Shown here: piece after piece, positions 1-56,304 of the stretch
How positions within the stretch are numbered: position 1 is the stretch's first letter
Layout: the number at the start of each line of letters is the position of its first letter
Origin: a virus
Length of the DNA: 56,304 nt
IMG/VR virus record: IMGVR_UViG_3300006922_000026
Location: 1 to 56,304 of that record
Reading direction: 5' to 3' (one strand)
Program-made: the position numbers and the translations under genes
The notes under the pieces: generated by a model
Seen by the model: only the letters and a program-made list of their open reading frames with translations
Database searches by the model: none
Told to the model about the DNA's origin: nothing

Positions 1-766
1 CCGCCCAATCCTTTTCCTGATCTGTTGCGTTTGCAGATAGTTTAGGTGGGTTAAGTACTTCGTTAAGTTCGTTGATTTCAGGCAAGTAACACTCTTTTAA
101 TTTTCTTGCATGAGCCTGTGTTACTTTAAATTCATAAAAATGTTTTTTAAAGTCAAAGCCTTTAGGGTTAAACTTCAAAGGATCATCAGACCATTCATCT
201 AACCAACCTTGTGGCTTCTCGTCCATTATACACATCTGTGCCCATATACGTTCTTGTATAGTAGGCTGGTGTGCTTTTTTCTTTTTTTCTATTTCTGCTT
301 TTGCTTCTGCTTCTTCAGTGGCAAATGCTTGTGCTTTGAATTGTAGTTCTCCAAGCCAAACGTCAATGCTAACATTCATTGGTTTAGGAGTACCCATTGT
401 GCCTGGTAAACTTTCCCAATACTTATTGTATTCTTCATTGATGTTAGGTTTACCTAACTGTAACATTCTACACATTGCACCGAGTGTACTGTTAAAGCGA
501 TTCTCAGGAACCTTTTTAAAACTATCTACATGCTGTCGCCACTTATCGCTCTTGTCCATGTATTCAAGAGTCCAACGTTTAAAGTCTGCTCCTTTACATT
601 CCAGTCGATAGTAGTCTAATGCTTTGTTTGTTCTTCTGCCGAAGTTCTCTGGAGTACAGTCCTTTAGTTCTTCTTCCGTCCACAACACCTCACCTGTAAC
701 ACTCTTTTGTCGACGAACAGGTTTCTTCCTTCTCGATGTTTTTCCTTTTAGGGCGGTCAATGCCAT
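1..766 (-). CDS. Conserved phage protein, C-terminus cut by window edge
   Basis: An open frame runs from ATG at 766 leftwards off the window without a stop, giving at least 255 residues. The start follows a GAGGAG ribosome site and the promoter at 792-819. The protein begins with a lysine/arginine-rich stretch (MALTALKGKTSRRKKPVRR), continues with tryptophan- and charge-rich soluble sequence, and has a highly charged Glu/Lys helix near residues 165-180. No signal peptide or membrane segment is visible. I do not recognise the family. The basic N-terminus could bind nucleic acid or a virion component, but that is a guess. Confidence 0.8.
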   Translation of the reverse strand, partial: MALTALKGKTSRRKKPVRRQKSVTGEVLWTEEELKDCTPENFGRRTNKALDYYRLECKGADFKRWTLEYMDKSDKWRQHVDSFKKVPENRFNSTLGAMCRMLQLGKPNINEEYNKYWESLPGTMGTPKPMNVSIDVWLGELQFKAQAFATEEAEAKAEIEKKKKAHQPTIQERIWAQMCIMDEKPQGWLDEWSDDPLKFNPKGFDFKKHFYEFKVTQAHARKLKECYLPEINELNEVLNPPKLSANATDQEKDWA

Positions 767-791
767 TTGTAAATCTCCTCACGTTTTGTAT

Positions 792-819
792 ATTATATAG
801 TCTAATAATTAAAAGTCAA
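792..819 (-). promoter_or_regulatory. sigma70-like promoter
   Basis: TTGACT, a 16-base spacer and TATAAT, read on the minus strand. Transcription would start about 20 bases before the ATG at 766 and include its ribosome site. Confidence 0.75.
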
Positions 820-836
820 GCAAAAATGGCTTATAA

Positions 837-1061
837 CTATTCTTGTTCGGTGTTTACTGTACCACCTTCGGCTCTAAACAGTCTTCGTAAAAACCATTTA
901 TGTTGTAGATAATAATCTTGTAAAGTGTAATCAACTTGGCGTTGTTCCCATTCCATAATCTCATCTTTGTGCTTCATCCAAATCTCTTGGACAAAGGATT
1001 TCCAATTACTGATTCGGGGTGCTGTAGAGATGTCGGGCCAGACAGTTTCGTCTACTCTCAT
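837..1061 (-). CDS. Small hypothetical phage protein (74 aa)
   Basis: ATG start, 4 bases after the stop of the preceding minus-strand gene, so it is the last member of a five-gene run that starts with DNA ligase. The protein is soluble and rich in Trp, Lys and Glu, with an amphipathic segment around residues 25-60 and a basic patch (FLRRLFRAEGG) near the end. I do not recognise it. Its position points to early or middle expression with the ligase. Confidence 0.7.
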   Translation of the reverse strand: MRVDETVWPDISTAPRISNWKSFVQEIWMKHKDEIMEWEQRQVDYTLQDYYLQHKWFLRRLFRAEGGTVNTEQE

Positions 1062-1065
1062 ATGA

Positions 1066-1254
1066 CTACTCTGATGTAAGGCTAACTAATGGATCGCTAT
1101 AAAACGAATCGTGGTAGTCACCGTTCTTTTGGAAGTTACGTACTGAAGTTTCTTTGATAAACATACCATCTTTCTTTGTGTATGTGGTATACTCTGATCT
1201 TATCATACCTTCAGTGTCACGTTCAACATGTTGCTTCATTGGACCTTCTTTCAT
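1066..1254 (-). CDS. Small hypothetical phage protein (62 aa)
   Basis: The ATG overlaps the stop codon of the upstream gene (TAATG), and a GGAG ribosome site lies inside that gene's end, so translation is coupled. The product is polar, charged and Tyr/Ser-rich, with no cysteines, signal peptide or membrane segment. Family unknown. Its compact charged composition fits the many small host-interaction proteins that T4-like phages carry beside replication genes; that is inference from context only. Confidence 0.7.
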   Translation of the reverse strand: MKEGPMKQHVERDTEGMIRSEYTTYTKKDGMFIKETSVRNFQKNGDYHDSFYSDPLVSLTSE

Positions 1255-1484
1255 TATACTATCTCCTCTACAATTCCAAGTACTTCAGCAAGGAATAACA
1301 TTACACCTGATAACATCATTAAGAACCCTACTTCAGTTATAAAAAAATCTGTATACATCAGTTCACCTGTCCACAAGTTATATCCTGCCCAGGCAAGTAA
1401 ACCTGATGCTACAAATCTAAAAATACTTTTTACAATACTGACCGCAAAGTGACCATCACCCGGATCTTTGTTTGCTATTTTCAT
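1254..1484 (-). CDS. Small membrane protein (76 aa)
   Basis: ATG with a TAGGAG ribosome site. Two hydrophobic helices are visible, roughly residues 17-37 and 48-70, joined by a short loop (WTGELMYTDF), which makes this a two-pass inner-membrane protein. It lies between another membrane protein and two small soluble proteins in the ligase operon. I do not recognise the family. A role in altering the host membrane is possible, but nothing in the sequence specifies it. Confidence 0.7.
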   Translation of the reverse strand: MKIANKDPGDGHFAVSIVKSIFRFVASGLLAWAGYNLWTGELMYTDFFITEVGFLMMLSGVMLFLAEVLGIVEEIV

Positions 1485-1492
1485 ACTTACTC

Positions 1493-1873
1493 CTATTCGT
1501 GTTCCCCACCAGGATCATTTGGATCCAATGGCACCTTATGTGCAATACCATTCTTGTCACGATAGATAGTATAGTTTCTACCTCTACCATGTGAATGATA
1601 CCCATTCTTAAACTTAAATGCACCTGGGTTGGTTTCTGCAACTTTAAATGTAGCAACAGTAATAACAACTGCGGCAACAAAAATTACGTGTCCAATGGCA
1701 CTATACATAAATGCCGTAATACTATTAATAACCATAATAGCAAATACACTTGACCACATGAATGCTAAAATCTGCATAACCATGTGTCTAACCATCAAGT
1801 CGGGAATGTTCTTCAACGGATTGTGTTCTGCATCCATAACACTATTCCAACTCTGTACTACAAACTGTCTCAT
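1493..1873 (-). CDS. Membrane protein with basic C-terminal tail (126 aa)
   Basis: ATG preceded by GGAG, overlapping the end of the DNA ligase gene by 4 bases. Two hydrophobic segments, about residues 33-55 and 58-80, are followed by a hydrophilic tail rich in Gly, His, Arg and Asp (residues 85-126, including NGYHSHGRGRNY). The likely topology is a membrane hairpin with soluble ends. Family not recognised. The 4-base overlap shows co-expression with ligase. Confidence 0.7.
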   Translation of the reverse strand: MRQFVVQSWNSVMDAEHNPLKNIPDLMVRHMVMQILAFMWSSVFAIMVINSITAFMYSAIGHVIFVAAVVITVATFKVAETNPGAFKFKNGYHSHGRGRNYTIYRDKNGIAHKVPLDPNDPGGEHE

Positions 1874-3219
1874 GCTTTTTCTCCTTTATACTCACGAAAC
1901 GACTTAAATCTTGGAAAACGTAAACTATACGTTTCCGAGTCTTGCGACTGTGTTCGAGCATCTGCTCTAATTTCAATTAACTGACCAATGAGACTATCAC
2001 GTGCAGTCCAGTACTCATCACGTTGACTATCAGTGAAGCCGCTCCCACAGTTAAGGTGATAATTGTATCCATCATCTTCTCCTTCTACTATTACGGCACC
2101 TAATCTTCCTGCATTACGTCCAGTACCTTCCTCGACGTCAACGACTTTTAGTGTAATCTCAATAAATGGTTTTGCCTTTAACCAAGCATGTGTTCGCTTA
2201 CATTCGTAGGGTGCGTCAATGTCTTTGATCATTACACCTTCATAACCACCGTCTACGGCCGTCTTATTAAGCTCTACAAAGCGTTCTTGGCCTTCGGGAG
2301 TGTCTAAGTCTACATCTTCCCACTCAAGTGCTTGTACGTGCTTTAAAACGTCCTGGTTGCTTTCTACCCAATGTTTAGTAATTGCACTTCTTGTTGACTG
2401 TGGTTTGTCCCAACCACCTTGTTTGAAATCGGATAATGGAATAGTATCAAACAAATGCAATACTGCATCTTTGGCTGTACCACCACTCTTTCTATGTACC
2501 TGTTTCATTAAGTCTTGGAAGTTAGCACTCATTACCTCACCGTCTAACACAAGGTCATATGGTGCAGGCTTATCTTTGAGTACTGTTTTAATTTCTTCAA
2601 TGATGTGATCAAAGTTATGAAACTGCTTACCATTACGACTAAACATTTCTACTTTGTCACCTTGTATAATTGTAATAACTCTTACGCCATCAAGTTTAAC
2701 TTCAATTTGTTTCTTACCTGACATCTTCTTTTCATGATTGGCAGAGTCGTGTGCTAATGCACAAGTGAATGTAGGGATAACATATTTTGTTTCACCCTTC
2801 ATGTTAAATCTTTTAGCAACTTTGTTTACTGTCTTTTCACTTACTCCACAACGTAAATCTTTAATAAGGATCCTACGATAAAAACCATTCCACTGATCTG
2901 CCGTTGCTGAACTCATTACAAGTTCGATAGCATCACGTGCCGCATGTCCTGTAAGTTCTCTTGCAATTAGTTTATCTGCAAGTTCTTTGAATACTGGCCA
3001 AGCACAACCTTGTGCTGATAGCACTTCATTCTCTGCTTTTTCTGGAACTTGTTTAACGCCAAATGTTACAAGTGGGTCAAGTGCCATTGTTACACCTTCG
3101 AAGAACTCATCAAGTCCTTCACCCATAGCACTGAATACGATAGTTTCTTTGTCTAACCTACCGTTGTGCTGTTCAAGTTTGTAAATTACGTCCTGTGGTT
3201 GTGTTCTCATGTTTTTCAT
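1870..3219 (-). CDS. ATP-dependent DNA ligase (T4 gp30-like)
   Basis: Seals nicks in duplex DNA during phage replication by forming a lysine-AMP intermediate. Nucleotidyltransferase motifs are clear: motif I KLDGVR with the adenylated Lys at residue 175, motif III (LVLDGEV, Glu 228), motif IV (GYEGVMIK, 325-332) and motif V (WLKAKPF, 346-352). Residues 1-140 form the helical N-terminal domain and 355-449 the OB-fold. At 449 residues it is close to T4 ligase in length. The chosen ATG has AGAGG upstream and a promoter at 3250-3278; a second ATG lies three codons in. It heads a run of five genes ending near 837. Confidence 0.95.
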   Translation of the reverse strand: MKNMRTQPQDVIYKLEQHNGRLDKETIVFSAMGEGLDEFFEGVTMALDPLVTFGVKQVPEKAENEVLSAQGCAWPVFKELADKLIARELTGHAARDAIELVMSSATADQWNGFYRRILIKDLRCGVSEKTVNKVAKRFNMKGETKYVIPTFTCALAHDSANHEKKMSGKKQIEVKLDGVRVITIIQGDKVEMFSRNGKQFHNFDHIIEEIKTVLKDKPAPYDLVLDGEVMSANFQDLMKQVHRKSGGTAKDAVLHLFDTIPLSDFKQGGWDKPQSTRSAITKHWVESNQDVLKHVQALEWEDVDLDTPEGQERFVELNKTAVDGGYEGVMIKDIDAPYECKRTHAWLKAKPFIEITLKVVDVEEGTGRNAGRLGAVIVEGEDDGYNYHLNCGSGFTDSQRDEYWTARDSLIGQLIEIRADARTQSQDSETYSLRFPRFKSFREYKGEKA

Positions 3220-3249
3220 ATTTGCCTCTTATTGCCTAATTATGTTACT

Positions 3250-3278
3250 ATTATACGATCTAAATACCAAAAAGTCAA
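3250..3278 (-). promoter_or_regulatory. sigma70-like promoter for DNA ligase
   Basis: TTGACT, 17-base spacer, TATAAT on the minus strand, about 30 bases before the ligase ATG at 3219. Confidence 0.8.
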
Positions 3279-3305
3279 CCTCTTTTTAATCCAAATCCAA
3301 ATAAC

Positions 3306-3416
3306 TTAATCCTTTTCATTTTCTTTGATACGTTCAATAAGATCTAATATTTCTTCTAACAAGTTGTTGTCCTGATCTTTTTCAGTATCCAATTCAACTT
3401 CTAATTTAATTTTCAT
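3306..3416 (-). CDS. 36-residue acidic small protein
   Basis: The ATG overlaps the TGA of the upstream gene (ATGA), which suggests coupled translation, and the frame ends in TAA at 3306. The product is very acidic at the start (ELDTEKDQD) followed by a leucine/isoleucine heptad-like helix (NLLEEILDLIERIKE), so a short coiled coil or partner-binding helix is likely. Function unknown. It is supported by the overlap and by filling the gap exactly before the ligase promoter. Confidence 0.55.
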   Translation of the reverse strand: MKIKLEVELDTEKDQDNNLLEEILDLIERIKENEKD

Positions 3417-3667
3417 GTTTTACCTTTGTCTACCCATTCCTTAAATTCAATTTTAAACTCATCCGCTTTCTCTTGTGTTTCAAAATGATAAGAGTGCGAA
3501 TATACGTATGTCCATGTGTCCATACCCCATTCCCAACGTTGCATGTTACGTCTACACCAATCTTTACATTGTATATGTAGATCACTGTGTACGTCAACAG
3601 TTACACCAGGCTTCCATCTAAGTTTGTATTCAAACAATTCTTGTGGAGTCATTTTTGATTTATCCAT
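3413..3667 (-). CDS. Hypothetical Trp-rich phage protein (84 aa)
   Basis: I place the start at the ATG at 3667, which overlaps the upstream stop (TAATG); a further in-frame ATG at 3685 lies inside the upstream gene and has no better ribosome site. The protein has two cysteines (CKDWCRR), many Trp/Tyr/His residues (WEWGMDTWTYVYSHSYHF) and an amphipathic C-terminal helix. It is soluble. The family is not recognised. A small metal- or nucleic-acid-binding protein would fit the composition, without direct proof. Confidence 0.65.
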   Translation of the reverse strand: MDKSKMTPQELFEYKLRWKPGVTVDVHSDLHIQCKDWCRRNMQRWEWGMDTWTYVYSHSYHFETQEKADEFKIEFKEWVDKGKT

Positions 3668-3843
3668 TATACTGCTCTTATCCATCTTATACCGATGTAC
3701 AGTATCAAACTTACAATTACCATTAACGCAGGCGATTCTGTAGTAATGCCAGCAATAATTGTTCCGACTATAGATACAAAGAATGCTACTTTGTCTGTTT
3801 TATCATCTTCTGGATGCATATCAATATACTTGTCTTTCCACAT
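3667..3843 (-). CDS. Small membrane protein (58 aa)
   Basis: The start is the ATG at 3843 with AAGGA 9 bases upstream. The longer reading to 3900 begins with TTG, and that TTG is the -35 box of the promoter at 3872-3900, so it cannot be part of the message. After a charged N-terminus (MWKDKYIDMHPEDDKTDK) come two closely spaced hydrophobic helices ending in IRWIRAV. First gene of a short operon with the 84- and 36-residue genes. Family unknown. Confidence 0.65.
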   Translation of the reverse strand: MWKDKYIDMHPEDDKTDKVAFFVSIVGTIIAGITTESPALMVIVSLILYIGIRWIRAV

Positions 3844-3871
3844 AGGGTCGTCCTTAACTGTTATTATATTT

Positions 3872-3900
3872 AATATACAGTCAAAGTATACAGTTGTCAA
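3872..3900 (-). promoter_or_regulatory. Near-consensus sigma70-like promoter
   Basis: TTGACA, 17 bases, TATATT on the minus strand. Predicted start of transcription near 3865, about 22 bases before the ATG at 3843. Confidence 0.85.
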
Positions 3901-3915
3901 CCGGAATTAGTTCAA

Positions 3916-4971
3916 TTATTGGTAAGGGTCAATATCCAAATACTTACCCCATTCGGAATAGTAATGGCGCATACCTACTTCATCATGGATAGTTCCATTT
4001 TCATGTCTACCATGTAGTATGCGTCTATTCTCTGTTCCTTCACGCATTGTAGTACCTTGCCCAGCAACTCCGATTAGATCCTCGTGGAGGTTGCGACCAA
4101 ATGGTCCCCATATACTGTTATGATGTTTGATTCGTGTCAAACGTTCTTCTTTAGTATCTTTTTTTAGTCCGTATCCCCTAAACTCAATCAGTACACGGTT
4201 AGGACCTAATGGAGTTACTGAGTCACTGCGATATGCACTTCCACGTAGATTAAAATTGAATCCAGGAAACAAGTCTACCATATACCATTGGTTGGGCGGT
4301 AGGTTAGGAAAGGACAGTTCGCCTCTATCTTCGAAGCCGTCATACTCCTCATAGTTTACTGTGAAACTGCTTACGTTTACATGCCCGTTATCAAACGGTA
4401 TATTCTTACGTGCAAAGTATTCATCGTTGAATCCACTTACACGATTAAAGTAGTGCATGAAGTCATGATAAAATTCACTGTTGGTATCATGCCATAGTTT
4501 GTAGTTTGTATCTATGATTGCTTTGTGGTAATGGAACACTTCCATTTCTTCTGTGTCAATAGCATCAGCAATGCAATCAAATGCACCTGCTGTCCATTGT
4601 TCTACACTCTGCGTAGGATTAGGATCAAGTGTTACCCATACCATACCTCCGTGCTTTACTTCGCTGTGTAGTTGTGGCTCAACTGTTACAATAGGTGCTT
4701 CGAGTGTACCAGCAGGACCGTTTATACCGTAGTTACGATATGCTCTAACACCGTTGCCTGTATTATATGCAATAACATCAACGCCTGCTATCTGTGTTGT
4801 TCGGTAGTCTAATTCGTTATACATCTCTGAGATGTGACACATAGGTACCCATACTTTACTAAAGATACGTTCTTGCTCTTGTGCAAATATTTCTGGGTTG
4901 TTATATGCTGAACTGCTGATTGATTCTACGTTTGGTTGTGCTAACCAACTCTTATGATTACGTGGTGGCAT
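3916..4971 (-). CDS. Rieske-type non-heme iron oxygenase homologue lacking the Rieske cluster
   Basis: The N-terminal pattern (NNPEIFAQEQERIFSKVWVP, then DYRTTQIAGVDVIAY and VRAYRN) matches the alpha subunit of ring-hydroxylating oxygenases. The stretch that should follow, C-x-H then C-x2-H binding the [2Fe-2S] cluster, is missing: VRAYRN runs after a few residues into GPAGTLEAPI (85-94). The catalytic part keeps an iron-site-like motif, NSEFYHDFMH (Glu166, His169, His173), and a late HEDLI (296-300). At 351 residues it is shorter than usual. It may be a cluster-free oxygenase-like enzyme or have a non-catalytic role. GGAG precedes the ATG. It is monocistronic, between the promoter at 4999 and the one at 3872. 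Confidence 0.7.
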   Translation of the reverse strand: MPPRNHKSWLAQPNVESISSSAYNNPEIFAQEQERIFSKVWVPMCHISEMYNELDYRTTQIAGVDVIAYNTGNGVRAYRNYGINGPAGTLEAPIVTVEPQLHSEVKHGGMVWVTLDPNPTQSVEQWTAGAFDCIADAIDTEEMEVFHYHKAIIDTNYKLWHDTNSEFYHDFMHYFNRVSGFNDEYFARKNIPFDNGHVNVSSFTVNYEEYDGFEDRGELSFPNLPPNQWYMVDLFPGFNFNLRGSAYRSDSVTPLGPNRVLIEFRGYGLKKDTKEERLTRIKHHNSIWGPFGRNLHEDLIGVAGQGTTMREGTENRRILHGRHENGTIHDEVGMRHYYSEWGKYLDIDPYQ

Positions 4972-4998
4972 GTTTTCTCCTTATGCTATATTTAAATT

Positions 4999-5027
4999 AT
5001 TATAGCACAGAAAAATGCCTAAGTCTA
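4999..5027 (-). promoter_or_regulatory. sigma70-like promoter
   Basis: TAGACT, 17 bases, TATAAT on the minus strand, placed between tRNA-Arg and the oxygenase-like gene that starts at 4971. Confidence 0.65.
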
Positions 5028-5057
5028 ATAGGCTGTGTCTATTACTTAATAGTCTTT

Positions 5058-5134
5058 TGGCGCACCCGACAGGACTCGAACCTATTACCTTATGTTCCGC
5101 AAACATACGCTCTATCCAGATGAGCTACGGGTGC
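5058..5134 (-). tRNA. tRNA-Arg (anticodon GCG), CCA encoded
   Basis: Full cloverleaf on the minus strand: acceptor GCACCCG/CGGGTGC, D stem GCTC/GAGC, anticodon stem TATGT/ACATA with loop TTGCGGA (anticodon GCG, reading CGC/CGU), T stem ATAGG/CCTGT with loop TTCGAGT, discriminator G and a genomic CCA. It lies downstream of a 53-residue gene and is probably cotranscribed from the promoter at 5325-5353. Confidence 0.95.
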
Positions 5135-5141
5135 AGTCGAA

Positions 5142-5303
5142 TTACATCAAAGATGATTGAATAAAGTTTGAAACTTTTTCAACTGCTTCTGATATACTCT
5201 GGCCATTTTCTGCCAACTGTGCTTTACCTTGTTCCCAACTATTCTTTTGGTACTCGATAATGCTTTCCTTCTCAGCAACTAACCAGTTTTTTATATTTTC
5301 CAT
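5142..5303 (-). CDS. 53-residue hypothetical protein upstream of tRNA-Arg
   Basis: ATG with a strong AAGGAG site, TAA at 5142, only 8 bases before the tRNA. Starts MENIKNWLVAEKESIIEY and continues as a charged, glutamine-rich, probably helical protein with no membrane segment. A consensus promoter at 5325-5353 lies just upstream, so the gene and tRNA-Arg likely form one early transcript. Family unknown; the ribosome site, promoter and spacing support it as real. Confidence 0.65.
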   Translation of the reverse strand: MENIKNWLVAEKESIIEYQKNSWEQGKAQLAENGQSISEAVEKVSNFIQSSLM

Positions 5304-5324
5304 AACATCTCCTTTGTTATGAAT

Positions 5325-5353
5325 AGTATATAAGATCGCACCCGTATTGTCAA
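5325..5353 (-). promoter_or_regulatory. sigma70-like promoter
   Basis: TTGACA, 17 bases, TATACT on the minus strand, about 22 bases before the ATG at 5303; drives the 53-residue gene and probably tRNA-Arg. Confidence 0.8.
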
Positions 5354-5365
5354 GTATTATTTTGG

Positions 5366-5557
5366 TTACTTGTTATCATGGTTAATCGATATATGTTTCA
5401 AAACTTTACCAGAATTTGGTCCAGTTGTAACAGTATACCCAGTCGTACCATTTCCATACACGTTTACTTCGCTACGAGTTTTCATAAGGATTTTCTCCTT
5501 GCGTTCTCTCATTTTTTGCTCACGGTATGATTTAAGTAGGTAATCGTATCTGTTCAT
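5366..5557 (-). CDS. Small basic hypothetical protein (63 aa)
   Basis: ATG with GGAGAG upstream. The N-terminal half is a basic helix (KSYREQKMRERKEKILMKTR); the C-terminal half is glycine/threonine-rich with beta-like character (GNGTTGYTVTTGPNSGKV). It follows iscU on the same strand after a short GC-rich structured spacer (5575-5636). Family unknown. The lysine/arginine content would allow RNA or DNA binding. Confidence 0.6.
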   Translation of the reverse strand: MNRYDYLLKSYREQKMRERKEKILMKTRSEVNVYGNGTTGYTVTTGPNSGKVLKHISINHDNK

Positions 5558-5574
5558 TACACTCTCCTTTTTAC

Positions 5575-5636
5575 AGTTAAGTGCGTTCCTTCGGCTTTGC
5601 GCCTACTTCCGGCCTTTTTTCGGCTGAACGTTGTAT
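5575..5636 (-). other. GC-rich structured spacer after iscU
   Basis: This short stretch is far richer in G and C than its surroundings. On the minus strand an outer CGTTC/GAACG stem can close around two small hairpins, GCC(GAAAAAA)GGC and GGC(GCAAA)GCC, like a compact three-way junction. It ends just before the ribosome site of the 63-residue gene. It could be a processing or leader element; there is no clean U-tract for a terminator. Confidence 0.4.
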
Positions 5637-5638
5637 AT

Positions 5639-6016
5639 CTATTTAGTCTTAGTCTGGTAGTCTTTTATTGCTGATTTGATTGCATCTTCGGCAAGTACAC
5701 TGCAATGTATCTTAACTGGCGGTAAAGCAAGTTCTTCTACAATGTCCATATTCTTAACTGCTGATGCTTGATCTAATGTCATTCCTTTTACCATTTCAGT
5801 TACTAAACTTGAACTTGCTATTGCACTACCGCAACCGTAAGTTTTGAATTTAGCATCTACAATAACATTATCTTCAACCTGGATTTGTAATTTCATTACA
5901 TCACCACATGCAGGAGCACCTACCATACCTGTTCCTATGTTTTGCTGTTTTGGATTGAAAGAACCTACGTTGCGTGGATTTTCGTAATGGTCAAGTACTT
6001 TTTCGGAGTATGCCAT
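5639..6016 (-). CDS. iscU: Fe-S cluster scaffold protein IscU
   Basis: IscU is the scaffold on which [2Fe-2S] clusters are built before transfer to target proteins. All key features are visible in 125 residues: the three ligand cysteines Cys37 (GAPACGDVMKLQ), Cys62 (YGCGSA) and Cys105 (HCSVLAED) and the chaperone-binding LPPVK at 98-102. No IscS, HscA or ferredoxin gene is in view, so it must work with host partners. Possible clients in this phage are not obvious, since the Rieske-like oxygenase lacks its cluster and bilin reductase only uses ferredoxin as donor. ATG start; no strong ribosome site. Confidence 0.93.
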   Translation of the reverse strand: MAYSEKVLDHYENPRNVGSFNPKQQNIGTGMVGAPACGDVMKLQIQVEDNVIVDAKFKTYGCGSAIASSSLVTEMVKGMTLDQASAVKNMDIVEELALPPVKIHCSVLAEDAIKSAIKDYQTKTK

Positions 6017-6042
6017 AATAGTCTCTGTAGTTTAACTACATT

Positions 6043-6071
6043 TATTTAGTAGAGTAGTTTTAAGAAGTCAA
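6043..6071 (-). promoter_or_regulatory. Possible promoter of iscU
   Basis: TTGACT, 17 bases, TAAATA on the minus strand. The -10 is imperfect and also resembles the phage late box (CTAAATAAA), so the gene may be served by either polymerase form. Confidence 0.45.
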
Positions 6072-6101
6072 AAAAATAGGCGACACAAAGGCCGCCTATT
6101 T
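6071..6101 (-). terminator. Intrinsic terminator
   Basis: On the minus strand AAATAGGCG and CGCCTATTT form a 9-bp stem followed by a T-run. It lies 20 bases after the stop of the wHTH-type gene at 6121. Confidence 0.85.
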
Positions 6102-6120
6102 AAGAAAATAACAAATGCTA

Positions 6121-6390
6121 TTAGTTGTCTAATAGACCTTTTGCCATTGCTTTGTAACCAGCACCGATAACCGCTTTAGGAGCCTTAGTTCCCATTACGT
6201 ATCTTGATACTTTCGTACCTCTGCTGTTTTTTCTTGTGTTCAAGAACACTGGGTGTCCAGCAAATCTTAAAGATTGTACAACCGCTTGTGGATTGCCAGC
6301 CTTATATCTGTTCTTGATGTCTGCACTTGTAAGTGCTTTACCGTCTTGGAGTGCAGTAAGTACTCTTTCTTGAATTGTAGTTTTAGTCAT
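6121..6390 (-). CDS. Probable winged-helix DNA-binding protein (89 aa)
   Basis: Starts MTKTTIQERVLTALQDGK and continues with LTSADIKNRYKAGNPQAVVQ, which reads as a helix-turn-helix, followed by a basic wing-like stretch (NTRKNSRGTKVSRYVMG) and a C-terminal helix. Similar small wHTH proteins occur in marine T4-like phages, so a transcriptional regulator is likely. It is a single-gene unit: promoter TTGACT-17-TATAAT at 6462-6490, leader of about 65 bases, and a strong terminator at 6071-6101. Targets unknown; the palindrome at 47011-47031 is one possible operator. Confidence 0.65.
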   Translation of the reverse strand: MTKTTIQERVLTALQDGKALTSADIKNRYKAGNPQAVVQSLRFAGHPVFLNTRKNSRGTKVSRYVMGTKAPKAVIGAGYKAMAKGLLDN

Positions 6391-6461
6391 TATAACTTCT
6401 CCTATATATAATTAAAGTTTACTCAAGTTGCGGTAAAGATACTATCTCTACCAACTATTAC

Positions 6462-6490
6462 ATTATACACTAATTTGTCAACAAAGTCAA
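6462..6490 (-). promoter_or_regulatory. sigma70-like promoter of the wHTH gene
   Basis: TTGACT, 17 bases, TATAAT on the minus strand. The leader to the ATG at 6390 would be about 65 bases. Confidence 0.8.
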
Positions 6491-6523
6491 ACACTAATGT
6501 AACCAAAAGTTGTATAGGTCACC

Positions 6524-6558
6524 CAAAGAACACTGCCGAACAGTGTCTTTTGTTCTTT
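6524..6558 (-). terminator. Intrinsic terminator after the 6560-7138 gene
   Basis: Minus-strand GACACTG and CAGTGTT pair around a TTCGG loop, inside longer AAAGAAC/GTTCTTT arms; it follows the stop codon directly. Confidence 0.7.
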
Positions 6559-6559
6559 C

Positions 6560-7138
6560 TTAGTCGTTGAAAGTAATTTTGTCATTGCTTACGACCTTAG
6601 TTGTAAATGTAATCATATTCACAGCATGATCCAATTTATTTGGTGTAATGTGTCTTGCCAAATGTGCAGGAGTTATAATTAATCGACCTTTGTCGATAAT
6701 AAACTTCTCGCTTGGTGCTGTGTATAGACTCAGTGATTTCTCTACTGGAGTCGATATTGGATTGTTAAAAGGTGCTTCAACAATCAAATCAATACTTTCC
6801 TTCTGTGCAGTTGGAAAGTAATGACCAATAAACAGACTGTTATCAAATGATTTTGAATCAACACCTTTACCAGACTCAATATTTTCATAATATGAATCTG
6901 CTACTTCGTGATACTCAACACTATACTCGTTTGTGTATGATTTGATACAGTCGTTAATTGATTTCTTTAGTAAAGGCAATGTATCTAATACATTTTCTTC
7001 TACACTGTCTTTGTTAATTAAGTCAAAAACTTTTGGCTCTTCTGCCGGGTGATACCCTGTTAAATCAAACATACCTACACAAGTAGGAAAGATGCTAAAA
7101 AATTCACTCGGGTGTAATGTGTCTGTTTGATGATGCAT
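6560..7138 (-). CDS. Hypothetical protein, possible double-stranded beta-helix fold (192 aa)
   Basis: The ATG overlaps the stop of the peroxiredoxin gene (TAATG), so the two are coupled. The C-terminal third (GRLIITPAHLARHITPNKLDHAVNMITF) resembles the final strands of 2OG-oxygenase/cupin folds in marine phages, with His residues in plausible metal positions, but the usual N-terminal HxD/HxH is not clear. The N-terminal part (EFFSIFPTCVGMFDL) resembles the start of the TIGR02466-type oxygenases elsewhere in this window. I treat it as a remote member at low confidence. Possible link to oxidative chemistry through the peroxiredoxin. Confidence 0.55.
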   Translation of the reverse strand: MHHQTDTLHPSEFFSIFPTCVGMFDLTGYHPAEEPKVFDLINKDSVEENVLDTLPLLKKSINDCIKSYTNEYSVEYHEVADSYYENIESGKGVDSKSFDNSLFIGHYFPTAQKESIDLIVEAPFNNPISTPVEKSLSLYTAPSEKFIIDKGRLIITPAHLARHITPNKLDHAVNMITFTTKVVSNDKITFND

Positions 7139-7755
7139 TATTCTACCGCCACTGCTTCTGAACTCATTGCACTCATTTCTATGTTGTCTGATTGCATGTT
7201 TGCCTGTTGTTCTTTGACCTCTTTCAAGTAAGTCAACATTTTTTCTGGAGTAGTTTCAATGTATGGATCAGCATCTGAACCTTCATTATTGATTCCAGGC
7301 TCTTGCCACCATGCTTCAACAACACCATCGTTGACAACTGTCATGTAACGCCAACTTCTATTTCCAAAACCTCTATGGTTCTTACCAATAAGCATACCCA
7401 TGTAACGTGTAAAGTTTCCGCTACCATCTGGAATAACTTTTACATTATTAACTTTGAGTATTTCAGCCCATGCATTCATTACAAATGTGTCATTAACTGA
7501 ACAACAGTATACTTCGTCAATACCTAACGATTTGATAGTATTGTAGTTTTCTTCAAAACTTGGTAATTGTGTTGATGTACATGTTGGTGTAAACGCACCT
7601 GGTAAACTAAACAACACAACACGTCTACCTTTGAAGTAATCGTCTGTTGTCATTGTTGTCCACATACCTTCGTCAAAACTACAACCGTCGTCTAAGACTG
7701 AGTCGCCAGTTCTAACTTGGAACGTTGTATTTGGGATTTTAAATCCTTTAATCAT
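7138..7755 (-). CDS. Peroxiredoxin (Prx5-like)
   Basis: Reduces hydrogen peroxide and organic peroxides through a cysteine thiol. The active site LPGAFTPTCT (51-60) holds the peroxidatic Cys59, and VVLFSLPG and the later EAWWQEPG-type stretch match the Prx5/AhpC-TSA fold. A CC pair (VYCCSV) could supply a resolving cysteine; the phage glutaredoxin at 39833 or a host thioredoxin may be the reductant. The last 25 residues are a polar tail not typical of the family. GAGGAG precedes the ATG. It probably protects the cell during infection. Confidence 0.9.
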   Translation of the reverse strand: MIKGFKIPNTTFQVRTGDSVLDDGCSFDEGMWTTMTTDDYFKGRRVVLFSLPGAFTPTCTSTQLPSFEENYNTIKSLGIDEVYCCSVNDTFVMNAWAEILKVNNVKVIPDGSGNFTRYMGMLIGKNHRGFGNRSWRYMTVVNDGVVEAWWQEPGINNEGSDADPYIETTPEKMLTYLKEVKEQQANMQSDNIEMSAMSSEAVAVE

Positions 7756-7776
7756 TTTGTCTCCTCGTAGTTAAAA

Positions 7777-7852
7777 TGGTGCCGATTCACAGATTCGAAC
7801 TGCGGACCTACTGATTACAAATCAGTTGCTCTACCAACTGAGCTAAACCGGC
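7777..7852 (-). tRNA. tRNA-Thr (anticodon UGU), CCA encoded
   Basis: Minus-strand cloverleaf: acceptor GCCGGTT/AATCGGC with one G-U pair, anticodon stem ACTGA/TCAGT with loop TTTGTAA (UGU, reading ACA), T loop TTCGAAT, discriminator A and genomic CCA. It sits between the peroxiredoxin gene and the Sm-like gene and is likely cut out of their common transcript. Confidence 0.95.
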
Positions 7853-7860
7853 TGATACAT

Positions 7861-8169
7861 TTAATTATCAGCAGTTACAGGTACAGGACCTACTTCTTGG
7901 ACCCTGTCGTAACGAAAACTGCGCCAACCCTTGGCATTTATGTCCCAAACTGTTACAGTTCCTTCTTTGCCAGGCTTGTCAGTTTTTGGTTTATTCTCTT
8001 CTGGAATAATATCGTAGGACTTTGTACAATCCATTATTCTTTTGTCGCCATCCAATTTTAAAAATGTTACTTGTAGCACTTCTTTGCGAAGTTGTTCGTT
8101 TAGTACTTCAACAGTTGGAATGCCTTTCATGTCTGCAATTTCTTTTTTAATATCCACGAATAACTCCAT
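7861..8169 (-). CDS. Sm-like/SH3-barrel phage protein (WYL_2/DUF2693-like)
   Basis: I choose the ATG at 8169 (MELFVDIKKEIADMKGIP), giving 102 residues and a 23-base overlap with the upstream gene; an ATG at 8130 is possible. The C-terminal half, VTFLKLDGDKRIMDCTKS, IIPEENKP, then VTVWDINAKGWRSFRYDRV, matches a small beta-barrel common in T4-like phages in which a GTVxVWDxxxxxWRSFR segment is diagnostic. A nucleic-acid or protein contact role is likely but not defined. The gene ends 8 bases from tRNA-Thr. Confidence 0.65.
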   Translation of the reverse strand: MELFVDIKKEIADMKGIPTVEVLNEQLRKEVLQVTFLKLDGDKRIMDCTKSYDIIPEENKPKTDKPGKEGTVTVWDINAKGWRSFRYDRVQEVGPVPVTADN

Positions 8170-8371
8170 TAAGCCAATTTTGTCCACATGACTCAGCATA
8201 GGGTTTACTATGCCCTGCCATTGATCTACTTTCAACCAATTTGCCATGCTCATACATCTTAACAATGTATTCCTTTTGTTCTACAATCTCAAAAGTTCTT
8301 GAGTGTAATGCTTGTTGATCAAACACCCCTTTTAACTTCTTAGCCATTTTACTTTTATTTCCTGTTGCCAT
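8147..8371 (-). CDS. Hypothetical protein (74 aa)
   Basis: The ATG at 8371 has GGAAGGGAGAAG upstream, so I prefer it to the longer frame from 8461, which runs inside the SGNH hydrolase gene. The first 20 residues are basic (MATGNKSKMAKKLKG); the remainder (HSRTFEIVEQKEYIVKMYEHGKL) looks like a small alpha/beta fold. Family unknown. It lies between the SGNH hydrolase and the Sm-like gene and overlaps the latter. Confidence 0.55.
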   Translation of the reverse strand: MATGNKSKMAKKLKGVFDQQALHSRTFEIVEQKEYIVKMYEHGKLVESRSMAGHSKPYAESCGQNWLNGVIRGY

Positions 8372-8387
8372 ATTATCTTCTCCCTTC

Positions 8388-9197
8388 CTATAATAACTCG
8401 AACCAGTACTCAGCGATACGTTTGTGTGTCTTAGGCCCAGGGTGCTGATGGTCCCGAGCATGATCCGTTTCTACTATCTTTGGATCAATGTTTGCAAATA
8501 CACCTTCTGGCATAACTTGCTCGATAATATTGTTAGTTGCTCTGCTCCAACTCCATATACTTAGAGTTTTATCTATAGCAATGTCGTTAATCCAGTTTAG
8601 GTAATTGATAGTCCTATTAGTTTCTAATAGTTCGTTGTTACTTTTAAAATAATCTACGTGTTTGCTATTGTTAGGATCTAATCCTGGACCAGGTATTAAA
8701 TTTGTGTGTTGCCAAAGTGGGTGATTATACTCTGGCCAACAAAACCTTCCATGGTCTGGTAATAGCATTAGTGCAAAATCAAAATCCACAACACGTTTTG
8801 CTACAGTATAGCATTTAGCAATGTTCTCTATGCTACTGCCTACCATACCAAAGTTTAGCAATGAGTAACTCGGATACATTTTATTAAGGTGTTGTACAAA
8901 TGTATCTTGCTCATCTACACCTACACCAAATGTACAACTGTCGCCAAATATTGCTATACGTGTTTTTCTACTTATATCAAGATTCCAAGTGCCTCTAAAG
9001 CCGTACTCGTTAATGTTGTAAGTAGTGCCTATTGGATCTACTTCCCATTCCTTGCTATCTTTAAATGGTCCGCATGTAAACGACTGTTTAGGTTTGTACT
9101 CCGGACAAGTTAACATATACTCATGAAACTTCACAAGGTCGTGCTTGTTATTCATCAATGCTGGACTTAATTGTGATAGGTTGTCTATGCCGTCCAT
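8388..9197 (-). CDS. SGNH/GDSL-type hydrolase
   Basis: Serine esterase fold. Block I is IAIFGDSCTFG with nucleophile Ser87; block II is LNFGMVGSS; the C-terminal catalytic pair is D249-H-Q-H252 in DHQHPGPKTHKRIAEYW. At 269 residues it fits the single-domain family. Such genes are common in marine T4-like phages; substrates may be acylated carbohydrates or lipids of the host surface. No signal peptide, so it acts in the cytoplasm or on virion components. The ATG lies inside the methyltransferase gene (13-base overlap), so the two are coupled. Confidence 0.85.
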   Translation of the reverse strand: MDGIDNLSQLSPALMNNKHDLVKFHEYMLTCPEYKPKQSFTCGPFKDSKEWEVDPIGTTYNINEYGFRGTWNLDISRKTRIAIFGDSCTFGVGVDEQDTFVQHLNKMYPSYSLLNFGMVGSSIENIAKCYTVAKRVVDFDFALMLLPDHGRFCWPEYNHPLWQHTNLIPGPGLDPNNSKHVDYFKSNNELLETNRTINYLNWINDIAIDKTLSIWSWSRATNNIIEQVMPEGVFANIDPKIVETDHARDHQHPGPKTHKRIAEYWFELL

Positions 9198-10165
9198 AGT
9201 ATGCTACCAGAGTTGTTTTGTTTTACTTCTTGTACGAATTGGTCTGGACTTGGTTCGTAATACTTTTCATCATACTCTTTAGGCTTATCAACAAAGTCTG
9301 TGTGTGGGTTGCCACACAATACAAATGGACCTTTTTGAATATCTAACTTAATGCCTAATGTTTTATCCTTAGGTATATGAAATCCTAATTGACACCAATG
9401 ATTAAAGTTATCACTGCCACGTCCTGGATTGTTGTTTACAAATTCTGTATCTTCACTGTATGCCTTCCAATGGAATACCATAAAGTTGTGTCCTTCTGGT
9501 CTTGGAACTTCCATGATAAATCTTAGGTCGTCTTCTTTAGGATAGTTCTTTAGATCAAGACTAAACATAAGTGTTTCATTGTCTACAGGATGATCGTCAA
9601 TACGTGTAGGACGTAATCCTGGTAATGGATATAGCATACCCATCTTTAGGTTAACAGGAAACTGTTCAATGTAACGTTTTTCTTTTTCAACTTCTTCTAA
9701 GAACAATGTACTTTGATACAGGTTAATCTTATCTGGAATAGCAACGCAACCTTGTTGTCTTGCAATCAAGTCGCTATAGATACGTGTAAAGTTTCTTTCA
9801 ATACCAATGTCGCCAAGTGTTTCACTAATAACTAAATCAAAGTAATTTGATGGAGCCTCGTTAACATCTGCGATTATTCTATAGTTTGTAACGTTGTTTA
9901 GTTTGCATAGTTCTTCAATGGTTCCATGTAAACTTGTTTGGTTCTCACAGAACCATACTTCTTTTGCACCCTGTAATGACGCATAGATACCAAGCAATCC
10001 TGTGCCTGCTCCAAAGTCAATTACAGTTTTACCTTCTGCATGTTTTTTAATTCTACTAAAGAAACCTTGACAACGTGCATGATCTTTAATCATACACATA
10101 TGACTGGCATGATCAGCAAACTCGTGATCAAATAAAGCAAAGGTATGGTCGCAAAATTTATCCAC
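9185..10165 (-). CDS. SAM-dependent methyltransferase, protein-arginine-methyltransferase-like
   Basis: Motif [16 protein letters not shown] (48-62) binds SAM, Glu74 lies at the end of the next strand (VWFCEN), and SETLGDIG (114-121) resembles the double-E loop region of PRMTs. A beta-rich C-terminal half (130-326) matches the PRMT barrel in position and size. The target is unknown; it could be a ribosomal or RNA-binding host protein. The start is GTG at 10165, overlapping the ClpP stop (GTGGATAA) with no clear ribosome site, so translation likely depends on termination of clpP. Confidence 0.75.
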
Positions 10166-10745
10166 GATTAGCGATTACCGTATCTGCAAGTCCGTAATCA
10201 ACTGCTTCTTGGGCACTCATAAAGTTATCTCTATCCATGTCTGCTTCAAGTGTAGCATAATCTTTGCCTGTGTGCTTTTCATACAGTTTAGTCAATGTTT
10301 CTTTCCAATACTGTAATTCTTTGTATTGAATCTCAACATCACTTGCTTGTCCTTGTGTTCCACCTAATGGTTGGTGTATCATGTGTCTTGCATGTGGTAA
10401 GATTTTACGTTTGCCTGGCTCACCTGCCATTGCAAGGAAACTTCCCATACTTGCCGCTTGACCCATTACAATAGTATTCACTGGCGAATTGATAAACTGC
10501 ATTGTGTCATAGATAGACATACCTGCGGTTACACTACCACCTGGACTATTAATATAAAAGTTAATTGGTTTCTTTGGATTTTCACTTTCCAAGAAAAGCA
10601 TTTGTGATACAATTAAACTTGCAGACGTACTGTTTACATCTGTGTCTAACATTATAATACGATCTTTTAGTAGACGACTGTAAATATCATAACTACGTTC
10701 GCCACGTTGTTCTTTCTCAATTACTACTGGTACTAAATTAGGCAT
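10158..10745 (-). CDS. clpP: ATP-dependent Clp protease proteolytic subunit ClpP (copy 1)
   Basis: Serine peptidase that forms the chamber served by ClpX/ClpA. In 195 residues from the ATG at 10745 (which follows AAGGAGGGG) the triad is Ser99 (MGQAASMGS), His124 (HMIHQPLGG) and Asp173 ([11 protein letters not shown]). Glycine-rich INSPGGSV (65-72) forms the oxyanion region. It is a full-length, canonical ClpP close to bacterial housekeeping versions; the longer frame to 10835 is an artefact. The phage also encodes a divergent ClpP at 14392, ClpS at 28975 and a tmRNA, and must borrow the host unfoldase. Confidence 0.95.
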
Positions 10746-10977
10746 ATCGCCCCTCCTTCGTTCTGTATACTTCTTTCGGGCCTGGTGTTGTAAACTCATA
10801 GCCAAATGCGTTACCAATGTATATACTTCTACCATTCCATTTCATATGGATTTTATTTGTAGCCATAAACACATTCATCGATTCTTTTTCTCTAAAGTTG
10901 TCTACTTCTGCTTCAACTACTTTATCGTTATCTGTACAAGTTACCATACAAGTCTTTTCGTAAACACTATTCGCCAT
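10738..10977 (-). CDS. Hypothetical protein upstream of clpP (79 aa)
   Basis: ATG with AAGGAT upstream, ending 8 bases into clpP, whose ribosome site lies in its last codons. The protein is polar with a [10 protein letters not shown] stretch near the start and a [18 protein letters not shown] beta-rich centre. Small homologues seem usual in T4-like marine phages, but I cannot name a function. The overlap implies stoichiometric coupling to ClpP. Confidence 0.65.
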
Positions 10978-11215
10978 TGCTTATCCTTTTTTTAATTGTT
11001 ATATATTCTAACATATCCCATACTATAAAGTAAAGAAAAAATGTTGCCAAACTGCCAAACCACCCGCCAAAAAAGTACACGGGTATCAAGTAAAAGAAGA
11101 TAACAAATTTATACAAGTATCCTCTTACCATTCTCTTAGGAACGTAATGCATAGGCCATTGTCCAATATTTTCTATTGGTGGCTTCTTTCTAAAATCTTC
11201 GTATTCCCAGTTCAT
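10967..11215 (-). CDS. Small membrane protein (82 aa)
   Basis: The ATG overlaps the upstream stop (ATGA). The N-terminal half is polar and proline-containing (KKPPIENIGQWPMHYVPKRM); from residue 34 two hydrophobic helices follow (YLYKFVIFFYLIPVYFFGGW and GSLATFFLYFIVWDML), ending in a short basic tail. A two-pass membrane protein of unknown family in the acetyltransferase-ClpP operon. Confidence 0.65.
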   Translation of the reverse strand: MNWEYEDFRKKPPIENIGQWPMHYVPKRMVRGYLYKFVIFFYLIPVYFFGGWFGSLATFFLYFIVWDMLEYITIKKRISNGE

Positions 11216-11694
11216 AGTGTATATTCAAAATTTTGTGTTTGATGATGTATGGCTACTTGTTTAGCACCATTCTTAATATGAAAGTGTGTTGCCATAGGAT
11301 TTAACGGACTTAATGTTACTACTCTTTTTATACCGTTCTTCTTTGCGAATTCTAAAACTTTTTTAATGATCTCTTTACCTGCTCCACGTTTGCGACTCCA
11401 TACAGTGTATGCAATAGCAATATTCTTTTCGTCTTTCAAGTGTGCAAGTTCGCTCATTAGATCTAATTCTTTTACATTGTGCGGAACATCATTTGTAAAT
11501 GCAATACAAATAATTCCTTCAATTTCATTTTCATATTTTAAACCGTAAATCTTACGACCTTTACTAATACGCCAGCCAAGTGTTAGTTCGGGTCTAACAG
11601 GATCTTCACTTACATCGATATCATCGAGCTCAACAAGTTCAGTACCTTTTACCCATCTAAAAAATTCTTCGCTTTTGTCCTTGAACAACTTCAT
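11212..11694 (-). CDS. GNAT-family acetyltransferase
   Basis: The C-terminal half shows the GNAT core: strand IAIAYTVWSRKRGAGKEIIK (about 92-111), in which RKRGAGK is the acetyl-CoA pyrophosphate loop, then a helix and VVTLSPLNPMATHFHIKNGAK, the typical final strand-helix. At 160 residues it is a single domain. Substrate unknown: protein N-terminus, lysine or small molecule. The ATG overlaps the preceding stop (4 bases). Neighbours suggest protein modification and turnover functions. Confidence 0.75.
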   Translation of the reverse strand: MKLFKDKSEEFFRWVKGTELVELDDIDVSEDPVRPELTLGWRISKGRKIYGLKYENEIEGIICIAFTNDVPHNVKELDLMSELAHLKDEKNIAIAYTVWSRKRGAGKEIIKKVLEFAKKNGIKRVVTLSPLNPMATHFHIKNGAKQVAIHHQTQNFEYTL

Positions 11695-12419
11695 ACTTTA
11701 TTCCTTTTTATAATCTTTAATACTTTTTGACGCATACGTGCATTGTCAAAGTATTCATATGCTTTATGTAAAGGTGTAGGTGGAAGTTGATTCTTTAGTG
11801 TAATACAAGAGTTAATAGGACTATGAAAGCCTAACTGATCTAACTCATGCGAGTCAAACTCAACAAGATTAATTTTTTCATCTGTGTTGAACTTAACATA
11901 CATTAAAGGATCTCCTTCATTAATGCTAATACGTGTTGCATCAGGTTTCTTTTGGAACAATGGGCGTACACCTGGACGAAACCATCTGCCAATATCATAA
12001 CTGCCACACAATGGATTAACTGATTCTGTATATCCGTTGTTGTGATAATACGGTGGTAAGTTTGTAGCCATTAATGGCTTGTCTGCAAAAAATATGTAAC
12101 CAAAGCCAAGTTGGTGAATACCGTTCTTGCCTTGTGGGTCTCCAAAGAATATTGCTCCGAACTCTGGATCTTGTCTGTGTATTTTTAGTTGACCGTTATC
12201 GTTGTATTCAAGTTCAACTGTTACAGGAGATTTGATAACAACTGTTTTAGTCATCTCTTCTACCATACCAGGACAATGCAATAATGATGGTCCAAGCCAT
12301 TCTTTGTAATCTATGTTCTTGTGTAAGAACTCCGGCTCTTGAAATCGTAGTGGACTAATGAAATGTCTTTCACCACTACCTGGAGCAATCGCTCTTGTCC
12401 AATATACATTAACGGTCAT
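11691..12419 (-). CDS. Conserved marine-phage protein, function unknown (242 aa)
   Basis: The ATG overlaps the oxygenase gene by 11 bases and its stop overlaps the acetyltransferase start by 4. The protein is beta-rich with many aromatic and proline residues (SPLRFQEPEFL, FGYIFFADKPLMATNLPPYY, RISINEGDPLMYVKF). The pattern recalls cupin-type jelly rolls, and a shared operon with a 2OG oxygenase fits, but I see no clear HxH/HxD iron site. The last 25 residues are basic. Function unassigned. Confidence 0.6.
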   Translation of the reverse strand: MTVNVYWTRAIAPGSGERHFISPLRFQEPEFLHKNIDYKEWLGPSLLHCPGMVEEMTKTVVIKSPVTVELEYNDNGQLKIHRQDPEFGAIFFGDPQGKNGIHQLGFGYIFFADKPLMATNLPPYYHNNGYTESVNPLCGSYDIGRWFRPGVRPLFQKKPDATRISINEGDPLMYVKFNTDEKINLVEFDSHELDQLGFHSPINSCITLKNQLPPTPLHKAYEYFDNARMRQKVLKIIKRNKV

Positions 12420-13176
12420 AATCGTTAAACCACATTTTATAAGGTTGCCCTTGTTTGCTGTCTTTTCTTACAAAGCCAAACTGACCAATGTTGAAACTTA
12501 ATGTAACTCTTTCAACATCACTCTTGAAAGGATATACTGCATGTCGCATAGCACCTGGAAAGAAAATACAATCACCTGTTGTTGGTGTATAGTTTATTCC
12601 ACTGCTCTGCCATATGTCATCAATCAAACCACCAGTGAATGTAATGTCGCCTGGTACTGGTTGATTAGTATATTCTTTTGCCTTGTCTTTTTCTTCTTTA
12701 ATTACTTCAGGTATATCAATATACAAACTTGCACTAATTAAACTGTTAGGGTGTGTATGCATTGGATTAAACTCACCTGCTTTAGTTACGTTAACCCAAG
12801 GATAACCTAATAGTTCTATTGCAAGATCATGTTCGTCCTCTGATGGCATTTCATCAAGATTGCTTACTTGTAGTCCACTGCGAATATAATTGTTACAGTG
12901 TTCTGCCATTATGGTGATAAACCTGTTTTGTTCTTCTGGAGTTCCTATACTTTTTAAGTCGTACTGTCCAGCAATGTTGCCACTTAGGCTTTGACCCATT
13001 GGATCGCTCTTAGCCTGTGCTTCTTTAGATAGTTTTTGTAAAAACGCTAAATCGTCATCTGTGAACTTTCCAATATAGAGGCTTGGTCCAAAAGGTTTAC
13101 GTATTTCGTATCCTTTAGATTCCTCAGTCCAACCGTGACCGTTATACTTAAATTGTCTATCTATTGTTTTCGGCAA
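12409..13176 (-). CDS. 2OG-Fe(II) oxygenase (TIGR02466-like), overlapping bS21 gene
   Basis: A putative 2-oxoglutarate/Fe(II) hydroxylase. The core reads NPMHTHPNSLISASLYIDIP (iron-binding His pair), then ITFTGGL, DCIFFPGAMRHAVYPF (distal His) and RVTLSFNIGQFGF with the 2OG-binding Arg. No ATG is available near the start; I choose TTG at 13176, with AAGGA 9 bases upstream, a 20-base overlap with the bS21 gene. GTG at 13236 is an alternative with an 80-base overlap. Expression is therefore tied to bS21. Substrate unknown; a ribosomal protein is an attractive guess given the repeat of this arrangement at 31600-32461. Confidence 0.8.
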   Translation of the reverse strand: MPKTIDRQFKYNGHGWTEESKGYEIRKPFGPSLYIGKFTDDDLAFLQKLSKEAQAKSDPMGQSLSGNIAGQYDLKSIGTPEEQNRFITIMAEHCNNYIRSGLQVSNLDEMPSEDEHDLAIELLGYPWVNVTKAGEFNPMHTHPNSLISASLYIDIPEVIKEEKDKAKEYTNQPVPGDITFTGGLIDDIWQSSGINYTPTTGDCIFFPGAMRHAVYPFKSDVERVTLSFNIGQFGFVRKDSKQGQPYKMWFNDYDR

Positions 13177-13354
13177 TTCTTTGTTCCTTCTTACGTCTTG
13201 CAATACCACGCTTCTTTGCTTCACGTCTTTTTTCACTTGGCTTCATGTAGTGTTGTCTTTCTCTTAACTCTTCCATGATTCCGTTTTTCTTCATTTTACG
13301 TTTCATAAGCCTTAGGGCCTTTTCAACGTTGTTATTTCTTACGATTATTTCCAT
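13157..13354 (-). CDS. rpsU: Ribosomal protein bS21 (copy 1)
   Basis: bS21 sits on the 30S platform next to the anti-Shine-Dalgarno of 16S rRNA and affects mRNA choice. The 65-residue product matches the family: EIIVRNNNVEKALRLMKRKM, then GIMEELRERQHYMKPSEKRR and a basic helical tail. ATG at 13354 with AAGGAG. Phage bS21 genes are known from marine viruses and may replace the host copy to favour phage messages. The gene overlaps the 2OG oxygenase downstream; a second, diverged copy lies at 32222. Confidence 0.93.
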   Translation of the reverse strand: MEIIVRNNNVEKALRLMKRKMKKNGIMEELRERQHYMKPSEKRREAKKRGIARRKKEQRIAENNR

Positions 13355-13368
13355 TTAACTCCTTTAGG

Positions 13369-13590
13369 TTAGTGTAGTGTTCTGCTTATATCCTCGTCCT
13401 CTGTTAAGTCTACACCAAAATACTTGTAACAGATTTCGATTATTGATTCTGGCACTGTATGTTCCTCTTTGCCTTCTGGAATAAACAGGCCTTTCAACTC
13501 CCCGTCCGGACCAAAGATTAGACCCCAATCTCCGTCCTCTAAACTATCTTCGAATATTACTAAGTCTGCAGGATCTACTTTCTTAGACAT
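13369..13590 (-). CDS. Acidic hypothetical protein (73 aa)
   Basis: The start ATG at 13590 is preceded by AGAGGAGA; a longer frame to 13623 has no site. The protein is strongly acidic (FEDSLEDGDWGLIFGPDGEL, LTEDEDISRTLH) and has a compact beta-hairpin look around GDWGLIFGPDGELKGLFIPEG. It precedes bS21 by 15 bases in the same operon. Function unknown; its net negative charge could suit binding to a basic protein such as bS21, which is inference only. Confidence 0.65.
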   Translation of the reverse strand: MSKKVDPADLVIFEDSLEDGDWGLIFGPDGELKGLFIPEGKEEHTVPESIIEICYKYFGVDLTEDEDISRTLH

Positions 13591-13627
13591 ATAGTTCTCC
13601 TCTTCGATGTGTTTGTACTGCATTTAC

Positions 13628-14317
13628 TTAACCGAATCTAACATAGTTTAATTGTGTTTCTGGTAACTTTGTAATAAAGTTTTCGCCGTGTCTTTTTACT
13701 TTAGCCTTAACTTTAATTACATCTTTTTCCTTAGGTAGTACAGCCTCAGGTTTAAACTCTTTAAAAAATGAAACAAGGTTGTTATCTATGTTGCCGTTAA
13801 TAACATGACACCCAAACTTTTCAACCCACTTGATTTCATTTACTGTTAGTTCGCCTTGAATAACTTCACCTGGTAAACCAATATGTTTGCTTTCACCAAA
13901 TGATTCTTTAATTACTTTCTTATAATCTTTCTTGTGCTTTTGTTCAAAGTAAACTTTTGGTAATAATGCAATAACACCAAACTCACTTCCGTGTATTTCT
14001 TTACTATTCATATGTGAAACAAGTGTTTCCATAAAGTTGCTTAATGTTCCTGCAATCTGTTGTAATGATGTGTCCCTGTTTATAAATGCAACTGCCTCTT
14101 TAGCATTGGTATAGTCTTCGGCAATTGGTTTATACTGGCCTATAATAAAATCTTCAGGCGGAGTATGAAGGTAATCACTACAATATGCAAGGATCTCTTT
14201 GTTAGCAAACAACGTAGGTGTATCTTCAGAAAATCTACGTGTGTCTTTAACTAACGATCCGTTTACTCTGTATGCTGTAAATGCCTTTGCTAATGTTTCT
14301 GTCGTATTATATTTCAT
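13628..14317 (-). CDS. Conserved hypothetical phage protein (229 aa)
   Basis: First gene behind the promoter at 14348-14376. Soluble, mixed alpha/beta, with an SNFMETLVSHMNSKEIHGSE stretch in the centre and a lysine-rich C-terminus (KDVIKVKAKVKRHGE). There is no signal peptide, membrane helix or motif I can assign. The operon continues through an acidic protein, bS21, the 2OG oxygenase, acetyltransferase, ClpP, methyltransferase and SGNH hydrolase, so it is probably an early host-takeover protein. Confidence 0.6.
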   Translation of the reverse strand: MKYNTTETLAKAFTAYRVNGSLVKDTRRFSEDTPTLFANKEILAYCSDYLHTPPEDFIIGQYKPIAEDYTNAKEAVAFINRDTSLQQIAGTLSNFMETLVSHMNSKEIHGSEFGVIALLPKVYFEQKHKKDYKKVIKESFGESKHIGLPGEVIQGELTVNEIKWVEKFGCHVINGNIDNNLVSFFKEFKPEAVLPKEKDVIKVKAKVKRHGENFITKLPETQLNYVRFG

Positions 14318-14347
14318 GCCTGAGTGTGCCTTTCTAATTATAACAAT

Positions 14348-14376
14348 AGTATACTATCGTTGCTTCAAAAAGTCAA
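14348..14376 (-). promoter_or_regulatory. sigma70-like promoter of the bS21/ClpP operon
   Basis: TTGACT, 17 bases, TATACT on the minus strand, about 30 bases before the ATG at 14317. Confidence 0.8.
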
Positions 14377-14391
14377 GTAAAAAATTACCAA

Positions 14392-14958
14392 TTATAGGAT
14401 ATGATCTGCGATATTAAGGTCAACCATTTGTTTGGCTGTGTAGTATTGGTCGGAAGGATTTTTGATAAACTTATTACGAACTTCTTGTATAGTCATACCA
14501 GTTGCATCACGTAATATTTGCATACATCTTGTTTCGCAGTTTTGGTTCTCTTTCATCTGTGCTTTGATGTCATGCATTTTGGCATCCATATTATCACTGT
14601 GTTGATGATTCATGCTACCTGCATTTTTACCAATATAACGTTGTCCTTCTTTACCACTTGCAAAGATTAAAAATCCTGCACTCATAACTGCACCAATTCC
14701 TATAGTGCTTATGTTGTGATAACTGTTCTTCATTACATCAATAAGAGCAAACATCTCATAGAGATCTCCGCCTGGGGTATTGATATACAATTGAAGTGTA
14801 CGTTTTGGTTTTTTGACTAAATTTGCACTTATGATCCATTTGATAGTTTCACTGACATTTTCACTTGTGATTTCTCCAGTGAGATAGTGAATATCGTTAT
14901 CAAGTAGATTACGATCTATAGCATCAGCGGCTGAAAAGAATTCGTTCTGTTTACTCAT
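14392..14958 (-). CDS. Divergent ClpP-family serine protease (copy 2)
   Basis: 188 residues with the ClpP fold: INTPGGDLYEMFALID (60-75), nucleophile Ser93 in GAVMSAGFLIFAS, catalytic His118 in SMNHQHSD and probable Asp170 (KNPSDQYY). It differs from copy 1 in the handle region and around the His, so it is a paralogue, not a duplicate. It could form mixed rings with phage or host ClpP, as ClpP1/ClpP2 pairs do in some bacteria, or act alone as a peptidase. Its ATG overlaps the metallopeptidase stop by 8 bases. Confidence 0.88.
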   Translation of the reverse strand: MSKQNEFFSAADAIDRNLLDNDIHYLTGEITSENVSETIKWIISANLVKKPKRTLQLYINTPGGDLYEMFALIDVMKNSYHNISTIGIGAVMSAGFLIFASGKEGQRYIGKNAGSMNHQHSDNMDAKMHDIKAQMKENQNCETRCMQILRDATGMTIQEVRNKFIKNPSDQYYTAKQMVDLNIADHIL

Positions 14959-15451
14959 ATGCTTCTTTGTACTTATCTAAGTCGTCCCATGTCCATGGCT
15001 TTTTCTGTAATCCTTCTTTATCAACCCACTGTAGAAACAGTCCTACTTCTCGTCCATGTGCTTCTATTTCCCAAGGTCGATCCCAGTATTTTGGCATTTT
15101 CTTATATTCTTTGCCGTCAAATCTTGTAGTCTTTGTGTTCTCTAATTCTACCCAACGTCCTGTTGCAAACTGTGAAATATGCACCATTTCGTGTGCTATA
15201 GATTCTAACATTCTACGCAAAGTAAACGTCTTATCAACACGTAACGTATATTCTTTGGGTCTAAAGTTATTGTCCTCGTATACAACGTCAGCAAGACTAC
15301 CGCACTCTTTGTATAGATTACCCATTAGTTCTATGTCTATTTCTAACTTATCAGCAGTTTTATCTGTCATCAAATAGTAACCTGAAAATACTGCTATACT
15401 TTCTACTAATGCACGTTCTTTCTTTGTGCCACCTGTGATGTTTAAGAACAT
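14951..15451 (-). CDS. Zinc metallopeptidase-like protein (HExxH)
   Basis: IAHEMVHISQFATGRW holds the zinc-binding HEMVH motif, and a later WEIEAHGRE gives a plausible third ligand, as in SprT-like or gluzincin peptidases. 166 residues, no signal peptide, so cytoplasmic. It is the first gene behind a perfect-consensus promoter (15484-15512) and is coupled to the second ClpP. An early proteolysis role against host proteins is a reasonable inference. Confidence 0.75.
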   Translation of the reverse strand: MFLNITGGTKKERALVESIAVFSGYYLMTDKTADKLEIDIELMGNLYKECGSLADVVYEDNNFRPKEYTLRVDKTFTLRRMLESIAHEMVHISQFATGRWVELENTKTTRFDGKEYKKMPKYWDRPWEIEAHGREVGLFLQWVDKEGLQKKPWTWDDLDKYKEAYE

Positions 15452-15483
15452 TTTGAACCCTTTATTTTACGATCGTTATATGT

Positions 15484-15512
15484 ATTATACATTATTGTAC
15501 ACCACTTGTCAA
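15484..15512 (-). promoter_or_regulatory. Perfect-consensus sigma70-like promoter
   Basis: TTGACA, 17 bases, TATAAT on the minus strand, about 33 bases before the ATG at 15451. One of the strongest promoters in the window. Confidence 0.9.
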
Positions 15513-15557
15513 GTATAATGTGAGTACTTAAATTACTTATCCATTCAATAAATAATA

Positions 15558-15656
15558 GTGTTGGAGCGTGAGGGCACCCAACAATACAGAATTCGCAAGT
15601 TAGGAGAAGGCGCTAACATGTTCGTCCACTTAGAAATAAGATGGGCGGTTTTTTTT
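15558..15656 (+). ncRNA. Putative structured small RNA with its own terminator
   Basis: On the plus strand, where no good gene lies, three hairpins follow in about 100 bases: TGTTGG/CCAACA (15559-15583) enclosing GTG/CAC; GTTAG/CTAAC (15599-15617) with a purine loop containing AGGAG; and the intrinsic terminator at 15623-15656. A late-type box AATAAATA at 15547-15554 would place the 5' end near 15560. The transcript would be antisense to the operon spacer. An ATG at 15618 opens a frame through the terminator, but its product looks unnatural. Family unknown. Confidence 0.55.
15623..15656 (+). terminator. Plus-strand intrinsic terminator of the small RNA
   Basis: CGTCCA-CTT pairs with AAG-A-TGGGCG (one bulged A, one G-T pair) around AGAAAT, followed by G and eight Ts. 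It is directional: the minus-strand reading has no T-tract. Confidence 0.8.
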
Positions 15657-15659
15657 GAC

Positions 15660-15869
15660 TTAATCTTCTTCAGATCGCAATTTAATTGCTTGACGCTGTT
15701 CAAGTTGAGATCTAAACATCTCAACAACGTTGGGGTCGTTATTTGTATGCTTAATAAACAGGTTCAGTCCAGTCCAAGAATTACCTATGAATAGTAATTT
15801 TCCTGATTTATACAGACTTGACTTGCTGTCTTGAGTTACAAATGTATATTGTTTGTGGGTATACTTCAA
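15660..15869 (-). CDS. Hypothetical protein (69 aa)
   Basis: The ATG overlaps the stop of the upstream gene (ATGA). Soluble and basic, starting MKYTHKQYTFVTQD, with a central beta-like SGKLLFIGNSWTGLNLF and a charged helical end (FRSQLEQRQAIKLRSEED). Its stop lies 4 bases from the end of the opposing small-RNA terminator. Family unknown; its place next to membrane genes and upstream late box suggests late expression. Confidence 0.6.
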   Translation of the reverse strand: MKYTHKQYTFVTQDSKSSLYKSGKLLFIGNSWTGLNLFIKHTNNDPNVVEMFRSQLEQRQAIKLRSEED

Positions 15870-16324
15870 ATGAGTCCTTTCGCTTTCGCTACAAAATAAA
15901 AGATTGATCCTAACATAATAACACAGAAGCCTAATAATACAGTAATTGATACTGCTTCAACTAATGCTTTTCTCCGTTGTAATTGTTTGTAAACAGTTTG
16001 CTCTCGTTTCTTTCTTATGCTTCGACGCATCTCTTTGAGTTCGTCCATAGTGCCGTAGCCAAAACGCATATTAAGAATAATGGACAGTTCTTTTTCCTGT
16101 TCCATAATTTTCTTTTCGTGTATTAATAGATTAAGTGCTTCTTCTTCGACACTGCCGGCGGCAAACAATTTTTTGAATATTGGAGGTTTCTTTTGTTCTT
16201 GTTGTGCGTGTCTAAAATCTGACACTGCTGTATACCATTTGCCAAGTTGTCCTGCTACTTGTTCGAACTCTTGACCTGCATTAACAAACTTCTTTACTGT
16301 GCTGAACGCTGTTGTGGCGGCCAT
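15866..16324 (-). CDS. Membrane-anchored protein with coiled-coil body (152 aa)
   Basis: The N-terminal 120 residues are charged and helical (VEEEALNLLIHEKKIMEQEK, MDELKEMRRSIRKKREQTVY), and the C-terminus carries one strong membrane helix (VEAVSITVLLGFCVIMLGSI) with a short tail. This C-terminally anchored layout resembles phage lysis or virion-assembly helpers, but no family is recognised. Late box CATAAATA at 16390-16397 lies about 65 bases upstream. Confidence 0.6.
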   Translation of the reverse strand: MAATTAFSTVKKFVNAGQEFEQVAGQLGKWYTAVSDFRHAQQEQKKPPIFKKLFAAGSVEEEALNLLIHEKKIMEQEKELSIILNMRFGYGTMDELKEMRRSIRKKREQTVYKQLQRRKALVEAVSITVLLGFCVIMLGSIFYFVAKAKGLI

Positions 16325-16389
16325 TACTGCACTAATTGGATCTATTATTTTGCCCTACACTCTCTACAGGGGCCCATTCCTGCTAACTG

Positions 16390-16397
16390 TATTTATG
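16390..16397 (-). promoter_or_regulatory. T4-late-like promoter box
   Basis: CATAAATA followed by C on the minus strand, at the end of the 16393 gene and upstream of the 16324 start. Confidence 0.5.
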
Positions 16398-16812
16398 AAA
16401 TATTACACCAGTATTGTTCTGCACCAGGTTGGAGAGATTCACACCCTCGTATTAATAATTCTAACATCACAGGAAGGTCTTGGGCAATACCAGTTATCAT
16501 AGCAAGAAAAATAAACAGAAAAAATGCTATAATAGGACTTAATAAAATTAACCACCAATAGGTTCTAAGTATTCCGTGTCCATGTGCTTTACGATATTCA
16601 CGTTTACGTGCAAACCAATGTACTATTGCTCTTGCAATACGTTTAAGTCCGCCTGTAAACCAATCGCCTATAAAGTGTCTAATGATTCTAACAACAATAA
16701 GTATGGGACTTGAAACTACTTCCCATATCAAAAGTAATGCATCGACACAAAGATCAACAACGTGATCGATAGTCCACCATTCTTTAAAACGTTGCCACCT
16801 ACTTTTGTTCAT
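16393..16812 (-). CDS. Membrane protein (139 aa)
   Basis: Two hydrophobic regions: about residues 17-45 (LCVDALLLIWEVVSSPILIV) and 87-110 (WLILLSPIIAFFLFIFLAMI), joined by a basic loop (KRIARAIVHWFARKREYRK). The C-terminus has two cysteines. No ribosome site precedes the ATG; instead an AATAAATA late box ends 5 bases before it, so the message may start at the ATG. It follows the curli-like operon on the same strand. Family unknown. Confidence 0.6.
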   Translation of the reverse strand: MNKSRWQRFKEWWTIDHVVDLCVDALLLIWEVVSSPILIVVRIIRHFIGDWFTGGLKRIARAIVHWFARKREYRKAHGHGILRTYWWLILLSPIIAFFLFIFLAMITGIAQDLPVMLELLIRGCESLQPGAEQYWCNIS

Positions 16813-16819
16813 ACTGTAT

Positions 16820-18271
16820 TTATTGTTGGGTTAGAGTAGTTGTACCACAACCATTTGCGTTAACACAGGTTTGACTTATTGAGTATGTTTGATTAGTTGA
16901 ACCTTGTTGTGTAAGGTCAAGTCCTGAAGTGTAACCTGACATAGATACAGAAGTGTTATGCTGTCCACTTCCGTCTTGTGTTATGTCAACAGTTTGATCA
17001 CTGCCAACAGCAATTTCTGCATAGTGCGAACCTGCACCTTGTTGATATAAGTCTATATCATTGTCGTCACCTTGTACAGAAATAAATGCTTTTTTATCTC
17101 CGTCATTAAGTTGACTTGTCAAAACATTATTGTTGTCGCCATCTAAATCTAATGCAAGGAAGTGTCCATTAGTTCCTATACCATTATTGTGATTTTGTGT
17201 GATGCTTGTTGTATTAGTGTCGCCATTTATATCAAATTCAACTCTATTGTCGTCTGCACCTGATGTACTACCTTGATCAACAGTTGTTGTATTAGTGTTG
17301 CCTGTGATATCAAACAACATAACATTATTGTCGCCTTTTTGTTTTAGTGTAGTAGTGTTGTTACTTCCTGTAATATCTGCATTTACATAACTGTTTGTTG
17401 TAGATCCAACTCCTGCTATTAAGTTATCATCGCCGTCTTGTACAATAGTGAGTGTATTGCTGTTACCTACTTGATTAATGTATATACCATTGCCACTGTT
17501 TGTTACACCTCTTGATGTTGTTATCTGTGTAGTCTGTGCGTTGCTTATGCTTGATGTATATGTGGTTGTTGTTGCAACTAATCCTTCTTCTTGCAAGGCT
17601 CGATACAAGAAGTCATTCATGTTACTTGCATATTGATGAGTTGAAAGAAATTGTCCATAACCAAACGTTACATAAACTGTACCGCCATTTGAACCGTAAT
17701 CCCATTTATGCATCATTTCAATTGTAGATGTGGTAGTATTAGCAGTAACCATTTCACCACCAGTAATATTGTACATATATTTGTCTGTGCCTGGTAAAAT
17801 ATTTTCACTTGCTGTGCTACTGGCATAATCGCCTCTGGCTATATTTTGATAACCACCATTACTACTACCGGCTTGAGTAAAACTGCCTACACTTAACTTA
17901 CTTTCAATTAAACTTTCTATATTACTATTTCTGGTGGTCGCTCCGTTGGATCCTACTATAAGTAATTTACCGCCGCTTGATAGATAACTTTCATAATTTG
18001 TTTTACAGGTACTACCACAATTTGAAGAACCTGTGATATCAATTACAAGTTCTTTACCTGATATATCAGAACTACTAACGGTACCACTTGTACTACTTGA
18101 AACAGTAAAGCCTGCATCTTCAAGTTCGCTTTTTAAATTAAGGTATTGGCTTGAAGTATTATAACCACCACTATTTTTATAATATATGAAAGCATCATTT
18201 GCAAATGCTTGTATAGGCAATACTAATAATAAAAATAATACACTACTGAACTTGTACAATGTCGATTTCAT
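16820..18271 (-). CDS. Secreted curlin-repeat protein with N-terminal amidotransferase-like domain
   Basis: Start ATG at 18271 with GGAG 9 bases upstream; the longer frame is inside fecR. Residues 1-24 form a signal peptide (FSSVLFLLLVLPIQAFA). About 25-220 resemble a Rossmann/GATase1-type domain (SYLSSGGKLLIVGSNG, GTVYVTFGYGQF). From about 250 to the end run curlin-type repeats with the Q-x-G-x2-N spacing (INQVGNSNTLTIVQDGDDN and later copies). It is a probable amyloid subunit or nucleator exported by the phage CsgG/CsgF. 483 residues, far longer than CsgA. The last gene of the operon. Confidence 0.75.
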   Translation of the reverse strand: MKSTLYKFSSVLFLLLVLPIQAFANDAFIYYKNSGGYNTSSQYLNLKSELEDAGFTVSSSTSGTVSSSDISGKELVIDITGSSNCGSTCKTNYESYLSSGGKLLIVGSNGATTRNSNIESLIESKLSVGSFTQAGSSNGGYQNIARGDYASSTASENILPGTDKYMYNITGGEMVTANTTTSTIEMMHKWDYGSNGGTVYVTFGYGQFLSTHQYASNMNDFLYRALQEEGLVATTTTYTSSISNAQTTQITTSRGVTNSGNGIYINQVGNSNTLTIVQDGDDNLIAGVGSTTNSYVNADITGSNNTTTLKQKGDNNVMLFDITGNTNTTTVDQGSTSGADDNRVEFDINGDTNTTSITQNHNNGIGTNGHFLALDLDGDNNNVLTSQLNDGDKKAFISVQGDDNDIDLYQQGAGSHYAEIAVGSDQTVDITQDGSGQHNTSVSMSGYTSGLDLTQQGSTNQTYSISQTCVNANGCGTTTLTQQ

Positions 18272-19349
18272 TTTGTCCATCTCCAAGTTGGTAGTCTCTG
18301 TATTCAAAGTCTTGTTGTCGCATATTAATATTATAACCATACTGTTGATCTAAACGTAATTCATAAAAGTTTCCTAAACCATCATCACGTCTTAATACCC
18401 AGTCTGGGTTTTGATCATACAGTTCTATTCCTGTTTCAGGATCTTTACCTAACTGTATACCTTTTTGTCTTGAGTCTAATGCTCCACGCATAAGTCTTGC
18501 TAATGCTTGGTTAATTTGATCTAAGATATTAGCAAGAAAGTTATTACCTAAGAAGTCTACGTCCAGGTCGGTCATCCAAAGACCCTTTTCACTTTCTGCA
18601 AAGTAGTTTGTATTAAGTTCATCAAAGTCTAAAAAGTCGACGCCTAAGAAGTCGCCTAACTTTCTAACTCTTTCATATTCTTGTTGTTCATTATCATACA
18701 CAGGCTTGCGTATGATTAGCAAGTTGTTAATGATTAAGTTTGTTGGATCTAACAAAAGGGGTTTCAGTGGAGCACTCGCACGAGTGTTAACCGAAGTAAC
18801 TTGGAAGGCCTGATTGAGTATTACTATACCCACATCGGACTCCACTGAAATTTCACCTACTACACATATCCCATTAGTCGTACAACTGGGTAGTAGGATT
18901 ACCATAGTATTACCTGTTTCGTCTACAGTCATGGTAAAATCTGTTCCTCTAACACCAATTACTGCTGTTGGTGTTTTTATCTTGACATTCTGTCTTGAAT
19001 TCTTTGCGATTTGTCCAGACGCATAACGTACAGTACCAAGTGATGCCTTCAAACTCAGTGCTCCTGTCTTTGTGTTTGGATCATAAACAAAATCGTCTAT
19101 TATTAATTTACTGTGGGGAGTAACGTCGACTCTGGTCTCGTCAACAAATTCAATCGCGGTTGCTCCTTGCTGTGTTAGTACTGTGTCCATACTAAACACA
19201 TCGGTGTCCTTTTCACTCTTTACTACATCACCCTCTTGCCTTTCAATTACTGCGTTACCTTCTTGTTTGATAACGTCACCAATTGAGTTGGCAAGAGCCG
19301 ATGAAACAGTCAAGACGAGGAATGATATTAAAACACCTAACTTCAACAT
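18243..19349 (-). CDS. Secreted FecR-domain protein
   Basis: Signal peptide at residues 1-20 (LISFLVLTVSSALA). Residues 35-150 form a FecR domain: VFSMDTVLTQQGATAIEFVD, ETRVDVTPHSKLII, LKASLGTVRYASG and the hallmark KIKTPTAVIGVRGTDF. The rest (180-368) is charged and has no recognisable domain. FecR domains act in periplasmic sensing and are often found with secretion systems. It lies 3 bases after the curlin-repeat gene and overlaps the next by 29, so it belongs to the curli-like operon. Confidence 0.82.
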   Translation of the reverse strand: MLKLGVLISFLVLTVSSALANSIGDVIKQEGNAVIERQEGDVVKSEKDTDVFSMDTVLTQQGATAIEFVDETRVDVTPHSKLIIDDFVYDPNTKTGALSLKASLGTVRYASGQIAKNSRQNVKIKTPTAVIGVRGTDFTMTVDETGNTMVILLPSCTTNGICVVGEISVESDVGIVILNQAFQVTSVNTRASAPLKPLLLDPTNLIINNLLIIRKPVYDNEQQEYERVRKLGDFLGVDFLDFDELNTNYFAESEKGLWMTDLDVDFLGNNFLANILDQINQALARLMRGALDSRQKGIQLGKDPETGIELYDQNPDWVLRRDDGLGNFYELRLDQQYGYNINMRQQDFEYRDYQLGDGQNEIDIVQVQ

Positions 19350-19352
19350 ACG

Positions 19353-20057
19353 TTAATCGCTCTGCGTAATGTTGATGGCCGCGTTGTCACCACTTGTTGT
19401 CAAATTGATGATGTTGTCATATACACCTGATTGTGATATAACTGTTAATCCTGCATCACCAGTATGGCTGTGTGTTAACGTATGACCGTTAGTATCTCCG
19501 TCACCAGTTTGTGTGTAGGTTGCTACGTTACCTGCACTACCTGAACTGTTTGAAACGTCGATATCTGCTATTGCACTTTTACCGTTTGCTGTTAGTGTAA
19601 TTGTTTCGTCTGCCGCACTTGTTACATCTATTGTACCAGTGAAACTTTCTGCATCTGCGCCTTCACCAATATTTACATTAATGTCTGCACTTGATCCAGT
19701 TACGTCAATACTCATACTTACAGTGTCACAGTTTCCTGCTCCTGAACTATCACAGAGTAATGCTACATCATTACTGTTACCAGTAAGATCAATATTACCT
19801 GTGTAAGTTACACCTTTAACTACTGCTGATACTACGTTAGCACCACCAATTTGGTCAATGTTAAAAGTCATTGTGTTACCAGTTAGTGTGATTGCTGTAC
19901 TTGATGTACCTGCAACGTTATTGTTCCCGTCTTGTGTTATGTCCAAATCTAAGTTATTACCACTTTGCGTAATATAAATGTCATTCGCTATCGCTGGTGT
20001 TAAGAAAAGTAACATACTTATAAACAGGATACTTCTTAATGAAAATGCTTTGTTCAT
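19353..20057 (-). CDS. Secreted curlin-repeat protein (CsgA/CsgB-like)
   Basis: Signal peptide of about 24 residues (FISMLLFLTPAIA). The mature protein begins with two curlin-type units (IYITQSGNNLDLDITQDGNN) and ends with related ones (LTVISQSGVYDNI, NAAINITQSD), with a Ser/Thr/Gly/Asp-rich middle containing one cysteine pair. 234 residues against about 150 for E. coli CsgA. It overlaps csgG by 4 bases. A likely amyloid fibre subunit passed through CsgG. Confidence 0.75.
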   Translation of the reverse strand: MNKAFSLRSILFISMLLFLTPAIANDIYITQSGNNLDLDITQDGNNNVAGTSSTAITLTGNTMTFNIDQIGGANVVSAVVKGVTYTGNIDLTGNSNDVALLCDSSGAGNCDTVSMSIDVTGSSADINVNIGEGADAESFTGTIDVTSAADETITLTANGKSAIADIDVSNSSGSAGNVATYTQTGDGDTNGHTLTHSHTGDAGLTVISQSGVYDNIINLTTSGDNAAINITQSD

Positions 20058-21109
20058 CTTCTTTCTCCTATATTATTTGTTCCTTCTTCGTTTACTTCCT
20101 TCTTCTCTGTGCGAAGTCTTTCGTACTTAAATTGTGCTACAGCAACATCTGATGGTATACACAGATTGTTATCTGAACAATATAAAGTCTTACCCGGCCA
20201 CTTTTTATACGCCTCGACGTCTGGCAATGGGCGGAGGTGTGGGATAGAAATGTCAACTTCTACATCGTCGGTCTGATGTACAACCTTCGGTGATTCAACC
20301 ACCGCCGGCTTCTCGACTATTTTCTTCTTAAACTTCCAAAGACCATTCGCTTCTCCTCTGGTCACTAACTCTACTATTGCCGCCTCGATGGCCGCACGAA
20401 CTGCATAGTTAGTTGGTTCATTAACAGCAGAACCGGCTTCTATTTCAAGCGCCTTTGTTCCCATGTCAAGAAACCTAAATACGTCTGCTCCAGACGCATA
20501 AGATGCAATCGTTTTTTCAGTTGCTACGCTTAATAATACTTCACCAGTTTGTACACTCACGATACGCATTGCTACTGTTACTTTGTCTGTTCGATACTGT
20601 GTGTTTGCGCCAATACCAAAGTATCTTGCGCCAGCACCGCCACTTGTAATGTTACTGTCATATCCAATAACACCACCTTCTAAAAGTAACCCTGCAAATT
20701 TCATAGGCTTTAATTTGTTACTGCCCTCTTTGCCTTCATACAACTCCCTTGTTGATCTAATTAACTGCCTTTCTTTTACTAAATTTTCTAATCCTACTCT
20801 TTCTAAAACAGTGAACCAAGTTCCGTTACCTACTTCTTGTAATCCACTTATCACCCAAACCTCAGCACCTTGTGTAACTGCTGAACTTAACTGTGAGAAA
20901 TTCTCACTTGGTTTACGCTGTCCTGTTTTATCAGTAAATCCATATATTGCTATGGTGATCTTTTCACCATCTAACTCTGGAGTTCTTTTTAATACGTTTT
21001 CAATAGGACTTCTAACTACTTTAGGATTTTCAATCATAGAATCAGGCATGGTTGTCGCACACCCTGTCATGAGAACCATCGCTAATAGTATTGTTATTAT
21101 CCTAAACAT
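20054..21109 (-). CDS. csgG: Curli secretion channel CsgG-like lipoprotein
   Basis: CsgG forms the outer-membrane pore that exports curli subunits. Lipobox LMTGC with Cys17; then the CsgG core: KITIAIYGFTDKTGQRKPS, SSAVTQGAEVWVISGL, VLERVGLENLVKERQLIRST, a glycine-rich transmembrane hairpin region (GGVIGYDSNITSGGAGARYF) and VSVQTGEVLLSVATEKTI. Residues up to about 265 match the usual size; another 85 hydrophilic residues with a CSDNNLC pair are an extension not found in E. coli CsgG. Four bases separate it from csgF. Confidence 0.92.
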   Translation of the reverse strand: MFRIITILLAMVLMTGCATTMPDSMIENPKVVRSPIENVLKRTPELDGEKITIAIYGFTDKTGQRKPSENFSQLSSAVTQGAEVWVISGLQEVGNGTWFTVLERVGLENLVKERQLIRSTRELYEGKEGSNKLKPMKFAGLLLEGGVIGYDSNITSGGAGARYFGIGANTQYRTDKVTVAMRIVSVQTGEVLLSVATEKTIASYASGADVFRFLDMGTKALEIEAGSAVNEPTNYAVRAAIEAAIVELVTRGEANGLWKFKKKIVEKPAVVESPKVVHQTDDVEVDISIPHLRPLPDVEAYKKWPGKTLYCSDNNLCIPSDVAVAQFKYERLRTEKKEVNEEGTNNIGERR

Positions 21110-21113
21110 TTTC

Positions 21114-21584
21114 TTAAAATCCGAATCCGCTTAATGGAACAACTATTTCTGTGGTAGTACCGTCTTCATTTGTAATTGTTACAGTAATAGTATCCGAGGT
21201 AGTATCTTTAACCCAGTAAACTGTAGCACCTTCAATGGTTGCTGTTCCTGAGTTGGCACCGTCATCAGTAAACATATTATCTACCAACTGCTTACTTAAC
21301 TGTGCGTAAATTCTTGATTCGACGTTATTAAGAAACTTCGCAAGAGTTGTGGACTCTGCTTCACGTTTGGCTTTAGCCGCATCGGCCGCCGCTTTTTCTT
21401 CTGCTTCTTTTTTACGTTGGAATTGTAATTGCTCTATAGAAAGCACGTGGTTGGAATAACCTTGCCCTGAAAACGAAGGATTTTTAAATTCAAATGTAAG
21501 GTCACTTGCCACCGCGGGCGGTGACGTTGTTATGTGAAGCAATCCCAGTAATAGAATCACTCCTGTTCGAGTCAGTTTTAGCAT
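21114..21584 (-). CDS. csgF: Curli assembly factor CsgF-like
   Basis: CsgF caps the CsgG pore and couples secretion to fibre nucleation. Signal peptide to about Ala26, then the diagnostic start of mature CsgF, DLTFEFKNPSFSGQGYSN, whose first residues plug into CsgG. A charged helix (KKEAEEKAAADAAKAKREAE) and the C-terminal beta part follow; 156 residues, close to the family. GGAGGG precedes the ATG. It is the first gene of the operon csgF-csgG-curlin-fecR-curlin; csgB/csgD/csgE/csgC equivalents are not visible. Confidence 0.92.
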   Translation of the reverse strand: MLKLTRTGVILLLGLLHITTSPPAVASDLTFEFKNPSFSGQGYSNHVLSIEQLQFQRKKEAEEKAAADAAKAKREAESTTLAKFLNNVESRIYAQLSKQLVDNMFTDDGANSGTATIEGATVYWVKDTTSDTITVTITNEDGTTTEIVVPLSGFGF

Positions 21585-21717
21585 TAATTGCCCTCCACAT
21601 GTATTTACCGTAGATCGAATCAGATTTCACCAGGTACAAAAATCTGACGGTCACATTAATTTGTTACGTTTAAATGTTGGTTTTTTGACGGTCTGGTGAT
21701 TTAATCAGTACATAAAT
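21585..21717. promoter_or_regulatory. Divergent control region of the curli-like operon and cyclase
   Basis: The 133 bases between the divergent genes hold an inverted repeat, CACCAG (21629-21634) and CTGGTG (21694-21699), each flanked by TCAGATTT/ATTTAATCAG-like sequence, and two direct copies of TGACGGTC. On the plus strand TTGACG (21685-21690) lies 18 bases before TACATA. On the minus strand a late-type box GGTAAATA (21602-21609) precedes csgF. Shared regulation of both units is likely. Confidence 0.55.
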
Positions 21718-23772
21718 ATGTGTATGAAATACATAACTCACTGGGCAACTGCCTTACTCACTTTAGCATTTCTTACATTCTACGGATATTCAGATCCATA
21801 CGTTAAACAAATATTAAGATTAAAAAGTTTTGATGTTGTTCAACGTTCCGATACTCCTGTGATTAGCGAAGATATTGCTATACTTGAGATAGATGAGAAA
21901 GCGATTGAGCAGTATGGACAATGGCCTTGGAAACGTTCAGTACTTGCAGATGTTATATGGAAGTTGCGTGAGTCAGGTGCAGGAGTAATTGTACTACCTA
22001 TATTGTTTTCAGAGGAAGATAGACTTGGTGGTGACATGGAACTTGCTCAAGCAATAGCCGGGAACGCTGTTGTAATTGCACAAGTAGGAACAACTCAAGC
22101 AAACAAGAACGCAGTACCAAGAGGTGTTGCCAAGATAGGTGATCCTATGCCTTGGTTATTTGAATGGCCAGGTATGTTAGGACCAATAGAGTTATTAGGA
22201 ATGAACGCTGATGGTGTTGGTGTTGTAAACACTGTACCAGAGATAGATGGTGTTGTACGTAGAATGCCACTTATAATGCGTGTAGGTGATGAAACATATC
22301 CTGCAATGGCAATAGAAACAATACGTGTTGCTACAGGCGATCCAAGTTATCAAGTTAAAACAGAACAAGGCGGCATAACAAAAATGCGTGTTCCTGCATA
22401 TGCAACTATACAGACAGATGCTAACGGACGCATATGGTTACGTTGGAACAAACAATTTCCAACATATAGTTTAGTAGAAGATGATTACACACAACTTGCA
22501 GGCAAGACTGTTATTATAAGTCCTACAGCAGAAGGACTCAACAGTATCATTGCTACACCTAACGGAGAACGTTATTCACACTTGCTAACTGCAACAGCAT
22601 TGCAAACAATTATCAATGGCGATACTATTGTTAGAATGGACTATGCTACGTTTGTAGAGTGGGCAGGAACTGCTTTACTTGGTCTTATAATCATCTTAAT
22701 GGCTCTTAAAACACCGTATTGGCTTGTAGGCACTGTTATAGTTGCTGTACCAATAAGTGCTGTGTATGGAGCATATTTTGCTTTTACAAGGCATTTACAA
22801 CTATGGGATTGGAGTTGGCCGGTGATTGTAGTTGTAATCGTCGGATTACATGCAGTGTTTAATAGGTTCGCAAAAGAGTTCTTTGAGAAACAAGCAATTA
22901 AAAAACAGTTCGCAGGATACGCATCTCCAACAGTTGTGCGTATGCTACAAGAGAATCCAGCACTAATCAAAGACGGTATGAAGAAAGAAGTTAGCATACT
23001 GTTTTCAGACTTACGAGGCTTTACACCATTAGGTGAATCATTTGGTGATGATGTAAAAGGCCTAACAAAAATTATGAATGGCTACATGGACGCAATTACG
23101 CAACCTGTACTTGATGCTGATGGTATGATTATTAAGTACATCGGCGATGCAAGTATGCACATACATAATGCACCGATAGAAGATCCTGAACACCCTAAGA
23201 CAGCAGTTCGTACAGGATTGAATATGTTAACAGCAGTGGAGAAATTTAATGATAAAATCACAGCAGAAGGACGGCCGCCAATTGGCATGGGAGCAGGCAT
23301 CAATACAGGACTTGGCTATCTTGGAGAAATGGGTAGCACCGCAAGACATTCGTACGATGTACTCGGAGACGCAGTCAGTACAGCCGCAAGAATCGAAAGC
23401 AAATGTAAAGAATACGGATGCCTACTATTAGTAGGTGATGCTACGTATAAGCAAACCAAAGACGATTTCTTTTACTTAAAAGTAGATGAACTACAAGTAA
23501 AAGGCAAGAGTGTTGGTATTATTATATGGACTGTGCTTGATGGTATGAATACTAATTCAGATCGCAAGAGTCAGAAAATGCACCAAGAAATGCACGAAGC
23601 ATACAGAGCCCAGAAGTTTGATGAAGCAATATGGATCTGTGAAAAACTAATGAGACACTTTGATGGCAAAATGGAAGGCTATTATAAGATGTGGATTGAA
23701 CGTTGTGAGTTCCAGAAAACACAAGACTTACCTAAAGACTGGAACGGTATAATGATTGCTACTTCGAAGTAG
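21718..23772 (+). CDS. CHASE2-domain class III adenylate cyclase
   Basis: Makes cyclic AMP from ATP in response to an extracytoplasmic CHASE2 sensor. Residues 4-24 are a membrane helix, 35-300 CHASE2, then three helices (about 312-382) and the cyclase domain (424-600). Metal ligands Asp431 (FSDLRGFT) and Asp477 (YIGDASM), adenine-type specificity pair Lys473 and Asp547, and Arg558 are present; the usual transition-state Asn is Ser554 (DAVSTAARIE), a variant I believe also occurs in CHASE2 cyclases of alphaproteobacteria. A helical C-tail follows. One of few plus-strand genes; divergent from csgF. Start at 21718 or 21724; no ribosome site. Confidence 0.9.
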   Translation: MCMKYITHWATALLTLAFLTFYGYSDPYVKQILRLKSFDVVQRSDTPVISEDIAILEIDEKAIEQYGQWPWKRSVLADVIWKLRESGAGVIVLPILFSEEDRLGGDMELAQAIAGNAVVIAQVGTTQANKNAVPRGVAKIGDPMPWLFEWPGMLGPIELLGMNADGVGVVNTVPEIDGVVRRMPLIMRVGDETYPAMAIETIRVATGDPSYQVKTEQGGITKMRVPAYATIQTDANGRIWLRWNKQFPTYSLVEDDYTQLAGKTVIISPTAEGLNSIIATPNGERYSHLLTATALQTIINGDTIVRMDYATFVEWAGTALLGLIIILMALKTPYWLVGTVIVAVPISAVYGAYFAFTRHLQLWDWSWPVIVVVIVGLHAVFNRFAKEFFEKQAIKKQFAGYASPTVVRMLQENPALIKDGMKKEVSILFSDLRGFTPLGESFGDDVKGLTKIMNGYMDAITQPVLDADGMIIKYIGDASMHIHNAPIEDPEHPKTAVRTGLNMLTAVEKFNDKITAEGRPPIGMGAGINTGLGYLGEMGSTARHSYDVLGDAVSTAARIESKCKEYGCLLLVGDATYKQTKDDFFYLKVDELQVKGKSVGIIIWTVLDGMNTNSDRKSQKMHQEMHEAYRAQKFDEAIWICEKLMRHFDGKMEGYYKMWIERCEFQKTQDLPKDWNGIMIATSK

Positions 23773-24037
23773 GCTTTTTAACTTTATCTTTATCTCTACG
23801 TTCTTTTGCTTGATGCTCAAGAACCATATTTAATTTTTGATTTAATCTAATCATATCGTTATCTAACATACGAACACGATCAATTAATGCTATCAGAGTG
23901 CTATTGGCTTGTCCAAGTACAGGTTTAATTTCTGTTGTAACCCATTTCCATACATAGAATACAAAGTATCCCATACCCATTGCCGCAACGACAGGAAAAC
24001 CAAAGTCCTTAATTACAGTCGCTAACTCTGATGTCAT
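23759..24037 (-). CDS. Small membrane protein, holin-like (92 aa)
   Basis: Start ATG at 24037, one base after the upstream stop and 6 bases after AAGGA. One hydrophobic helix with FPVVAAMGMGYFVFYVWKWV, then an amphipathic coiled-coil (LIDRVRMLDNDMIRLNQKLN) and a very basic tail (ERRDKDKVKK). It is a paralogue of the 24255 gene (GFPIAGAIAAGFFVF in the same place). Single helix plus coiled coil with basic tail suits a holin or anchor. It overlaps the 3' end of the cyclase gene on the other strand. Confidence 0.65.
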   Translation of the reverse strand: MTSELATVIKDFGFPVVAAMGMGYFVFYVWKWVTTEIKPVLGQANSTLIALIDRVRMLDNDMIRLNQKLNMVLEHQAKERRDKDKVKKPTSK

Positions 24038-24038
24038 A

Positions 24039-24239
24039 CTATCCTTGTATTCCTGTAGATATGTAACCGCCAAGGTCCGGAGAACCTACACCAAAGCCCC
24101 AGATGAATCCAACTGCAACTCCTATTGCTAAACCAATAAGAACTGATTTAACCATATCGCTATCGTACCAGTAACCTTGTCTTTGTAAGAACTGATCTGT
24201 TTGCTTGTGCCCTGTAGTGTTTCTATAAAAATTCTTCAA
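24039..24239 (-). CDS. Small glycine-rich membrane protein (66 aa)
   Basis: A polar N-terminus (NTTGHKQTDQFLQRQGYWYD) followed by one hydrophobic glycine-rich helix (VLIGLAIGVAVGFIWGFGVG). Tightly packed between two holin-like genes on the same strand, so it is probably part of one membrane-active set, for example lysis. Family unknown. No strong ribosome site visible. Confidence 0.6.
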   Translation of the reverse strand: MKNFYRNTTGHKQTDQFLQRQGYWYDSDMVKSVLIGLAIGVAVGFIWGFGVGSPDLGGYISTGIQG

Positions 24240-24254
24240 CTTCTTCCCCTAATG

Positions 24255-24533
24255 TTAGTCACGTCTTGCATCTTCTTTGCCCTCATTGGCCGCTAATCTA
24301 TCTACATTAGGTTTTACTCCTAATGCATAACTCAACAGGGTATCTATCTTAACAAGATCATTATTCATAGTTTGTACTCGGTTGTCGAGCGATTGAATGA
24401 TGTTCTTCAATCCCATTACGGAACCGGTTACTGATGCAAGTATAAATTTTAGTGTAGTGAAAACAAAAAAGCCTGCCGCTATAGCCCCTGCGATAGGAAA
24501 TCCAACTTCACCCACAAATGATAAAAAGTCCAT
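24255..24533 (-). CDS. Small membrane protein, holin-like (92 aa)
   Basis: ATG at 24533 with AGGAGGG. Same plan as the 23759 product: membrane helix (FPIAGAIAAGFFVFTTLKFI), then a heptad-repeat stretch (LKNIIQSLDNRVQTMNNDLV) and a charged tail. The exact late box TATAAATA (24560-24567) lies 26 bases upstream. Holin or YvrJ-like small membrane protein; the function is inferred from layout only. Confidence 0.65.
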   Translation of the reverse strand: MDFLSFVGEVGFPIAGAIAAGFFVFTTLKFILASVTGSVMGLKNIIQSLDNRVQTMNNDLVKIDTLLSYALGVKPNVDRLAANEGKEDARRD

Positions 24534-24559
24534 TTGTGCCCTCCTGTTGTTTATATTAG

Positions 24560-24567
24560 TATTTATA
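24560..24567 (-). promoter_or_regulatory. Exact T4-type late promoter box
   Basis: TATAAATA on the minus strand, spaced to give a 20-base leader with the AGGAGGG site of the 24533 gene. The same bases read on the plus strand as TATAAT (24564-24569), 5 bases before the plus-strand ATG at 24574. Confidence 0.75.
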
Positions 24568-24573
24568 ATAAAT

Positions 24574-24939
24574 ATGCGTATGGAACTGTTTATCCTGTTG
24601 CTCATCAAGCACTCAATAATTGACTTAGGACTTCAACCGTTATCTTATCCGCAAGGAAAAGGTAAGGCCAATTACTTTGGTTACATGGGTCATTTAGGAC
24701 ATTACGTGCCACATGGTGTCGGTACACTCTTTGTACTACTATTCTTTGTAGACCCGTGTACGGCGCTCTTAGGCGGTTTAATCGACTGGTTTTTGCACTG
24801 GAATATCGACTTTACTAAAACTACAATCCGTAATAAAAAGGGTTGGACTAATAATGATCGACAGTTTTGGTTGTTAAATGCATTGGATCAAATCCTGCAT
24901 TATCTAACATATTTCTTAATTATACTTTGGGTAGTATAG
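24574..24939 (+). CDS. DUF3307-like membrane protein (121 aa)
   Basis: Begins at ATG 24574 (or 24580). Conserved-looking polar residues within membrane helices: LIKHSIIDLGLQPLSYPQGK, FGYMGHLGHYVPHG, LIDWFLHWNIDFTK and LNALDQILHYLTYF, which is the H-D-K...H...H..D..K...DQ.LH pattern of the DUF3307 family. The catalytic-looking layout suggests a membrane enzyme of unknown reaction. No ribosome site; TATAAT ends 5 bases before the ATG, so the message may be leaderless. Convergent with the porin gene through a shared terminator. Confidence 0.7.
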   Translation: MRMELFILLLIKHSIIDLGLQPLSYPQGKGKANYFGYMGHLGHYVPHGVGTLFVLLFFVDPCTALLGGLIDWFLHWNIDFTKTTIRNKKGWTNNDRQFWLLNALDQILHYLTYFLIILWVV

Positions 24940-24960
24940 AGGACCCGAAGGTCCCCTATA
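24935..24960. terminator. Bidirectional terminator
   Basis: TATAGAGGACC and GGTCCCCTATA form an 11-bp stem (one mismatch) with a CGAA/TTCG tetraloop between the convergent DUF3307-like and porin genes; T-rich sequence follows on the plus strand. Confidence 0.8.
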
Positions 24961-24969
24961 TTATTTTGA

Positions 24970-26040
24970 TTAGAACTTGTATCTAATTGATCCTACGATT
25001 TGATCAGTTTCGGCGTAGTCAACTCCTGTAAAAGTTGATGTACCTGCTTTGTCATGGTAGTAAAGTCCTACTTCTAAGCCGTCCTGTTTGTCAGCACGTT
25101 TAGTGACATCACGGTTTGTTACTACGTTGTAAACAACACCATAGTAATTACCATCATATCCTAAGTCATCATTTTCAGTTCTATGTGCAGTAACATAAAT
25201 TGACTCATTTACAAAATACATTGCACCCACGTCAATTCTGTTATCACTTGCAAGACCTGTGTCTTTGTCGTCCCACACTTCAGCACCCCAAGTCATTGGA
25301 ATACCAAATCTAAATAGTGAACCGCCAACGGAATAACCTTCCTGCATTGTGTCTACTGTGTAACTTGCAGAACCATCTGCTTTCGTATCAATCATCATGT
25401 ATGATACATCAGCAAGTCCCATTAGACTTACAGTTGCACTTGCATAAGTTGATTGTTCGTTAGCATCATAACCTAATACAAAACCGTATGGTTGATTAGG
25501 GTCAAGTCTATATGTATCAAAGTCAAACTCTGAATCACGCTCGAAGCCACCAAATGTAATAACTGTTTTATTGTTATGATCTAATCTATTACTACTTTCA
25601 GTAATAATAATTGGAGCACCAATTTTTCCAGTTTTTGCAAAGCCTAAACGTTGTGCGTCTGTTTCACCTAAATAGATTGTTGCAAAGTCATTGCCAAGGC
25701 CAATTTGTTTTTCAACCATGGTATTGTCTTTCGTAGCGTCTAAGGCATAGTCACTATCGTAAGTCATACTTGCACCAGCATAATCGATATTCAAACCGTT
25801 ATCTGGTAACTCTACATCAAATCCAACTTGTAATTCTGAACGGGCTTCCCAGCCACTGTCGAATAATTTATCGTTGTAGTATCCTTCAATTTCACCTGAT
25901 ATAAACATACCGTTTGGTAAACTTGGAACATTACTACTTTCAAGATCTGAAACTCTTTGTTCCAGTGTCTTATCTTCAGCCAATGCTTGTGTAGTCGCTA
26001 AACCAACAAGAAGGGCTAAACTAAAGATTAGTTTTTTCAT
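24970..26040 (-). CDS. Outer-membrane porin
   Basis: Signal peptide (LIFSLALLVGLATTQALA, cut after about residue 21), a short coiled-coil start (LEQRVSDLESSN), then alternating beta-strand sequence to the final Phe of GSIRYKF, the C-terminal signature recognised by the BAM complex. 356 residues, typical of a 16-stranded trimeric porin of alphaproteobacteria. A phage-encoded porin may change surface permeability or block superinfection. The leader (26041-26220) contains two hairpins, one terminator-like, and a late box at 26198-26205. Confidence 0.85.
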   Translation of the reverse strand: MKKLIFSLALLVGLATTQALAEDKTLEQRVSDLESSNVPSLPNGMFISGEIEGYYNDKLFDSGWEARSELQVGFDVELPDNGLNIDYAGASMTYDSDYALDATKDNTMVEKQIGLGNDFATIYLGETDAQRLGFAKTGKIGAPIIITESSNRLDHNNKTVITFGGFERDSEFDFDTYRLDPNQPYGFVLGYDANEQSTYASATVSLMGLADVSYMMIDTKADGSASYTVDTMQEGYSVGGSLFRFGIPMTWGAEVWDDKDTGLASDNRIDVGAMYFVNESIYVTAHRTENDDLGYDGNYYGVVYNVVTNRDVTKRADKQDGLEVGLYYHDKAGTSTFTGVDYAETDQIVGSIRYKF

Positions 26041-26069
26041 TTGCTTCTGTTTCCTATATTTTATTGCAA

Positions 26070-26096
26070 TAAAAAAGACACTGTGTCAGTGTCTTC
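26070..26096 (-). terminator. Terminator-like hairpin in the porin leader
   Basis: AAGACACTG and CAGTGTCTT form a 9-bp stem with an ACA loop followed by TTTTATT on the minus strand. It lies 30 bases before the porin ATG, so it may end the upstream transcript or act as an attenuator. Confidence 0.7.
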
Positions 26097-26220
26097 TTAG
26101 TAATTATGCACTCTTTTGTCGCATAATCTTAAAAGTGGCAAACCTATGCCGCTCTTATTTCTCTGTGGATTTTGGTAGGGATGTCTCTAATCCGAGTTAT
26201 TTATCGGAGTTGGGGGATTA
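26097..26220 (-). promoter_or_regulatory. Long structured leader of the porin gene
   Basis: Contains the late box GATAAATA (26198-26205), a GGCA/TGCC hairpin, then ATTATGC/GCATAAT around an 11-base loop, followed by the terminator-like stem at 26070-26096. No reading frame was found in it. Confidence 0.45.
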
Positions 26221-27594
26221 TTAATCTTGGGGTTTAGCGATGTTTGTAAGTTGAACGTAAAGAGGACCTTTTTCAATATAGTTACGTAGGTAGCCGTCGG
26301 AATAATAAGTTCTTATTCCTACTAATTTTTTTCCTGAAGTTTGGTCGACGATATTAATTTGTGGTCTTGTTTTTTTCTCGTCATACTCGGCCATCAAGTT
26401 TAAACCAGCATCTTGCATCTTGTCTAATCTTTTTGCATCTAATATTATTGTACCTTTACCGGTAAATTGTTTTAGCAACACATCATCGTCGCCTCTGTTC
26501 TTCCACCATTTCAATGCTTTTACAAAAGTGTTCAAGAATGCTTTTTCGTCATTATCTGTAGTTAAGGATTTATTAATAGAGTCAACTGCTTCTCTGTATG
26601 CAATTTCTTGTGCTTTAAGTCTACCTGCAGGTTGCTTTTTAGAAGATGCCATTTCAATAAACTTATCCTTAATAGAACTAATGTCTGCGATTTTAGCATA
26701 TCCATGAACACCAAATAAATCATCGTTTAGTATATTATATCTTTGTTCTGGTGTTGCCGCTTTGCTTGTGTTAGAATCTTTTACTGCACCTCCACCTACT
26801 TGATGGATTTGGCTTGTTTGGCCTGCTTTGATACTGTATCCTCTGTATTTCTTTTCTGTTTCGTTTTCAAACTCTATATCTGTTTTTCTTTCTTGTTCTC
26901 CGCTTACACCGTCACCTATAACTCTTACTTCATCGTATTTGTTATTGTTTGCATAAACATCTGCTCTTCTACCTGTCTCGTCATTAGCATCGTCAATAAT
27001 ATCCTTGACATAAGATGCAAAATCTTTATCTTCAAGTACAGCAAAATTTTGAAAGTATTTCCATGATCCAGGTTTCAAAGCAATCGTTACAGAAAACATA
27101 TCTGCTAAATCTGGATTTTCTGTTTCATTTCTTTTCAGTGTAAATATTTGATTATTTTTTAACTTAGGTATAAATGTTCTTATTTGATCTAAAGTAATAT
27201 CTTTTGTAGGTCGAGCAATAAGTCTTACAAAGGCCGCTATTGCGTGGTATCCTTCTGACACTTCACCTCTATTAAATTTTAACTTATCTTCTGTTTCACC
27301 TTTAATCTCATTAGACTTAAAAAGGTTTCCTGCTGGTACTGATGTAACATCTTTTCCTAAATGATCTTTTCCTTTACCAGTAATAAGATCACCTAAATGC
27401 TTAATTGGTTTCTGTCCTGGATTTGCTGTAAATACTTTGTTTGGATCTTCTGATGCGCCAACATAAAAAGTACGATCTTTATCTGTGGCTCCTGCTAACT
27501 TACTATTGATTCCGTCAATGTAACCAGAGACACTCGAGTCTCTTGCGGACTTAACCATGGCCATTTCGGTTATTTTAAACTGTGCGTATCTCAT
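26221..27594 (-). CDS. Large probable internal head protein (457 aa)
   Basis: Begins MRYAQFKITEMAMV; ITE followed by a small side chain is the I/L-x-E site cut by T4-type prohead protease, as in T4 internal protein I. The rest is soluble, lysine/aspartate-rich, mixed alpha/beta, with a central insertion rich in Gly/Asp/Asn and an ordered C-terminus (GIRTYYSDGYLRNYIEKGPL). Late box CATAAATA ends 8 bases before the ATG and there is no ribosome site. Likely packaged in the capsid; further function unknown. Confidence 0.6.
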   Translation of the reverse strand: MRYAQFKITEMAMVKSARDSSVSGYIDGINSKLAGATDKDRTFYVGASEDPNKVFTANPGQKPIKHLGDLITGKGKDHLGKDVTSVPAGNLFKSNEIKGETEDKLKFNRGEVSEGYHAIAAFVRLIARPTKDITLDQIRTFIPKLKNNQIFTLKRNETENPDLADMFSVTIALKPGSWKYFQNFAVLEDKDFASYVKDIIDDANDETGRRADVYANNNKYDEVRVIGDGVSGEQERKTDIEFENETEKKYRGYSIKAGQTSQIHQVGGGAVKDSNTSKAATPEQRYNILNDDLFGVHGYAKIADISSIKDKFIEMASSKKQPAGRLKAQEIAYREAVDSINKSLTTDNDEKAFLNTFVKALKWWKNRGDDDVLLKQFTGKGTIILDAKRLDKMQDAGLNLMAEYDEKKTRPQINIVDQTSGKKLVGIRTYYSDGYLRNYIEKGPLYVQLTNIAKPQD

Positions 27595-27602
27595 TGTATA
27601 CG

Positions 27603-27610
27603 TATTTATG
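27603..27610 (-). promoter_or_regulatory. T4-late-like box next to a start codon
   Basis: CATAAATA on the minus strand, 8 bases before the ATG at 27594; predicts an almost leaderless message. Confidence 0.6.
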
Positions 27611-28292
27611 CAAGTTTAGGGAATAGCATATCAGTGCAAAACTTGTCTACATCTGCTTCGTCTAATCCTAAAGACTTCATTACGTTAGGTGTGTGGGGGT
27701 TTTGTTGCTGGTTATGACAGTAGTAATCTTGTGCGCCTGATACCAATGCTTTGTCGCCTTCGCCTTTTGTAATACCTACTTCATCGAAGTATGCACGTAG
27801 ATTGCTCAATGCAATACGTATAATTTCATCTGCTTCTTCGTCTGTCTTTACGTTACCTGCGGCAAGCATTTTATCTGTAAAGATGTTAGTTGCCCATTCT
27901 GGTAACTTGCGTTGCTTCTCCGGAACAAAGTGTTCTACACTTTCTCGGTAGCCATCAATCATAGGGTGATGCATATCACTGCTTGGTGAAAAATCGTGGA
28001 AGGCTCCTGTTATCTTATTCTTACCTGCAATAACATCAAAGCCGTATATAGGTGCTGGGTTGTCTAACGTAGGAAAAATACATACATGCATCATCCACAA
28101 GCCTTTTGAAGCACGAGCATCTACAACATCAATGTGAGCTCGTCTAACATTATCATTTGCCCATACCCTATTAATCCAGCCGCCATCAGGACGATTAAAA
28201 TAGTCCAGTCCAGGCTCATTAATTTCTTTAGCCTGTTCGTCAAAAATTTGTATGATTTCATCTTTGCAATTGATTAGTTTATCCCAAAGCAT
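27606..28292 (-). CDS. pcyX: Ferredoxin-dependent bilin reductase (PcyX-like)
   Basis: Reduces biliverdin made by heme oxygenase, using host ferredoxin. The family core is visible: GLWMMHVCIFPTLDNPAPIYG, GFDVIAGKNKITGAFHDFSP (Asp86 and Asp100 in catalytic-type positions), then LPEWATNIFTDKML and a QDYYCHNQQQNPHTP stretch near the C-terminus. 228 residues fits PcyA/PebS/PcyX enzymes. The pairing with a phage heme oxygenase in a non-photosynthetic-type phage matches PcyX, which makes phycoerythrobilin; product identity is inferred. Its late position and small coiled-coil neighbour are noteworthy. Confidence 0.85.
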   Translation of the reverse strand: MLWDKLINCKDEIIQIFDEQAKEINEPGLDYFNRPDGGWINRVWANDNVRRAHIDVVDARASKGLWMMHVCIFPTLDNPAPIYGFDVIAGKNKITGAFHDFSPSSDMHHPMIDGYRESVEHFVPEKQRKLPEWATNIFTDKMLAAGNVKTDEEADEIIRIALSNLRAYFDEVGITKGEGDKALVSGAQDYYCHNQQQNPHTPNVMKSLGLDEADVDKFCTDMLFPKLA

Positions 28293-28448
28293 TTACTTCA
28301 CCTTTCTGCTTGTGGTCTTCTCCAACCATGCGACTTTTTTCTGTAAGTCGATTATTTGTTCTTGTAGTAATTGTATTTGTGCTATTACTTTTAATTCTTT
28401 ATCTTTGTTTGCTTGAACTTGAAATTCAGGCACTTCACTTAACTTCAT
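28293..28448 (-). CDS. 51-residue coiled-coil protein between hemO and pcyX
   Basis: Starts at ATG 28448 inside the end of the heme oxygenase gene, with AAGAG upstream; the longer frame is a shadow of hemO. The sequence has a clear heptad pattern (VIAQIQLLQEQIIDLQKKVA) ending in a basic tail. It ends 1 base before the bilin reductase start, so all three are translated together. It may hold the two enzymes together or be a short structural peptide; unknown family. Confidence 0.6.
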   Translation of the reverse strand: MKLSEVPEFQVQANKDKELKVIAQIQLLQEQIIDLQKKVAWLEKTTSRKVK

Positions 28449-28974
28449 CTTGCATCTCTTTAAATAAATCAGTTGCGAATTGGAAACAAATTCTTGCTTC
28501 AGGAGCCATGTCATCATTTAGACGCTCTCTGATTGCAGTCTTAAGTTCATCTGGTTGTGTAAAATCATACATAGTTCCTTTACCAGGAATCTTTTTACGT
28601 ATCATTTGTCCACCACTCAAATCACCCATATGTCTTGTATAAATGTGTGCCATTAATTTTTGTTTATCATCTCTGATACTCATAATATGGTCTGCGTACA
28701 TTTTACTACTTGGTGCAAGTTTCGGTGGGTTTTCTAAATCATTCCATAGTTCAGTGTAGTCTTCAAGTATCTTACTTGCCCGTCTAACATCTGGCAAGTC
28801 ATCTAACACACCTTCTGCCATTGCAACAGTTTCTAATAGGTTATAATTTACGTATTGGTTATATAAAAAAGTTGCGTATACTTTAGGGTCAATCTTGCCA
28901 CTCATTAATACTTTTACAAAGCCTTGGCGTTCTGCATTTCTATGATGCTCATATGTTAATTCTTTTAAACTCAT
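28435..28974 (-). CDS. hemO: Heme oxygenase
   Basis: Opens heme to biliverdin, CO and iron. Proximal heme ligand His11 is in LTYEHHRNAE, and the distal helix shows GDLSGG (117-122) in RHMGDLSGGQMIRK. 179 residues is close to short bacterial and phage heme oxygenases. ClpS lies directly upstream (TAAATG) and the coiled-coil and bilin reductase genes directly downstream. It could supply bilin or release iron from host heme for phage enzymes. Confidence 0.93.
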   Translation of the reverse strand: MSLKELTYEHHRNAERQGFVKVLMSGKIDPKVYATFLYNQYVNYNLLETVAMAEGVLDDLPDVRRASKILEDYTELWNDLENPPKLAPSSKMYADHIMSIRDDKQKLMAHIYTRHMGDLSGGQMIRKKIPGKGTMYDFTQPDELKTAIRERLNDDMAPEARICFQFATDLFKEMQDEVK

Positions 28975-29274
28975 TTAGTCCTTCTCTATTCTGATTTGTA
29001 ATGGGAACCCTGCGTTCCTACTTAGGGTCGTTGCTTCAATACTTTTCTGCTCAGCAAGTTCAAAACTATATACACCACATATTGCACTTCCTTCTTGATG
29101 AATCTTCATCGTTAAGTCTCTTGCATTTTCTGGTGTGTGTTTAAAAATAGATGTTAAGATTTCTATTACAAAATCCATAGGCGTATGGTCGTCATTAAGT
29201 AATATAACTTTGTATCGATCAGGTGTTGAAATTACCTGTTCAATCTTTTCGTCAATGTCTACTGCTGTACTCAT
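28975..29274 (-). CDS. clpS: ClpS adaptor protein
   Basis: ClpS delivers N-degron substrates to ClpA-ClpP. After a flexible N-terminal 20 residues the core is complete: YKVILLNDDHTPMDFVIEIL (22-41), FKHTPENARDLTMKIHQEG and ICGVYSFELAEQKSIEATTL. Asn-Asp-Asp and the following residues form the substrate pocket. 99 residues, normal size. AAGGAG precedes the ATG, with late box AATAAATA at 29289-29296. With two ClpP subunits in this phage it suggests deliberate steering of host proteolysis. Confidence 0.95.
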   Translation of the reverse strand: MSTAVDIDEKIEQVISTPDRYKVILLNDDHTPMDFVIEILTSIFKHTPENARDLTMKIHQEGSAICGVYSFELAEQKSIEATTLSRNAGFPLQIRIEKD

Positions 29275-29288
29275 ATTGTCTCCTTAAC

Positions 29289-29296
29289 TATTTATT
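29289..29296 (-). promoter_or_regulatory. T4-late-like box upstream of clpS
   Basis: AATAAATA on the minus strand, about 15 bases before the ATG at 29274, between the hsp20-clpS stem-loop and clpS. Confidence 0.45.
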
Positions 29297-29303
29297 ATGA
29301 GTG

Positions 29304-29333
29304 TTTGCAGTCGACCCTAAAGCCGACTGCAAA
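29304..29333 (-). terminator. Stem-loop between hsp20 and clpS
   Basis: TTTGCAGTCG and CGACTGCAAA form a perfect 10-bp stem with a 10-base loop just after the hsp20 stop. No T-run follows, so partial termination or protection of the hsp20 message end is more likely than full termination. Confidence 0.55.
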
Positions 29334-29340
29334 TCCTTGT

Positions 29341-29781
29341 TTACTTAACTGTGATTGAACGTGCTTTCTTCGCCTCTGGAACAATACGCTCCATTGCTAT
29401 TTTAAGCAATCCATCTTTCAACTCAGCGCCGTTAACTACAACATCATCAGCGATTGAAAAAGACTTACTAAACTGTCTTTTACTAATGCCTTGGTGTTGT
29501 ACACCTTCTCTCTGTGCTTCGTTGTTATCGTGTACAGATTTTACTGTTACAACACCATCTTCGTATTGTACATCAATATCGTCTTTACCGAATCCTGCAA
29601 GAGCCAATTCAATATCGTAGGTGTAATCACCTGTTCTTACAATATTGTATGGGGGGTAGTTAGTAGTTGGAGCGTCAAAGAAGTTATCGTTGAACATCCT
29701 TTCGAATCTGTCAAATACAGGATCGAATCCTACTGTTACGGGTCTTAGTTGGTTAAAAATTGATAGGGATTTGTTTGTCAT
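29341..29781 (-). CDS. Small heat-shock protein Hsp20 (IbpA-like)
   Basis: Holds unfolding proteins. The alpha-crystallin domain spans about residues 45-140: YPPYNIVRTGDYTYDIELAL, AGFGKDDIDVQYEDGVVTVK and LKDGLLKIAMERIVPE, with the I-x-V tail motif near the C-terminus (SITVK). The N-terminus (LRPVTVGFDPVFDRFERMF) matches bacterial class A. 146 residues. GGAGG precedes the ATG. It has both a sigma70-like promoter (29865-29893) and a late box (29845-29852). Confidence 0.93.
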   Translation of the reverse strand: MTNKSLSIFNQLRPVTVGFDPVFDRFERMFNDNFFDAPTTNYPPYNIVRTGDYTYDIELALAGFGKDDIDVQYEDGVVTVKSVHDNNEAQREGVQHQGISKRQFSKSFSIADDVVVNGAELKDGLLKIAMERIVPEAKKARSITVK

Positions 29782-29844
29782 TTGCTTTCCTCCTATTGTT
29801 AAGCGAGTTATATAATGTAAGACCTATCAAGCATCTTACACTAA

Positions 29845-29852
29845 TATTTATC
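29845..29852 (-). promoter_or_regulatory. T4-late-like box upstream of hsp20
   Basis: GATAAATA followed by TT on the minus strand, between the sigma70-like promoter and the hsp20 start. Confidence 0.5.
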
Positions 29853-29864
29853 ATTGTACTTACA

Positions 29865-29893
29865 ATTATACGCAATTTTGATAGAAAAATCAA
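29865..29893 (-). promoter_or_regulatory. sigma70-like promoter of hsp20
   Basis: TTGATT, 17 bases, TATAAT on the minus strand; it gives a leader of about 75 bases that also contains a late box. Confidence 0.65.
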
Positions 29894-29909
29894 GTGCTTT
29901 GTTTACCAA

Positions 29910-31022
29910 TTATGCGTTGTATTGATTGAACACTTGATTAACCTGTTGTGTACATCTTACGAATGTTGTACACTTAGGCATATCTTTAATGCGTTTTGCT
30001 CCAATGTAAGTACAAGTAGATCGTAAACCACCAAGTATTTCTGTTAGTGTACCTTCTACTTCTCCTTTGTAAGGAATAGAAACAAGTTTGCCTTCAGCAC
30101 CCCTGTATCCATCTTTACGTGTACCATGTGTCGCCATGGCCGCGTCTGAGCTCATTCCGTAGAACTCAACAAAACTCTGTTCAGCAAAGTGCGGAACATA
30201 AGTTCCATTGTCTAACTTATGAGCACCTCCTGTTGATGTGTGTTTTGTAATAATGTTACCACCACCTTCTTTGTGTCCTGCTAACATACCGCCAAGCATA
30301 ACAAAGTGAGCACCTGCTCCAAAGGCTTTACTTACATCTCCTGGATACACACAACCGCCATCAGCAATAATGTGTCCACCAATACCATTGGCCGCATCAG
30401 CACATTCAATAATGCCTGATAGTTGCGGTACACCAACACCTGTCATTAGTCGTGTAGTACATACTGATCCTGGACCAATACCACACTTGACAATGTCAGC
30501 ACCTTTGATAATAAGTTCTTCTGTCATCTCTGCTGAAATAACATTACCAGCAATAATAGTTTTGTCTGGGTATGCGTCTCTAACTCTTGCAATAAAGTCT
30601 GCATAGTTTTCGTGATAAGCATTTGCAACATCAATAGTAATAAACTTGATGTCTGGATACATTTCTAATACTGCTTTCATAGTAGCATAGTCTTTTGCAT
30701 CTTTATCCCAAATAACTCCTGTACCTGTGCAAACACTTAGGTACTTCATCTTTACACCTGCACTGTGTTCTTTCCAGTCATCTACTGAATAGTGCTTTCG
30801 CATTACAGTAATCATTTTATGTTCTTGCAGGACCTTCGCCATCTCGAATGTACCAACACCGTCCATGTTACTTGACATGATCGGTACTCCAGTCCATTCA
30901 TTACCATAATGAAACTTGATCGTTCGAGTCAAGTCAACGTCACGCCTGCTTTCTAATTTAGACCGTTTAGGCTTAAACAGTACGTCTTTGTAATCTAACT
31001 TAACATCTTGTTCGATTCTCAT
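29910..31022 (-). CDS. guaC: GMP reductase
   Basis: Converts GMP to IMP with NADPH, joining guanine and adenine nucleotide pools. IMPDH/GMPR barrel signatures: LDYKDVLFKPKRS at the N-terminus, VPIMSSNMDGVGT (47-58), catalytic Cys188 in GIGPGSVCTTR, IADGGCVYPGDVSKAFGAGA and the mobile GYRGAEGKL region. 370 residues, slightly longer than bacterial GuaC, no CBS domains, which favours GMPR over IMPDH. It likely adjusts purine pools for phage DNA synthesis alongside NrdAB. The ATG overlaps the upstream gene by 4 bases. Confidence 0.9.
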   Translation of the reverse strand: MRIEQDVKLDYKDVLFKPKRSKLESRRDVDLTRTIKFHYGNEWTGVPIMSSNMDGVGTFEMAKVLQEHKMITVMRKHYSVDDWKEHSAGVKMKYLSVCTGTGVIWDKDAKDYATMKAVLEMYPDIKFITIDVANAYHENYADFIARVRDAYPDKTIIAGNVISAEMTEELIIKGADIVKCGIGPGSVCTTRLMTGVGVPQLSGIIECADAANGIGGHIIADGGCVYPGDVSKAFGAGAHFVMLGGMLAGHKEGGGNIITKHTSTGGAHKLDNGTYVPHFAEQSFVEFYGMSSDAAMATHGTRKDGYRGAEGKLVSIPYKGEVEGTLTEILGGLRSTCTYIGAKRIKDMPKCTTFVRCTQQVNQVFNQYNA

Positions 31023-31603
31023 TGTGTAATTGCTCCATAATTGAATGACAGGCTCACCCTATCAAGGTTGTGTTTATTAATCTTAACTGCGTGAGATTGC
31101 CAACCTGGAAATACAATGATATCATTCTCTTGTGGTTGTACAGTAAGTCTTGTTCCTACTATAGGATTGTAGTCTGCATTAGTCGGTACGTAATAGTCTG
31201 CATCATCGTCACGTACAAATTCAATGCCACCACTGTCGGTGTCTGGTGTTTTTAAGTATAAGTTTCCTACAAGCAAAGCATTCCTATGCTTGTGTAAATT
31301 ATTGTATGCTCCAGTTGGATTTACATTGAGCCAGTAATTAAGTAAACTTACCATAGGTAGTCCTAATTCTTTTGCAATGTCGTTTACCATGTTATCAAGA
31401 AACTGTTGTAACCTTACTCCATGGGGCAATGGAAACGCTATACTCATTTCTTCTTCGTTATCAAATGTTTGAAATCCATTACAATCATTTAGTTTACCTA
31501 CTGCATATTTCTCGTATGCCATTTCTATAAGCCAAGACGTATCTATGCTGTCAGGCAATGTATTCTGCCACATTGGCGTTTCAAATAGATTTACTTTTTT
31601 CAT
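31019..31603 (-). CDS. 2OG-Fe(II) oxygenase (TIGR02466-like)
   Basis: Starts KKVNLFETPMWQNTLPD and has the family core LNYWLNVNPTGAYNNLHKHR with the first iron-binding His pair, ALLVGNLYLKTPD, IIVFPGWQSHAV (distal His) and RVSLSFNYG with the 2OG-binding Arg. 194 residues. It overlaps both the neighbouring oxygenase and guaC by 4 bases. Substrate unknown. Placed two genes after the second bS21, so it belongs to the bS21/oxygenase group. Confidence 0.82.
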   Translation of the reverse strand: MKKVNLFETPMWQNTLPDSIDTSWLIEMAYEKYAVGKLNDCNGFQTFDNEEEMSIAFPLPHGVRLQQFLDNMVNDIAKELGLPMVSLLNYWLNVNPTGAYNNLHKHRNALLVGNLYLKTPDTDSGGIEFVRDDDADYYVPTNADYNPIVGTRLTVQPQENDIIVFPGWQSHAVKINKHNLDRVSLSFNYGAITQ

Positions 31604-32232
31604 TCTGATAACTGTGGCATTCTTGGTTGCCCTGGACCATAATTAAAACTAATACTGTAACGTTCGCTTTTGCTCATGTTACTACATACACTATGTTTAA
31701 GCCAACTTGGAAATAATAATAGCAAGTTGTCTTTAGGTGCATAACTACCTTTTTGACTTGTAAAGTGATTGTATCTATCAAGGGGTGGAATAAAATGAAT
31801 TGCACTATCTTCTCTGTGGAATTCAATATTACCCATCTTGTCTGGATCAATAACATTTGTATATACTACACCACTGATCAAACTTCCTTGATGGTCGTGT
31901 AGCATGTTATGATCTTTGTGACCATTAATATTAAACCACATATTGTTTAAGTGTAGTTGCGGAAATCCTGCTTGTGTAACTGCAACACCTACTGCTTCAT
32001 CTAACTGTGTTTTAAACTTTTTTAGTTCCCATGGAGTACTCTGCTCTTGGAACTCTGGCCATTCAATTGAGCGACTTTGCCAACCACCTGAGTTACTTAC
32101 ACTTTCACCTTCTGGGTCTGCATGTCTTAATTGATCTGAGTATTGTTTAAGCCAGGCAATGTCTGCACCTAAGTCTAATGTTGCCCAGACAATACTTGGG
32201 AACCATAAATCTGCGTTTAGTTTAATAGCCAT
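31600..32232 (-). CDS. 2OG-Fe(II) oxygenase (TIGR02466-like), overlapping second bS21
   Basis: I use ATG 32232 (MAIKLNADLWFPSIVWATLD). Core motifs: LNNMWFNINGHKDHNMLHDH, GSLISGVVYTN, LLLFPSWLKHSV and RYSISFNYGPG. 210 residues, a paralogue of the 31019 product and relative of the 12409 one. It overlaps the bS21 gene by 11 bases, repeating the arrangement at 12409-13354. A protein hydroxylase acting on a ribosomal component is the hypothesis this order suggests; small-molecule substrates are not excluded. Confidence 0.82.
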   Translation of the reverse strand: MAIKLNADLWFPSIVWATLDLGADIAWLKQYSDQLRHADPEGESVSNSGGWQSRSIEWPEFQEQSTPWELKKFKTQLDEAVGVAVTQAGFPQLHLNNMWFNINGHKDHNMLHDHQGSLISGVVYTNVIDPDKMGNIEFHREDSAIHFIPPLDRYNHFTSQKGSYAPKDNLLLLFPSWLKHSVCSNMSKSERYSISFNYGPGQPRMPQLSE

Positions 32233-32461
32233 AATCTTCTTTTCGTTTTGCAATCTTCTTAAGATGTCTGGCTCTACCTGCCGCTTTTGCCATCTTACGT
32301 TTCTCGCTCGGCTTTGTATAAGCCTGTTTATCTTTTAGTGTTAGTAGTACACCGTCATCGTTAACTTTACGTTTGAATCTACGCAAGGCACCATTCATGT
32401 CGCCATTCCTAACTTCAACGTGTAGTCCCTTATATTTCTTCTCGCCTTTGTCATACTTCAA
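32222..32461 (-). CDS. rpsU: Ribosomal protein bS21 (copy 2, diverged)
   Basis: 79 residues with the bS21 pattern after a short N-terminal extension: GLHVEVRNGDMNGALRRFKR, then GVLLTLKDKQAYTKPSEKRK and a basic tail. It differs from copy 1 throughout, so the two are old paralogues or separate acquisitions. The start is TTG at 32461 with AAGGAG 8 bases upstream, overlapping the preceding gene by 11 bases. A promoter inside that gene (32520-32549) can drive it. It may favour translation of a different mRNA set than copy 1. Confidence 0.88.
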   Translation of the reverse strand: MKYDKGEKKYKGLHVEVRNGDMNGALRRFKRKVNDDGVLLTLKDKQAYTKPSEKRKMAKAAGRARHLKKIAKRKEDYGY

Positions 32462-32846
32462 AGTAGTTTACTCCTTCTGCTACTTGTGTCATGTCGTAAA
32501 CTTTGTTAACATTAATAATATTATACGACATATGGTCGGCAGTTGTCAAGTAAAAAGTTTTATTAAACTTCAACAACCAGCCAGTTAACCACTCAATTCT
32601 TTTTGATTGGTCTAAATTTATGTAAATGTGATCAACCATGTTAGCAATATTAATCAGCCACTGGTCTGTGTCTTCTGGTACCTCTTCTTGGAAAAGGTAT
32701 AAATTGATGTCGCTCTTGAAGTCTTTAGCAAGACTGTTGAATTGCTCTTTGTCTACGTTGCTTGGGTTAACAAGTAGTATGCTTGGATTATCATTTTGCA
32801 ATGTATCCGGAGCAGTGATCAGATTCATTTTTAATTCTTTTGTCAT
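32451..32846 (-). CDS. Hypothetical protein (131 aa)
   Basis: Start at 32846 or the next ATG 32828 (MNLITAPDTLQNDNPSILLV); neither has a strong ribosome site. Reads like a small alpha/beta (Rossmann-like) protein: SILLVNPSNVDKEQF, INLYLFQEEVPE, HIYINLDQSKRIEW and TFYLTTADHMSYNI alternate strands and helices. Found just upstream of bS21 copy 2, whose TTG lies inside its last codons. Function unknown. Confidence 0.6.
   Translation of the reverse strand: MTKELKMNLITAPDTLQNDNPSILLVNPSNVDKEQFNSLAKDFKSDINLYLFQEEVPEDTDQWLINIANMVDHIYINLDQSKRIEWLTGWLLKFNKTFYLTTADHMSYNIINVNKVYDMTQVAEGVNYFEV
32520..32549 (-). promoter_or_regulatory. Internal sigma70-like promoter for bS21 copy 2
   Basis: TTGACA, 18 bases, TATAAT on the minus strand, lying inside the coding sequence of the 131-residue gene, about 55 bases upstream of the bS21 TTG. 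Confidence 0.7.
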
Positions 32847-32926
32847 CGTAAGTACTTATTAGCGTCTTTTAAGGATGTCTTTGAAATGTGAACTTTCGTG
32901 TTGTTCTGCGTTTTGAGTGTAGGGCT

Positions 32927-34597
32927 CTATGACTTCGGTGTACTGGTCTTTCTTACTTGCTTGTTCCCTTCCTTTTTTATGTAATTGGTTCCGTCCGGGG
33001 TTTTTTTTTGATCTTCTATCTCTGCACCATAAAAGATTCTGTTCTTGGTATCTGGAAGTTCTTTTGGAGTATCTTCTTCTGGATTCTTTTCTGCTTCTTC
33101 GTTTGCTTTTTCAACCCAATCATTCCATTTGTCTAAGTCGTCTTGAACTTCTTCTGGTATTGGTTGTTCTTCGTTGATTGGTTGTGCATTGTCTGCCTGT
33201 GCATACATTTCCGCAAATTCTTCGTTACGTTCTTCTATAGCACGTTGTTCTTGTTCTTCTTTGAATCCTTCCATTGCCATTTCGTGCAATGTTTGTTCTT
33301 CTGGTTCTTGACCGACGTTATACGATTGCTGAACTTCTTCGCCTTGCCAATCATCATTTTCATCGATTAATTTAGCACGATCAAACTCATAGTTTTGTCT
33401 GTGTGCTTCGTCCCACTCTGCTTCGGTGTAACTCGGGGCTGGACTATTTGGGTTGGACTTCGGGTCGAACTTTCCCGGCGAACCACCTCCGTTCCTATTC
33501 TCTCTTGCCCAATTAAATGTGTATTGTGATGCAATTAGTAATAGTACTGCAAGTGGATCAAATACAAATATAATAACAATAATAACCCATCTTACTGCTT
33601 CTTCAAGTAAGTTGTTGTCTGCGTTCTCGCCGTAAACAAATTCTGCAATGTATTTGATTGGACCTACTTCTGCTTCAAGTTTACGATACTCTTTTTCGTA
33701 TAAAAACTTTTCTTCACGTACATCATCAATCTTAACTTGCTCGTCTTCAATAAACCCTTCAAGTTCATCTACACGACTGTCAATGTCTACTGTCTTAGTA
33801 TTTGCTTGATTACGTAACGTTTGTATTCTATCATTAATTGCTTTAATACTATCTGCATACTTGGCATCAACTGCTTCAAGTGATGTTGTTAGTGTGTTAT
33901 TAATTTTTCTAATTTCTTTTTGTGCTGAACTGGCAACACTTAATTCGTTTGCTTTTGCTTTCTCAACTGCTTGATCATACTTTGTACCGCCGCCTATGGA
34001 TCCTTCAAATCTATCCTTGGCCGCTTTTATGTCTGTGAACTTACGTAACTTCGCTTGATCTAATCTGTCGTTTTGTAGTTTGATTTGTGCTTGTGCATCG
34101 GCTCTGACGTTGTCTTTCTCTTTCTCAATCTGGGCATAAAGATCTTTAAGAGCGTCATTTTCTCTGTCAATAAGGTTATCAACTCGAACATCTTGTCCTT
34201 TCATTAAGCGGTCAAGTTCGTCTTGCCACCTTGTAATTTTGGCTGTTGCTCTGTTTTGTTTGTCATCAAGTGTTTCAATAAGAGCAATCTGTTCTTGTGA
34301 CATGCTTGTTTGTTCAATGTGTGCTTTAGATAAGAAACCAAAGATACCCATGCTTGTAATAAACATAAGAACAAACACTGCTAAAGCAAGGTAAGTTTTT
34401 AACCACCATGTGGCACGATCCCAATACCTGTGTAACCACACCGCGGTAACTAATTTACCAACTTCTAATGATACACCCATTACAATAATGGGAATAACTG
34501 CGGCCGCGAAGATTGCGGCAAGTCCTGCTACGGAATAGTATATTGCAACTGCACTAATTACTAATGCAGTTAAAAAGGTAATGAATCCAAATATCAT
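32927..34597 (-). CDS. Large membrane protein with long coiled coil (556 aa)
   Basis: N-terminal hydrophobic helices (about 5-45 and 68-95), then a long charged coiled coil (about 100-325), one more hydrophobic stretch (EAVRWVIIVIIFVFDPLAVL, about 342-368), and an acidic, Gln/Glu/Pro-rich tail of nearly 190 residues. GATAAATA late box at 34617-34624 and AAGGAG precede the ATG. Similar large coiled-coil membrane proteins occur in marine T4-like phages, without a known role. It could act in lysis control or superinfection exclusion; both are guesses. Confidence 0.65.
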   Translation of the reverse strand: MIFGFITFLTALVISAVAIYYSVAGLAAIFAAAVIPIIVMGVSLEVGKLVTAVWLHRYWDRATWWLKTYLALAVFVLMFITSMGIFGFLSKAHIEQTSMSQEQIALIETLDDKQNRATAKITRWQDELDRLMKGQDVRVDNLIDRENDALKDLYAQIEKEKDNVRADAQAQIKLQNDRLDQAKLRKFTDIKAAKDRFEGSIGGGTKYDQAVEKAKANELSVASSAQKEIRKINNTLTTSLEAVDAKYADSIKAINDRIQTLRNQANTKTVDIDSRVDELEGFIEDEQVKIDDVREEKFLYEKEYRKLEAEVGPIKYIAEFVYGENADNNLLEEAVRWVIIVIIFVFDPLAVLLLIASQYTFNWARENRNGGGSPGKFDPKSNPNSPAPSYTEAEWDEAHRQNYEFDRAKLIDENDDWQGEEVQQSYNVGQEPEEQTLHEMAMEGFKEEQEQRAIEERNEEFAEMYAQADNAQPINEEQPIPEEVQDDLDKWNDWVEKANEEAEKNPEEDTPKELPDTKNRIFYGAEIEDQKKTPDGTNYIKKEGNKQVRKTSTPKS

Positions 34598-34616
34598 AGT
34601 TATCTCCTTAACGTAA

Positions 34617-34624
34617 TATTTATC
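34617..34624 (-). promoter_or_regulatory. T4-late-like promoter box
   Basis: GATAAATA followed by TT on the minus strand, about 20 bases before the ribosome site of the 34597 gene. Confidence 0.55.
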
Positions 34625-34653
34625 GTAGTTATAACCACAACATTTATGCTACT

Positions 34654-35082
34654 TTATCTAATGAACTTCCATTTGCTGGAGCCATTCTTACAAGCAGTCT
34701 CTTTAAAACTACGAACCTTTTGTTTGTAGTTGATTTGTGATAGCAACACTCTACAGAAGCCACCACCCATTGGGTATGTCATTACAACACTAACCTTACC
34801 GTGTGATGCATTGTCGTTGCCAATCCATTCAGTAATGTCGCCTTCTTGTAGATTGTCTAATGCAAAGAATACGGCTTGTTCTTGTAGTAACTGATCCTCT
34901 GCAGGAAGTTTATATGACTTCCATTTAGCAAAGTTTGATACTACACTAATGTAAGATGTATTAGGTGAATAACTTGTGTTAGCACTACTACCTACACTAT
35001 CACTAATGTAAGTACGTTTAGATGTGCCACAGGCCGCTAAACTAATACATAAACTTAGGATTAATAATCTCCCAACCACCAT
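34654..35082 (-). CDS. Lipoprotein with surface-antigen-like domain (142 aa)
   Basis: Start ATG 35082 with GGAG. Lipobox LAAC (LILSLCISLAACGTS) marks a lipid-anchored envelope protein. The C-terminal domain (LQEGDITEWIGNDNASHGKV, GGFCRVLLSQI, ETACKNGSSKWKF) resembles the 17-kDa surface antigen type found in rickettsial and SAR11 relatives, including the paired cysteines. Third of three lipoproteins in a row. May modify the host outer membrane, for example to exclude other phages. Confidence 0.7.
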   Translation of the reverse strand: MVVGRLLILSLCISLAACGTSKRTYISDSVGSSANTSYSPNTSYISVVSNFAKWKSYKLPAEDQLLQEQAVFFALDNLQEGDITEWIGNDNASHGKVSVVMTYPMGGGFCRVLLSQINYKQKVRSFKETACKNGSSKWKFIR

Positions 35083-35395
35083 GCTCTCCATTCACATCAA
35101 GTTTACGACACACAAAGCCACGCCTTTGTTCTTGCTTACCTGCTATAGTAACATAGTAATAGTGTGGCCTGCAACTGTCTGCGATGCCTGTTTTCACAAT
35201 CATGTTATTCTTTAGATTGGGTCTATCAGTACATTCGACTTTTGTTTCACTGCTAACCTTATCGTCTTTGTTAACAATAGTTTCGTCAGTGTAACAGTAT
35301 TGCGGTTTGTTTGCTAAATTCTTGGGTGCCGAACTACAGGCGCCAAGCATGATTAGAAAACAGATTACGACTGCATACATGAATACGTTATACAT
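35042..35395 (-). CDS. Lipoprotein (117 aa)
   Basis: Signal peptide and lipobox LGAC (VICFLIMLGACSSAP). The mature part has several cysteines (QYCYTDETIV, KVECTDRPNL, DSCRPHYYYV, FVCRKLD), likely disulphide-bonded in the periplasm. It overlaps the following lipoprotein gene by 41 bases and starts 2 bases after the preceding one. Family unknown. Envelope role inferred from targeting only. Confidence 0.7.
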   Translation of the reverse strand: MYNVFMYAVVICFLIMLGACSSAPKNLANKPQYCYTDETIVNKDDKVSSETKVECTDRPNLKNNMIVKTGIADSCRPHYYYVTIAGKQEQRRGFVCRKLDVNGEHGGWEIINPKFMY

Positions 35396-35397
35396 AA

Positions 35398-35892
35398 TTA
35401 ACTCTGAGTTGCTTTTGCTTCGTTAATCAAAGATTCAAAGACTTCTTTAGTCATCTTGATCTTCATAAATGTGTGGAATTGACCACCGTACATATATGTG
35501 TACTTCTCAGATTCAAGTTGACGTCTTACTACTGTCTTATCGACAATATGTTCTACGTAAGTTCTTGTGTTCTTAGAATCGTTTTTAATATCTACTGATG
35601 TAGATGCTTTTATGTTACTGTGTATTCTTTCAGCAACACCTTTTAGTGCGAACGTCTTTGCTTGTGCCGTTGCCGCTTGATCAAATGTGCTTACACCTTT
35701 ACCACATGCATAAACATAATCTGTACCAAACCAGAACAAGAAGTTACCTTCTGTTCCCATTTCTTGACACTTTGCATACCACTTAGGTTCTACATAAGTA
35801 TCTCTTTCAGCAACCTGAGTCATTGTACTACACGCACCCAACATGGATGCAAGAGCAACTCCGATTACTGCATTTTTTAACACGCCTGCCAT
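35398..35892 (-). CDS. LPP20-type lipoprotein (164 aa)
   Basis: Lipobox LGAC in GVALASMLGACSTMT. The mature sequence, AQAKTFALKGVAERIHSNIK, VEHIVDKTVVRRQLESEKYT and GGQFHTFMKIKMTKEV, matches the LPP20 lipoprotein fold (helix, then strands with repeated turnover of small residues). GGAG upstream of the ATG and promoter at 35930-35958. First of three consecutive lipoprotein genes. Confidence 0.72.
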   Translation of the reverse strand: MAGVLKNAVIGVALASMLGACSTMTQVAERDTYVEPKWYAKCQEMGTEGNFLFWFGTDYVYACGKGVSTFDQAATAQAKTFALKGVAERIHSNIKASTSVDIKNDSKNTRTYVEHIVDKTVVRRQLESEKYTYMYGGQFHTFMKIKMTKEVFESLINEAKATQS

Positions 35893-35929
35893 TTTAAAGC
35901 CTCCTTGTTTGCCTTTTCATTGTCCCTAT

Positions 35930-35958
35930 AGTATATACAATGTTTGAATAAAAGTCAA
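35930..35958 (-). promoter_or_regulatory. sigma70-like promoter of the lipoprotein operon
   Basis: TTGACT, 17 bases, TATACT on the minus strand, about 35 bases before the ATG at 35892. Confidence 0.8.
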
Positions 35959-35961
35959 CCA

Positions 35962-36633
35962 TTACTTTACCAATTTATTTTTATTTAAAATATCCTTGAT
36001 CTTCTTAACTTTTATCTTAACAAGTTTAGTATACTTTGGGTTAGTACTCCATTCAGATAACAAATCAATTTGTTTATCTAAATCCAATTTACCTGAGTCA
36101 TGTTGTTTTGCACGTTCAATTCTATATTCTTCATATGCATGATACTCGTTTACATTACGAATCATATCTTTAACACTATCGCATTTGGTTTTGTATTTCT
36201 TTACACCAAATTCTGCATCAGGTAGTTCTTTTGGTTTCAGTTGTGGTGCTTCTGGATCCCATGTTCTGTAACCAAATAAGTTGTTGCCTTCTGTAGCAAA
36301 TCTACTCTTGCCATATCCTGTTTCAAGAACAGCCATTGCTATAATAATCATTTTAGGAACACGTTGTTCGTGCGGTATAGTCATATTCAAAAAGTCTACA
36401 CAACGACCAATGCCTACAACAAATTCATAGTTGTTTGTATATTCAATACTTGGTTGTTGGAAACCAAATGCTTTCCACTCCTCATTGAATGCCGCCTTGG
36501 CTTTTGCTATAAGATTATTCTTTGTCCAATAGTTAGGATAAAATGTACCAGCACCGTAACTACCAATTCCAATAACAGCCATAGCGATTAATATTATTAC
36601 AGTAGTACGTATCTTAGTCCAATGCTTCTTCAT
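35962..36633 (-). CDS. Glucosaminidase-type cell-wall hydrolase (Bax-like), membrane-anchored
   Basis: Cleaves peptidoglycan glycan strands. One N-terminal hydrophobic segment (about 11-30, VIILIAMAVIGIGSYGAG) is a signal anchor; the catalytic domain shows VPKMIIIAMAVLETGYGKSR with the probable catalytic Glu104 and FATEGNNLFGYRTWD, the hallmark of the PF01832/Bax group. 223 residues. The uncleaved signal would place it in the periplasm like a SAR endolysin, so it may be the phage lysin. The ATG overlaps the previous stop by 1 base. Confidence 0.82.
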   Translation of the reverse strand: MKKHWTKIRTTVIILIAMAVIGIGSYGAGTFYPNYWTKNNLIAKAKAAFNEEWKAFGFQQPSIEYTNNYEFVVGIGRCVDFLNMTIPHEQRVPKMIIIAMAVLETGYGKSRFATEGNNLFGYRTWDPEAPQLKPKELPDAEFGVKKYKTKCDSVKDMIRNVNEYHAYEEYRIERAKQHDSGKLDLDKQIDLLSEWSTNPKYTKLVKIKVKKIKDILNKNKLVK

Positions 36634-37100
36634 TAATTCCTACGCATTTGTGCATATTCAGTTGCGGCTTTTTGTCCTGTCTTATCATCTTCATCTGCAA
36701 ACACAGGAACAAGGTTAGACTTGTGCATCATAGCAATACCTACAAGTTTACGTTCACCTGTGTACTGCATAGTTTCTTTCTTGACTGCTGGTGCGAAACT
36801 TTCTTTAGATGTTAGACTTGGAATGTTCTGTGTTTCTCGAACCACTGGCGGTGAGTAATGCCACGGCTTTCTATTTGTAGGTTGTGTGTCAGTTGCCTTA
36901 CGTTTGTACCTACCGTGAATGTAATCGATGTAATCATCAAGTGTCATTTGCATATGATGACAATGTATTTGCCTCATACGTTTGTTGTGCTGACGCATCT
37001 CTGTGGTCCACTTGTCAATTTGCTTTTGTGTAAATTTTGTTTTCTTTTTAGCCTTACGAGTGTTAAGTGTAGTAAGACCTCGTTCAAGATGCATTGTCAT
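36633..37100 (-). CDS. Conserved phage protein (155 aa)
   Basis: Very basic N-terminal half (TRKAKKKTKFTQKQIDKW, with HCHHMQMTLDDYIDYIHGRY), proline-rich middle and a C-terminal LVGIAMMHKSNLVPVFADED segment that I associate with small proteins of cyanophage-type myoviruses. Soluble. The His/Cys cluster could bind metal. Located between a 2OG oxygenase and the lysin, with a promoter at 37132-37160. Function unknown. Confidence 0.65.
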   Translation of the reverse strand: MTMHLERGLTTLNTRKAKKKTKFTQKQIDKWTTEMRQHNKRMRQIHCHHMQMTLDDYIDYIHGRYKRKATDTQPTNRKPWHYSPPVVRETQNIPSLTSKESFAPAVKKETMQYTGERKLVGIAMMHKSNLVPVFADEDDKTGQKAATEYAQMRRN

Positions 37101-37131
37101 AATAGTTGCCTCAAAATTAAATTGTATTATT

Positions 37132-37160
37132 AATGTAACATATTATTTGGTGTTTGTCAA
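37132..37160 (-). promoter_or_regulatory. sigma70-like promoter
   Basis: TTGACA, 17 bases, TACATT on the minus strand; the -35 overlaps the stop codon of the 37157 gene. Drives the 37100 gene and lysin. Confidence 0.6.
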
Positions 37161-37729
37161 CGATTAATGAAGTAGAATTGGTTAAGACTAAAACGACCTT
37201 TACCAATTACTTTGGTTACTTCGTGTTGTTCAAAACTTGGAAATAGGATAGTTGTATTGTTATCCATATGCGGAGAGTAATCATACTCTGTGAACTTTAG
37301 TTCACCTCCGGTAAATTCTTTTGGTGTTTTCCAAAATGTAGTTACTGCACTAATTGTTGCATGGTCGGCATGATGTGCATATGAACTACCATCTGGATAA
37401 TAATTGAGTTGTGTTAGATCATCGTTAGTCATGTCCAAATATTTCATGAATGGATTTTCTACCATATTCTGCTTTTTGAGTTCATCTGTAATGCTGTAAA
37501 TTAGTCTGTTTGCTTGAAGTATATGACTTTTAGTTCTGTCTTCTTGGTAAAAGTTATCCAAATTCAAACCAAGCATTCCACTACTACGTGGATCACCTGT
37601 CGTTGTTTTATCTGCAAGGATAGGACTTAATTCATTAAGTTCATTCCAAATTAAACTTTCATCACGTGGCGAATAGTAATCATAGATGATCGTATGATTA
37701 AAAGGTGCGGTCAGATTTATTATTCTCAT
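37157..37729 (-). CDS. 2OG-Fe(II) oxygenase, prolyl-hydroxylase-like
   Basis: A complete iron site is visible: LNYYPDGSSYAHHADHATIS gives His120-x-Asp122, ILFPSFEQHEVTKV gives His169, and GKGRFSLNQFYF gives Arg179 for 2-oxoglutarate. 190 residues, the size of PhyH/P4H-type phage hydroxylases. Possible substrates: protein side chains or a nucleobase. The promoter -10 lies only 6 bases before the ATG and there is no ribosome site, so the message is probably leaderless. It is followed by the 155-residue protein. Confidence 0.85.
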   Translation of the reverse strand: MRIINLTAPFNHTIIYDYYSPRDESLIWNELNELSPILADKTTTGDPRSSGMLGLNLDNFYQEDRTKSHILQANRLIYSITDELKKQNMVENPFMKYLDMTNDDLTQLNYYPDGSSYAHHADHATISAVTTFWKTPKEFTGGELKFTEYDYSPHMDNNTTILFPSFEQHEVTKVIGKGRFSLNQFYFINR

Positions 37730-37735
37730 ATTATT

Positions 37736-37764
37736 ATTATACTTTCTTTAGTTAATAAAGTCAA
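37736..37764 (-). promoter_or_regulatory. sigma70-like promoter producing a leaderless message
   Basis: TTGACT, 17 bases, TATAAT on the minus strand; only 6 bases lie between the -10 and the ATG at 37729, so transcription would begin at or 1 base before the start codon. Confidence 0.8.
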
Positions 37765-37771
37765 CCTAAAT

Positions 37772-37845
37772 TGGCAGGAGACCAAGGAATTGAACCCTGT
37801 CTTACTGGGTTGGAGCCAGTCGTGCTACCGTAACACTTGTCTCCT
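37772..37845 (-). tRNA. tRNA-Trp (anticodon CCA), 3' CCA encoded
   Basis: Minus-strand cloverleaf: acceptor AGGAGAC/GTCTCCT, D stem GTGT/GCAC, anticodon stem ACTGG/CCAGT with loop CTCCAAC (CCA, reading UGG), T stem CAGGG/CCTTG with loop TTCAATT, discriminator G and genomic CCA. It lies about 6 bases after the tmRNA 3' end and is probably processed from the same transcript. Confidence 0.93.
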
Positions 37846-37849
37846 TAAA

Positions 37850-38114
37850 GTGCAACTTTTCTGTTGCCAGGTAAGTTGCCAACCCCGTCACATAGTTAGA
37901 CTATGCGGCAAGAGCAAAGTTTTCGTTTGCGTCTATAGTTTTGCTTGATTTACGGTCATCGCCTACCGGTAACTCCACGTTCTCTCTTACACCTGTCGAT
38001 CCTATTTCGCCCCCATCATAAGCACACTAATTAATGTGTGCTTAATGTGTTTATGGTGGAGGCGTCGGGTATCGCACCCGAGTCCAGTTTGCAGTTGATT
38101 GGCTTCAACGTTAC
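37850..38114 (-). ncRNA. ssrA: Circularly permuted (two-piece) tmRNA
   Basis: tmRNA frees stalled ribosomes and tags the nascent peptide. On the minus strand the acceptor part comes first: a T arm (TCGGG/CCCGA), CGCCTCC and ACCA ending at 38054. A spacer with an 8-bp hairpin (AAGCACAC/GTGTGCTT) follows, then the coding part from 38014: GGGGGCG pairs with CGCCTCC, then AAATAGGATCGACAGG. The tag frame (resume GCA at 37930, stop 37903-37901) reads ANENFALAA. An H-type pseudoknot (GCAACTT/AAGTTGC) near 37852 ends it. The order is that of alphaproteobacterial ssrA; the T loop reads TGCGATA. Confidence 0.9.
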
Positions 38115-38120
38115 AATACT

Positions 38121-38149
38121 ATTTAAACATCTTTAGTTGAAGATGTCAA
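38121..38149 (-). promoter_or_regulatory. Promoter of the tmRNA and tRNA-Trp
   Basis: TTGACA, 17 bases, TTAAAT on the minus strand, inside the last codons of the 38133 gene. Predicted 5' end near 38114, matching the acceptor piece. Confidence 0.65.
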
Positions 38150-38432
38150 GTTCTTTTTTTAATTTTATTGCTTTTTTTGGCTGTTTAATTGGTTCTAACC
38201 AACTATCTGCTATGTAGGCTTGGGGACTTGGCCCAAGTTGAGTTGAAATGTCGTCTGCTTCTATCCACCAATAATGGTCAGATATTAAACATTGACAGGG
38301 CATTCCTCTGAATTGGAATTGCTCACCCTTTTCGTACTGTCCTATATACTCTTTTACTTTCACTATCAGTCCAACATTTTGCGGTCGAATTGAAAAAGTG
38401 ATGTGGGCTACATCGCCTTGAGTACACTTCAT
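38133..38432 (-). CDS. Conserved hypothetical protein (99 aa)
   Basis: Starts MKCTQGDVAHITFSIRPQ, has an aromatic-rich centre (LISDHYWWIEADDI), GPSPQAYIADSWLEPI and a lysine-rich end. The sequence looks like a small beta-barrel of the kind used to recognise protein or RNA, but I cannot name it. It lies 5 bases downstream of the cold-shock gene and carries the tmRNA promoter within its 3' end. Confidence 0.65.
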   Translation of the reverse strand: MKCTQGDVAHITFSIRPQNVGLIVKVKEYIGQYEKGEQFQFRGMPCQCLISDHYWWIEADDISTQLGPSPQAYIADSWLEPIKQPKKAIKLKKELDIFN

Positions 38433-38437
38433 AGGAT

Positions 38438-38647
38438 TTAGTCTTTCTTGATGTTGCCGGCTACTGTCTTACCTCTGAACTCAACTTCGTCGTATGTCAG
38501 TGCCATACCTTCGATGATCGAGTCCTCTACAATACCTGCTTTTTTGAATTCTGAAATATGGACAAAGATGTCCTTGGTTGCACCATTTGGTGTAATAAAA
38601 CCAAACCCTTTAACAGGGTTATACCATTTTAAATTTCCGTTGCTCAT
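38438..38647 (-). CDS. Cold-shock domain protein (CspA-like)
   Basis: Single-stranded nucleic-acid chaperone. RNP1 reads KGFGFITP and RNP2 DIFVHISEF; the start GNLKWYNPVKGFG and the final GKTVAGNIKKD complete the five-stranded barrel. 69 residues, the standard length. It may melt structured phage mRNA at low temperature or promote antitermination. A late box GATAAATA (38698-38705) and a terminator lie upstream. Confidence 0.93.
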   Translation of the reverse strand: MSNGNLKWYNPVKGFGFITPNGATKDIFVHISEFKKAGIVEDSIIEGMALTYDEVEFRGKTVAGNIKKD

Positions 38648-38697
38648 TATATTATTAAGTACCCTCTAATTTATACTTATATTTAGTTATAGGAATC

Positions 38698-38705
38698 TAT
38701 TTATC
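38698..38705 (-). promoter_or_regulatory. T4-late-like box upstream of csp
   Basis: GATAAATA followed by G on the minus strand, immediately after the T-run of the preceding terminator; leader about 45 bases. Confidence 0.5.
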
Positions 38706-38711
38706 AAGAAA

Positions 38712-38742
38712 ACAGTACAATTATGTTACTTTATTGTACTGT
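38712..38742 (-). terminator. Intrinsic terminator
   Basis: ACAGTACAA and TTGTACTGT form a perfect 9-bp stem around a 13-base loop, followed by TTTTC on the minus strand; it lies 24 bases after the histone-like gene. Confidence 0.8.
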
Positions 38743-38765
38743 CTCCTTGTATAATAATATAGAAA

Positions 38766-38945
38766 TTATAGAGAGTTTTTCTTCTCTTGGATTTCTGCTC
38801 TACGTGACTTTGCAAGTTTACCCATGTTTCCTAAGGCTTTTCTTGCTCTTGCCGCCGCCGCCTTAACACTCTTTGTATCGAATGCTTCAGACTCTTTCAT
38901 ATAGTTTTCGTATTCAGCAATAATTTGCTCATGAATTGTTGACAT
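38766..38945 (-). CDS. Histone-like basic protein (59 aa)
   Basis: Start ATG 38945 with CAGGAGA; the longer frame lies inside the phosphatase gene. The N-terminal half is acidic and helical (HEQIIAEYENYMKESEAF), the C-terminal half basic with alanine (KAAAARARKALGNMGKLAKS, then RRAEIQEKK). This pattern resembles small bacterial/phage histone-H1-like DNA-binding proteins. It may compact DNA or coat the phage genome. Followed by a strong terminator. Confidence 0.65.
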   Translation of the reverse strand: MSTIHEQIIAEYENYMKESEAFDTKSVKAAAARARKALGNMGKLAKSRRAEIQEKKNSL

Positions 38946-39543
38946 ATCTTTCTCCTGTAATGATTTTGTAAACAGTGCTCCAGAACTTTGCAGTTGGGAT
39001 ATCGTCCTTGAATGTATCTTTATTATATTCATGTTCGATAATGATTGGCTTCAACCCAACTCGCTTTCCAGCGAGAGCGTTTTCAACCTTATCTTCCACC
39101 CACCAGGCCCCTGAACCTTCATACTTTGCAAGTGCTTTGTCTTTGCCAGCACCCGTAGGTAAAAAGGTAATGTCGGAAATAACTCCTTCACCAAACACAT
39201 CTTGTAAGTTCAACTTGCGAAGTGCTTGTGCCGGTCTATCCGTGTGTAATGATGTAATCGCCTTAAATTCATAGCCTTTTGCTTTAAGGGCAGTTATCAC
39301 CTCTACACTATCTCTTAATGGTTCCAAGAAAGCAATCCAGGCACTACGATTGAAATACTCAACCATAAACTTGCCTTGTTCTTCGCTTATCTCTTTGCCA
39401 TGTCGTTCTTGCATCCATTCAGTAACTTTGTACTTTGTATTGTCTACTTCAACAATACCTTCCAAAGCCATGAACTGTAAGAAACTATTTTTCCAGTCTA
39501 ATACTACACCGTCAATATCAATTAAAATTAATTTATTACTCAT
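38929..39543 (-). CDS. HAD-family phosphatase (5'-nucleotidase-like)
   Basis: Motif I ILIDIDGVVLDW supplies the nucleophilic Asp and acid Asp; motif II is KAITSLHTD; motif IV is AWWVEDKVENA. The helical cap lies between about residues 20 and 85. 204 residues. Substrate likely a nucleotide or sugar phosphate; phages often use such enzymes for dNTP pools. The ATG overlaps the previous stop by 4 bases and the gene overlaps the histone-like gene by 17. Confidence 0.8.
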   Translation of the reverse strand: MSNKLILIDIDGVVLDWKNSFLQFMALEGIVEVDNTKYKVTEWMQERHGKEISEEQGKFMVEYFNRSAWIAFLEPLRDSVEVITALKAKGYEFKAITSLHTDRPAQALRKLNLQDVFGEGVISDITFLPTGAGKDKALAKYEGSGAWWVEDKVENALAGKRVGLKPIIIEHEYNKDTFKDDIPTAKFWSTVYKIITGERYVNNS

Positions 39544-39833
39544 GATAATGTTTGTATCCCTGTTGTTACTTCAATATACTTTTTTGATGTTTCCTTCTCA
39601 CACTCTGCAATTACCATAACACTTGTTTTTGGTAATGTAATATCTTTAAGTGGATCAGCAGTCATCATAAACGAGCCTAATACAACTCCCTTTGGTCCTT
39701 GCATCAATGTCAGTGGCTTGTGTAATTTAAAAGAAGTATCATTAATCGCTTCGATACGAGCAACTACTTCTTCTCCTGAAACAAGTTTAATTGATACAGT
39801 ATCGCCTTTTTTATATGGTACTTCTAATAGCAT
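39540..39833 (-). CDS. Sm-like small phage protein (97 aa)
   Basis: Beta-barrel pattern: YKKGDTVSIKLVSGEEVVAR, then SFKLHKPLTLMQGPKGVVLG, LKDITLPKTSVMVIAE and a C-terminal YIEVTTGIQ. The spacing matches the Sm-like proteins common in marine T4-like phages next to glutaredoxin and nrd genes. Possible RNA contact; no function shown. TAATG overlap with the glutaredoxin gene. Confidence 0.65.
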   Translation of the reverse strand: MLLEVPYKKGDTVSIKLVSGEEVVARIEAINDTSFKLHKPLTLMQGPKGVVLGSFMMTADPLKDITLPKTSVMVIAECEKETSKKYIEVTTGIQTLS

Positions 39834-40105
39834 TATTGTTGTGTTCCTTCTATTCCGTGTTCTTCAACATACGAAGCCAATGCTTCATATCCTCCTATAT
39901 ACTTACCGTTAAGGATAACTTGCGGCACCGATCTTGGCTGTGGCATACCATTTACTTCAAATTCTTCAAGTAATTGCTCACGTGTAATATCAGTTCCGAC
40001 TTCTCTTACTGTGTATTCAATTTTCAAATTGTCCAATAATGATTTTGCTTTGACGCAAGACGGACAAGATGGCTTTGAATAAACGACTGTTGGTTGTTTG
40101 CTCAT
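39833..40105 (-). CDS. Glutaredoxin
   Basis: Reduces disulphides, here most likely those of the phage ribonucleotide reductase. Active site SKPSCPSCVKAKSL with CPSC at residues 14-17, cis-proline region RSVPQVILNGKYIGGYEALA, which also gives the GG turn. 90 residues. It follows nrdB by 22 bases and AGGAAG precedes the ATG, so it belongs to the nrdA-nrdB-grx gene set. Confidence 0.93.
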   Translation of the reverse strand: MSKQPTVVYSKPSCPSCVKAKSLLDNLKIEYTVREVGTDITREQLLEEFEVNGMPQPRSVPQVILNGKYIGGYEALASYVEEHGIEGTQQ

Positions 40106-40127
40106 TGTACTTCCTTCTTTTGTTTGA

Positions 40128-41237
40128 TTATAAACTAAAACCTTTAAACGTATCTTTCTCTACGTCTTGTTTAATACCGCCAATCAAGTAACTTTCAACT
40201 TCAGTTTCTTGAGGTGCGACTTGTAGTCCTGCACTTGACAACCAATGTTGTGTCCAAGGTAAAGGGTTAGTATTAAGTGGGCGATCGTAAATTGTTTTAA
40301 GTCCAAGTGCTTTCAATCTCTTGTTAGCAATAAACTCTACATAAGCATGTAACAAAGTTTCGTTCAATCCAATAATGGATCCATCTTTGAACAGGTAGTC
40401 TGCCCAACGTTTTTCTTCGTCAACGCAATCACGCCACATTTGATAAACTTCTTCTTCGCACTCTTTTGCAATCTTAACAAAGTCCTTGTCGTCATCACCT
40501 TTCATCCAATGCTTTAGAATGTGTGTAGACAGATTCAGGTGAGTTGCTTCATCACGTGCAATCAATGAAATAATCTTTGCAGACCCTTCCATCATTTTTA
40601 ATTCGCCAAATGCAAATGTACATGCAAATGAAACATAAAAACGTAAACCTTCTAAGATGTTTACAGTCATCATTGCTTTGTATAACTGCTTCTTAACTTC
40701 ATAGATACTGTGCTTGCCTTGATTAAAGTGTTCAGTAGCAATATTATAAAACTTGTCGTACTCTTTAGTAACACTTTCAGCACGTTCAATAATTCTTTCG
40801 TCATCAAGGATAGTATCAAATACTTCACTTGGATCGGCATAAACATTTTTTACAATGTGTGTATATGAACGACTGTGAATAGTTTCAAAGAAGTCCCATG
40901 CTACAATACAACTTTCCAATTCCGGCACGGAAACATAAGGTAAGAAAGCAAGACATGGTCCTCTTCCTTGTACACTATCTAATAGTGTTTGGTATTTCAA
41001 ATTACTCGTAAAGATGTGCTTCTGCTCTGGTCTGAAGTTGGCATAGTCTGCTCTGTCTTTCTGTAGACTTACTTCTTCAGGACGCCAAAAGTATCCTAAC
41101 ATTGTTTGATTTAACTTATCAAACTCTGGGTAACGAAACGTATCGTACCTTTGTGTATTCTGATCCTCCCCAAAGAACATGTGTTGCTTTGTGAAATCTA
41201 CTTTGTTCTTATTGAACACTGTTTTCTTTGTTGACAT
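40128..41237 (-). CDS. nrdB: Ribonucleotide reductase class Ia, beta subunit
   Basis: Holds the diiron-tyrosyl radical cofactor that drives NrdA. Ligands and radical Tyr are visible in DFFETIHSRSYTHI: Glu118, His121 and Tyr125; further ligands occur in EGLRFYVSFACTFAFGE and LIARDEATHLNLS. The C-terminus (KDTFKGFSL) would dock to NrdA. 369 residues. Own promoter at 41269-41297 in addition to possible read-through from nrdA. Supplies deoxynucleotides for phage replication. Confidence 0.97.
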   Translation of the reverse strand: MSTKKTVFNKNKVDFTKQHMFFGEDQNTQRYDTFRYPEFDKLNQTMLGYFWRPEEVSLQKDRADYANFRPEQKHIFTSNLKYQTLLDSVQGRGPCLAFLPYVSVPELESCIVAWDFFETIHSRSYTHIVKNVYADPSEVFDTILDDERIIERAESVTKEYDKFYNIATEHFNQGKHSIYEVKKQLYKAMMTVNILEGLRFYVSFACTFAFGELKMMEGSAKIISLIARDEATHLNLSTHILKHWMKGDDDKDFVKIAKECEEEVYQMWRDCVDEEKRWADYLFKDGSIIGLNETLLHAYVEFIANKRLKALGLKTIYDRPLNTNPLPWTQHWLSSAGLQVAPQETEVESYLIGGIKQDVEKDTFKGFSL

Positions 41238-41268
41238 TTCTAATGCACCTCTCTCTATGTATCTGTAT

Positions 41269-41297
41269 ATGTTACTATCTTTTGCTTACGTTGTCAA
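41269..41297 (-). promoter_or_regulatory. sigma70-like promoter of nrdB
   Basis: TTGACA, 17 bases, TAACAT on the minus strand, about 30 bases before the nrdB ATG. Confidence 0.65.
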
Positions 41298-41300
41298 GTA

Positions 41301-43625
41301 CTAAATTGCACAACTGTCGCAATATTCTTCATACTCGTCGTCTGTGCCTTTAAATTCACCACGTTCAACTTGTACAAGTGGAGTACTTATCTCTGAAGTT
41401 GGTTCTTCTACTTCATCAGCCCCCTTAAAGTCGTAAGTATTTTGATAATAACTCGTTTTCCAACCGTATTTGTATGTGTTTAATAAGTCCTTGAACATAA
41501 CACTCATAGGAACTTCGTTGTTTTCAAAGTGTGTTGGATTGTATGACCAGTTACCACTAATTGCCTGATCAAAAAACTTCTGCATTACTGCTACTATATT
41601 GATATACCCTTCGTTGCTTGGCATATCCCATAATAGAGTATAGTGATTCTTTAATGTAGTATACTGCGGAACAATCTGCTTAAGAGGCCCTTTCTTGGAC
41701 TTCTTAACGGACAAGTAACCTCTTGGTGGTTCAATTCCGTTTGTGGCATTTGACACAATGGACGAACTCTCCGAAGGCATTTGTGCGGACAACGTTGAAT
41801 GCCGTAGGCCGTGTTCTGTGATACGTGTTCTAAGACTATCCCAATCATACTTTAATTTAATGTTACAAACTTCATCAAGATCCTTTTTGTATGTGTCAAT
41901 TGGTAAGATACCATCTGCATACTTGGTTCTATCAAAGTAATCACATTTACCTTTCTCTTGTGCAAGTTTATTAGATGCTGTTAACAAGTAGTATTGAAAT
42001 GCTTCTGACAGTTCGTGTACTTTTGTTAATGCTTTCTTGTCACTGTATTTAACACCTTCACGTGCCAAGTAATGTGCAAGTCCAATATAACCTACTCCTA
42101 ATGAACGTCTTGCTTTAGTAGATACTTCAGCCGCCTTCACAGGATATCTTTGGTAATCAATAATTTCATCTAATGCTCTTACTGCCAACTCGCATAGTTC
42201 TTCTAAGTCGTCTAACTCTTTTAATAGTCCAACGTTAATAGCACTTAGAATACACAATGCAATTTCACCTTCTTCATCATCAATGTGTGTAAGTGGTTTA
42301 GTTGGTAGTGTAATCTCTTGACACAAGTTACTCATGTACACTGTGTCCTTAAATGAACTGTGTGTATTAGCATGGTCAACGTTCATAAGATAGATACGTC
42401 CTGTTTCAGCACGTTCTTTAAGCATTGAACCAAACAACTCCATTGCTGGAATAGTTTTCTTTTTAATCTTAGGATCTTTCTCTGCCGCCTTATAAAGTTT
42501 TTCAAACTTGTCTTGGTCAGAATAAAATGCTTCGTACATTCCATCTACTGCGTGTGGCGAGAAAAGACTTATGTCGCCGTTGGACAATAATCTTTCATAC
42601 ATTAATTTATTAAGTTGAATTGAATAATCTAACTTACGTACTCTATTATCCTCTGTACCTTTGTTATTCTTTAGTACAAGGATGTCTTCAATTTCATAAT
42701 GCCATAATGGAAAATGAACAGTTGCACTTCCGCCACGTACACCATTCTGTGTACAACAACGTACTGTGCTTTCAAATTTCTTTAGGAACGGAATTACTCC
42801 TGTGTGGGCAACTTCTCCGCCTCTGATTTTAGAGTTGATTGCTCTAACTCTACCACTGTTGATTCCGATACCCGCCCTTTGCGCCGTATAACGTCCGATA
42901 GCCATATCACTGCTAAAAATGGAATTGAGAGAATCATCACTGTCAACCAAAACGCAAGAAGCAAACTGGCGGACAGGAGTTCTAACACCAGCCATGACTG
43001 GGGTCGGTATGTTGATTTTAAAAAGTGAGGTCGCGTCATAATATCTCCTTACATAATACATGCGTGATTCTGCTGGGTAATTAGCAAATAGTGTCGCGGC
43101 AATCATCATATACATGTGTTGCGGAGTTTCAAACAGTTGTCCTGAACTTCTATCTTGACACAGGTACTTGTCAACAATTTGTCTTAGGCCTGCGTATGTA
43201 AAGTTCTCATCACGGTTACGTTTAATGTATTTGTCTAATGTTAAAATTTCTTCTGGTGTGTATTGATTTAGAATGTCAGGATCATATACACCACGTTCGA
43301 TGTTTTTCTGGATCATTGACATAAGAGGAGCATTGTCAAATTCGCCATAAACATCTTTATATGTTGCGTACAATAATAAACGTGATGCAACAAACTGGTA
43401 GTTAGGATTTTCTAACGTAATTAAATCATTTGCTGACTTAATCATAATCTCTTGAATTTCACTTGACGACATGCCATCGTAAAATTGTATGTGTGAGCTC
43501 ATTTCTACTTGACTCGAACTAACACCTGTTAGCCCTTCACAAGCAAACTCAACCACTTTGTGAATCTTGTTTACATCTAATGGCTCCGTAGTGCCATCAC
43601 GCTTCATTATATTGATATTTGACAT
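41301..43625 (-). CDS. nrdA: Ribonucleotide reductase class Ia, alpha subunit
   Basis: Reduces ribonucleoside diphosphates. An N-terminal ATP-cone (MKRDGTTEPLDVNKIHKVVE) is followed by the 10-stranded barrel: PTPVMAGVRTPVRQFASCVL with an active-site Cys, NLCQEITLPTKPL carrying the radical-transfer Cys, and MPSESSSIVSNATNGIEPPR. The last residues EYCDSCAI give the redox Cys pair 769/772 served by glutaredoxin. 774 residues, full length. GAGGAAG precedes the ATG. Operon nrdA-nrdB-grx. Confidence 0.97.
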   Translation of the reverse strand: MSNINIMKRDGTTEPLDVNKIHKVVEFACEGLTGVSSSQVEMSSHIQFYDGMSSSEIQEIMIKSANDLITLENPNYQFVASRLLLYATYKDVYGEFDNAPLMSMIQKNIERGVYDPDILNQYTPEEILTLDKYIKRNRDENFTYAGLRQIVDKYLCQDRSSGQLFETPQHMYMMIAATLFANYPAESRMYYVRRYYDATSLFKINIPTPVMAGVRTPVRQFASCVLVDSDDSLNSIFSSDMAIGRYTAQRAGIGINSGRVRAINSKIRGGEVAHTGVIPFLKKFESTVRCCTQNGVRGGSATVHFPLWHYEIEDILVLKNNKGTEDNRVRKLDYSIQLNKLMYERLLSNGDISLFSPHAVDGMYEAFYSDQDKFEKLYKAAEKDPKIKKKTIPAMELFGSMLKERAETGRIYLMNVDHANTHSSFKDTVYMSNLCQEITLPTKPLTHIDDEEGEIALCILSAINVGLLKELDDLEELCELAVRALDEIIDYQRYPVKAAEVSTKARRSLGVGYIGLAHYLAREGVKYSDKKALTKVHELSEAFQYYLLTASNKLAQEKGKCDYFDRTKYADGILPIDTYKKDLDEVCNIKLKYDWDSLRTRITEHGLRHSTLSAQMPSESSSIVSNATNGIEPPRGYLSVKKSKKGPLKQIVPQYTTLKNHYTLLWDMPSNEGYINIVAVMQKFFDQAISGNWSYNPTHFENNEVPMSVMFKDLLNTYKYGWKTSYYQNTYDFKGADEVEEPTSEISTPLVQVERGEFKGTDDEYEEYCDSCAI

Positions 43626-43665
43626 TGACTTCCTCTTCTTTCTTCTTGCGTTAACAAAAAAATAT

Positions 43666-44094
43666 TTATTGAAGTGCCGGCAACTTGTATACCTTTTGTG
43701 GTACCCAACTTCCTGGTGCTTCGTTGTGTGATATTATGCGTTTGCCCATAGGTTGTATGAACGTCTGTCCTATGGATAAAAGCATAAAGGTTTCCTGTTT
43801 TTCTACTTCCGTAATAATATGTATCTCAAAACGGTTCTTCGAAAACCGTTCAGTTAATTGTAAAGTATAACATATTCCTAATAAAATGCAAGTGTCTGTA
43901 TAGCCATTTTCTTGGATAAGTTCCCAAGGACCACGCCACGTGCTTTGATCCCACATGTTTATACTTTTGTTGTGTACGATTGGTGCGTTTGAGTAATATT
44001 CAACTACATCACGCAATGGATCTTTAGATGTCTCGAGGGTGTCTCGGAGTGCCTTCCACTTGATTAATCGATTCTCATATACTTCTGAAAACAT
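43666..44094 (-). CDS. Conserved phage protein (142 aa)
   Basis: Soluble protein with SINMWDQSTWRGPWELIQEN and CYTLQLTERFSKNRFEIHII, a pattern I associate with small T4-like marine phage proteins near virion genes. It has no signal or membrane segment. A TTAAATA-type late box lies 8 bases before the ATG and no ribosome site is seen. Possibly a head or neck component; unproven. Confidence 0.65.
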   Translation of the reverse strand: MFSEVYENRLIKWKALRDTLETSKDPLRDVVEYYSNAPIVHNKSINMWDQSTWRGPWELIQENGYTDTCILLGICYTLQLTERFSKNRFEIHIITEVEKQETFMLLSIGQTFIQPMGKRIISHNEAPGSWVPQKVYKLPALQ

Positions 44095-44105
44095 GCTAAC
44101 TCTAT

Positions 44106-45719
44106 TTAATTTTTAATTGATACTTGGTATGTAAAGTCGGCATTCTCGCTCACTACAGTATTCTTCATTCTTATTGCTAATGTGTCGTTTACAGTATCAC
44201 TGTTCATATCAAATAGTTGTGCTTTCAATTCTAATGTAGTTGCAAAACCTGCATCTCCATTATAATCATATACGTCACTGTACGTTACAGAGTCATTGCT
44301 TTTGTTAACAATAACTTCTAACTTACCTTGACGCATTGCATCTACTTGATTACTTTTATACTGATAATCAATAATGTATGTGCGAGTGTAATCACCTGGG
44401 AGTCTAAAAATAGTTTCAAAAGCATTTTGTTGTACTGTTGATATCTTGTTACTAAAACTGTATCCTGTGTGGATAGGTCCTTGTATTTCTGATATGTAAG
44501 GAGTAGTTTGGAAAGCAGTATCTAACATAAGATCGTTTGTTCTACTAAACCAATCTCCACAACTCTTGTTACCATCTTGTACACTGTTAATAATAGTGTA
44601 GGCAACTGCTGTACTTGTACCGCCGTTGTTACCTACGTTTGTAAATTTGTTACTTTCACTTGTATTATATTTTCCTTGTTGGAATATAATTGCATTTCTA
44701 TCAATGTTATTAAATGCACAACTTTCAAACAAGTTCTTCTGTGGACCTGTTGATTGTCCTTGAGCACCAACAACTGTGTTTTCACCAAACCATACACCGT
44801 ATGATAGAACATCGAATACACAATTTGTAAATGTATTTTCATATGCATCGTCATCACTCTTAACACCATGTGCATAACCATTAATGTCAACGTCATGAAA
44901 CTTGTTATTAAATGATCCAACAACTGTACTTAGGTTAGACATGCTAACTCCAATACTTGCGGCAACAATACCTGTGCCTGAAGTCCAAGGACCTTTGATG
45001 TTTAGATTCTCAAACACACTGTTCTTACAACTTACAAGTTCAATACCTGTAAAACTTGATAACGTGTGTTCTAATGTCATGCCTTCGATAATAATATCTT
45101 GTGCTTGGTTAAGTGATGTGCTTGTACTGTCATCAGCATAAGACCCTGGAGTACTTGTACTGTTGACTGTTGTAAAGATAGGATAGTTACCTGTCTGTAC
45201 TATAAATGTTTTGTTTTTTCCTGCACCTTTGATTGTTGCATAAGGTGGAATCTTAATTGAGTTTGTAATATTGTAAGTACCTGCTTCTAAAACAAGTGTA
45301 ACTCTACTTTGTGCTGTACCTTTAGTTGCTGTATTAATAAACAACTGATCAATAGCACGTTGTAGTGTTGTTGTTTGATCTGAACTATCACCTACTCCAC
45401 CGAAAGATTTGATACTAACGATGTCATCTAATCTGCTCTGAAGTGTTCTTTTGATTGGACCACTAACTGTTGCACCAGTTTGTATTGTGCCATCTTTATA
45501 AGTGTATTGGTCTGCAAGTGTAAACAGGTTATCGTTTTCTGTTAGTACCTTTGTATTACCAACTGCTGGAGAACCTTCACTAACACTACCGTTACCAATG
45601 TATAGTTCTTGTGAGTCTACTGCCCACCCAAGTTCACCACCTGCAAGTTGAGGTATTCCCGAACCACTGTTTTTGCGTCCTCTACGTATTTGAATTCTTG
45701 ATATTTGAACTACAGCCAC
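44106..45719 (-). CDS. Tailspike or tail-fibre protein with pectate-lyase fold
   Basis: The N-terminus (ISRIQIRRGRKNSGSGIPQL, AGGELGWAVDSQELYIGNG) is the virion-attachment repeat seen at the start of many phage fibres. Residues 95-420 form a right-handed beta-helix of the pectate-lyase_3 type (SIKSFGGVGDSSDQTTTLQR, YNITNSIKIPPYATIKGAGK and the later N/C-rich rungs). The C-terminal 100 residues are a beta-sandwich-like end. 537 residues. Start is GTG at 45719 with AGGAG. Likely binds or cleaves surface polysaccharide. Confidence 0.85.
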   Translation of the reverse strand: MAVVQISRIQIRRGRKNSGSGIPQLAGGELGWAVDSQELYIGNGSVSEGSPAVGNTKVLTENDNLFTLADQYTYKDGTIQTGATVSGPIKRTLQSRLDDIVSIKSFGGVGDSSDQTTTLQRAIDQLFINTATKGTAQSRVTLVLEAGTYNITNSIKIPPYATIKGAGKNKTFIVQTGNYPIFTTVNSTSTPGSYADDSTSTSLNQAQDIIIEGMTLEHTLSSFTGIELVSCKNSVFENLNIKGPWTSGTGIVAASIGVSMSNLSTVVGSFNNKFHDVDINGYAHGVKSDDDAYENTFTNCVFDVLSYGVWFGENTVVGAQGQSTGPQKNLFESCAFNNIDRNAIIFQQGKYNTSESNKFTNVGNNGGTSTAVAYTIINSVQDGNKSCGDWFSRTNDLMLDTAFQTTPYISEIQGPIHTGYSFSNKISTVQQNAFETIFRLPGDYTRTYIIDYQYKSNQVDAMRQGKLEVIVNKSNDSVTYSDVYDYNGDAGFATTLELKAQLFDMNSDTVNDTLAIRMKNTVVSENADFTYQVSIKN

Positions 45720-45744
45720 TTAATAACTCCTAAATTGTTATTAG

Positions 45745-45752
45745 TATTTATC
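45745..45752 (-). promoter_or_regulatory. T4-late-like promoter of the tailspike gene
   Basis: GATAAATA followed by C on the minus strand, about 18 bases before the AGGAG of the tailspike gene. Confidence 0.6.
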
Positions 45753-45756
45753 GACT

Positions 45757-46437
45757 TCAAGCGAACTTATCATAGTACATATACACACGATCCCACCACT
45801 TTTGTTCCCACTCGTCGAAGTTCTCTGGTAGTAAATCAAACTGTTGGTACTGTAAGTCGCGACTACACATGAATATATGCCCTTCGCGTATGTTTGTGTC
45901 GTATATTTCGTTATGTGCTAATGCATAAGCAACCATCTGCAGATAGTAATCGTCTACCCACTCTGCTTTCTTAGGCTTATTAGTTTGTTTAAAGTCCATG
46001 ATAGCAGGTTGTCCTTTGTACTGTCCTACAAGGTCTGTGGTACCTGCATAAATTTTAGGGTGAAACAAGTTAATCTCTGATCCCCATATCTCATCGACAT
46101 GTGTCATTGCTTCTTCTTTAATTACTGTTGCCATTTTATGTGCCTGTTGGGCATATGGATTGCCACCTGGTGTAGGCCATTCAGCAAATTCGATATAGTC
46201 TTCAAGATACTTGTGCATACGTGTTCCAACACTGGCCGCTTCAGTAACAATCTCTTTGGCTTTTTGTTCGCCTACACGTTTACGCCAAGCAATCAATCCA
46301 GACTTGTCTTTTGTTTTATCTAAAATAGTAGTAACACTTGCTACTGCATTACCGTCTGGACAAGCATATAAACGTTTACCGTCAACCGCCTGTCTTTTGA
46401 TTTCGCTATACGAATAGCGTTCTGTTATTAATGACAA
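45757..46437 (-). CDS. PD-(D/E)XK exonuclease (RecB/Cas4-like)
   Basis: Motifs of a PD-(D/E)XK nuclease: GTRMHKYLEDYIE (helix with His), YAGTTDLVGQYKGQPAIMDF with the Asp and DFK core, then YYLQMVAYALAH with the Q-x3-Y motif typical of RecB-type nucleases. 226 residues. Probably a single-strand exonuclease used in phage recombination or genome processing. Start is TTG at 46437, with AGGAG 5 bases upstream and the previous stop just before it, so it is coupled to the 2OG oxygenase. Confidence 0.85.
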   Translation of the reverse strand: MSLITERYSYSEIKRQAVDGKRLYACPDGNAVASVTTILDKTKDKSGLIAWRKRVGEQKAKEIVTEAASVGTRMHKYLEDYIEFAEWPTPGGNPYAQQAHKMATVIKEEAMTHVDEIWGSEINLFHPKIYAGTTDLVGQYKGQPAIMDFKQTNKPKKAEWVDDYYLQMVAYALAHNEIYDTNIREGHIFMCSRDLQYQQFDLLPENFDEWEQKWWDRVYMYYDKFA

Positions 46438-46438
46438 A

Positions 46439-46996
46439 TTATCTCCTATTATATTCTATATCGTAAACGACAGTACGTCTGATACTGTCTGTAGGATACA
46501 CTCCGTGCCACACTCTTCCATCAAGGCAAACTACTCCGCCTTCAACACTTGGAAAATGATTTGGGTGTTGGTATCCATCTGGTTCTGGCATTATTGTAAA
46601 TAGCATTCCGTTAAACTTGTTCTTTGTATTATGTAAAATTGGAACATCATCTAAATGTACAACGGCACTAAAAGTATTTTTCTTCAAGTCACCTTGGTGT
46701 ACATGAAGTCCTTGGTATCCACCTTTTTGATAATAGATGATCCAAGACTCAATAAGTTTAAAATCAGTAAAGTCTTTGAATGCAAGTTGTTGCTCAAGCC
46801 AATCAAAAAATCTTTGTTGTATTCTTTGGTAGTCTTGATTATCTTTTGGTATGTAGATTTGCTCGCCGTCTACTGTTGTCGTGCCAGTGCTTTCATCATC
46901 TGCAATGATGTTATCAAATAGAGTTTCAAACTCTTTATATTGAGGATAACGTGAATGCCATATCCACTGATCTGCGACTTCTTTATAGTTTTCCAT
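46439..46996 (-). CDS. 2OG-Fe(II) oxygenase-like protein
   Basis: Iron-site pattern GGYQGLHVHQGDLKKNTFSA and later GGVVCLDGRVWHGVYPTD, SIRRTVVYDIEY with the 2OG-type Arg. 185 residues; double-stranded beta-helix of the phage hydroxylase type. It is first gene of a unit with the RecB-like nuclease, behind a consensus promoter that carries a perfect 8-bp inverted repeat over its -10 region (47011-47031), so it seems to be specifically controlled. Substrate unknown; DNA-base or protein hydroxylation are both possible. Confidence 0.75.
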   Translation of the reverse strand: MENYKEVADQWIWHSRYPQYKEFETLFDNIIADDESTGTTTVDGEQIYIPKDNQDYQRIQQRFFDWLEQQLAFKDFTDFKLIESWIIYYQKGGYQGLHVHQGDLKKNTFSAVVHLDDVPILHNTKNKFNGMLFTIMPEPDGYQHPNHFPSVEGGVVCLDGRVWHGVYPTDSIRRTVVYDIEYNRR

Positions 46997-47010
46997 TTCA
47001 AACCTTTAAT

Positions 47011-47048
47011 GTACTGTACATTATACAGTACTTACGTTACGAAGTCAA
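47011..47048 (-). promoter_or_regulatory. Promoter with overlapping perfect palindrome
   Basis: TTGACT, 17 bases, TATAAT (47020-47048). The -10 is embedded in GTACTGTA (47011-47018), five bases and TACAGTAC (47024-47031), an exact inverted repeat that would occlude RNA polymerase if bound by a dimeric repressor. Confidence 0.75.
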
Positions 47049-47067
47049 GTGTTTTTTTATATGTGGA

Positions 47068-47367
47068 TTATTGCATTGCATTAGACGTTGCACTTTGAGC
47101 CATTTGGTCAACTGTGTCATCGCCTTGTGCTGGGGGAGTTACTTCTTCGCCGCCTTTTAGTACGATACCTTCTGGATCAAAACTTGCTACGAGGTTTTTA
47201 ACTACTGGATCTTGATCGTACACTGCTTTGAAAGTTTCTTGATCGTGTTGTTCGCCACCCATGTTATCCATGAATGCATTTAACTCATCCCAAGAAACTT
47301 TCTCAGTTTTGTTTTTTACAAGTAAATTTAAGATTTTCGTTAGATTGGGTGAAGCCGACTCAATTAC
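47068..47367 (-). CDS. -1 frame extension of the 47364 gene (99 residues)
   Basis: This frame opens 3 bases upstream of an A9 run at the end of the upstream gene and is open through 99 codons to 47068. An internal ATG at 47271 could give a separate 67-residue protein but has no ribosome site. After the slip it would read VIESASPNLTKILNLLVKNK, then VSWDELNAFMDNMGG, a natural-looking helical domain, and an acidic, Gln-rich end. It is best seen as the transframe tail of a 357-residue protein, or as the result of a homopolymer error. Confidence 0.6.
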   Translation of the reverse strand, partial: VIESASPNLTKILNLLVKNKTEKVSWDELNAFMDNMGGEQHDQETFKAVYDQDPVVKNLVASFDPEGIVLKGGEEVTPPAQGDDTVDQMAQSATSNAMQ

Positions 47368-48140
47368 TTTTTTTTTGAGTCAGTGCCTCCAAGTAAAGTA
47401 CCAATGCGTCTTGATCGTTCAATTGACTCACGTGTGGCTCTGCCGGCTTCTTCTTCGCCGCCTGTTGCTGGCTCTGCCGCCGCAAACTCATCTTCGCCTT
47501 CCGCTGGTGCTTCTGCATCTGCGTCAACTGTTGGTTCCATTTCTGGATCTTCTTCTGCTGGTGCTTCATCGCCCATTGTCTCTGGGGCACCCTCGCCTGT
47601 CAGTACGGCTACGCCGCCTGTTAATGCATCTCGTGTAGTTTCGAGTGTAGTGAATAAAGCCTCAAGTGCAGGTTTAACTGTACCTATAAATGCTTCTGAT
47701 TGCTCAGAACCCATTTCGTCTCTAATTTTGTCGCCTATTTCAAGCATTGATTCTGTTTGCATTTCTGCTGTGTCTTCCATCCAGCCTGTAACTCTATCAA
47801 CCATGTCCTTTGCGGCCATAACCAATGTTGCTTCTTCTTCAGCGCCTTCTGTAATTGGTGTTTCTGTTTCTATGTCGCCTTCAACAATATGAGCTCTTTC
47901 GTCAATTGCCTGATTAATAACTTTTAAGAACATATTTTTCTTTTGGTAATCTGTGTTACCTACTGCATCAAATGATTCGTTAGTTTCGATATCGTGTAAT
48001 GCTGTACGCAATTTGTTTCTTGCGTCCATCAACTGATCTGTTGAAAATTTATCTACGTCTATTGTTTCCCCGAATCTTTTGTCCAAGCTCTCATTAAGGC
48101 TCTTTACTGTGATCGGTTTATTAAAATGGCTTATTCTCAT
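47364..48140 (-). CDS. Acidic late protein with probable programmed frameshift (258 aa)
   Basis: Starts MRISHFNKPITVKSLNESLD. The first half is helical (LVMAAKDMVDRVTGWMEDTA, FIGTVKPALEALFTTLETTR), followed by an Ala/Glu/Pro-rich acidic stretch and SIERSRRIGTLLGGTDSKKK. It looks like a head-assembly, scaffold or internal protein of marine T4-like phages. Late box GATAAATA (48164-48171) and AAGGGAA precede the ATG. The last codons hold GGAGG, 11 bases, then A-AAA-AAG: the same signals as E. coli dnaX, leading into the 99-codon frame at 47068. Confidence 0.75.
   Translation of the reverse strand: MRISHFNKPITVKSLNESLDKRFGETIDVDKFSTDQLMDARNKLRTALHDIETNESFDAVGNTDYQKKNMFLKVINQAIDERAHIVEGDIETETPITEGAEEEATLVMAAKDMVDRVTGWMEDTAEMQTESMLEIGDKIRDEMGSEQSEAFIGTVKPALEALFTTLETTRDALTGGVAVLTGEGAPETMGDEAPAEEDPEMEPTVDADAEAPAEGEDEFAAAEPATGGEEEAGRATRESIERSRRIGTLLGGTDSKKK
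47367..47391 (-). promoter_or_regulatory. dnaX-like -1 frameshift site
   Basis: Minus-strand order: GGAGG, CACTGACTC, then nine As and G. The heptamer A-AAA-AAG is the most efficient known bacterial slip site and the Shine-Dalgarno-like GGAGG sits 11 bases before it, the stimulating distance in dnaX. The zero frame stops (TAA) right after. Confidence 0.7.
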
Positions 48141-48162
48141 TGTTTGTTCCCTTTAACTACAT

Positions 48163-48594
48163 TTATTTATCAAAAAGATAGTTCTCAATCTGATCCCTGA
48201 TACGCATACATTCGTCTATTGCAATCTCAAATCTCATCTGCGCCGAATCTGCACGTACTTCGTCTTTTGAATGCTCTACAGTGTACTTATAAAATATTGC
48301 ATCGTTATAGTATTTACTCAATTTCTCCTCTAAACGTCTTATATCTGTCACGGCATAGTCTAAACCGTGTGCTGTGCAATGTGCAACGGCTAACGCTGTG
48401 GTTTTAGACGGGGTAAAAATGACATGCTGTTTATCTATAAGATTGAATACGTGATATCCTTTGCCGTTTTTACGCATAACAACATTCTTAATGCGTATGC
48501 TATTACCTTTTTTATATGGCACTGGATACTCGGCCAGTCCAGCCTCCATAATCTCATTTAAGGTTTTTATTATCTCAGGATTTGTATGCTTCAT
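48163..48594 (-). CDS. Conserved phage protein (143 aa)
   Basis: Start chosen at ATG 48594 (MKHTNPEIIKTLNEIMEAGL), overlapping the previous gene by 20 bases. A central beta-type segment, KKGNSIRIKNVVMRKNGKGY, HVFNLIDKQHVIFTPSKTTA and then a helical end (DIRRLEEKLSKYYND). The pattern occurs in virion-region genes of T4-like marine phages. Function unknown. Confidence 0.65.
   Translation of the reverse strand: MKHTNPEIIKTLNEIMEAGLAEYPVPYKKGNSIRIKNVVMRKNGKGYHVFNLIDKQHVIFTPSKTTALAVAHCTAHGLDYAVTDIRRLEEKLSKYYNDAIFYKYTVEHSKDEVRADSAQMRFEIAIDECMRIRDQIENYLFDK
48164..48171 (-). promoter_or_regulatory. T4-late-like promoter box
   Basis: GATAAATA followed by A on the minus strand, about 25 bases before the ATG at 48140. 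Confidence 0.55.
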
Positions 48595-48793
48595 TTGCCA
48601 TAACCAGTACATTACCATTTTTAACTACTTTACTTACTAAGGCCTTACGAATAAGCGATTCAATAACGAATTGCTCTCTTGGCGTATAAGCATGAATAGG
48701 AGTCAAAGACTCCGTAGACATTTGGTTCAATACTTCTGATTCCTCATTGCTCATTGCTATAGTAAATGTTTGTAATAGTTCACGAAGTTTCAT
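48575..48793 (-). CDS. Small late protein (72 aa)
   Basis: MKLRELLQTFTIAMSNEESE begins with the short helix and acidic site seen at the start of other genes in this block, then a winged-helix-like body (YTPREQFVIESLIRKALVSK). Soluble. Tightly packed with its neighbours (2-base gap upstream, 20-base overlap downstream). Possibly a head-associated protein; family unknown. Confidence 0.6.
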   Translation of the reverse strand: MKLRELLQTFTIAMSNEESEVLNQMSTESLTPIHAYTPREQFVIESLIRKALVSKVVKNGNVLVMANEAYKS

Positions 48794-48795
48794 TG

Positions 48796-49329
48796 TTATC
48801 CTGTAGTCATCTGTTTGATAATTGGATCCAAATCTTTCTTAACATGAACTGTTTTGATTGGTTCGCCTGGTTTGGCTTTTGGGTTCTTGAGTGTTACCTC
48901 ATTACCCTTAACGGCATCTATTTCAAAATCTTGTTGCTGTCCTTGTGCATCTGGCATCGGAAGTACTGCTCCCGGTTTTAATACTGCCTGTGCCATCTTT
49001 CCAGCAACTGCCCCTTGTGCTTTGTTCAATGCCTTAGTTGCAAGTTTTTGTGCGGCGCCTTTAGCACCTTTCGCGGCAACCTGACCCATCTTTTGTCCAA
49101 CTCGTCCAGCGGCTTTTACACCTGCCTTCGCGACTGCACCTGCACCTTTGGCCGCCATCTTGCCCGCGGCCGCGGCACCTTTCATTGCTAACTTGCCTGC
49201 CGCACCTGCGACTGCACCTAACATTGCTGGGATTGCCTCGTTAATTTGTTCTTCTGTGTAATGAGGATACTTCTCTGCAATAATTTCTCTTGCACGTTGT
49301 TCAGTAATTGTAAACTCGTTATATCTCAT
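48796..49329 (-). CDS. Ala/Lys-repeat internal head protein candidate (177 aa)
   Basis: Starts MRYNEFTITEQRAREIIAEK, with ITE as a T4-type prohead-protease site. Residues 38-120 are a low-complexity Ala/Gly/Lys repeat (AAGKMAAKGAGAVAKAGVKA and similar), strongly basic, like histone H1 tails, so it is suited to bind DNA inside the capsid. The last 50 residues are a small beta domain (FEIDAVKGNEVTLKNPK). The start overlaps the stop of the next gene upstream by 1 base. Function inferred from composition and position. Confidence 0.65.
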   Translation of the reverse strand: MRYNEFTITEQRAREIIAEKYPHYTEEQINEAIPAMLGAVAGAAGKLAMKGAAAAGKMAAKGAGAVAKAGVKAAGRVGQKMGQVAAKGAKGAAQKLATKALNKAQGAVAGKMAQAVLKPGAVLPMPDAQGQQQDFEIDAVKGNEVTLKNPKAKPGEPIKTVHVKKDLDPIIKQMTTG

Positions 49330-49658
49330 TATCTTGACCTTTTTCTACTTCTTGTTTTAGGTCGAATATTTTTTAAGTTACGTCTACCTGACTTATTAAT
49401 TCTGGTAATACGTTGTGAAATACCGCCTGCTCTTTTTCTACGTGCTGATGCAATCTTCATTGCACTGCCACGTCTTGCCTTTGCTCTCTTTATGTTAATC
49501 GAACTTTGTACTCTTTTAGGTTTGTTACATGTTTCTGGCTTTGCAACAATACGTCCTTTACGTGTGCCACTTGTGCATCTGTATTTACGTACAATCTTGC
49601 CACCACGTCGTCCTGCAATCTGTAACGCACCCTCAGTAATTATCTCATTAACAATCAT
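49329..49658 (-). CDS. Strongly basic protein, tandem copy B (109 aa)
   Basis: MIVNEIITEGALQIAGRRGG has an ITE-G site like T4 internal head proteins. It continues GKIVRKYRCTSGTRKGRIVA with CNKP, then an almost purely basic tail (RAKARRGSAMKIASARRKRA, SRKRSR). Two cysteines could bind a metal. Paralogue of the next gene upstream (KKVVRKYRCTTGHRKGRIVS). Probably packs with DNA in the head; about one residue in three is Arg or Lys. Confidence 0.65.
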   Translation of the reverse strand: MIVNEIITEGALQIAGRRGGKIVRKYRCTSGTRKGRIVAKPETCNKPKRVQSSINIKRAKARRGSAMKIASARRKRAGGISQRITRINKSGRRNLKNIRPKTRSRKRSR

Positions 49659-49984
49659 TTCGGTCTCTTCTTAATGTTTACACGTTTGCTTGGGTATTTA
49701 AACCCTGCTCCAGACCTGTTCATAGTTCTTACTCTGATACTTGCTGGATTAGTACGTTTAGTTCTTCTTGCCTTACGTGCCATTCTTGCTCCAAGTCTGG
49801 CTCGTGTTTTCTTCATGCGTATCTTTGCTTTGATATTAGGTGCCGCAAAGCATTGTCCTATCTTAGATACAATACGACCTTTGCGGTGCCCTGTAGTACA
49901 ACGATACTTGCGGACTACTTTCTTTCCAGAACGTGCCCATATCTGTTTTTCTACAAGAGATGTGATAATATCTTCTACTAACAT
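49655..49984 (-). CDS. Strongly basic protein, tandem copy A (109 aa)
   Basis: Same length and plan as the 49329 product: short N-terminal helix (MLVEDIITSLVEKQIW), KKVVRKYRCTTGHRKGRIVS with a Cys, a second Cys in QCFAAP and a long Arg/Lys tail. The ITE site is ITS here, so it may not be processed. ACTAAATA late box ends 8 bases before the ATG and no ribosome site is present, suggesting a leaderless message. It overlaps copy B by 4 bases. Confidence 0.65.
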   Translation of the reverse strand: MLVEDIITSLVEKQIWARSGKKVVRKYRCTTGHRKGRIVSKIGQCFAAPNIKAKIRMKKTRARLGARMARKARRTKRTNPASIRVRTMNRSGAGFKYPSKRVNIKKRPK

Positions 49985-49992
49985 AACACTTG

Positions 49993-50000
49993 TATTTAGT
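49993..50000 (-). promoter_or_regulatory. T4-late-like box next to a start codon
   Basis: ACTAAATA followed by C on the minus strand, 8 bases before the ATG at 49984. Confidence 0.5.
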
Positions 50001-50010
50001 GTCTAAAGGA

Positions 50011-50247
50011 TTAGTTGAAGTTAATAAGGATGACTACGATAGTGGATAGTAGGCCAGCAACAATAGTGCCTGATGCGCCAACAATTACTTTAACCATTGA
50101 CTTGTTGCCGTTTGTGATATCAACATGGATGGCTGAAACTTTTTCCTCGATGGATTTCATACGTCCTTCGAGTGAGTTGTATCTTTGTTCACACAAGTCT
50201 ACGTGTGCTTCTAAGTTTTCTTTTTCTAAGTTAGTGGCTCTTGCCAT
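50011..50247 (-). CDS. Coiled-coil protein with C-terminal membrane helix (78 aa)
   Basis: Residues 5-45 are a heptad-rich coiled coil (LEKENLEAHVDLCEQRYNSL, MKSIEEKVSAIHVDI) and 53-76 a membrane helix (VKVIVGASGTIVAGLLSTIV). This is the layout of the XhlA/holin-associated proteins. The exact late box TATAAATA (50326-50333) lies 80 bases upstream. May take part in lysis; not proven. Confidence 0.65.
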   Translation of the reverse strand: MARATNLEKENLEAHVDLCEQRYNSLEGRMKSIEEKVSAIHVDITNGNKSMVKVIVGASGTIVAGLLSTIVVILINFN

Positions 50248-50325
50248 CTGTTCTCTCCATTGCGTGTTTAATCGTGCAAGGGGCCTATTGTGTACCTATT
50301 CGAGATGTAATGTTTGCCTATACAA

Positions 50326-50333
50326 TATTTATA
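50326..50333 (-). promoter_or_regulatory. Exact T4-type late promoter box
   Basis: TATAAATA followed by TT on the minus strand, overlapping nothing but the spacer; leader about 70 bases to the ATG at 50247. Confidence 0.7.
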
Positions 50334-50339
50334 CTTCTT

Positions 50340-50765
50340 TTACTCTGCATTCTCTGGTAAGATAAAGATTATATTACACTTCTTCTTACTCTTTGTTCTA
50401 AATGCTTTGTTATCAGTATTTATCGTTTCTGTAAGGTTAGCAATGACAGGGACCAAATCAAAATCTTCTTTGAGTGTTTTTAGATCTGCTCCGGCAACTG
50501 CTGTTTCAACTTCAAACTCAAAGTCCCACACCTTGTGTGTTCCTTTAAAATCAGTACCAAATACCCCAGTCACGTCTTGTTCAGAACATAGTGGACTTAC
50601 ATCGTAGTACGGATTGAAACGCATACTCAAACAGTTAAAGAAACTTGCAAAATTGGCTTGTTGGAAAATCAACTGCTTGTCTACTTCGTTGTGCTTATGC
50701 TTTCTTGTTTCAGTAATATCTATTAATGTTCTGATTGTGACTTTCATAGTATTACTTATAGTCAT
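50340..50765 (-). CDS. Conserved late protein (141 aa)
   Basis: Start at 50765, or at ATG 50747 (MKVTIRTLIDITETRKHKHN), which I consider about equally likely because the first ATG touches the T-run of the upstream terminator. The protein has FQQANFASFFNCLSMRFNPY, then KVWDFEFEVETA in an alpha/beta pattern. Late virion-region protein of unknown function. A TATAAGTA late-like box overlaps the beginning of the longer frame. Confidence 0.65.
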   Translation of the reverse strand: MTISNTMKVTIRTLIDITETRKHKHNEVDKQLIFQQANFASFFNCLSMRFNPYYDVSPLCSEQDVTGVFGTDFKGTHKVWDFEFEVETAVAGADLKTLKEDFDLVPVIANLTETINTDNKAFRTKSKKKCNIIFILPENAE

Positions 50766-50800
50766 GAAAAAAGGGCCCAGTAAAAACTGAGCCCTTTTAA
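50766..50800 (-). terminator. Strong intrinsic terminator
   Basis: Minus-strand GGGCTCAG and CTGGGCCC (one T-G pair) form the stem, followed by a run of six Ts. It ends the 50825 message; the mirrored A-run also allows function on the plus strand. Confidence 0.9.
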
Positions 50801-50824
50801 AACTTCGTATTAGTTAAAAACTAA

Positions 50825-51169
50825 TTACGCAGGGTTTTGGTCAAAGTCTGCAAGTAAAGACGATGTTACACCAGTTGAACCTGTTCCAAAGTTTGCCGCC
50901 GCAGTAAATGCGCCTGTACCTTGTAGTACAACTTGTACATCATCAGTAGTTCCACTTGTGAAAACACCTGATTCAGTTAAACATGAAACACCAGCGATTG
51001 TGTGTGCATCGTTAGTTCCAGCAACATCACCTGCCGCTAAGTAATCTAAAGCCGCATGTAATTCTGCTTCAGTCATGTTTGATTTTGCAAGATTGATAAT
51101 TCTTGTTCTTCCGCCTAAACCGTTGCCTGATGCTACGATTCCGCCGTTTCCTTGTGCTATTCCAGCCAT
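50825..51169 (-). CDS. Small Gly/Ala/Thr-rich late protein, monocistronic (114 aa)
   Basis: Starts MAGIAQGNGGIVASGNGLGG, then a short helix (SNMTEAELHAALDYLAAG) and many small residues with beta character (AFTAAANFGTGSTGV). No membrane or signal segment. It has its own late box (51249-51256), a leader hairpin, AGGAG and the strongest terminator of the block, so high-level single-gene expression is likely. A surface or decoration protein of the capsid or tail is possible; family not recognised. Confidence 0.7.
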   Translation of the reverse strand: MAGIAQGNGGIVASGNGLGGRTRIINLAKSNMTEAELHAALDYLAAGDVAGTNDAHTIAGVSCLTESGVFTSGTTDDVQVVLQGTGAFTAAANFGTGSTGVTSSLLADFDQNPA

Positions 51170-51248
51170 TTTATTTCTCCTATGTTTAAAATAGAGATTC
51201 TATTCTCTCTTAAATGACATCTTCATTACTCTATGAAGTTGTTACATG

Positions 51249-51256
51249 TATTTAGT
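51249..51256 (-). promoter_or_regulatory. T4-late-like promoter of the 50825 gene
   Basis: ACTAAATA followed by C on the minus strand, overlapping the stop of the upstream gene. The 75-base leader contains an AGAGA/TCTCT hairpin. Confidence 0.5.
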
Positions 51257-52139
51257 CTTTTTTGGAAGTTTGGCTCTGTAATGCACGTCTTTCGAGTGCT
51301 TTTAGCATGGAAATAAAGGCAGGACCTGCTTTTACTATGTTATCTATAGATTTAATGGCAGGCATATATGCTTTTACCATCTGTGGTGGAATAGGCTTGC
51401 CGTCTTTAGCAAGTTCAATAAACTTCTTGGCAAGCATTAAATTCTTAGTACCAAGTAAGTATCTGTAGAAGCCTAAGTCTTTAGCAGTTACACTTATGTC
51501 TGCTATTGAAACAGTTGGCTCTGGGTCTCTAACCTTAGCAGTTTCAAGATCTCTTACTGCCGCTAATGCTTCTAAGTGTTCAATGATGTCACTGCTTCTT
51601 AGTTTAGCTCTAACAGCATACAACAAACGTGTAACAGTTTTCTTTTTGTCTGCTGTTGCTAATCTGTCTAAGTTAAAAATATTTCTACGTACTGCTTTGT
51701 AGTCTGTGTTGGCAATGTGTAATGCACTTTCAATATCTAAAAATACTTTCTGATCATTGATTGTACTTGTTCTACCTGATGACAATGCAATAAGATATCT
51801 ATTGAATGCCATAGCAGGTAAAGTAGTTCGTGTACGCATTTTCAATGCCGCTTTAGGATCTTTTAGTTTTTCTAAAGCCGTTGTGTCACCTTGTACAAAG
51901 TATGCAAAGTTATATAAATCTGTTGCATACATTCTAAAGTGTTTGTAACTATCTCTGTCTGTGGTCTTCTTAGCATAACCGTGAGCAACAGGAGCAAACT
52001 GTGGATACCTTCTAAGCAACTCAAGGGTGAGCATAGTAAGGTATAGCCGCTCACAACAATCTGTGTATGTTAGTACACGTTGATTGCCGCTGTCGCGAGT
52101 CATTCTCGCTTCGTGCAGTTCTGTTAAGAAATCCATCAT
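51252..52139 (-). CDS. Late protein, head-associated candidate (295 aa)
   Basis: Starts MMDFLTELHEARMTRDSGNQ; LHE-A is an L-x-E prohead-protease-type site. The remainder is helical and basic (RRYPQFAPVAHGYAKK, KTVTRLLYAVRAKLRSSDII, KNLMLAKKFIELAKDGKPIP) with no membrane segments. Starts in TAATG overlap with the upstream gene. Probably packaged with or lining the capsid; not recognised further. Confidence 0.65.
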   Translation of the reverse strand: MMDFLTELHEARMTRDSGNQRVLTYTDCCERLYLTMLTLELLRRYPQFAPVAHGYAKKTTDRDSYKHFRMYATDLYNFAYFVQGDTTALEKLKDPKAALKMRTRTTLPAMAFNRYLIALSSGRTSTINDQKVFLDIESALHIANTDYKAVRRNIFNLDRLATADKKKTVTRLLYAVRAKLRSSDIIEHLEALAAVRDLETAKVRDPEPTVSIADISVTAKDLGFYRYLLGTKNLMLAKKFIELAKDGKPIPPQMVKAYMPAIKSIDNIVKAGPAFISMLKALERRALQSQTSKKD

Positions 52140-52579
52140 TAACTGTAGTTACTCTTCTCTGGTGCGTCTAAGTCGCCTTTAACGTACTTGTTCAAGAACG
52201 CTTTAATCATATCATCGTTGTCACCTGCTGATAACATCATTTTAAGTGTTTCAGACTGTTGAATGTCTTGTGTAAACTGACGCTTAATGTCTGGCTTAAC
52301 TTTGTCTGTTGTTAGTAACATTTTAATTGTAGCCGCTTGTGACGGATTACATTTGTGTTCTTTACCATCGTCACTAACACAAGTTGTTACTGGCTTTGGA
52401 TTGCCTCTACTGTCAAGTACTTTGCCTACTTGTACAATCATTGGCTGTTGTTTAAATCCAGGTGCTAAATCTGCTTCATCATCATCTGCTTTATCAGGCT
52501 CACCACCAAGACCTAAGTCTCTCATATCGTCGTCGATTTCGTGCATTTTCACGTCATCTAACATTTCTTTAAGTTTCAT
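52139..52579 (-). CDS. Acidic late protein (146 aa)
   Basis: Starts MKLKEMLDDVKMHEIDDDMR, a helix of the type seen at the head-targeted N-termini here, then an acidic stretch, QQPMIVQVGKVLDSRGNPKP, and a Cys pair in VTTCVSDDGKEHKCNPSQAA. The C-terminal half is helical (IKRQFTQDIQQSETLKMML). Ribosome site AGGAG. It lies between the KxDG protein and the 295-residue protein. Function unknown. Confidence 0.62.
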   Translation of the reverse strand: MKLKEMLDDVKMHEIDDDMRDLGLGGEPDKADDDEADLAPGFKQQPMIVQVGKVLDSRGNPKPVTTCVSDDGKEHKCNPSQAATIKMLLTTDKVKPDIKRQFTQDIQQSETLKMMLSAGDNDDMIKAFLNKYVKGDLDAPEKSNYS

Positions 52580-52590
52580 AGTCTTTGCTC

Positions 52591-54321
52591 CTATCGTTGT
52601 ATAGATCTATTTGCCGCTGTAAATCCACCCTTGCCGCGGTTAACAAGTTTCATATCACCATCTGGGTCTGCTAAGACATAACCTTCACCACCCGGTTGCC
52701 CGTTAATGGTTGCTTTTACATCTGCATCTTGATTGTTCAGTTGATCGATAATATTATTCTTTACACTCATAATGCCGTTTACGGTATCCCATATAGCACT
52801 GAATGTTTTTACGTTTTGATTAACATACTCTTGGATCTTTCTTTGCTTGTTAGCACTGACCTTAGAGTCGCCTAACCATTTAAGAAAGTCTCTTCCTAAC
52901 TTGTCTAATCCACTGTCCACTTTTTGATTTATGTAAGTGTACAATATATTGGAAAAGTCAGAGACCTGCATCTGTTTAAGTTTTGCCTTGTCAAGGAAAC
53001 TGTCAATTGCACTACTGTTAGATGATATCAAAGCCTCTAACTTCCCAATGTTACTTTCGTCAACACTTGGTGTTTCCGAAACTGTTACTGGAGGAATAAC
53101 AAGTAACTCATTACCCTCCATAATGTCAAAGTCCTTAAATGGTTGTTCGTTACCATCCTTGTCAATGACTCTGTGAACTACTACCCCCATCTTACTCATG
53201 TTAATTTTCTTACCTAAATCACTATCTGTCTTAACTGTGTACTGTACAATGTTAGGCTTGAAGTGATACATATCTTGTTCTTGTTGTGGCTCATGGAAAT
53301 AAAGCATGTCACCTTTGAAGTAACCTCTAAAGCCTTTAGGCGTAGCCTTTTCCATAATGCCAAAAGCATTTTTCATGTTAGCACCTAAGGCCTTAAATCC
53401 TTTTGGATCCCTTTGTGCTCCGGGACGCTTAAGAAACATCTTCTCAAGGTCATCTCCGTTCTTTGCTCGTCCATCATATCCTTTTGCGACAAAGCCACCT
53501 TTGTCTGTGAGCATGAACTCTCCGTTCTCATCGCGGCCGAATATGACTGCTGGAGATCCGTCCCATTTAATCTGTACATCATCTTTGCTACTTGCCATGC
53601 TTTTGATCTTTGCTAATGCTCTCTTTGCACCAGCACTGCCATTAAAGATAACTTCATCTTCAATGTGTTGAATACGTGCATCTAAACCTTCGTTAACTGT
53701 TCTTGAACTACCTGTTGCGGCATTGAATCCTTTGATGCCACTATCTCTATCTAATGACTTACCTTTTTGCTTTGACGTTGTAACTGGATGCCACTTTGAA
53801 GACCTCTCGTCCCATTGGTATAACAAATTAGATTTAGTATCAACAAAACTTGCGTTGTTGCCTACTAAGTCTTTAGCGTGTTTGATTGGCTCATCTATAT
53901 ATTTCTTTTTCTTTTCTGCTTCTGGTTGATCTTTTTTAGGTTCTTCTTTTGCTTTAGGATCTGCTTTTGCTTTTGCACCTTTGTCATCATCTGCATCTAC
54001 ATCAACAGGTTCTGCTATTGGAGTGCCGGCTGTCTTTGCAAGGTCTACTGCTTGTTTACCTGTGCCTGCTATTCCTTTGAGAGCACCTAAGACTGATCCG
54101 TCTCCGCCTGCTTGTGCTTGTTGTTGCTTGACTGCATCGTATCCTGCTTTGAAGTTACCAACTGTTTTATCTTTAACATCTTTAGCCGCTTTGGCAATAC
54201 CCATAGTGGAAGGATCCATCTTCTTGGTCTGCTTAACGTTTGTACCTGAGATAGGTGCATCAGGCTCTTTAGTGTCTGCTTTTGCTTTAGGTGCTTCTGT
54301 TTTAAAATCTCTAAACTTCAT
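52591..54321 (-). CDS. Ligase-superfamily-like (KxDG) late protein (576 aa)
   Basis: Starts MKFRDFKTEAPKAKA (KTE-A protease-type site), followed by about 150 residues of low-complexity Lys/Ala/Asp sequence. After a VNEGLDARIQHIEDEVI segment, which contains a second x-E-G site, comes VQIKWDGSPAVIFGRD with Lys252 in KxDG, the nucleotide-binding motif of ligases and capping enzymes. GGEGYVL (544-550) and Lys558 in DMKLVNRGK match motifs IV and V in order. The family occurs in marine T4-like phages without known role. It partners the nucleotidyltransferase-like gene at 54311, with which it overlaps. Confidence 0.65.
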   Translation of the reverse strand: MKFRDFKTEAPKAKADTKEPDAPISGTNVKQTKKMDPSTMGIAKAAKDVKDKTVGNFKAGYDAVKQQQAQAGGDGSVLGALKGIAGTGKQAVDLAKTAGTPIAEPVDVDADDDKGAKAKADPKAKEEPKKDQPEAEKKKKYIDEPIKHAKDLVGNNASFVDTKSNLLYQWDERSSKWHPVTTSKQKGKSLDRDSGIKGFNAATGSSRTVNEGLDARIQHIEDEVIFNGSAGAKRALAKIKSMASSKDDVQIKWDGSPAVIFGRDENGEFMLTDKGGFVAKGYDGRAKNGDDLEKMFLKRPGAQRDPKGFKALGANMKNAFGIMEKATPKGFRGYFKGDMLYFHEPQQEQDMYHFKPNIVQYTVKTDSDLGKKINMSKMGVVVHRVIDKDGNEQPFKDFDIMEGNELLVIPPVTVSETPSVDESNIGKLEALISSNSSAIDSFLDKAKLKQMQVSDFSNILYTYINQKVDSGLDKLGRDFLKWLGDSKVSANKQRKIQEYVNQNVKTFSAIWDTVNGIMSVKNNIIDQLNNQDADVKATINGQPGGEGYVLADPDGDMKLVNRGKGGFTAANRSIQR

Positions 54322-55072
54322 TTAGTTTGTCCAATGTATCTCTAAACCATTCACGTCCTTCTAACGCAACTGATTCTGGTAGTTTTAATCCGTCCTTCTC
54401 AAAATACTTTGCGGCGTCTGCCGTCATTGCATCATAGTTAGGATCGCTTTTAATTTTAGCAACGATAGTGTCAACACTATCTAAGTCTGACCCTTTAGCA
54501 CTGTCACCTAAAAGATACTGTGCAATCTCGTCTGGGTCTTTTGAAACTGTTTTATTATTAATTCTATCAACAAGTCCTGTTTGACTGTTAAACTTGTAAC
54601 CATGAAACTTTGCAACACTGGAAATTAAGATTGCTCTATGTACACCTTTATACTTTGTGTCGTCGCCATAACCTTTTAGTGCGAACTTCATAAACTCTGG
54701 CTCGCCAAACATTAAATCTAATTGTACAAAGCCATTTGATTCTTTACCATTGATAGGTGCTTTGAAGTGTACATTAATACCTGACTTGGCTACCCACTGT
54801 CTTGGTGCATCATCTGGATGGTTCTTTGTTACCCATGCCATTAGTTTCTTTTCAACTGTTGCTTTGTCGTATTCGTCTTTGTCAACGGCAACATCTAAGT
54901 CACCACTTGAACTTTTAATTCCTGTTGACCCTAACTTCATGTTGACATGGTCCATGCCAGTAATCTTTTCAATCCACTGTAACGTTGGGTCTACGTCTGC
55001 TTGTTGAATACGTTGTGTAGTTGCATCGCCGTTTTCATCTTTGAATACGTTGCCACCTTCATTAAGAATCAT
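54311..55072 (-). CDS. Nucleotidyltransferase-like head protein (253 aa)
   Basis: Start ATG 55072 with AGGAAAG. The first residues MILNEGGNVFK contain LNE-G, a prohead-protease-type site, so the mature protein may be packaged. The pol-beta-type nucleotidyltransferase signature is present: LGSTGIKSSSGDLDVAV with Gly48-Ser49 and Asp58/Asp60, and a third carboxylate Asp119 in GFVQLDLMFG. Similar to tRNA/RNA or antibiotic nucleotidyltransferases in fold. Overlaps the ligase-like gene by 11 bases. The pair could modify and seal nucleic acid early after injection; this is a hypothesis. Confidence 0.7.
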   Translation of the reverse strand: MILNEGGNVFKDENGDATTQRIQQADVDPTLQWIEKITGMDHVNMKLGSTGIKSSSGDLDVAVDKDEYDKATVEKKLMAWVTKNHPDDAPRQWVAKSGINVHFKAPINGKESNGFVQLDLMFGEPEFMKFALKGYGDDTKYKGVHRAILISSVAKFHGYKFNSQTGLVDRINNKTVSKDPDEIAQYLLGDSAKGSDLDSVDTIVAKIKSDPNYDAMTADAAKYFEKDGLKLPESVALEGREWFRDTLDKLNEV

Positions 55073-55322
55073 TTTTTCTACTTTCCTGTACTTTTGAAAT
55101 ACCACGTCTAAATTTCTTAGTATCTCCCGTTCTAATTGAGTTTAGGAATCTACGTTCTATGTCCTGTGCTTCTTCTGCCGAATAGTTCTCGTTTATACGA
55201 GCGAGTAGGTTAACAGCACTTTCAATGATGTTAGTACCTGTAGTAGCGATTAACGAATCATTATCACGATCTCTATGGAGATTGTTTAATTCTTCTAAGA
55301 TTGATCTTGTGCGTTTTTTCAT
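55062..55322 (-). CDS. Small late protein (86 aa)
   Basis: Starts MKKRTRSILEELNNLHRDRD and continues with LLARINENYSAEEAQDIERR, an all-helical charged protein ending in a basic tail. Late box CATAAATA at 55343-55350 and AAGGAA upstream make it the first gene of the late block 55322-51252. A small head or connector-associated protein is possible; not recognised. Confidence 0.65.
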   Translation of the reverse strand: MKKRTRSILEELNNLHRDRDNDSLIATTGTNIIESAVNLLARINENYSAEEAQDIERRFLNSIRTGDTKKFRRGISKVQESRKNDS

Positions 55323-55342
55323 TTGTTCAGTTTCCTTATAAC

Positions 55343-55350
55343 TATTTATG
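55343..55350 (-). promoter_or_regulatory. T4-late-like promoter of the 55322 operon
   Basis: CATAAATA followed by G on the minus strand, with a leader of about 15-20 bases to the ATG at 55322. Confidence 0.6.
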
Positions 55351-55406
55351 GCAATTACAAATAAATATTACTGCAAAAAGGTTTATAATAACGAGGGAGT
55401 ATAAAA

Positions 55407-55877
55407 ATGGGAACTTTTAATAACAAAATCATGGCAGAGTTCAACCCACCACGTAAATGGGTACTGGGTCGTGATTTGTCATATGATTGTCCAGAGTTAA
55501 CAGAAACAGAACTTAAAGCACTAAAAGGCGTGGGTGTTAAACTCAAAGGTTCAAAAATAACTGTTCCTACTGGATTTGTTACTGATTTAGCATCAGTACC
55601 AAGAGGAATGTGGTGGTTGATAGCACCGTTTGATGTAGCCAGAGCGGCCATCATACACGATTTACTATATAAAACAATTAGACAATACAGACACAAGATG
55701 CAAGACAAACAAGACGATGCACTTGTAAAGGCGGCTAAGAAAGCCTCTGATATGGTTTTTTGGTATGGCATGGTAGATGCTGAGCCTTCAGTACCTAAGT
55801 GGAAAATGTATTCTGCTTGGAAGGCTGTTGATTTATTCGGCAATGGATCTATTGTCCCTAAAGAAGATAATATATAA
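55407..55877 (+). CDS. DUF1353-family protein
   Basis: The diagnostic segment ITVPTGFVTDLASVPRGMWW and ARAAIIHDLLYKT (with conserved Asp, Ser, His and Asp) match DUF1353 (PF07087), a small phage protein family of unknown function, perhaps hydrolytic. 156 residues. GAGGG lies before the ATG and TATAAT at 55384-55389 gives a very short leader. One of four plus-strand units; it converges on the permease-like gene through a shared terminator. Confidence 0.85.
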   Translation: MGTFNNKIMAEFNPPRKWVLGRDLSYDCPELTETELKALKGVGVKLKGSKITVPTGFVTDLASVPRGMWWLIAPFDVARAAIIHDLLYKTIRQYRHKMQDKQDDALVKAAKKASDMVFWYGMVDAEPSVPKWKMYSAWKAVDLFGNGSIVPKEDNI

Positions 55878-55886
55878 AAGTTAAAC

Positions 55887-55913
55887 AATAGGGTGCCTTA
55901 GTTGCACCCTATT
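55887..55913. terminator. Bidirectional terminator
   Basis: AATAGGGTGC and GCACCCTATT form a perfect 10-bp stem with a 7-base loop between the convergent DUF1353 and permease-like genes. Confidence 0.85.
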
Positions 55914-55921
55914 ATTGTGAG

Positions 55922-56304
55922 TTACATTCCTATTTGGTTAGGAACAATAACATAGTGTATCATCAACACTACTCCTACTGAAGCACCTAACCCTATCATC
56001 ATTTTAATAAAGTCTTTAGTTACTAAAGGGAATACTGTCTTGAACTTTTCCTTGCCTGTCATAGTTGCCATAGCAAGTTCACGTCCACATAATAGTCCTA
56101 CGAACACCCATGTTGTTGACATAGGTATATCGTTAAGTTCTTTGAAGAACCACAAACACAACCAATACACTGCATCAATAATTGTAGCACTACGAACATA
56201 TTTTGTATTGTGCTTTTCAATTACAATGTTTTGTATCTTGCCTCCGCCTTCACGGAACATGTATCCTAATCCAAATACAAATATAAGACTTACTAATACC
56301 ATAA
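55922..56304 (-). CDS. Phosphate-permease-like membrane protein, N-terminus outside window
   Basis: The frame is open to the window edge; the ATG at 56302 is probably internal because it lies in the middle of a membrane helix. Four hydrophobic stretches are seen. IPMSTTWVFVGLLCGRELAM resembles the P-x-STTH-x-x-x-G signature of the PiT/PHO4 inorganic phosphate transporter family, though Trp replaces the usual His. The last helix ends in HYVIVPNQIGM. Phosphate uptake genes suit an oligotrophic marine phage. The full protein must be examined for the second signature. Confidence 0.55.
   Translation of the reverse strand, partial: MVLVSLIFVFGLGYMFREGGGKIQNIVIEKHNTKYVRSATIIDAVYWLCLWFFKELNDIPMSTTWVFVGLLCGRELAMATMTGKEKFKTVFPLVTKDFIKMMIGLGASVGVVLMIHYVIVPNQIGM

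Follow-up and report, generated by a model that had tools for sequence, protein, structure and literature searches.

A heme oxygenase-PcyX cassette with an intervening small ORF in a phage resembling those of Pelagibacter and Methylophilales

The literature has yet to explain why phages of non-photosynthetic bacteria make phycobilins; the papers of Ledermann et al. (2016, 2018) are reportedly the founding ones on the phage hemO-pcyX cassette. Such cassettes, hemO-pcyX with or without valaS, have been published from marine and freshwater phages, including phages of non-cyanobacteria; their purpose has been called enigmatic, and recombinant phage heme oxygenase (HO) and relatives of PcyX and PcyA were found to be active (PMC11480375). 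The same question is raised by an IMG/VR virus record (IMGVR_UViG_3300006922_000026), the 56,304 nt of which are referred to here as the window. On its minus strand, genes for ClpS, HO, a 51-codon ORF and a bilin reductase lie nearly head to tail. The original prediction had read 27606-28974 as HO and a PcyX-like reductase with a 51-codon gene between them, and all three are indeed present there on the minus strand. The features of the locus are as follows.

27606-28292, minus strand: predicted PcyX-type ferredoxin-dependent bilin reductase, 228 aa (PF05996, E 1.9e-17; Asp55/His69/Asp86; tree placement)
28293-28448, minus strand: small ORF of 51 codons, its stop within the span, with an MKLSxxPxF start and a predicted heptad-patterned helix; known from six phages
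28299-28307, minus strand: candidate Shine-Dalgarno-like sequence of PcyX, AGAAAGGTG, within the final codons of the small ORF (by inspection only)
28435-28974, minus strand: predicted HO, 179 aa (PF01126, E 6.6e-19)
28975-29274, minus strand: predicted ClpS adaptor, 99 aa, its end meeting the start of HO (PF02617, E 1.7e-29)
29341-29781, minus strand: predicted Hsp20 small heat-shock protein, the customary neighbour of ClpS in such phages (PF00011, E 1.2e-16)
29910-31022, minus strand: predicted IMP dehydrogenase/GMP reductase-family protein, which belongs to the customary upstream neighbourhood (PF00478, E 8.9e-67)

The HO-PcyX enzyme pair itself is not new. Published hemO-pcyX and hemO-pcyA/X-valaS cassettes combine the same two families in the same order in non-cyanobacterial phages and carry the PcyX signature residue, and hemO likewise precedes pcyX in this phage, with the one 51-codon ORF between them. 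Unlike the published cassettes, the window has this coiled-coil ORF between the genes and no 5-aminolevulinate synthase (AlaS) gene within its 56 kb; several of its relatives do encode AlaS, as the published hemO-pcyA/X-valaS cassette does, but elsewhere in the genome. The small ORF begins inside HO, sharing 14 nt with the end of that gene, and the TAA of the small ORF is followed immediately by the PcyX ATG; such short overlaps and gaps between cassette genes fit translational coupling.

We searched viral contigs for PcyX-like stretches, of which 225 matched and 80 were kept, with loci ranked by how closely they resembled the window or its HO. The roles of conserved pocket and active-site residues were taken from known homologues, and trees were quick searches apart from the set used for the AU test. 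The HO of the window matches PF01126 at 69 bits against a cut-off of 23, and heme oxygenases in the PDB match it with E values down to 1.8e-12. Its heme-ligand His11 and the distal-helix GDLSGGQ are intact, and His11, Asp118 and Gly122 are invariant among 109 phage homologues. The protein is expected to convert heme to biliverdin IXalpha.

The reductase matches PF05996 at 64 bits. Its closest solved structure is 5owg, 'PcyX_EBK42635' (E 1e-80, versus 4e-13 for cyanobacterial PcyA); the two proteins align without gaps over 226 residues and share the catalytic Asp/His/Asp, but about half of their residues differ. Its Asp55 stands at the position of PcyA Glu76, a replacement that is the criterion for PcyX and has been tied to phycoerythrobilin formation (PMC11480375, PMC10151467), and the equivalents of PcyA His88 and Asp105 are kept as His69 and Asp86. 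Of 102 phage PcyX homologues, 101 have Asp55 and all have His69 and Asp86; PcyX of the L135 type has Asn at position 55 instead of Asp. In the phylogeny, phage sequences related to the window form one branch with 5owg and with PcyX of Pelagibacter phage Mosig EXVC030M (MT647606), outside of which fall Synechocystis PcyA, cyanophage PcyA and PebS, on very long reference branches. Cyanophage PcyA and PebS belong to the same superfamily (Fe_bilin_red), but PcyA is only 23-28% identical to the window enzyme, has Glu at the position of Asp55 and, like PebS, lies on a separate branch. The label "PcyX-like" is thus upheld by best structural match, branch and signature residue alike, and the comparison with PcyX, PcyA and PebS that had been proposed as a check placed the reductase with PcyX rather than with the cyanophage enzymes. 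As far as sequence can tell, this confirms a PcyX-type reductase, for which phycoerythrobilin is the expected product.

A bacterial source for PcyX was considered and rejected. A pattern scan of 84,980 species returned only four MAG contigs, all with phage-type gene order (L194-L197), assigned to the unrelated Neomarinimicrobiota, Pirellulales, Halobacteroidaceae and 'Rickettsiales'; they are probably misbinned phage sequence. Other alphaproteobacterial matches look like another type of bilin reductase.

The best isolate matches of the window proteins are mostly from Pelagibacter phages HTVC008M and Mosig and Methylophilales phage Melnitz. Identity to isolate phages is 32-72% for a curli module and a CHASE2-cyclase and 66% for Hsp20, and ribonucleotide reductase is 65-70% identical, with cyanophages about as close for this last protein. 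None of 14 long PcyX contigs carries photosystem reaction-centre genes, and three of these 14 (L048, L133 and L136) have a T4-type portal. By protein similarity, then, the phage appears to resemble T4-like phages of Pelagibacter and Methylophilales, and its host is likely a non-photosynthetic marine proteobacterium. The suggestion of a non-photosynthetic alphaproteobacterial host was borne out in its first part by this kinship and by the missing photosystem genes; its second part is only plausible, for the nearest relatives infect both Pelagibacter, an alphaproteobacterium, and Methylophilales (OM43). A cyanophage origin was ruled out by the PcyX signature, the tree, the lack of photosystem genes in the 14 long contigs and the kinship with SAR11 and OM43 phages. 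Mosig itself has overlapping HO and PcyX genes in this order near 2OG-Fe(II) oxygenases, but its PcyX and HO are only 52% and 46% identical to those of the window, and its cassette lies beside neck genes and has neither the upstream ClpS nor the small ORF. The curli-type module of the window (16820-23772; CsgG, curlin repeats and a FecR-like protein) lies beside the CHASE2-nucleotide cyclase, which is 72% identical to that of Melnitz.

What might the pair do in such a host? The original prediction had allowed for a benefit from iron release or from a bilin signal, and both readings stay in play. We consider it fairly probable that it is a phage heme-degradation cassette in which HO and PcyX are driven by host ferredoxin, iron is released and biliverdin is removed as phycoerythrobilin, with the small ORF as a clade-specific accessory inherited with HO and not an obligatory scaffold. 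HO would open host heme into biliverdin, CO and ferrous iron, and PcyX would reduce biliverdin by four electrons to phycoerythrobilin. A search of the window and of 14 long relatives turned up no 2Fe-2S ferredoxin, so a phage-encoded electron donor was rejected, and host ferredoxin would supply both enzymes. Iron would be freed by HO even without PcyX, whose reaction must therefore be explained separately. By analogy with biliverdin reductase, the consumption of biliverdin by PcyX might pull HO forward and take its reactive product away; a literature check for a PcyX-type pull of this kind found nothing. The freed iron might benefit phage iron enzymes, and the window encodes a class Ia ribonucleotide reductase small subunit, a NifU-like protein, several 2OG-Fe(II) oxygenases and a Rieske-type oxygenase. 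The last of these (3916-4971, minus strand) belongs to the ring-hydroxylating oxygenase alpha-subunit family. The cassette reading is favoured by the catalytic residues of HO and PcyX, which appear intact across about 100 homologues. AlaS is encoded in nine of 20 cassette-bearing records, the near relative L003 among them, which points to a managed heme flux. On the other hand, phages that also make heme precursors (through AlaS, or ferrochelatase in Mosig) would look wasteful if iron were the only aim.

Alternatively, the bilin itself might be the point, with a receptor of host or phage origin (a bacteriophytochrome, a bilin-binding globin or a BchJ-like protein) using phycoerythrobilin or an isomer as its chromophore or ligand, for signalling or protection during infection. 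The conservation of PcyX with its full active site, and not of HO alone, in about 100 cassettes would suit this idea, and phytochrome and globin acceptors have been raised by the authors of the published survey (PMC11480375). Nevertheless, neither a receptor nor a phycobiliprotein was seen among the scanned window genes (a subset of the ORFs), the two-domain cyclase of the window matches CHASE2 and cyclase only, and bilin reductases of any kind occur in just three of 385 genomes drawn from the class to which one MAG match belongs. We regard this alternative as unlikely.

The small ORF might be thought a chance reading frame. Its longest reading in the window is 28293-28517 (74 aa), and the start common to all relatives gives 28293-28448 (51 codons). 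It is present in six phages (the window, L002, L003, L011, L046 and L081), all of which share the MKLSxxPxF start, and a hydrophobic heptad run recurs in every copy despite sequence divergence (shuffle P 0.002-0.04). No stop codon interrupts the frame anywhere in the slot in four separate lineages, for each of which Markov shuffles give a chance of about 2-5% (product about 1e-6). Its dN/dS ratios of 0.16-0.42, estimated from few sites, compare with 0.04-0.16 for the flanking enzymes, suggesting that the peptide is constrained, albeit loosely, and evolves faster than its neighbours. A chance ORF is unlikely given the shared start, the heptad test, dN/dS and the open-frame test; this is probably a genuine gene that evolves quickly. 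Searches with the ORF itself returned just two loci, neither of them new; its Pfam matches were weak and all below cut-off, and PHROG gave no match. The AlphaFold2 monomer model is a single helix over residues 8-50 (mean pLDDT 86), and the label 'coiled coil' stands for this modelled helix together with the heptad pattern. Part of the conservation at its ends may not concern the peptide, because the first codons overlap the end of HO and the last contain the candidate PcyX ribosome-binding site.

The small ORF could be a translational relay or spacer, a functionless peptide whose translation hands ribosomes on from the end of HO to the beginning of PcyX, with the PcyX ribosome-binding site in its last codons. 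In all copies checked it overlaps HO by 14-26 nt and its stop abuts the PcyX start or lies within a few bases of it, and its fast divergence also agrees with such a role. However, HO and PcyX are coupled directly in most relatives, which lack the small ORF, and the shared N-terminal motif and preserved heptad pattern would be unexpected of a mere spacer, which leaves the relay a doubtful explanation with some chance of being correct.

The original prediction had suggested that the small gene might scaffold the two enzymes, and had asked whether related phages keep it in the same place. Six of 103 distinct cassettes do so, and the other 97 do not: HO and PcyX are adjacent or overlapping in 83, and the slot holds a tryptophan-halogenase-like gene (PF04820) in seven, a nitrilase-like gene (PF00795) in five, both a halogenase-like and a nitrilase-like gene in one and a 2OG-Fe(II) oxygenase in one. 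In L214, found afterwards by a scan based on ClpS, the slot holds an unrelated ORF of 63 codons. The HO-PcyX junction is an insertion hot spot. Loci with a tryptophan-halogenase-family gene between HO and PcyX include L087, L090, L091, L113 and L114; in the halogenase-bearing L070 and L080, a conserved ORF of 36-37 residues, one stretch of which is hydrophobic and membrane-like, stops shortly before PcyX, in the last ~120 nt.

The six small-ORF phages form a single clade in the HO tree (97% SH-aLRT), whose neighbours carry a halogenase in the slot; the PcyX tree splits the six among three or more positions. A single PcyX clade for these six, a group set by gene content and not picked from the PcyX tree, was rejected by the AU test (p = 7e-5). 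Most likely, judging from these trees, the small ORF was gained once and travelled with HO while PcyX was swapped by recombination, although its link to HO may be one of physical linkage only.

These patterns bear directly on whether the peptide could tether HO to PcyX, as scaffold or adaptor, and so channel biliverdin. The small ORF does sit between the two genes, it has the heptad-patterned helix of coiled-coil scaffold proteins, with Ile and Leu in the pattern, and its conserved MKLSxxPxF start could be a docking motif. But a scaffold should co-occur and co-evolve with both enzymes, and this ORF is absent from 97 of the 103 distinct cassettes, tracks HO only and accompanies divergent PcyX types (66-92% identical to that of the window) while HO keeps to one clade. 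PcyX exchange combined with HO-linked descent sits awkwardly with a scaffold suited to both partners, and a slot that is empty in other relatives, or filled by unrelated enzymes (14 of the 97), argues against a dedicated one. Distribution, slot contents and HO-only descent thus rule out the scaffold as the leading idea; we now hold it to be very unlikely and advise experimenters not to build on it. If the small ORF acts on the heme-degradation pathway at all, it would most likely act on HO, as a small helical and perhaps dimeric protein, or it might keep translation coupled from HO to PcyX.

A more constant companion of the cassette is ClpS. Of 101 cassettes whose contigs reach far enough upstream, 98 have ClpS as the gene immediately preceding HO; 91 have Hsp20 no more than 1.2 kb before HO, and 78 have an IMPDH/GMP-reductase gene upstream. 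Among 18 HO loci without detected PcyX, ClpS is absent from 17, and the exception (L115) is a contig that ends after HO. The phage ClpS appears to keep the presumed N-degron pocket Asn-Asp...His, an assignment we take from E. coli ClpS: Asn27, Asp28 and His59 are nearly or fully invariant among 113 homologues. ClpP genes occur in 14 of 20 cassette-bearing records, with two in the window. These two minus-strand ClpP-like genes (10158-10835 and 14392-14958) both have an apparent Ser-His-Asp by inspection and make up, with ClpS, most of a Clp protease kit on one phage.

It is conceivable from this association that ClpS and HO-PcyX are one unit, in which ClpS delivers host hemoproteins or an enzyme of the tetrapyrrole pathway for Clp proteolysis and HO-PcyX disposes of the heme that this liberates; plant ClpS1, for instance, binds glutamyl-tRNA reductase (PMC7966870). 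Other phages, however, carry Hsp20-ClpS beside an IMPDH-family gene without HO-PcyX (e.g. L218-L222, L227, L229, L232 and L235), such that the locus appears to predate the cassette, and in Mosig no ClpS adjoins the HO-PcyX pair. The link may therefore be a position shared by descent, in a sample that was ranked by similarity to the window, and a similar caution on positional linkage has been published for Hsp20 beside pmoC (PMC7674155). We judge a single unit to be rather unlikely. An extended form of it, in which an Hsp20-ClpS-HO-PcyX module would couple N-degron proteolysis (phage ClpS with phage or host ClpP, aimed at host heme proteins or a heme-synthesis enzyme) to disposal of heme as iron and a harmless bilin, with small genes such as the coiled-coil ORF tuning HO in particular lineages, is distinctly unlikely. 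We found no mention of the conserved Hsp20-ClpS neighbourhood of window-type cassettes in the accessible part of PMC11480375. No literature joining ClpS to the HO-PcyX cassette was found in a search that covered neither of the two founding PcyX papers, so that priority is uncertain.

Testable leads, into proteolysis with heme turnover and into iron, come from the ClpS neighbour, from HO-PcyX recombination and from the range of slot genes. The ClpS-HO-PcyX block is also found in very large phage contigs (L133, 357 kb; L136, 372 kb; L019, 275 kb; L048, 262 kb).

Follow-up and report, generated by a model that had tools for sequence, protein, structure and literature searches.

Can a marine phage keep trans-translation running in its host with a tmRNA of its own? 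This question is raised by a locus on the minus strand of a 56,304-base viral contig (IMG/VR record IMGVR_UViG_3300006922_000026; this whole stretch is called the window below), which an earlier note, made from the sequence alone, had read as a phage-encoded, circularly permuted two-piece tmRNA gene. In this study, we found that the locus has a promoter and is built in two pieces, that its tag ends in ALAA, and that acceptor stem and T loop are under selection. On these grounds it very probably encodes an alpha-type permuted tmRNA that is functional, in a marine myophage of the Melnitz/HTVC008M type, and that would replace or boost host trans-translation during infection.

Anatomy of the locus and its relatives

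A complete circularly permuted tmRNA occupies positions 38114-37849 on the minus strand. The earlier note had named a search with the Rfam alpha-tmRNA model as the test of its reading; the locus matches the whole RF01849 alpha_tmRNA model with 129.5 bits (E 4.4e-35) against a gathering cut-off of 50, and RF04321 tmRNA_permuted with 125.6 bits against 47, both far above the cut-offs. ARAGORN, run on the window, made no call at this locus, and the detection is by covariance models only. The features of the locus are as follows.

38120..38149, minus strand: promoter, TTGACA (38149-38144), 16 nt, TTTAAATA (38127-38120), equivalently TTGACA-17-TTAAAT; conserved in relatives
38054..38114, minus strand: acceptor (tRNA-like 3') piece; RF01849 and RF04321, parsed
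38076-38070, minus strand: T loop TGCGATA, in the parsed acceptor piece
38056-38054, minus strand: CCA of the acceptor piece, encoded
38053-38015, minus strand: intervening spacer of 39 nt, a predicted hairpin without ORF; sequence parse
38014-37849, minus strand: coding (mRNA-like) piece, first bases GGGGGCG; RF01849/RF04321, parsed
37930-37901, minus strand: tag frame ANENFALAA with stop TAG (GCA AAC GAA AAC TTT GCT CTT GCC GCA TAG)
37772..37845, minus strand: tRNA-Trp (CCA), directly downstream of the tmRNA; sequence search

As the earlier note had described, the acceptor piece lies upstream of the coding piece on the same strand, with the intervening segment between them. Its 3' part reads GGAC-TCGGG-TGCGATA-CCCGA-CGCCTCC-ACCA and ends at 38054, and the spacer that follows is predicted to fold into a hairpin of -12.8 kcal/mol. 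The two pieces pair in the proposed 7-bp acceptor stem (GGGGGCG/CGCCTCC), with G3·U70 and discriminator A, and the tag frame, which reads ANENFALAA as proposed, has an Ala resume codon, a hydrophobic AA end, and a stop codon. The tmRNA of L097, an independent viral contig, is identical to that of the window, including the promoter, and those of L014 and L328 are 94% and 88% identical; thus, the tmRNA is no assembly artefact. The tRNA-Trp also adjoins the tmRNA in L326, L327, L097, and L014.

The description of the phage as T4-like was borne out, as its closest named relatives are T4-like Kyanoviridae. The CHASE2-adenylate cyclase of the window is 71.6% identical to that of Methylophilales phage Melnitz and 48% to that of Pelagibacter phage HTVC008M, for the FecR/curlin-region protein the identity is about 55% to both phages, and for the ribonucleotide reductase about 70% to cyanomyophages. 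A curlin-repeat protein is also encoded. These identities place the phage in the Melnitz/HTVC008M/Mosig group of marine T4-like myophages (Kyanoviridae). With regard to the T4-like core set, the window is a 56-kb fragment only, in which the ribonucleotide reductase and late-like boxes (NATAAATA) are present. The same 56 kb encodes five 2OG-Fe(II) oxygenase-type proteins (12409-13236, 31019-31603, 31600-32253, 37157-37729, and 46439-46996; minus strand).

The gene is not a new kind of tmRNA, since two-piece tmRNA genes of the Melnitz group were published in 2022: PMC9004378 describes the two-piece ssrA of Melnitz and reports two-piece ssrA in 17 of 47 related contigs and 53 two-piece tmRNAs among 18,146 phage genomes. 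What the present analysis adds is the covariation in the T loop, the composite promoter, the separation of the tmRNA from a riboswitch, and a putative gene slot in the spacers of relatives. Melnitz (MZ577097) belongs to the same phage group and has an alpha-type permuted tmRNA (RF01849, 106.7 bits) with the promoter layout TTGACA-17-TATAAATA. However, its tag is ANDNYVPVDYALAA and its T loop GGCAGTA (ANENFALAA and TGCGATA in the window), its spacer has 142 nt with a small ORF (39 nt without ORF in the window), a riboswitch lies directly downstream of its tmRNA (32 kb away in the window), and, unlike in Melnitz, the tmRNA of the window is directly followed by tRNA-Trp. Pelagibacter phage Mosig EXVC030M (MT647606), in which SsrA is annotated, likewise has a Kyanoviridae pelagiphage tmRNA (RF01849, 67.6 bits), but it shows only 72% identity to that of the window over the alignable part, has another tag, and is followed by a late-transcription accessory gene.

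The permuted ssrA of alphaproteobacteria and SAR11 (RF01849) shares with the window the gene order, G3·U70, GGAC, the encoded CCA, and the tag type ANxN...AA. These cellular genes score higher (175-298 bits against 129.5), except for a truncated SAR11 copy (71.7 bits), and the SAR11 spacers are only 4-13 nt long; tags and coding piece also differ. The tmRNAs of mycobacteriophages Bxz1 and Wildcat and of Bacillus phage G are one-piece and not permuted. They are like that of the window in being phage-encoded (PMC4131195).

When the matches of the window tmRNA are ranked by score, the best 40 are all viral (70-100% identity), and the best SAR11 match has 69% identity over the query. A quick maximum-likelihood tree, which has many weak forks, separates 55 cellular alpha and SAR11 tmRNAs from 77 viral ones at a branch of 99.3, and groups the window with L014 and L328 (97), then with L326 and L327. 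A clade of SAR11 and the window is not rejected by the AU test (p = 0.158).

Selection on the stem, the T loop, and the tag

tmRNAs were collected by covariance model from 35 related viral contigs and from SAR11 genomes, and by pattern from viral contigs and bacterial genomes; the parser for tmRNA parts accepts the TTTGAC form found in SAR11 as well. It left three loci of SAR11 and six of the phage group unparsed, among the latter a partial match (L337), two loci below the cut-off (L338 and L339), and a different stretch of Melnitz (L003), and the Mosig locus (L002/L005) was not picked up by the parser. A tmRNA scoring over the cut-off is present in 14 of the 35 related contigs. As no tmRNA was seen in over half of these contigs, many of which are fragments, the gene is not essential to the group. 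L337 (G019:30668-30770) is a tmRNA-like match of 43 bits in which the parser found no tag frame, and is possibly a degraded copy.

All 279 parsed tmRNAs, cellular and viral, have G3·U70 and discriminator A. In the phage group, the pairs beside G3·U70 vary with compensation, giving six versions of the acceptor stem: GGGGGCG/CGCCTCC, GGGGGTG/CACCTCC, GGGGCAG/CTGCTCC, GGGCCTG/CAGGTCC, GGGGCTG/CAGCTCC, and GGGGATG/CATCTCC. Positions 54 and 58 of the T loop also vary together. In the covariance-model set of the phage group they are G·G in 11 and U·A in 5 tmRNAs, never mixed, and in a viral set collected with a search pattern allowing mixed forms they are G·G in 77 and U·A in 8, again never mixed; these counts leave out later pattern sets, whose patterns fix the positions concerned. 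From this we infer that bases 54 and 58 touch in the folded T loop. Sequence comparison thus shows that acceptor stem and T loop are under selection across related phages. In nearly all relatives, the last three residues of the tag are LAA or IAA.

The earlier note had regarded the T loop TGCGATA as an oddity, taking TTC as normal, and had proposed a comparison of tag and T loop with SAR11 ssrA. The tags do differ: ANDNRLAIAA, ANDNRLALAA, and ANDNELALAA in SAR11, and ANENFALAA in the window, whose host may be SAR11, OM43, or another bacterium. The T loop, on the other hand, proved not to be odd. In SAR11 it is GGCGGTA at 46 and GGCAGTA at 4 of 50 loci, nearly all of them found by the model, and it is GGCGGTA in all 117 alpha cells of a set which was itself chosen by pattern. 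Since the cellular alpha-type loop is GGCGGTA, TTC is not the norm of this family, and TGCGATA is no defect.

Alpha-type permuted tmRNAs with tags of their own also occur in many more viral contigs (L038, L105, L017, L043, L046, L066, L010, L036, L052, L077, L098, L019, L030, and L078), several of which have a 29-residue tag, ANDNALSNVTFVDFSAPVTAVNEDFALAA.

Promoter, riboswitch, and spacer

The promoter read in the earlier note is present and conserved in relatives. In most relatives it has the form TTGACA-17-TATAAATA, in which the -35 box is sigma-70-like and the -10 position is taken by a box identical to the T4-type late promoter box. The perfect composite occurs once each in the Melnitz, G001, and G008 sequences, always at the tmRNA. 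In the window and L328 the promoter is a weaker variant, TTGACA-16-TTTAAATA; the -10 box of the window is weaker than that of the relatives. Elsewhere in the window, early-like sites (TTGACN-16..18-TATAMT, n=10) and late-like boxes (NATAAATA, n=19) are separate. We infer that the tmRNA is transcribed early by the host polymerase, and transcription by the phage-modified polymerase may possibly occur late at the same promoter. Thus, of the early-type control previously proposed, the sigma-70-like TTGACA box stands, but 'early' is only half the story, because the promoter of the relatives carries a perfect T4-type late box. Such a composite promoter would keep up the supply of tmRNA throughout infection in this group.

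In PMC9004378, the tmRNA of Melnitz is described as controlled by a glutamine riboswitch, and phages are said there to use the riboswitch or tmRNA, rarely both. The window carries both, 32 kb apart and in different gene regions, with the riboswitch at the following position.

5580..5632, minus strand: glutamine riboswitch, just upstream of a 63-aa ORF (5366-5557); sequence search

The proximity in Melnitz, where the riboswitch match begins only 8 nt past the tmRNA match, speaks for such control, as does the published statement itself. However, the Melnitz riboswitch comes after the tmRNA, and elsewhere the two are far apart (19 kb in Mosig and about 12.6 kb in G001, besides the 32 kb in the window); moreover, in both the window and G001 the riboswitch precedes the same 63-aa ORF. 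Taken together, these positions leave very little probability for control of the tmRNA by the riboswitch. We conclude from its location that the riboswitch belongs to the small downstream gene and not to the tmRNA, and, judged by gene order, the published control does not generalise. A single transcript holding riboswitch and tmRNA does not fit the window, given the distance of 32 kb and the place of the riboswitch upstream of the 63-aa ORF. The product of this ORF is small and basic, and is nearly identical in G001.

The 39-nt spacer of the window contains no ORF, being too short for one. Spacers are 4-13 nt long in SAR11 and 4-71 nt in the other alpha cells parsed, but phage-group spacers can be as long as 361 nt, and those of other viral contigs 464 nt. 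Of the viral spacers with 30 nt or more, 79% have a terminal stem of 7 bp or longer, as compared to 2% of shuffles. We call a spacer filled if an ATG ORF begins within its first 45 nt and takes up 70% or more of its length. By this definition, 44 of the 62 distinct viral spacers with 110 nt or more are filled, against 2.7 expected from mononucleotide shuffles. The ORFs have about 29-112 codons, fall into many unrelated families, and often follow a GGAG-like site that resembles a ribosome-binding site; some stop where the coding piece begins or shortly before it, and others extend into it by 13, 42, or more nt. The pooled pN/pS of eleven homologous pairs is 0.33, with all ten informative pairs below 0.5, and by this measure the spacer ORFs look like real genes. 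ORF-bearing spacers include those of L004/L340 (Melnitz), L261, L265, L274, L329, L331, L332, L336, L439, L475, L639, and L070, and the Melnitz isolates carry one spacer ORF, MFKWLSKTRLVVITRDYFRERNRKADAKIPKYLSG...

A PHROGs search with seven spacer ORF products recognised none of them, and tblastn with one product found it in Melnitz isolates only, under their SsrA feature. No discussion of a spacer ORF is contained in the searched passages of PMC9004378, and a literature search for permuted tmRNAs with ORFs in the intervening segment returned nothing relevant; small genes in tmRNA spacers are apparently undescribed. The 62-aa spacer ORF of G004 (L331) ends in ...YICKPVGSMSL, and a Melnitz gene (L004) just upstream of the tmRNA promoter reads ...SYICKPVGSIA, a likeness read by eye; it looks as if a neighbouring gene had moved into the spacer of G004.

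We favour, with some reserve, a viral lineage of permuted tmRNAs in which the excised spacer serves as a gene slot, represented in many marine phages including the Melnitz isolates, and of which the window would be a short member with an empty slot. If this is true, one precursor transcript would give rise to both a two-piece tmRNA and a mini-mRNA, and some of the ORFs would take their C-terminus and stop codon from bases of the tmRNA coding piece.

Partners and role during infection

SmpB (PF01668) had no match in the window, which is a fragment, or in the complete Mosig and Melnitz genomes, with positive control genomes; therefore, the tmRNA must use the SmpB of the host, as well as its alanyl-tRNA synthetase and EF-Tu. 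The window encodes two ClpP-like proteins.

10158..10835, minus strand: ClpP-type protease with intact Ser and His active-site motifs, not linked to the tmRNA; 270 bits to PF00574
14392..14958, minus strand: second, divergent ClpP-like protein; sequence search

Both kinds are also found in G001, G004, and G008. ClpP as an obligate partner of the tmRNA is ruled out, as Mosig and Melnitz have the tmRNA and lack ClpP. Since the phage encodes ClpP-type genes, a phage-supplied protease is possible, and it may consume tagged proteins. A tag ending in LAA is of the type read by ClpX.

In the scheme we propose, a single transcript would start at the promoter and cover the tmRNA together with at least part of tRNA-Trp. 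The hairpin spacer would be removed by tRNA-processing enzymes of the host, leaving two pieces held together by acceptor-stem pairing, and the host alanyl-tRNA synthetase would charge the RNA with alanine via G3·U70. Host SmpB and EF-Tu would then bring it to ribosomes that have stalled because their mRNA is cut or incomplete, and the nascent chain would receive ANENFALAA and be degraded by a Clp-type protease, the host ClpXP and perhaps the phage ClpP. The most likely benefit would be that ribosomes continue to be recycled at a time when mRNA is being cut by nucleases and the host tmRNA loses its source through breakdown of the host chromosome.

Other roles are conceivable, and each is less likely than replacement or boosting of host trans-translation. 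The tag might send stalled products to a fate chosen by the phage, such as the ClpP of the phage, and host proteins would thereby be recycled into amino acids. The two ClpP-like genes and the difference of ANENFALAA from the SAR11 tags fit this idea, and recycling has been raised for Melnitz in PMC9004378; we nevertheless regard it as unlikely, because the ClpX-read LAA end is the same as in cells and because the tmRNA is retained in Mosig and Melnitz without ClpP. It is highly unlikely that the RNA is a decoy which binds host SmpB or stalled ribosomes and thereby inhibits host trans-translation. A precedent exists in the DS6A type of mycobacteriophage tmRNA, which consists of the tRNA-like domain only and inhibits tmRNA (cited in PMC4131195 and PMC11915505), and no SmpB of the phage itself was found, but tag frame, stop codon, G3·U70, and pairing between the pieces are all kept, and a decoy would not need a tag ending in LAA.

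A non-functional passenger, captured from a host and playing no role in infection, might be suspected from the absence of the gene in many relatives, some of them fragments. Compensated changes in the stem, covariation in the T loop, intact tags, and the conserved promoter across divergent phages, however, indicate selection and largely refute this reading, which we find scarcely credible. Replacement or boosting of host trans-translation is thus the role we retain.

The features which evolution keeps in these phages are the alanine identity pair, the 54/58 pair of the T loop, and the LAA-type end of the tag, and also a promoter that in relatives looks readable both early and late. The tmRNA is now separated from the glutamine riboswitch which had been linked to it in print. 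The spacer genes, if expressed, would be an unusual packing of a gene into a by-product of RNA processing, and the Melnitz-OM43 isolate system allows a direct test of them. With a phage-borne tmRNA, ribosome rescue joins the contest between phage and host in bacteria which are among the most abundant in the ocean.
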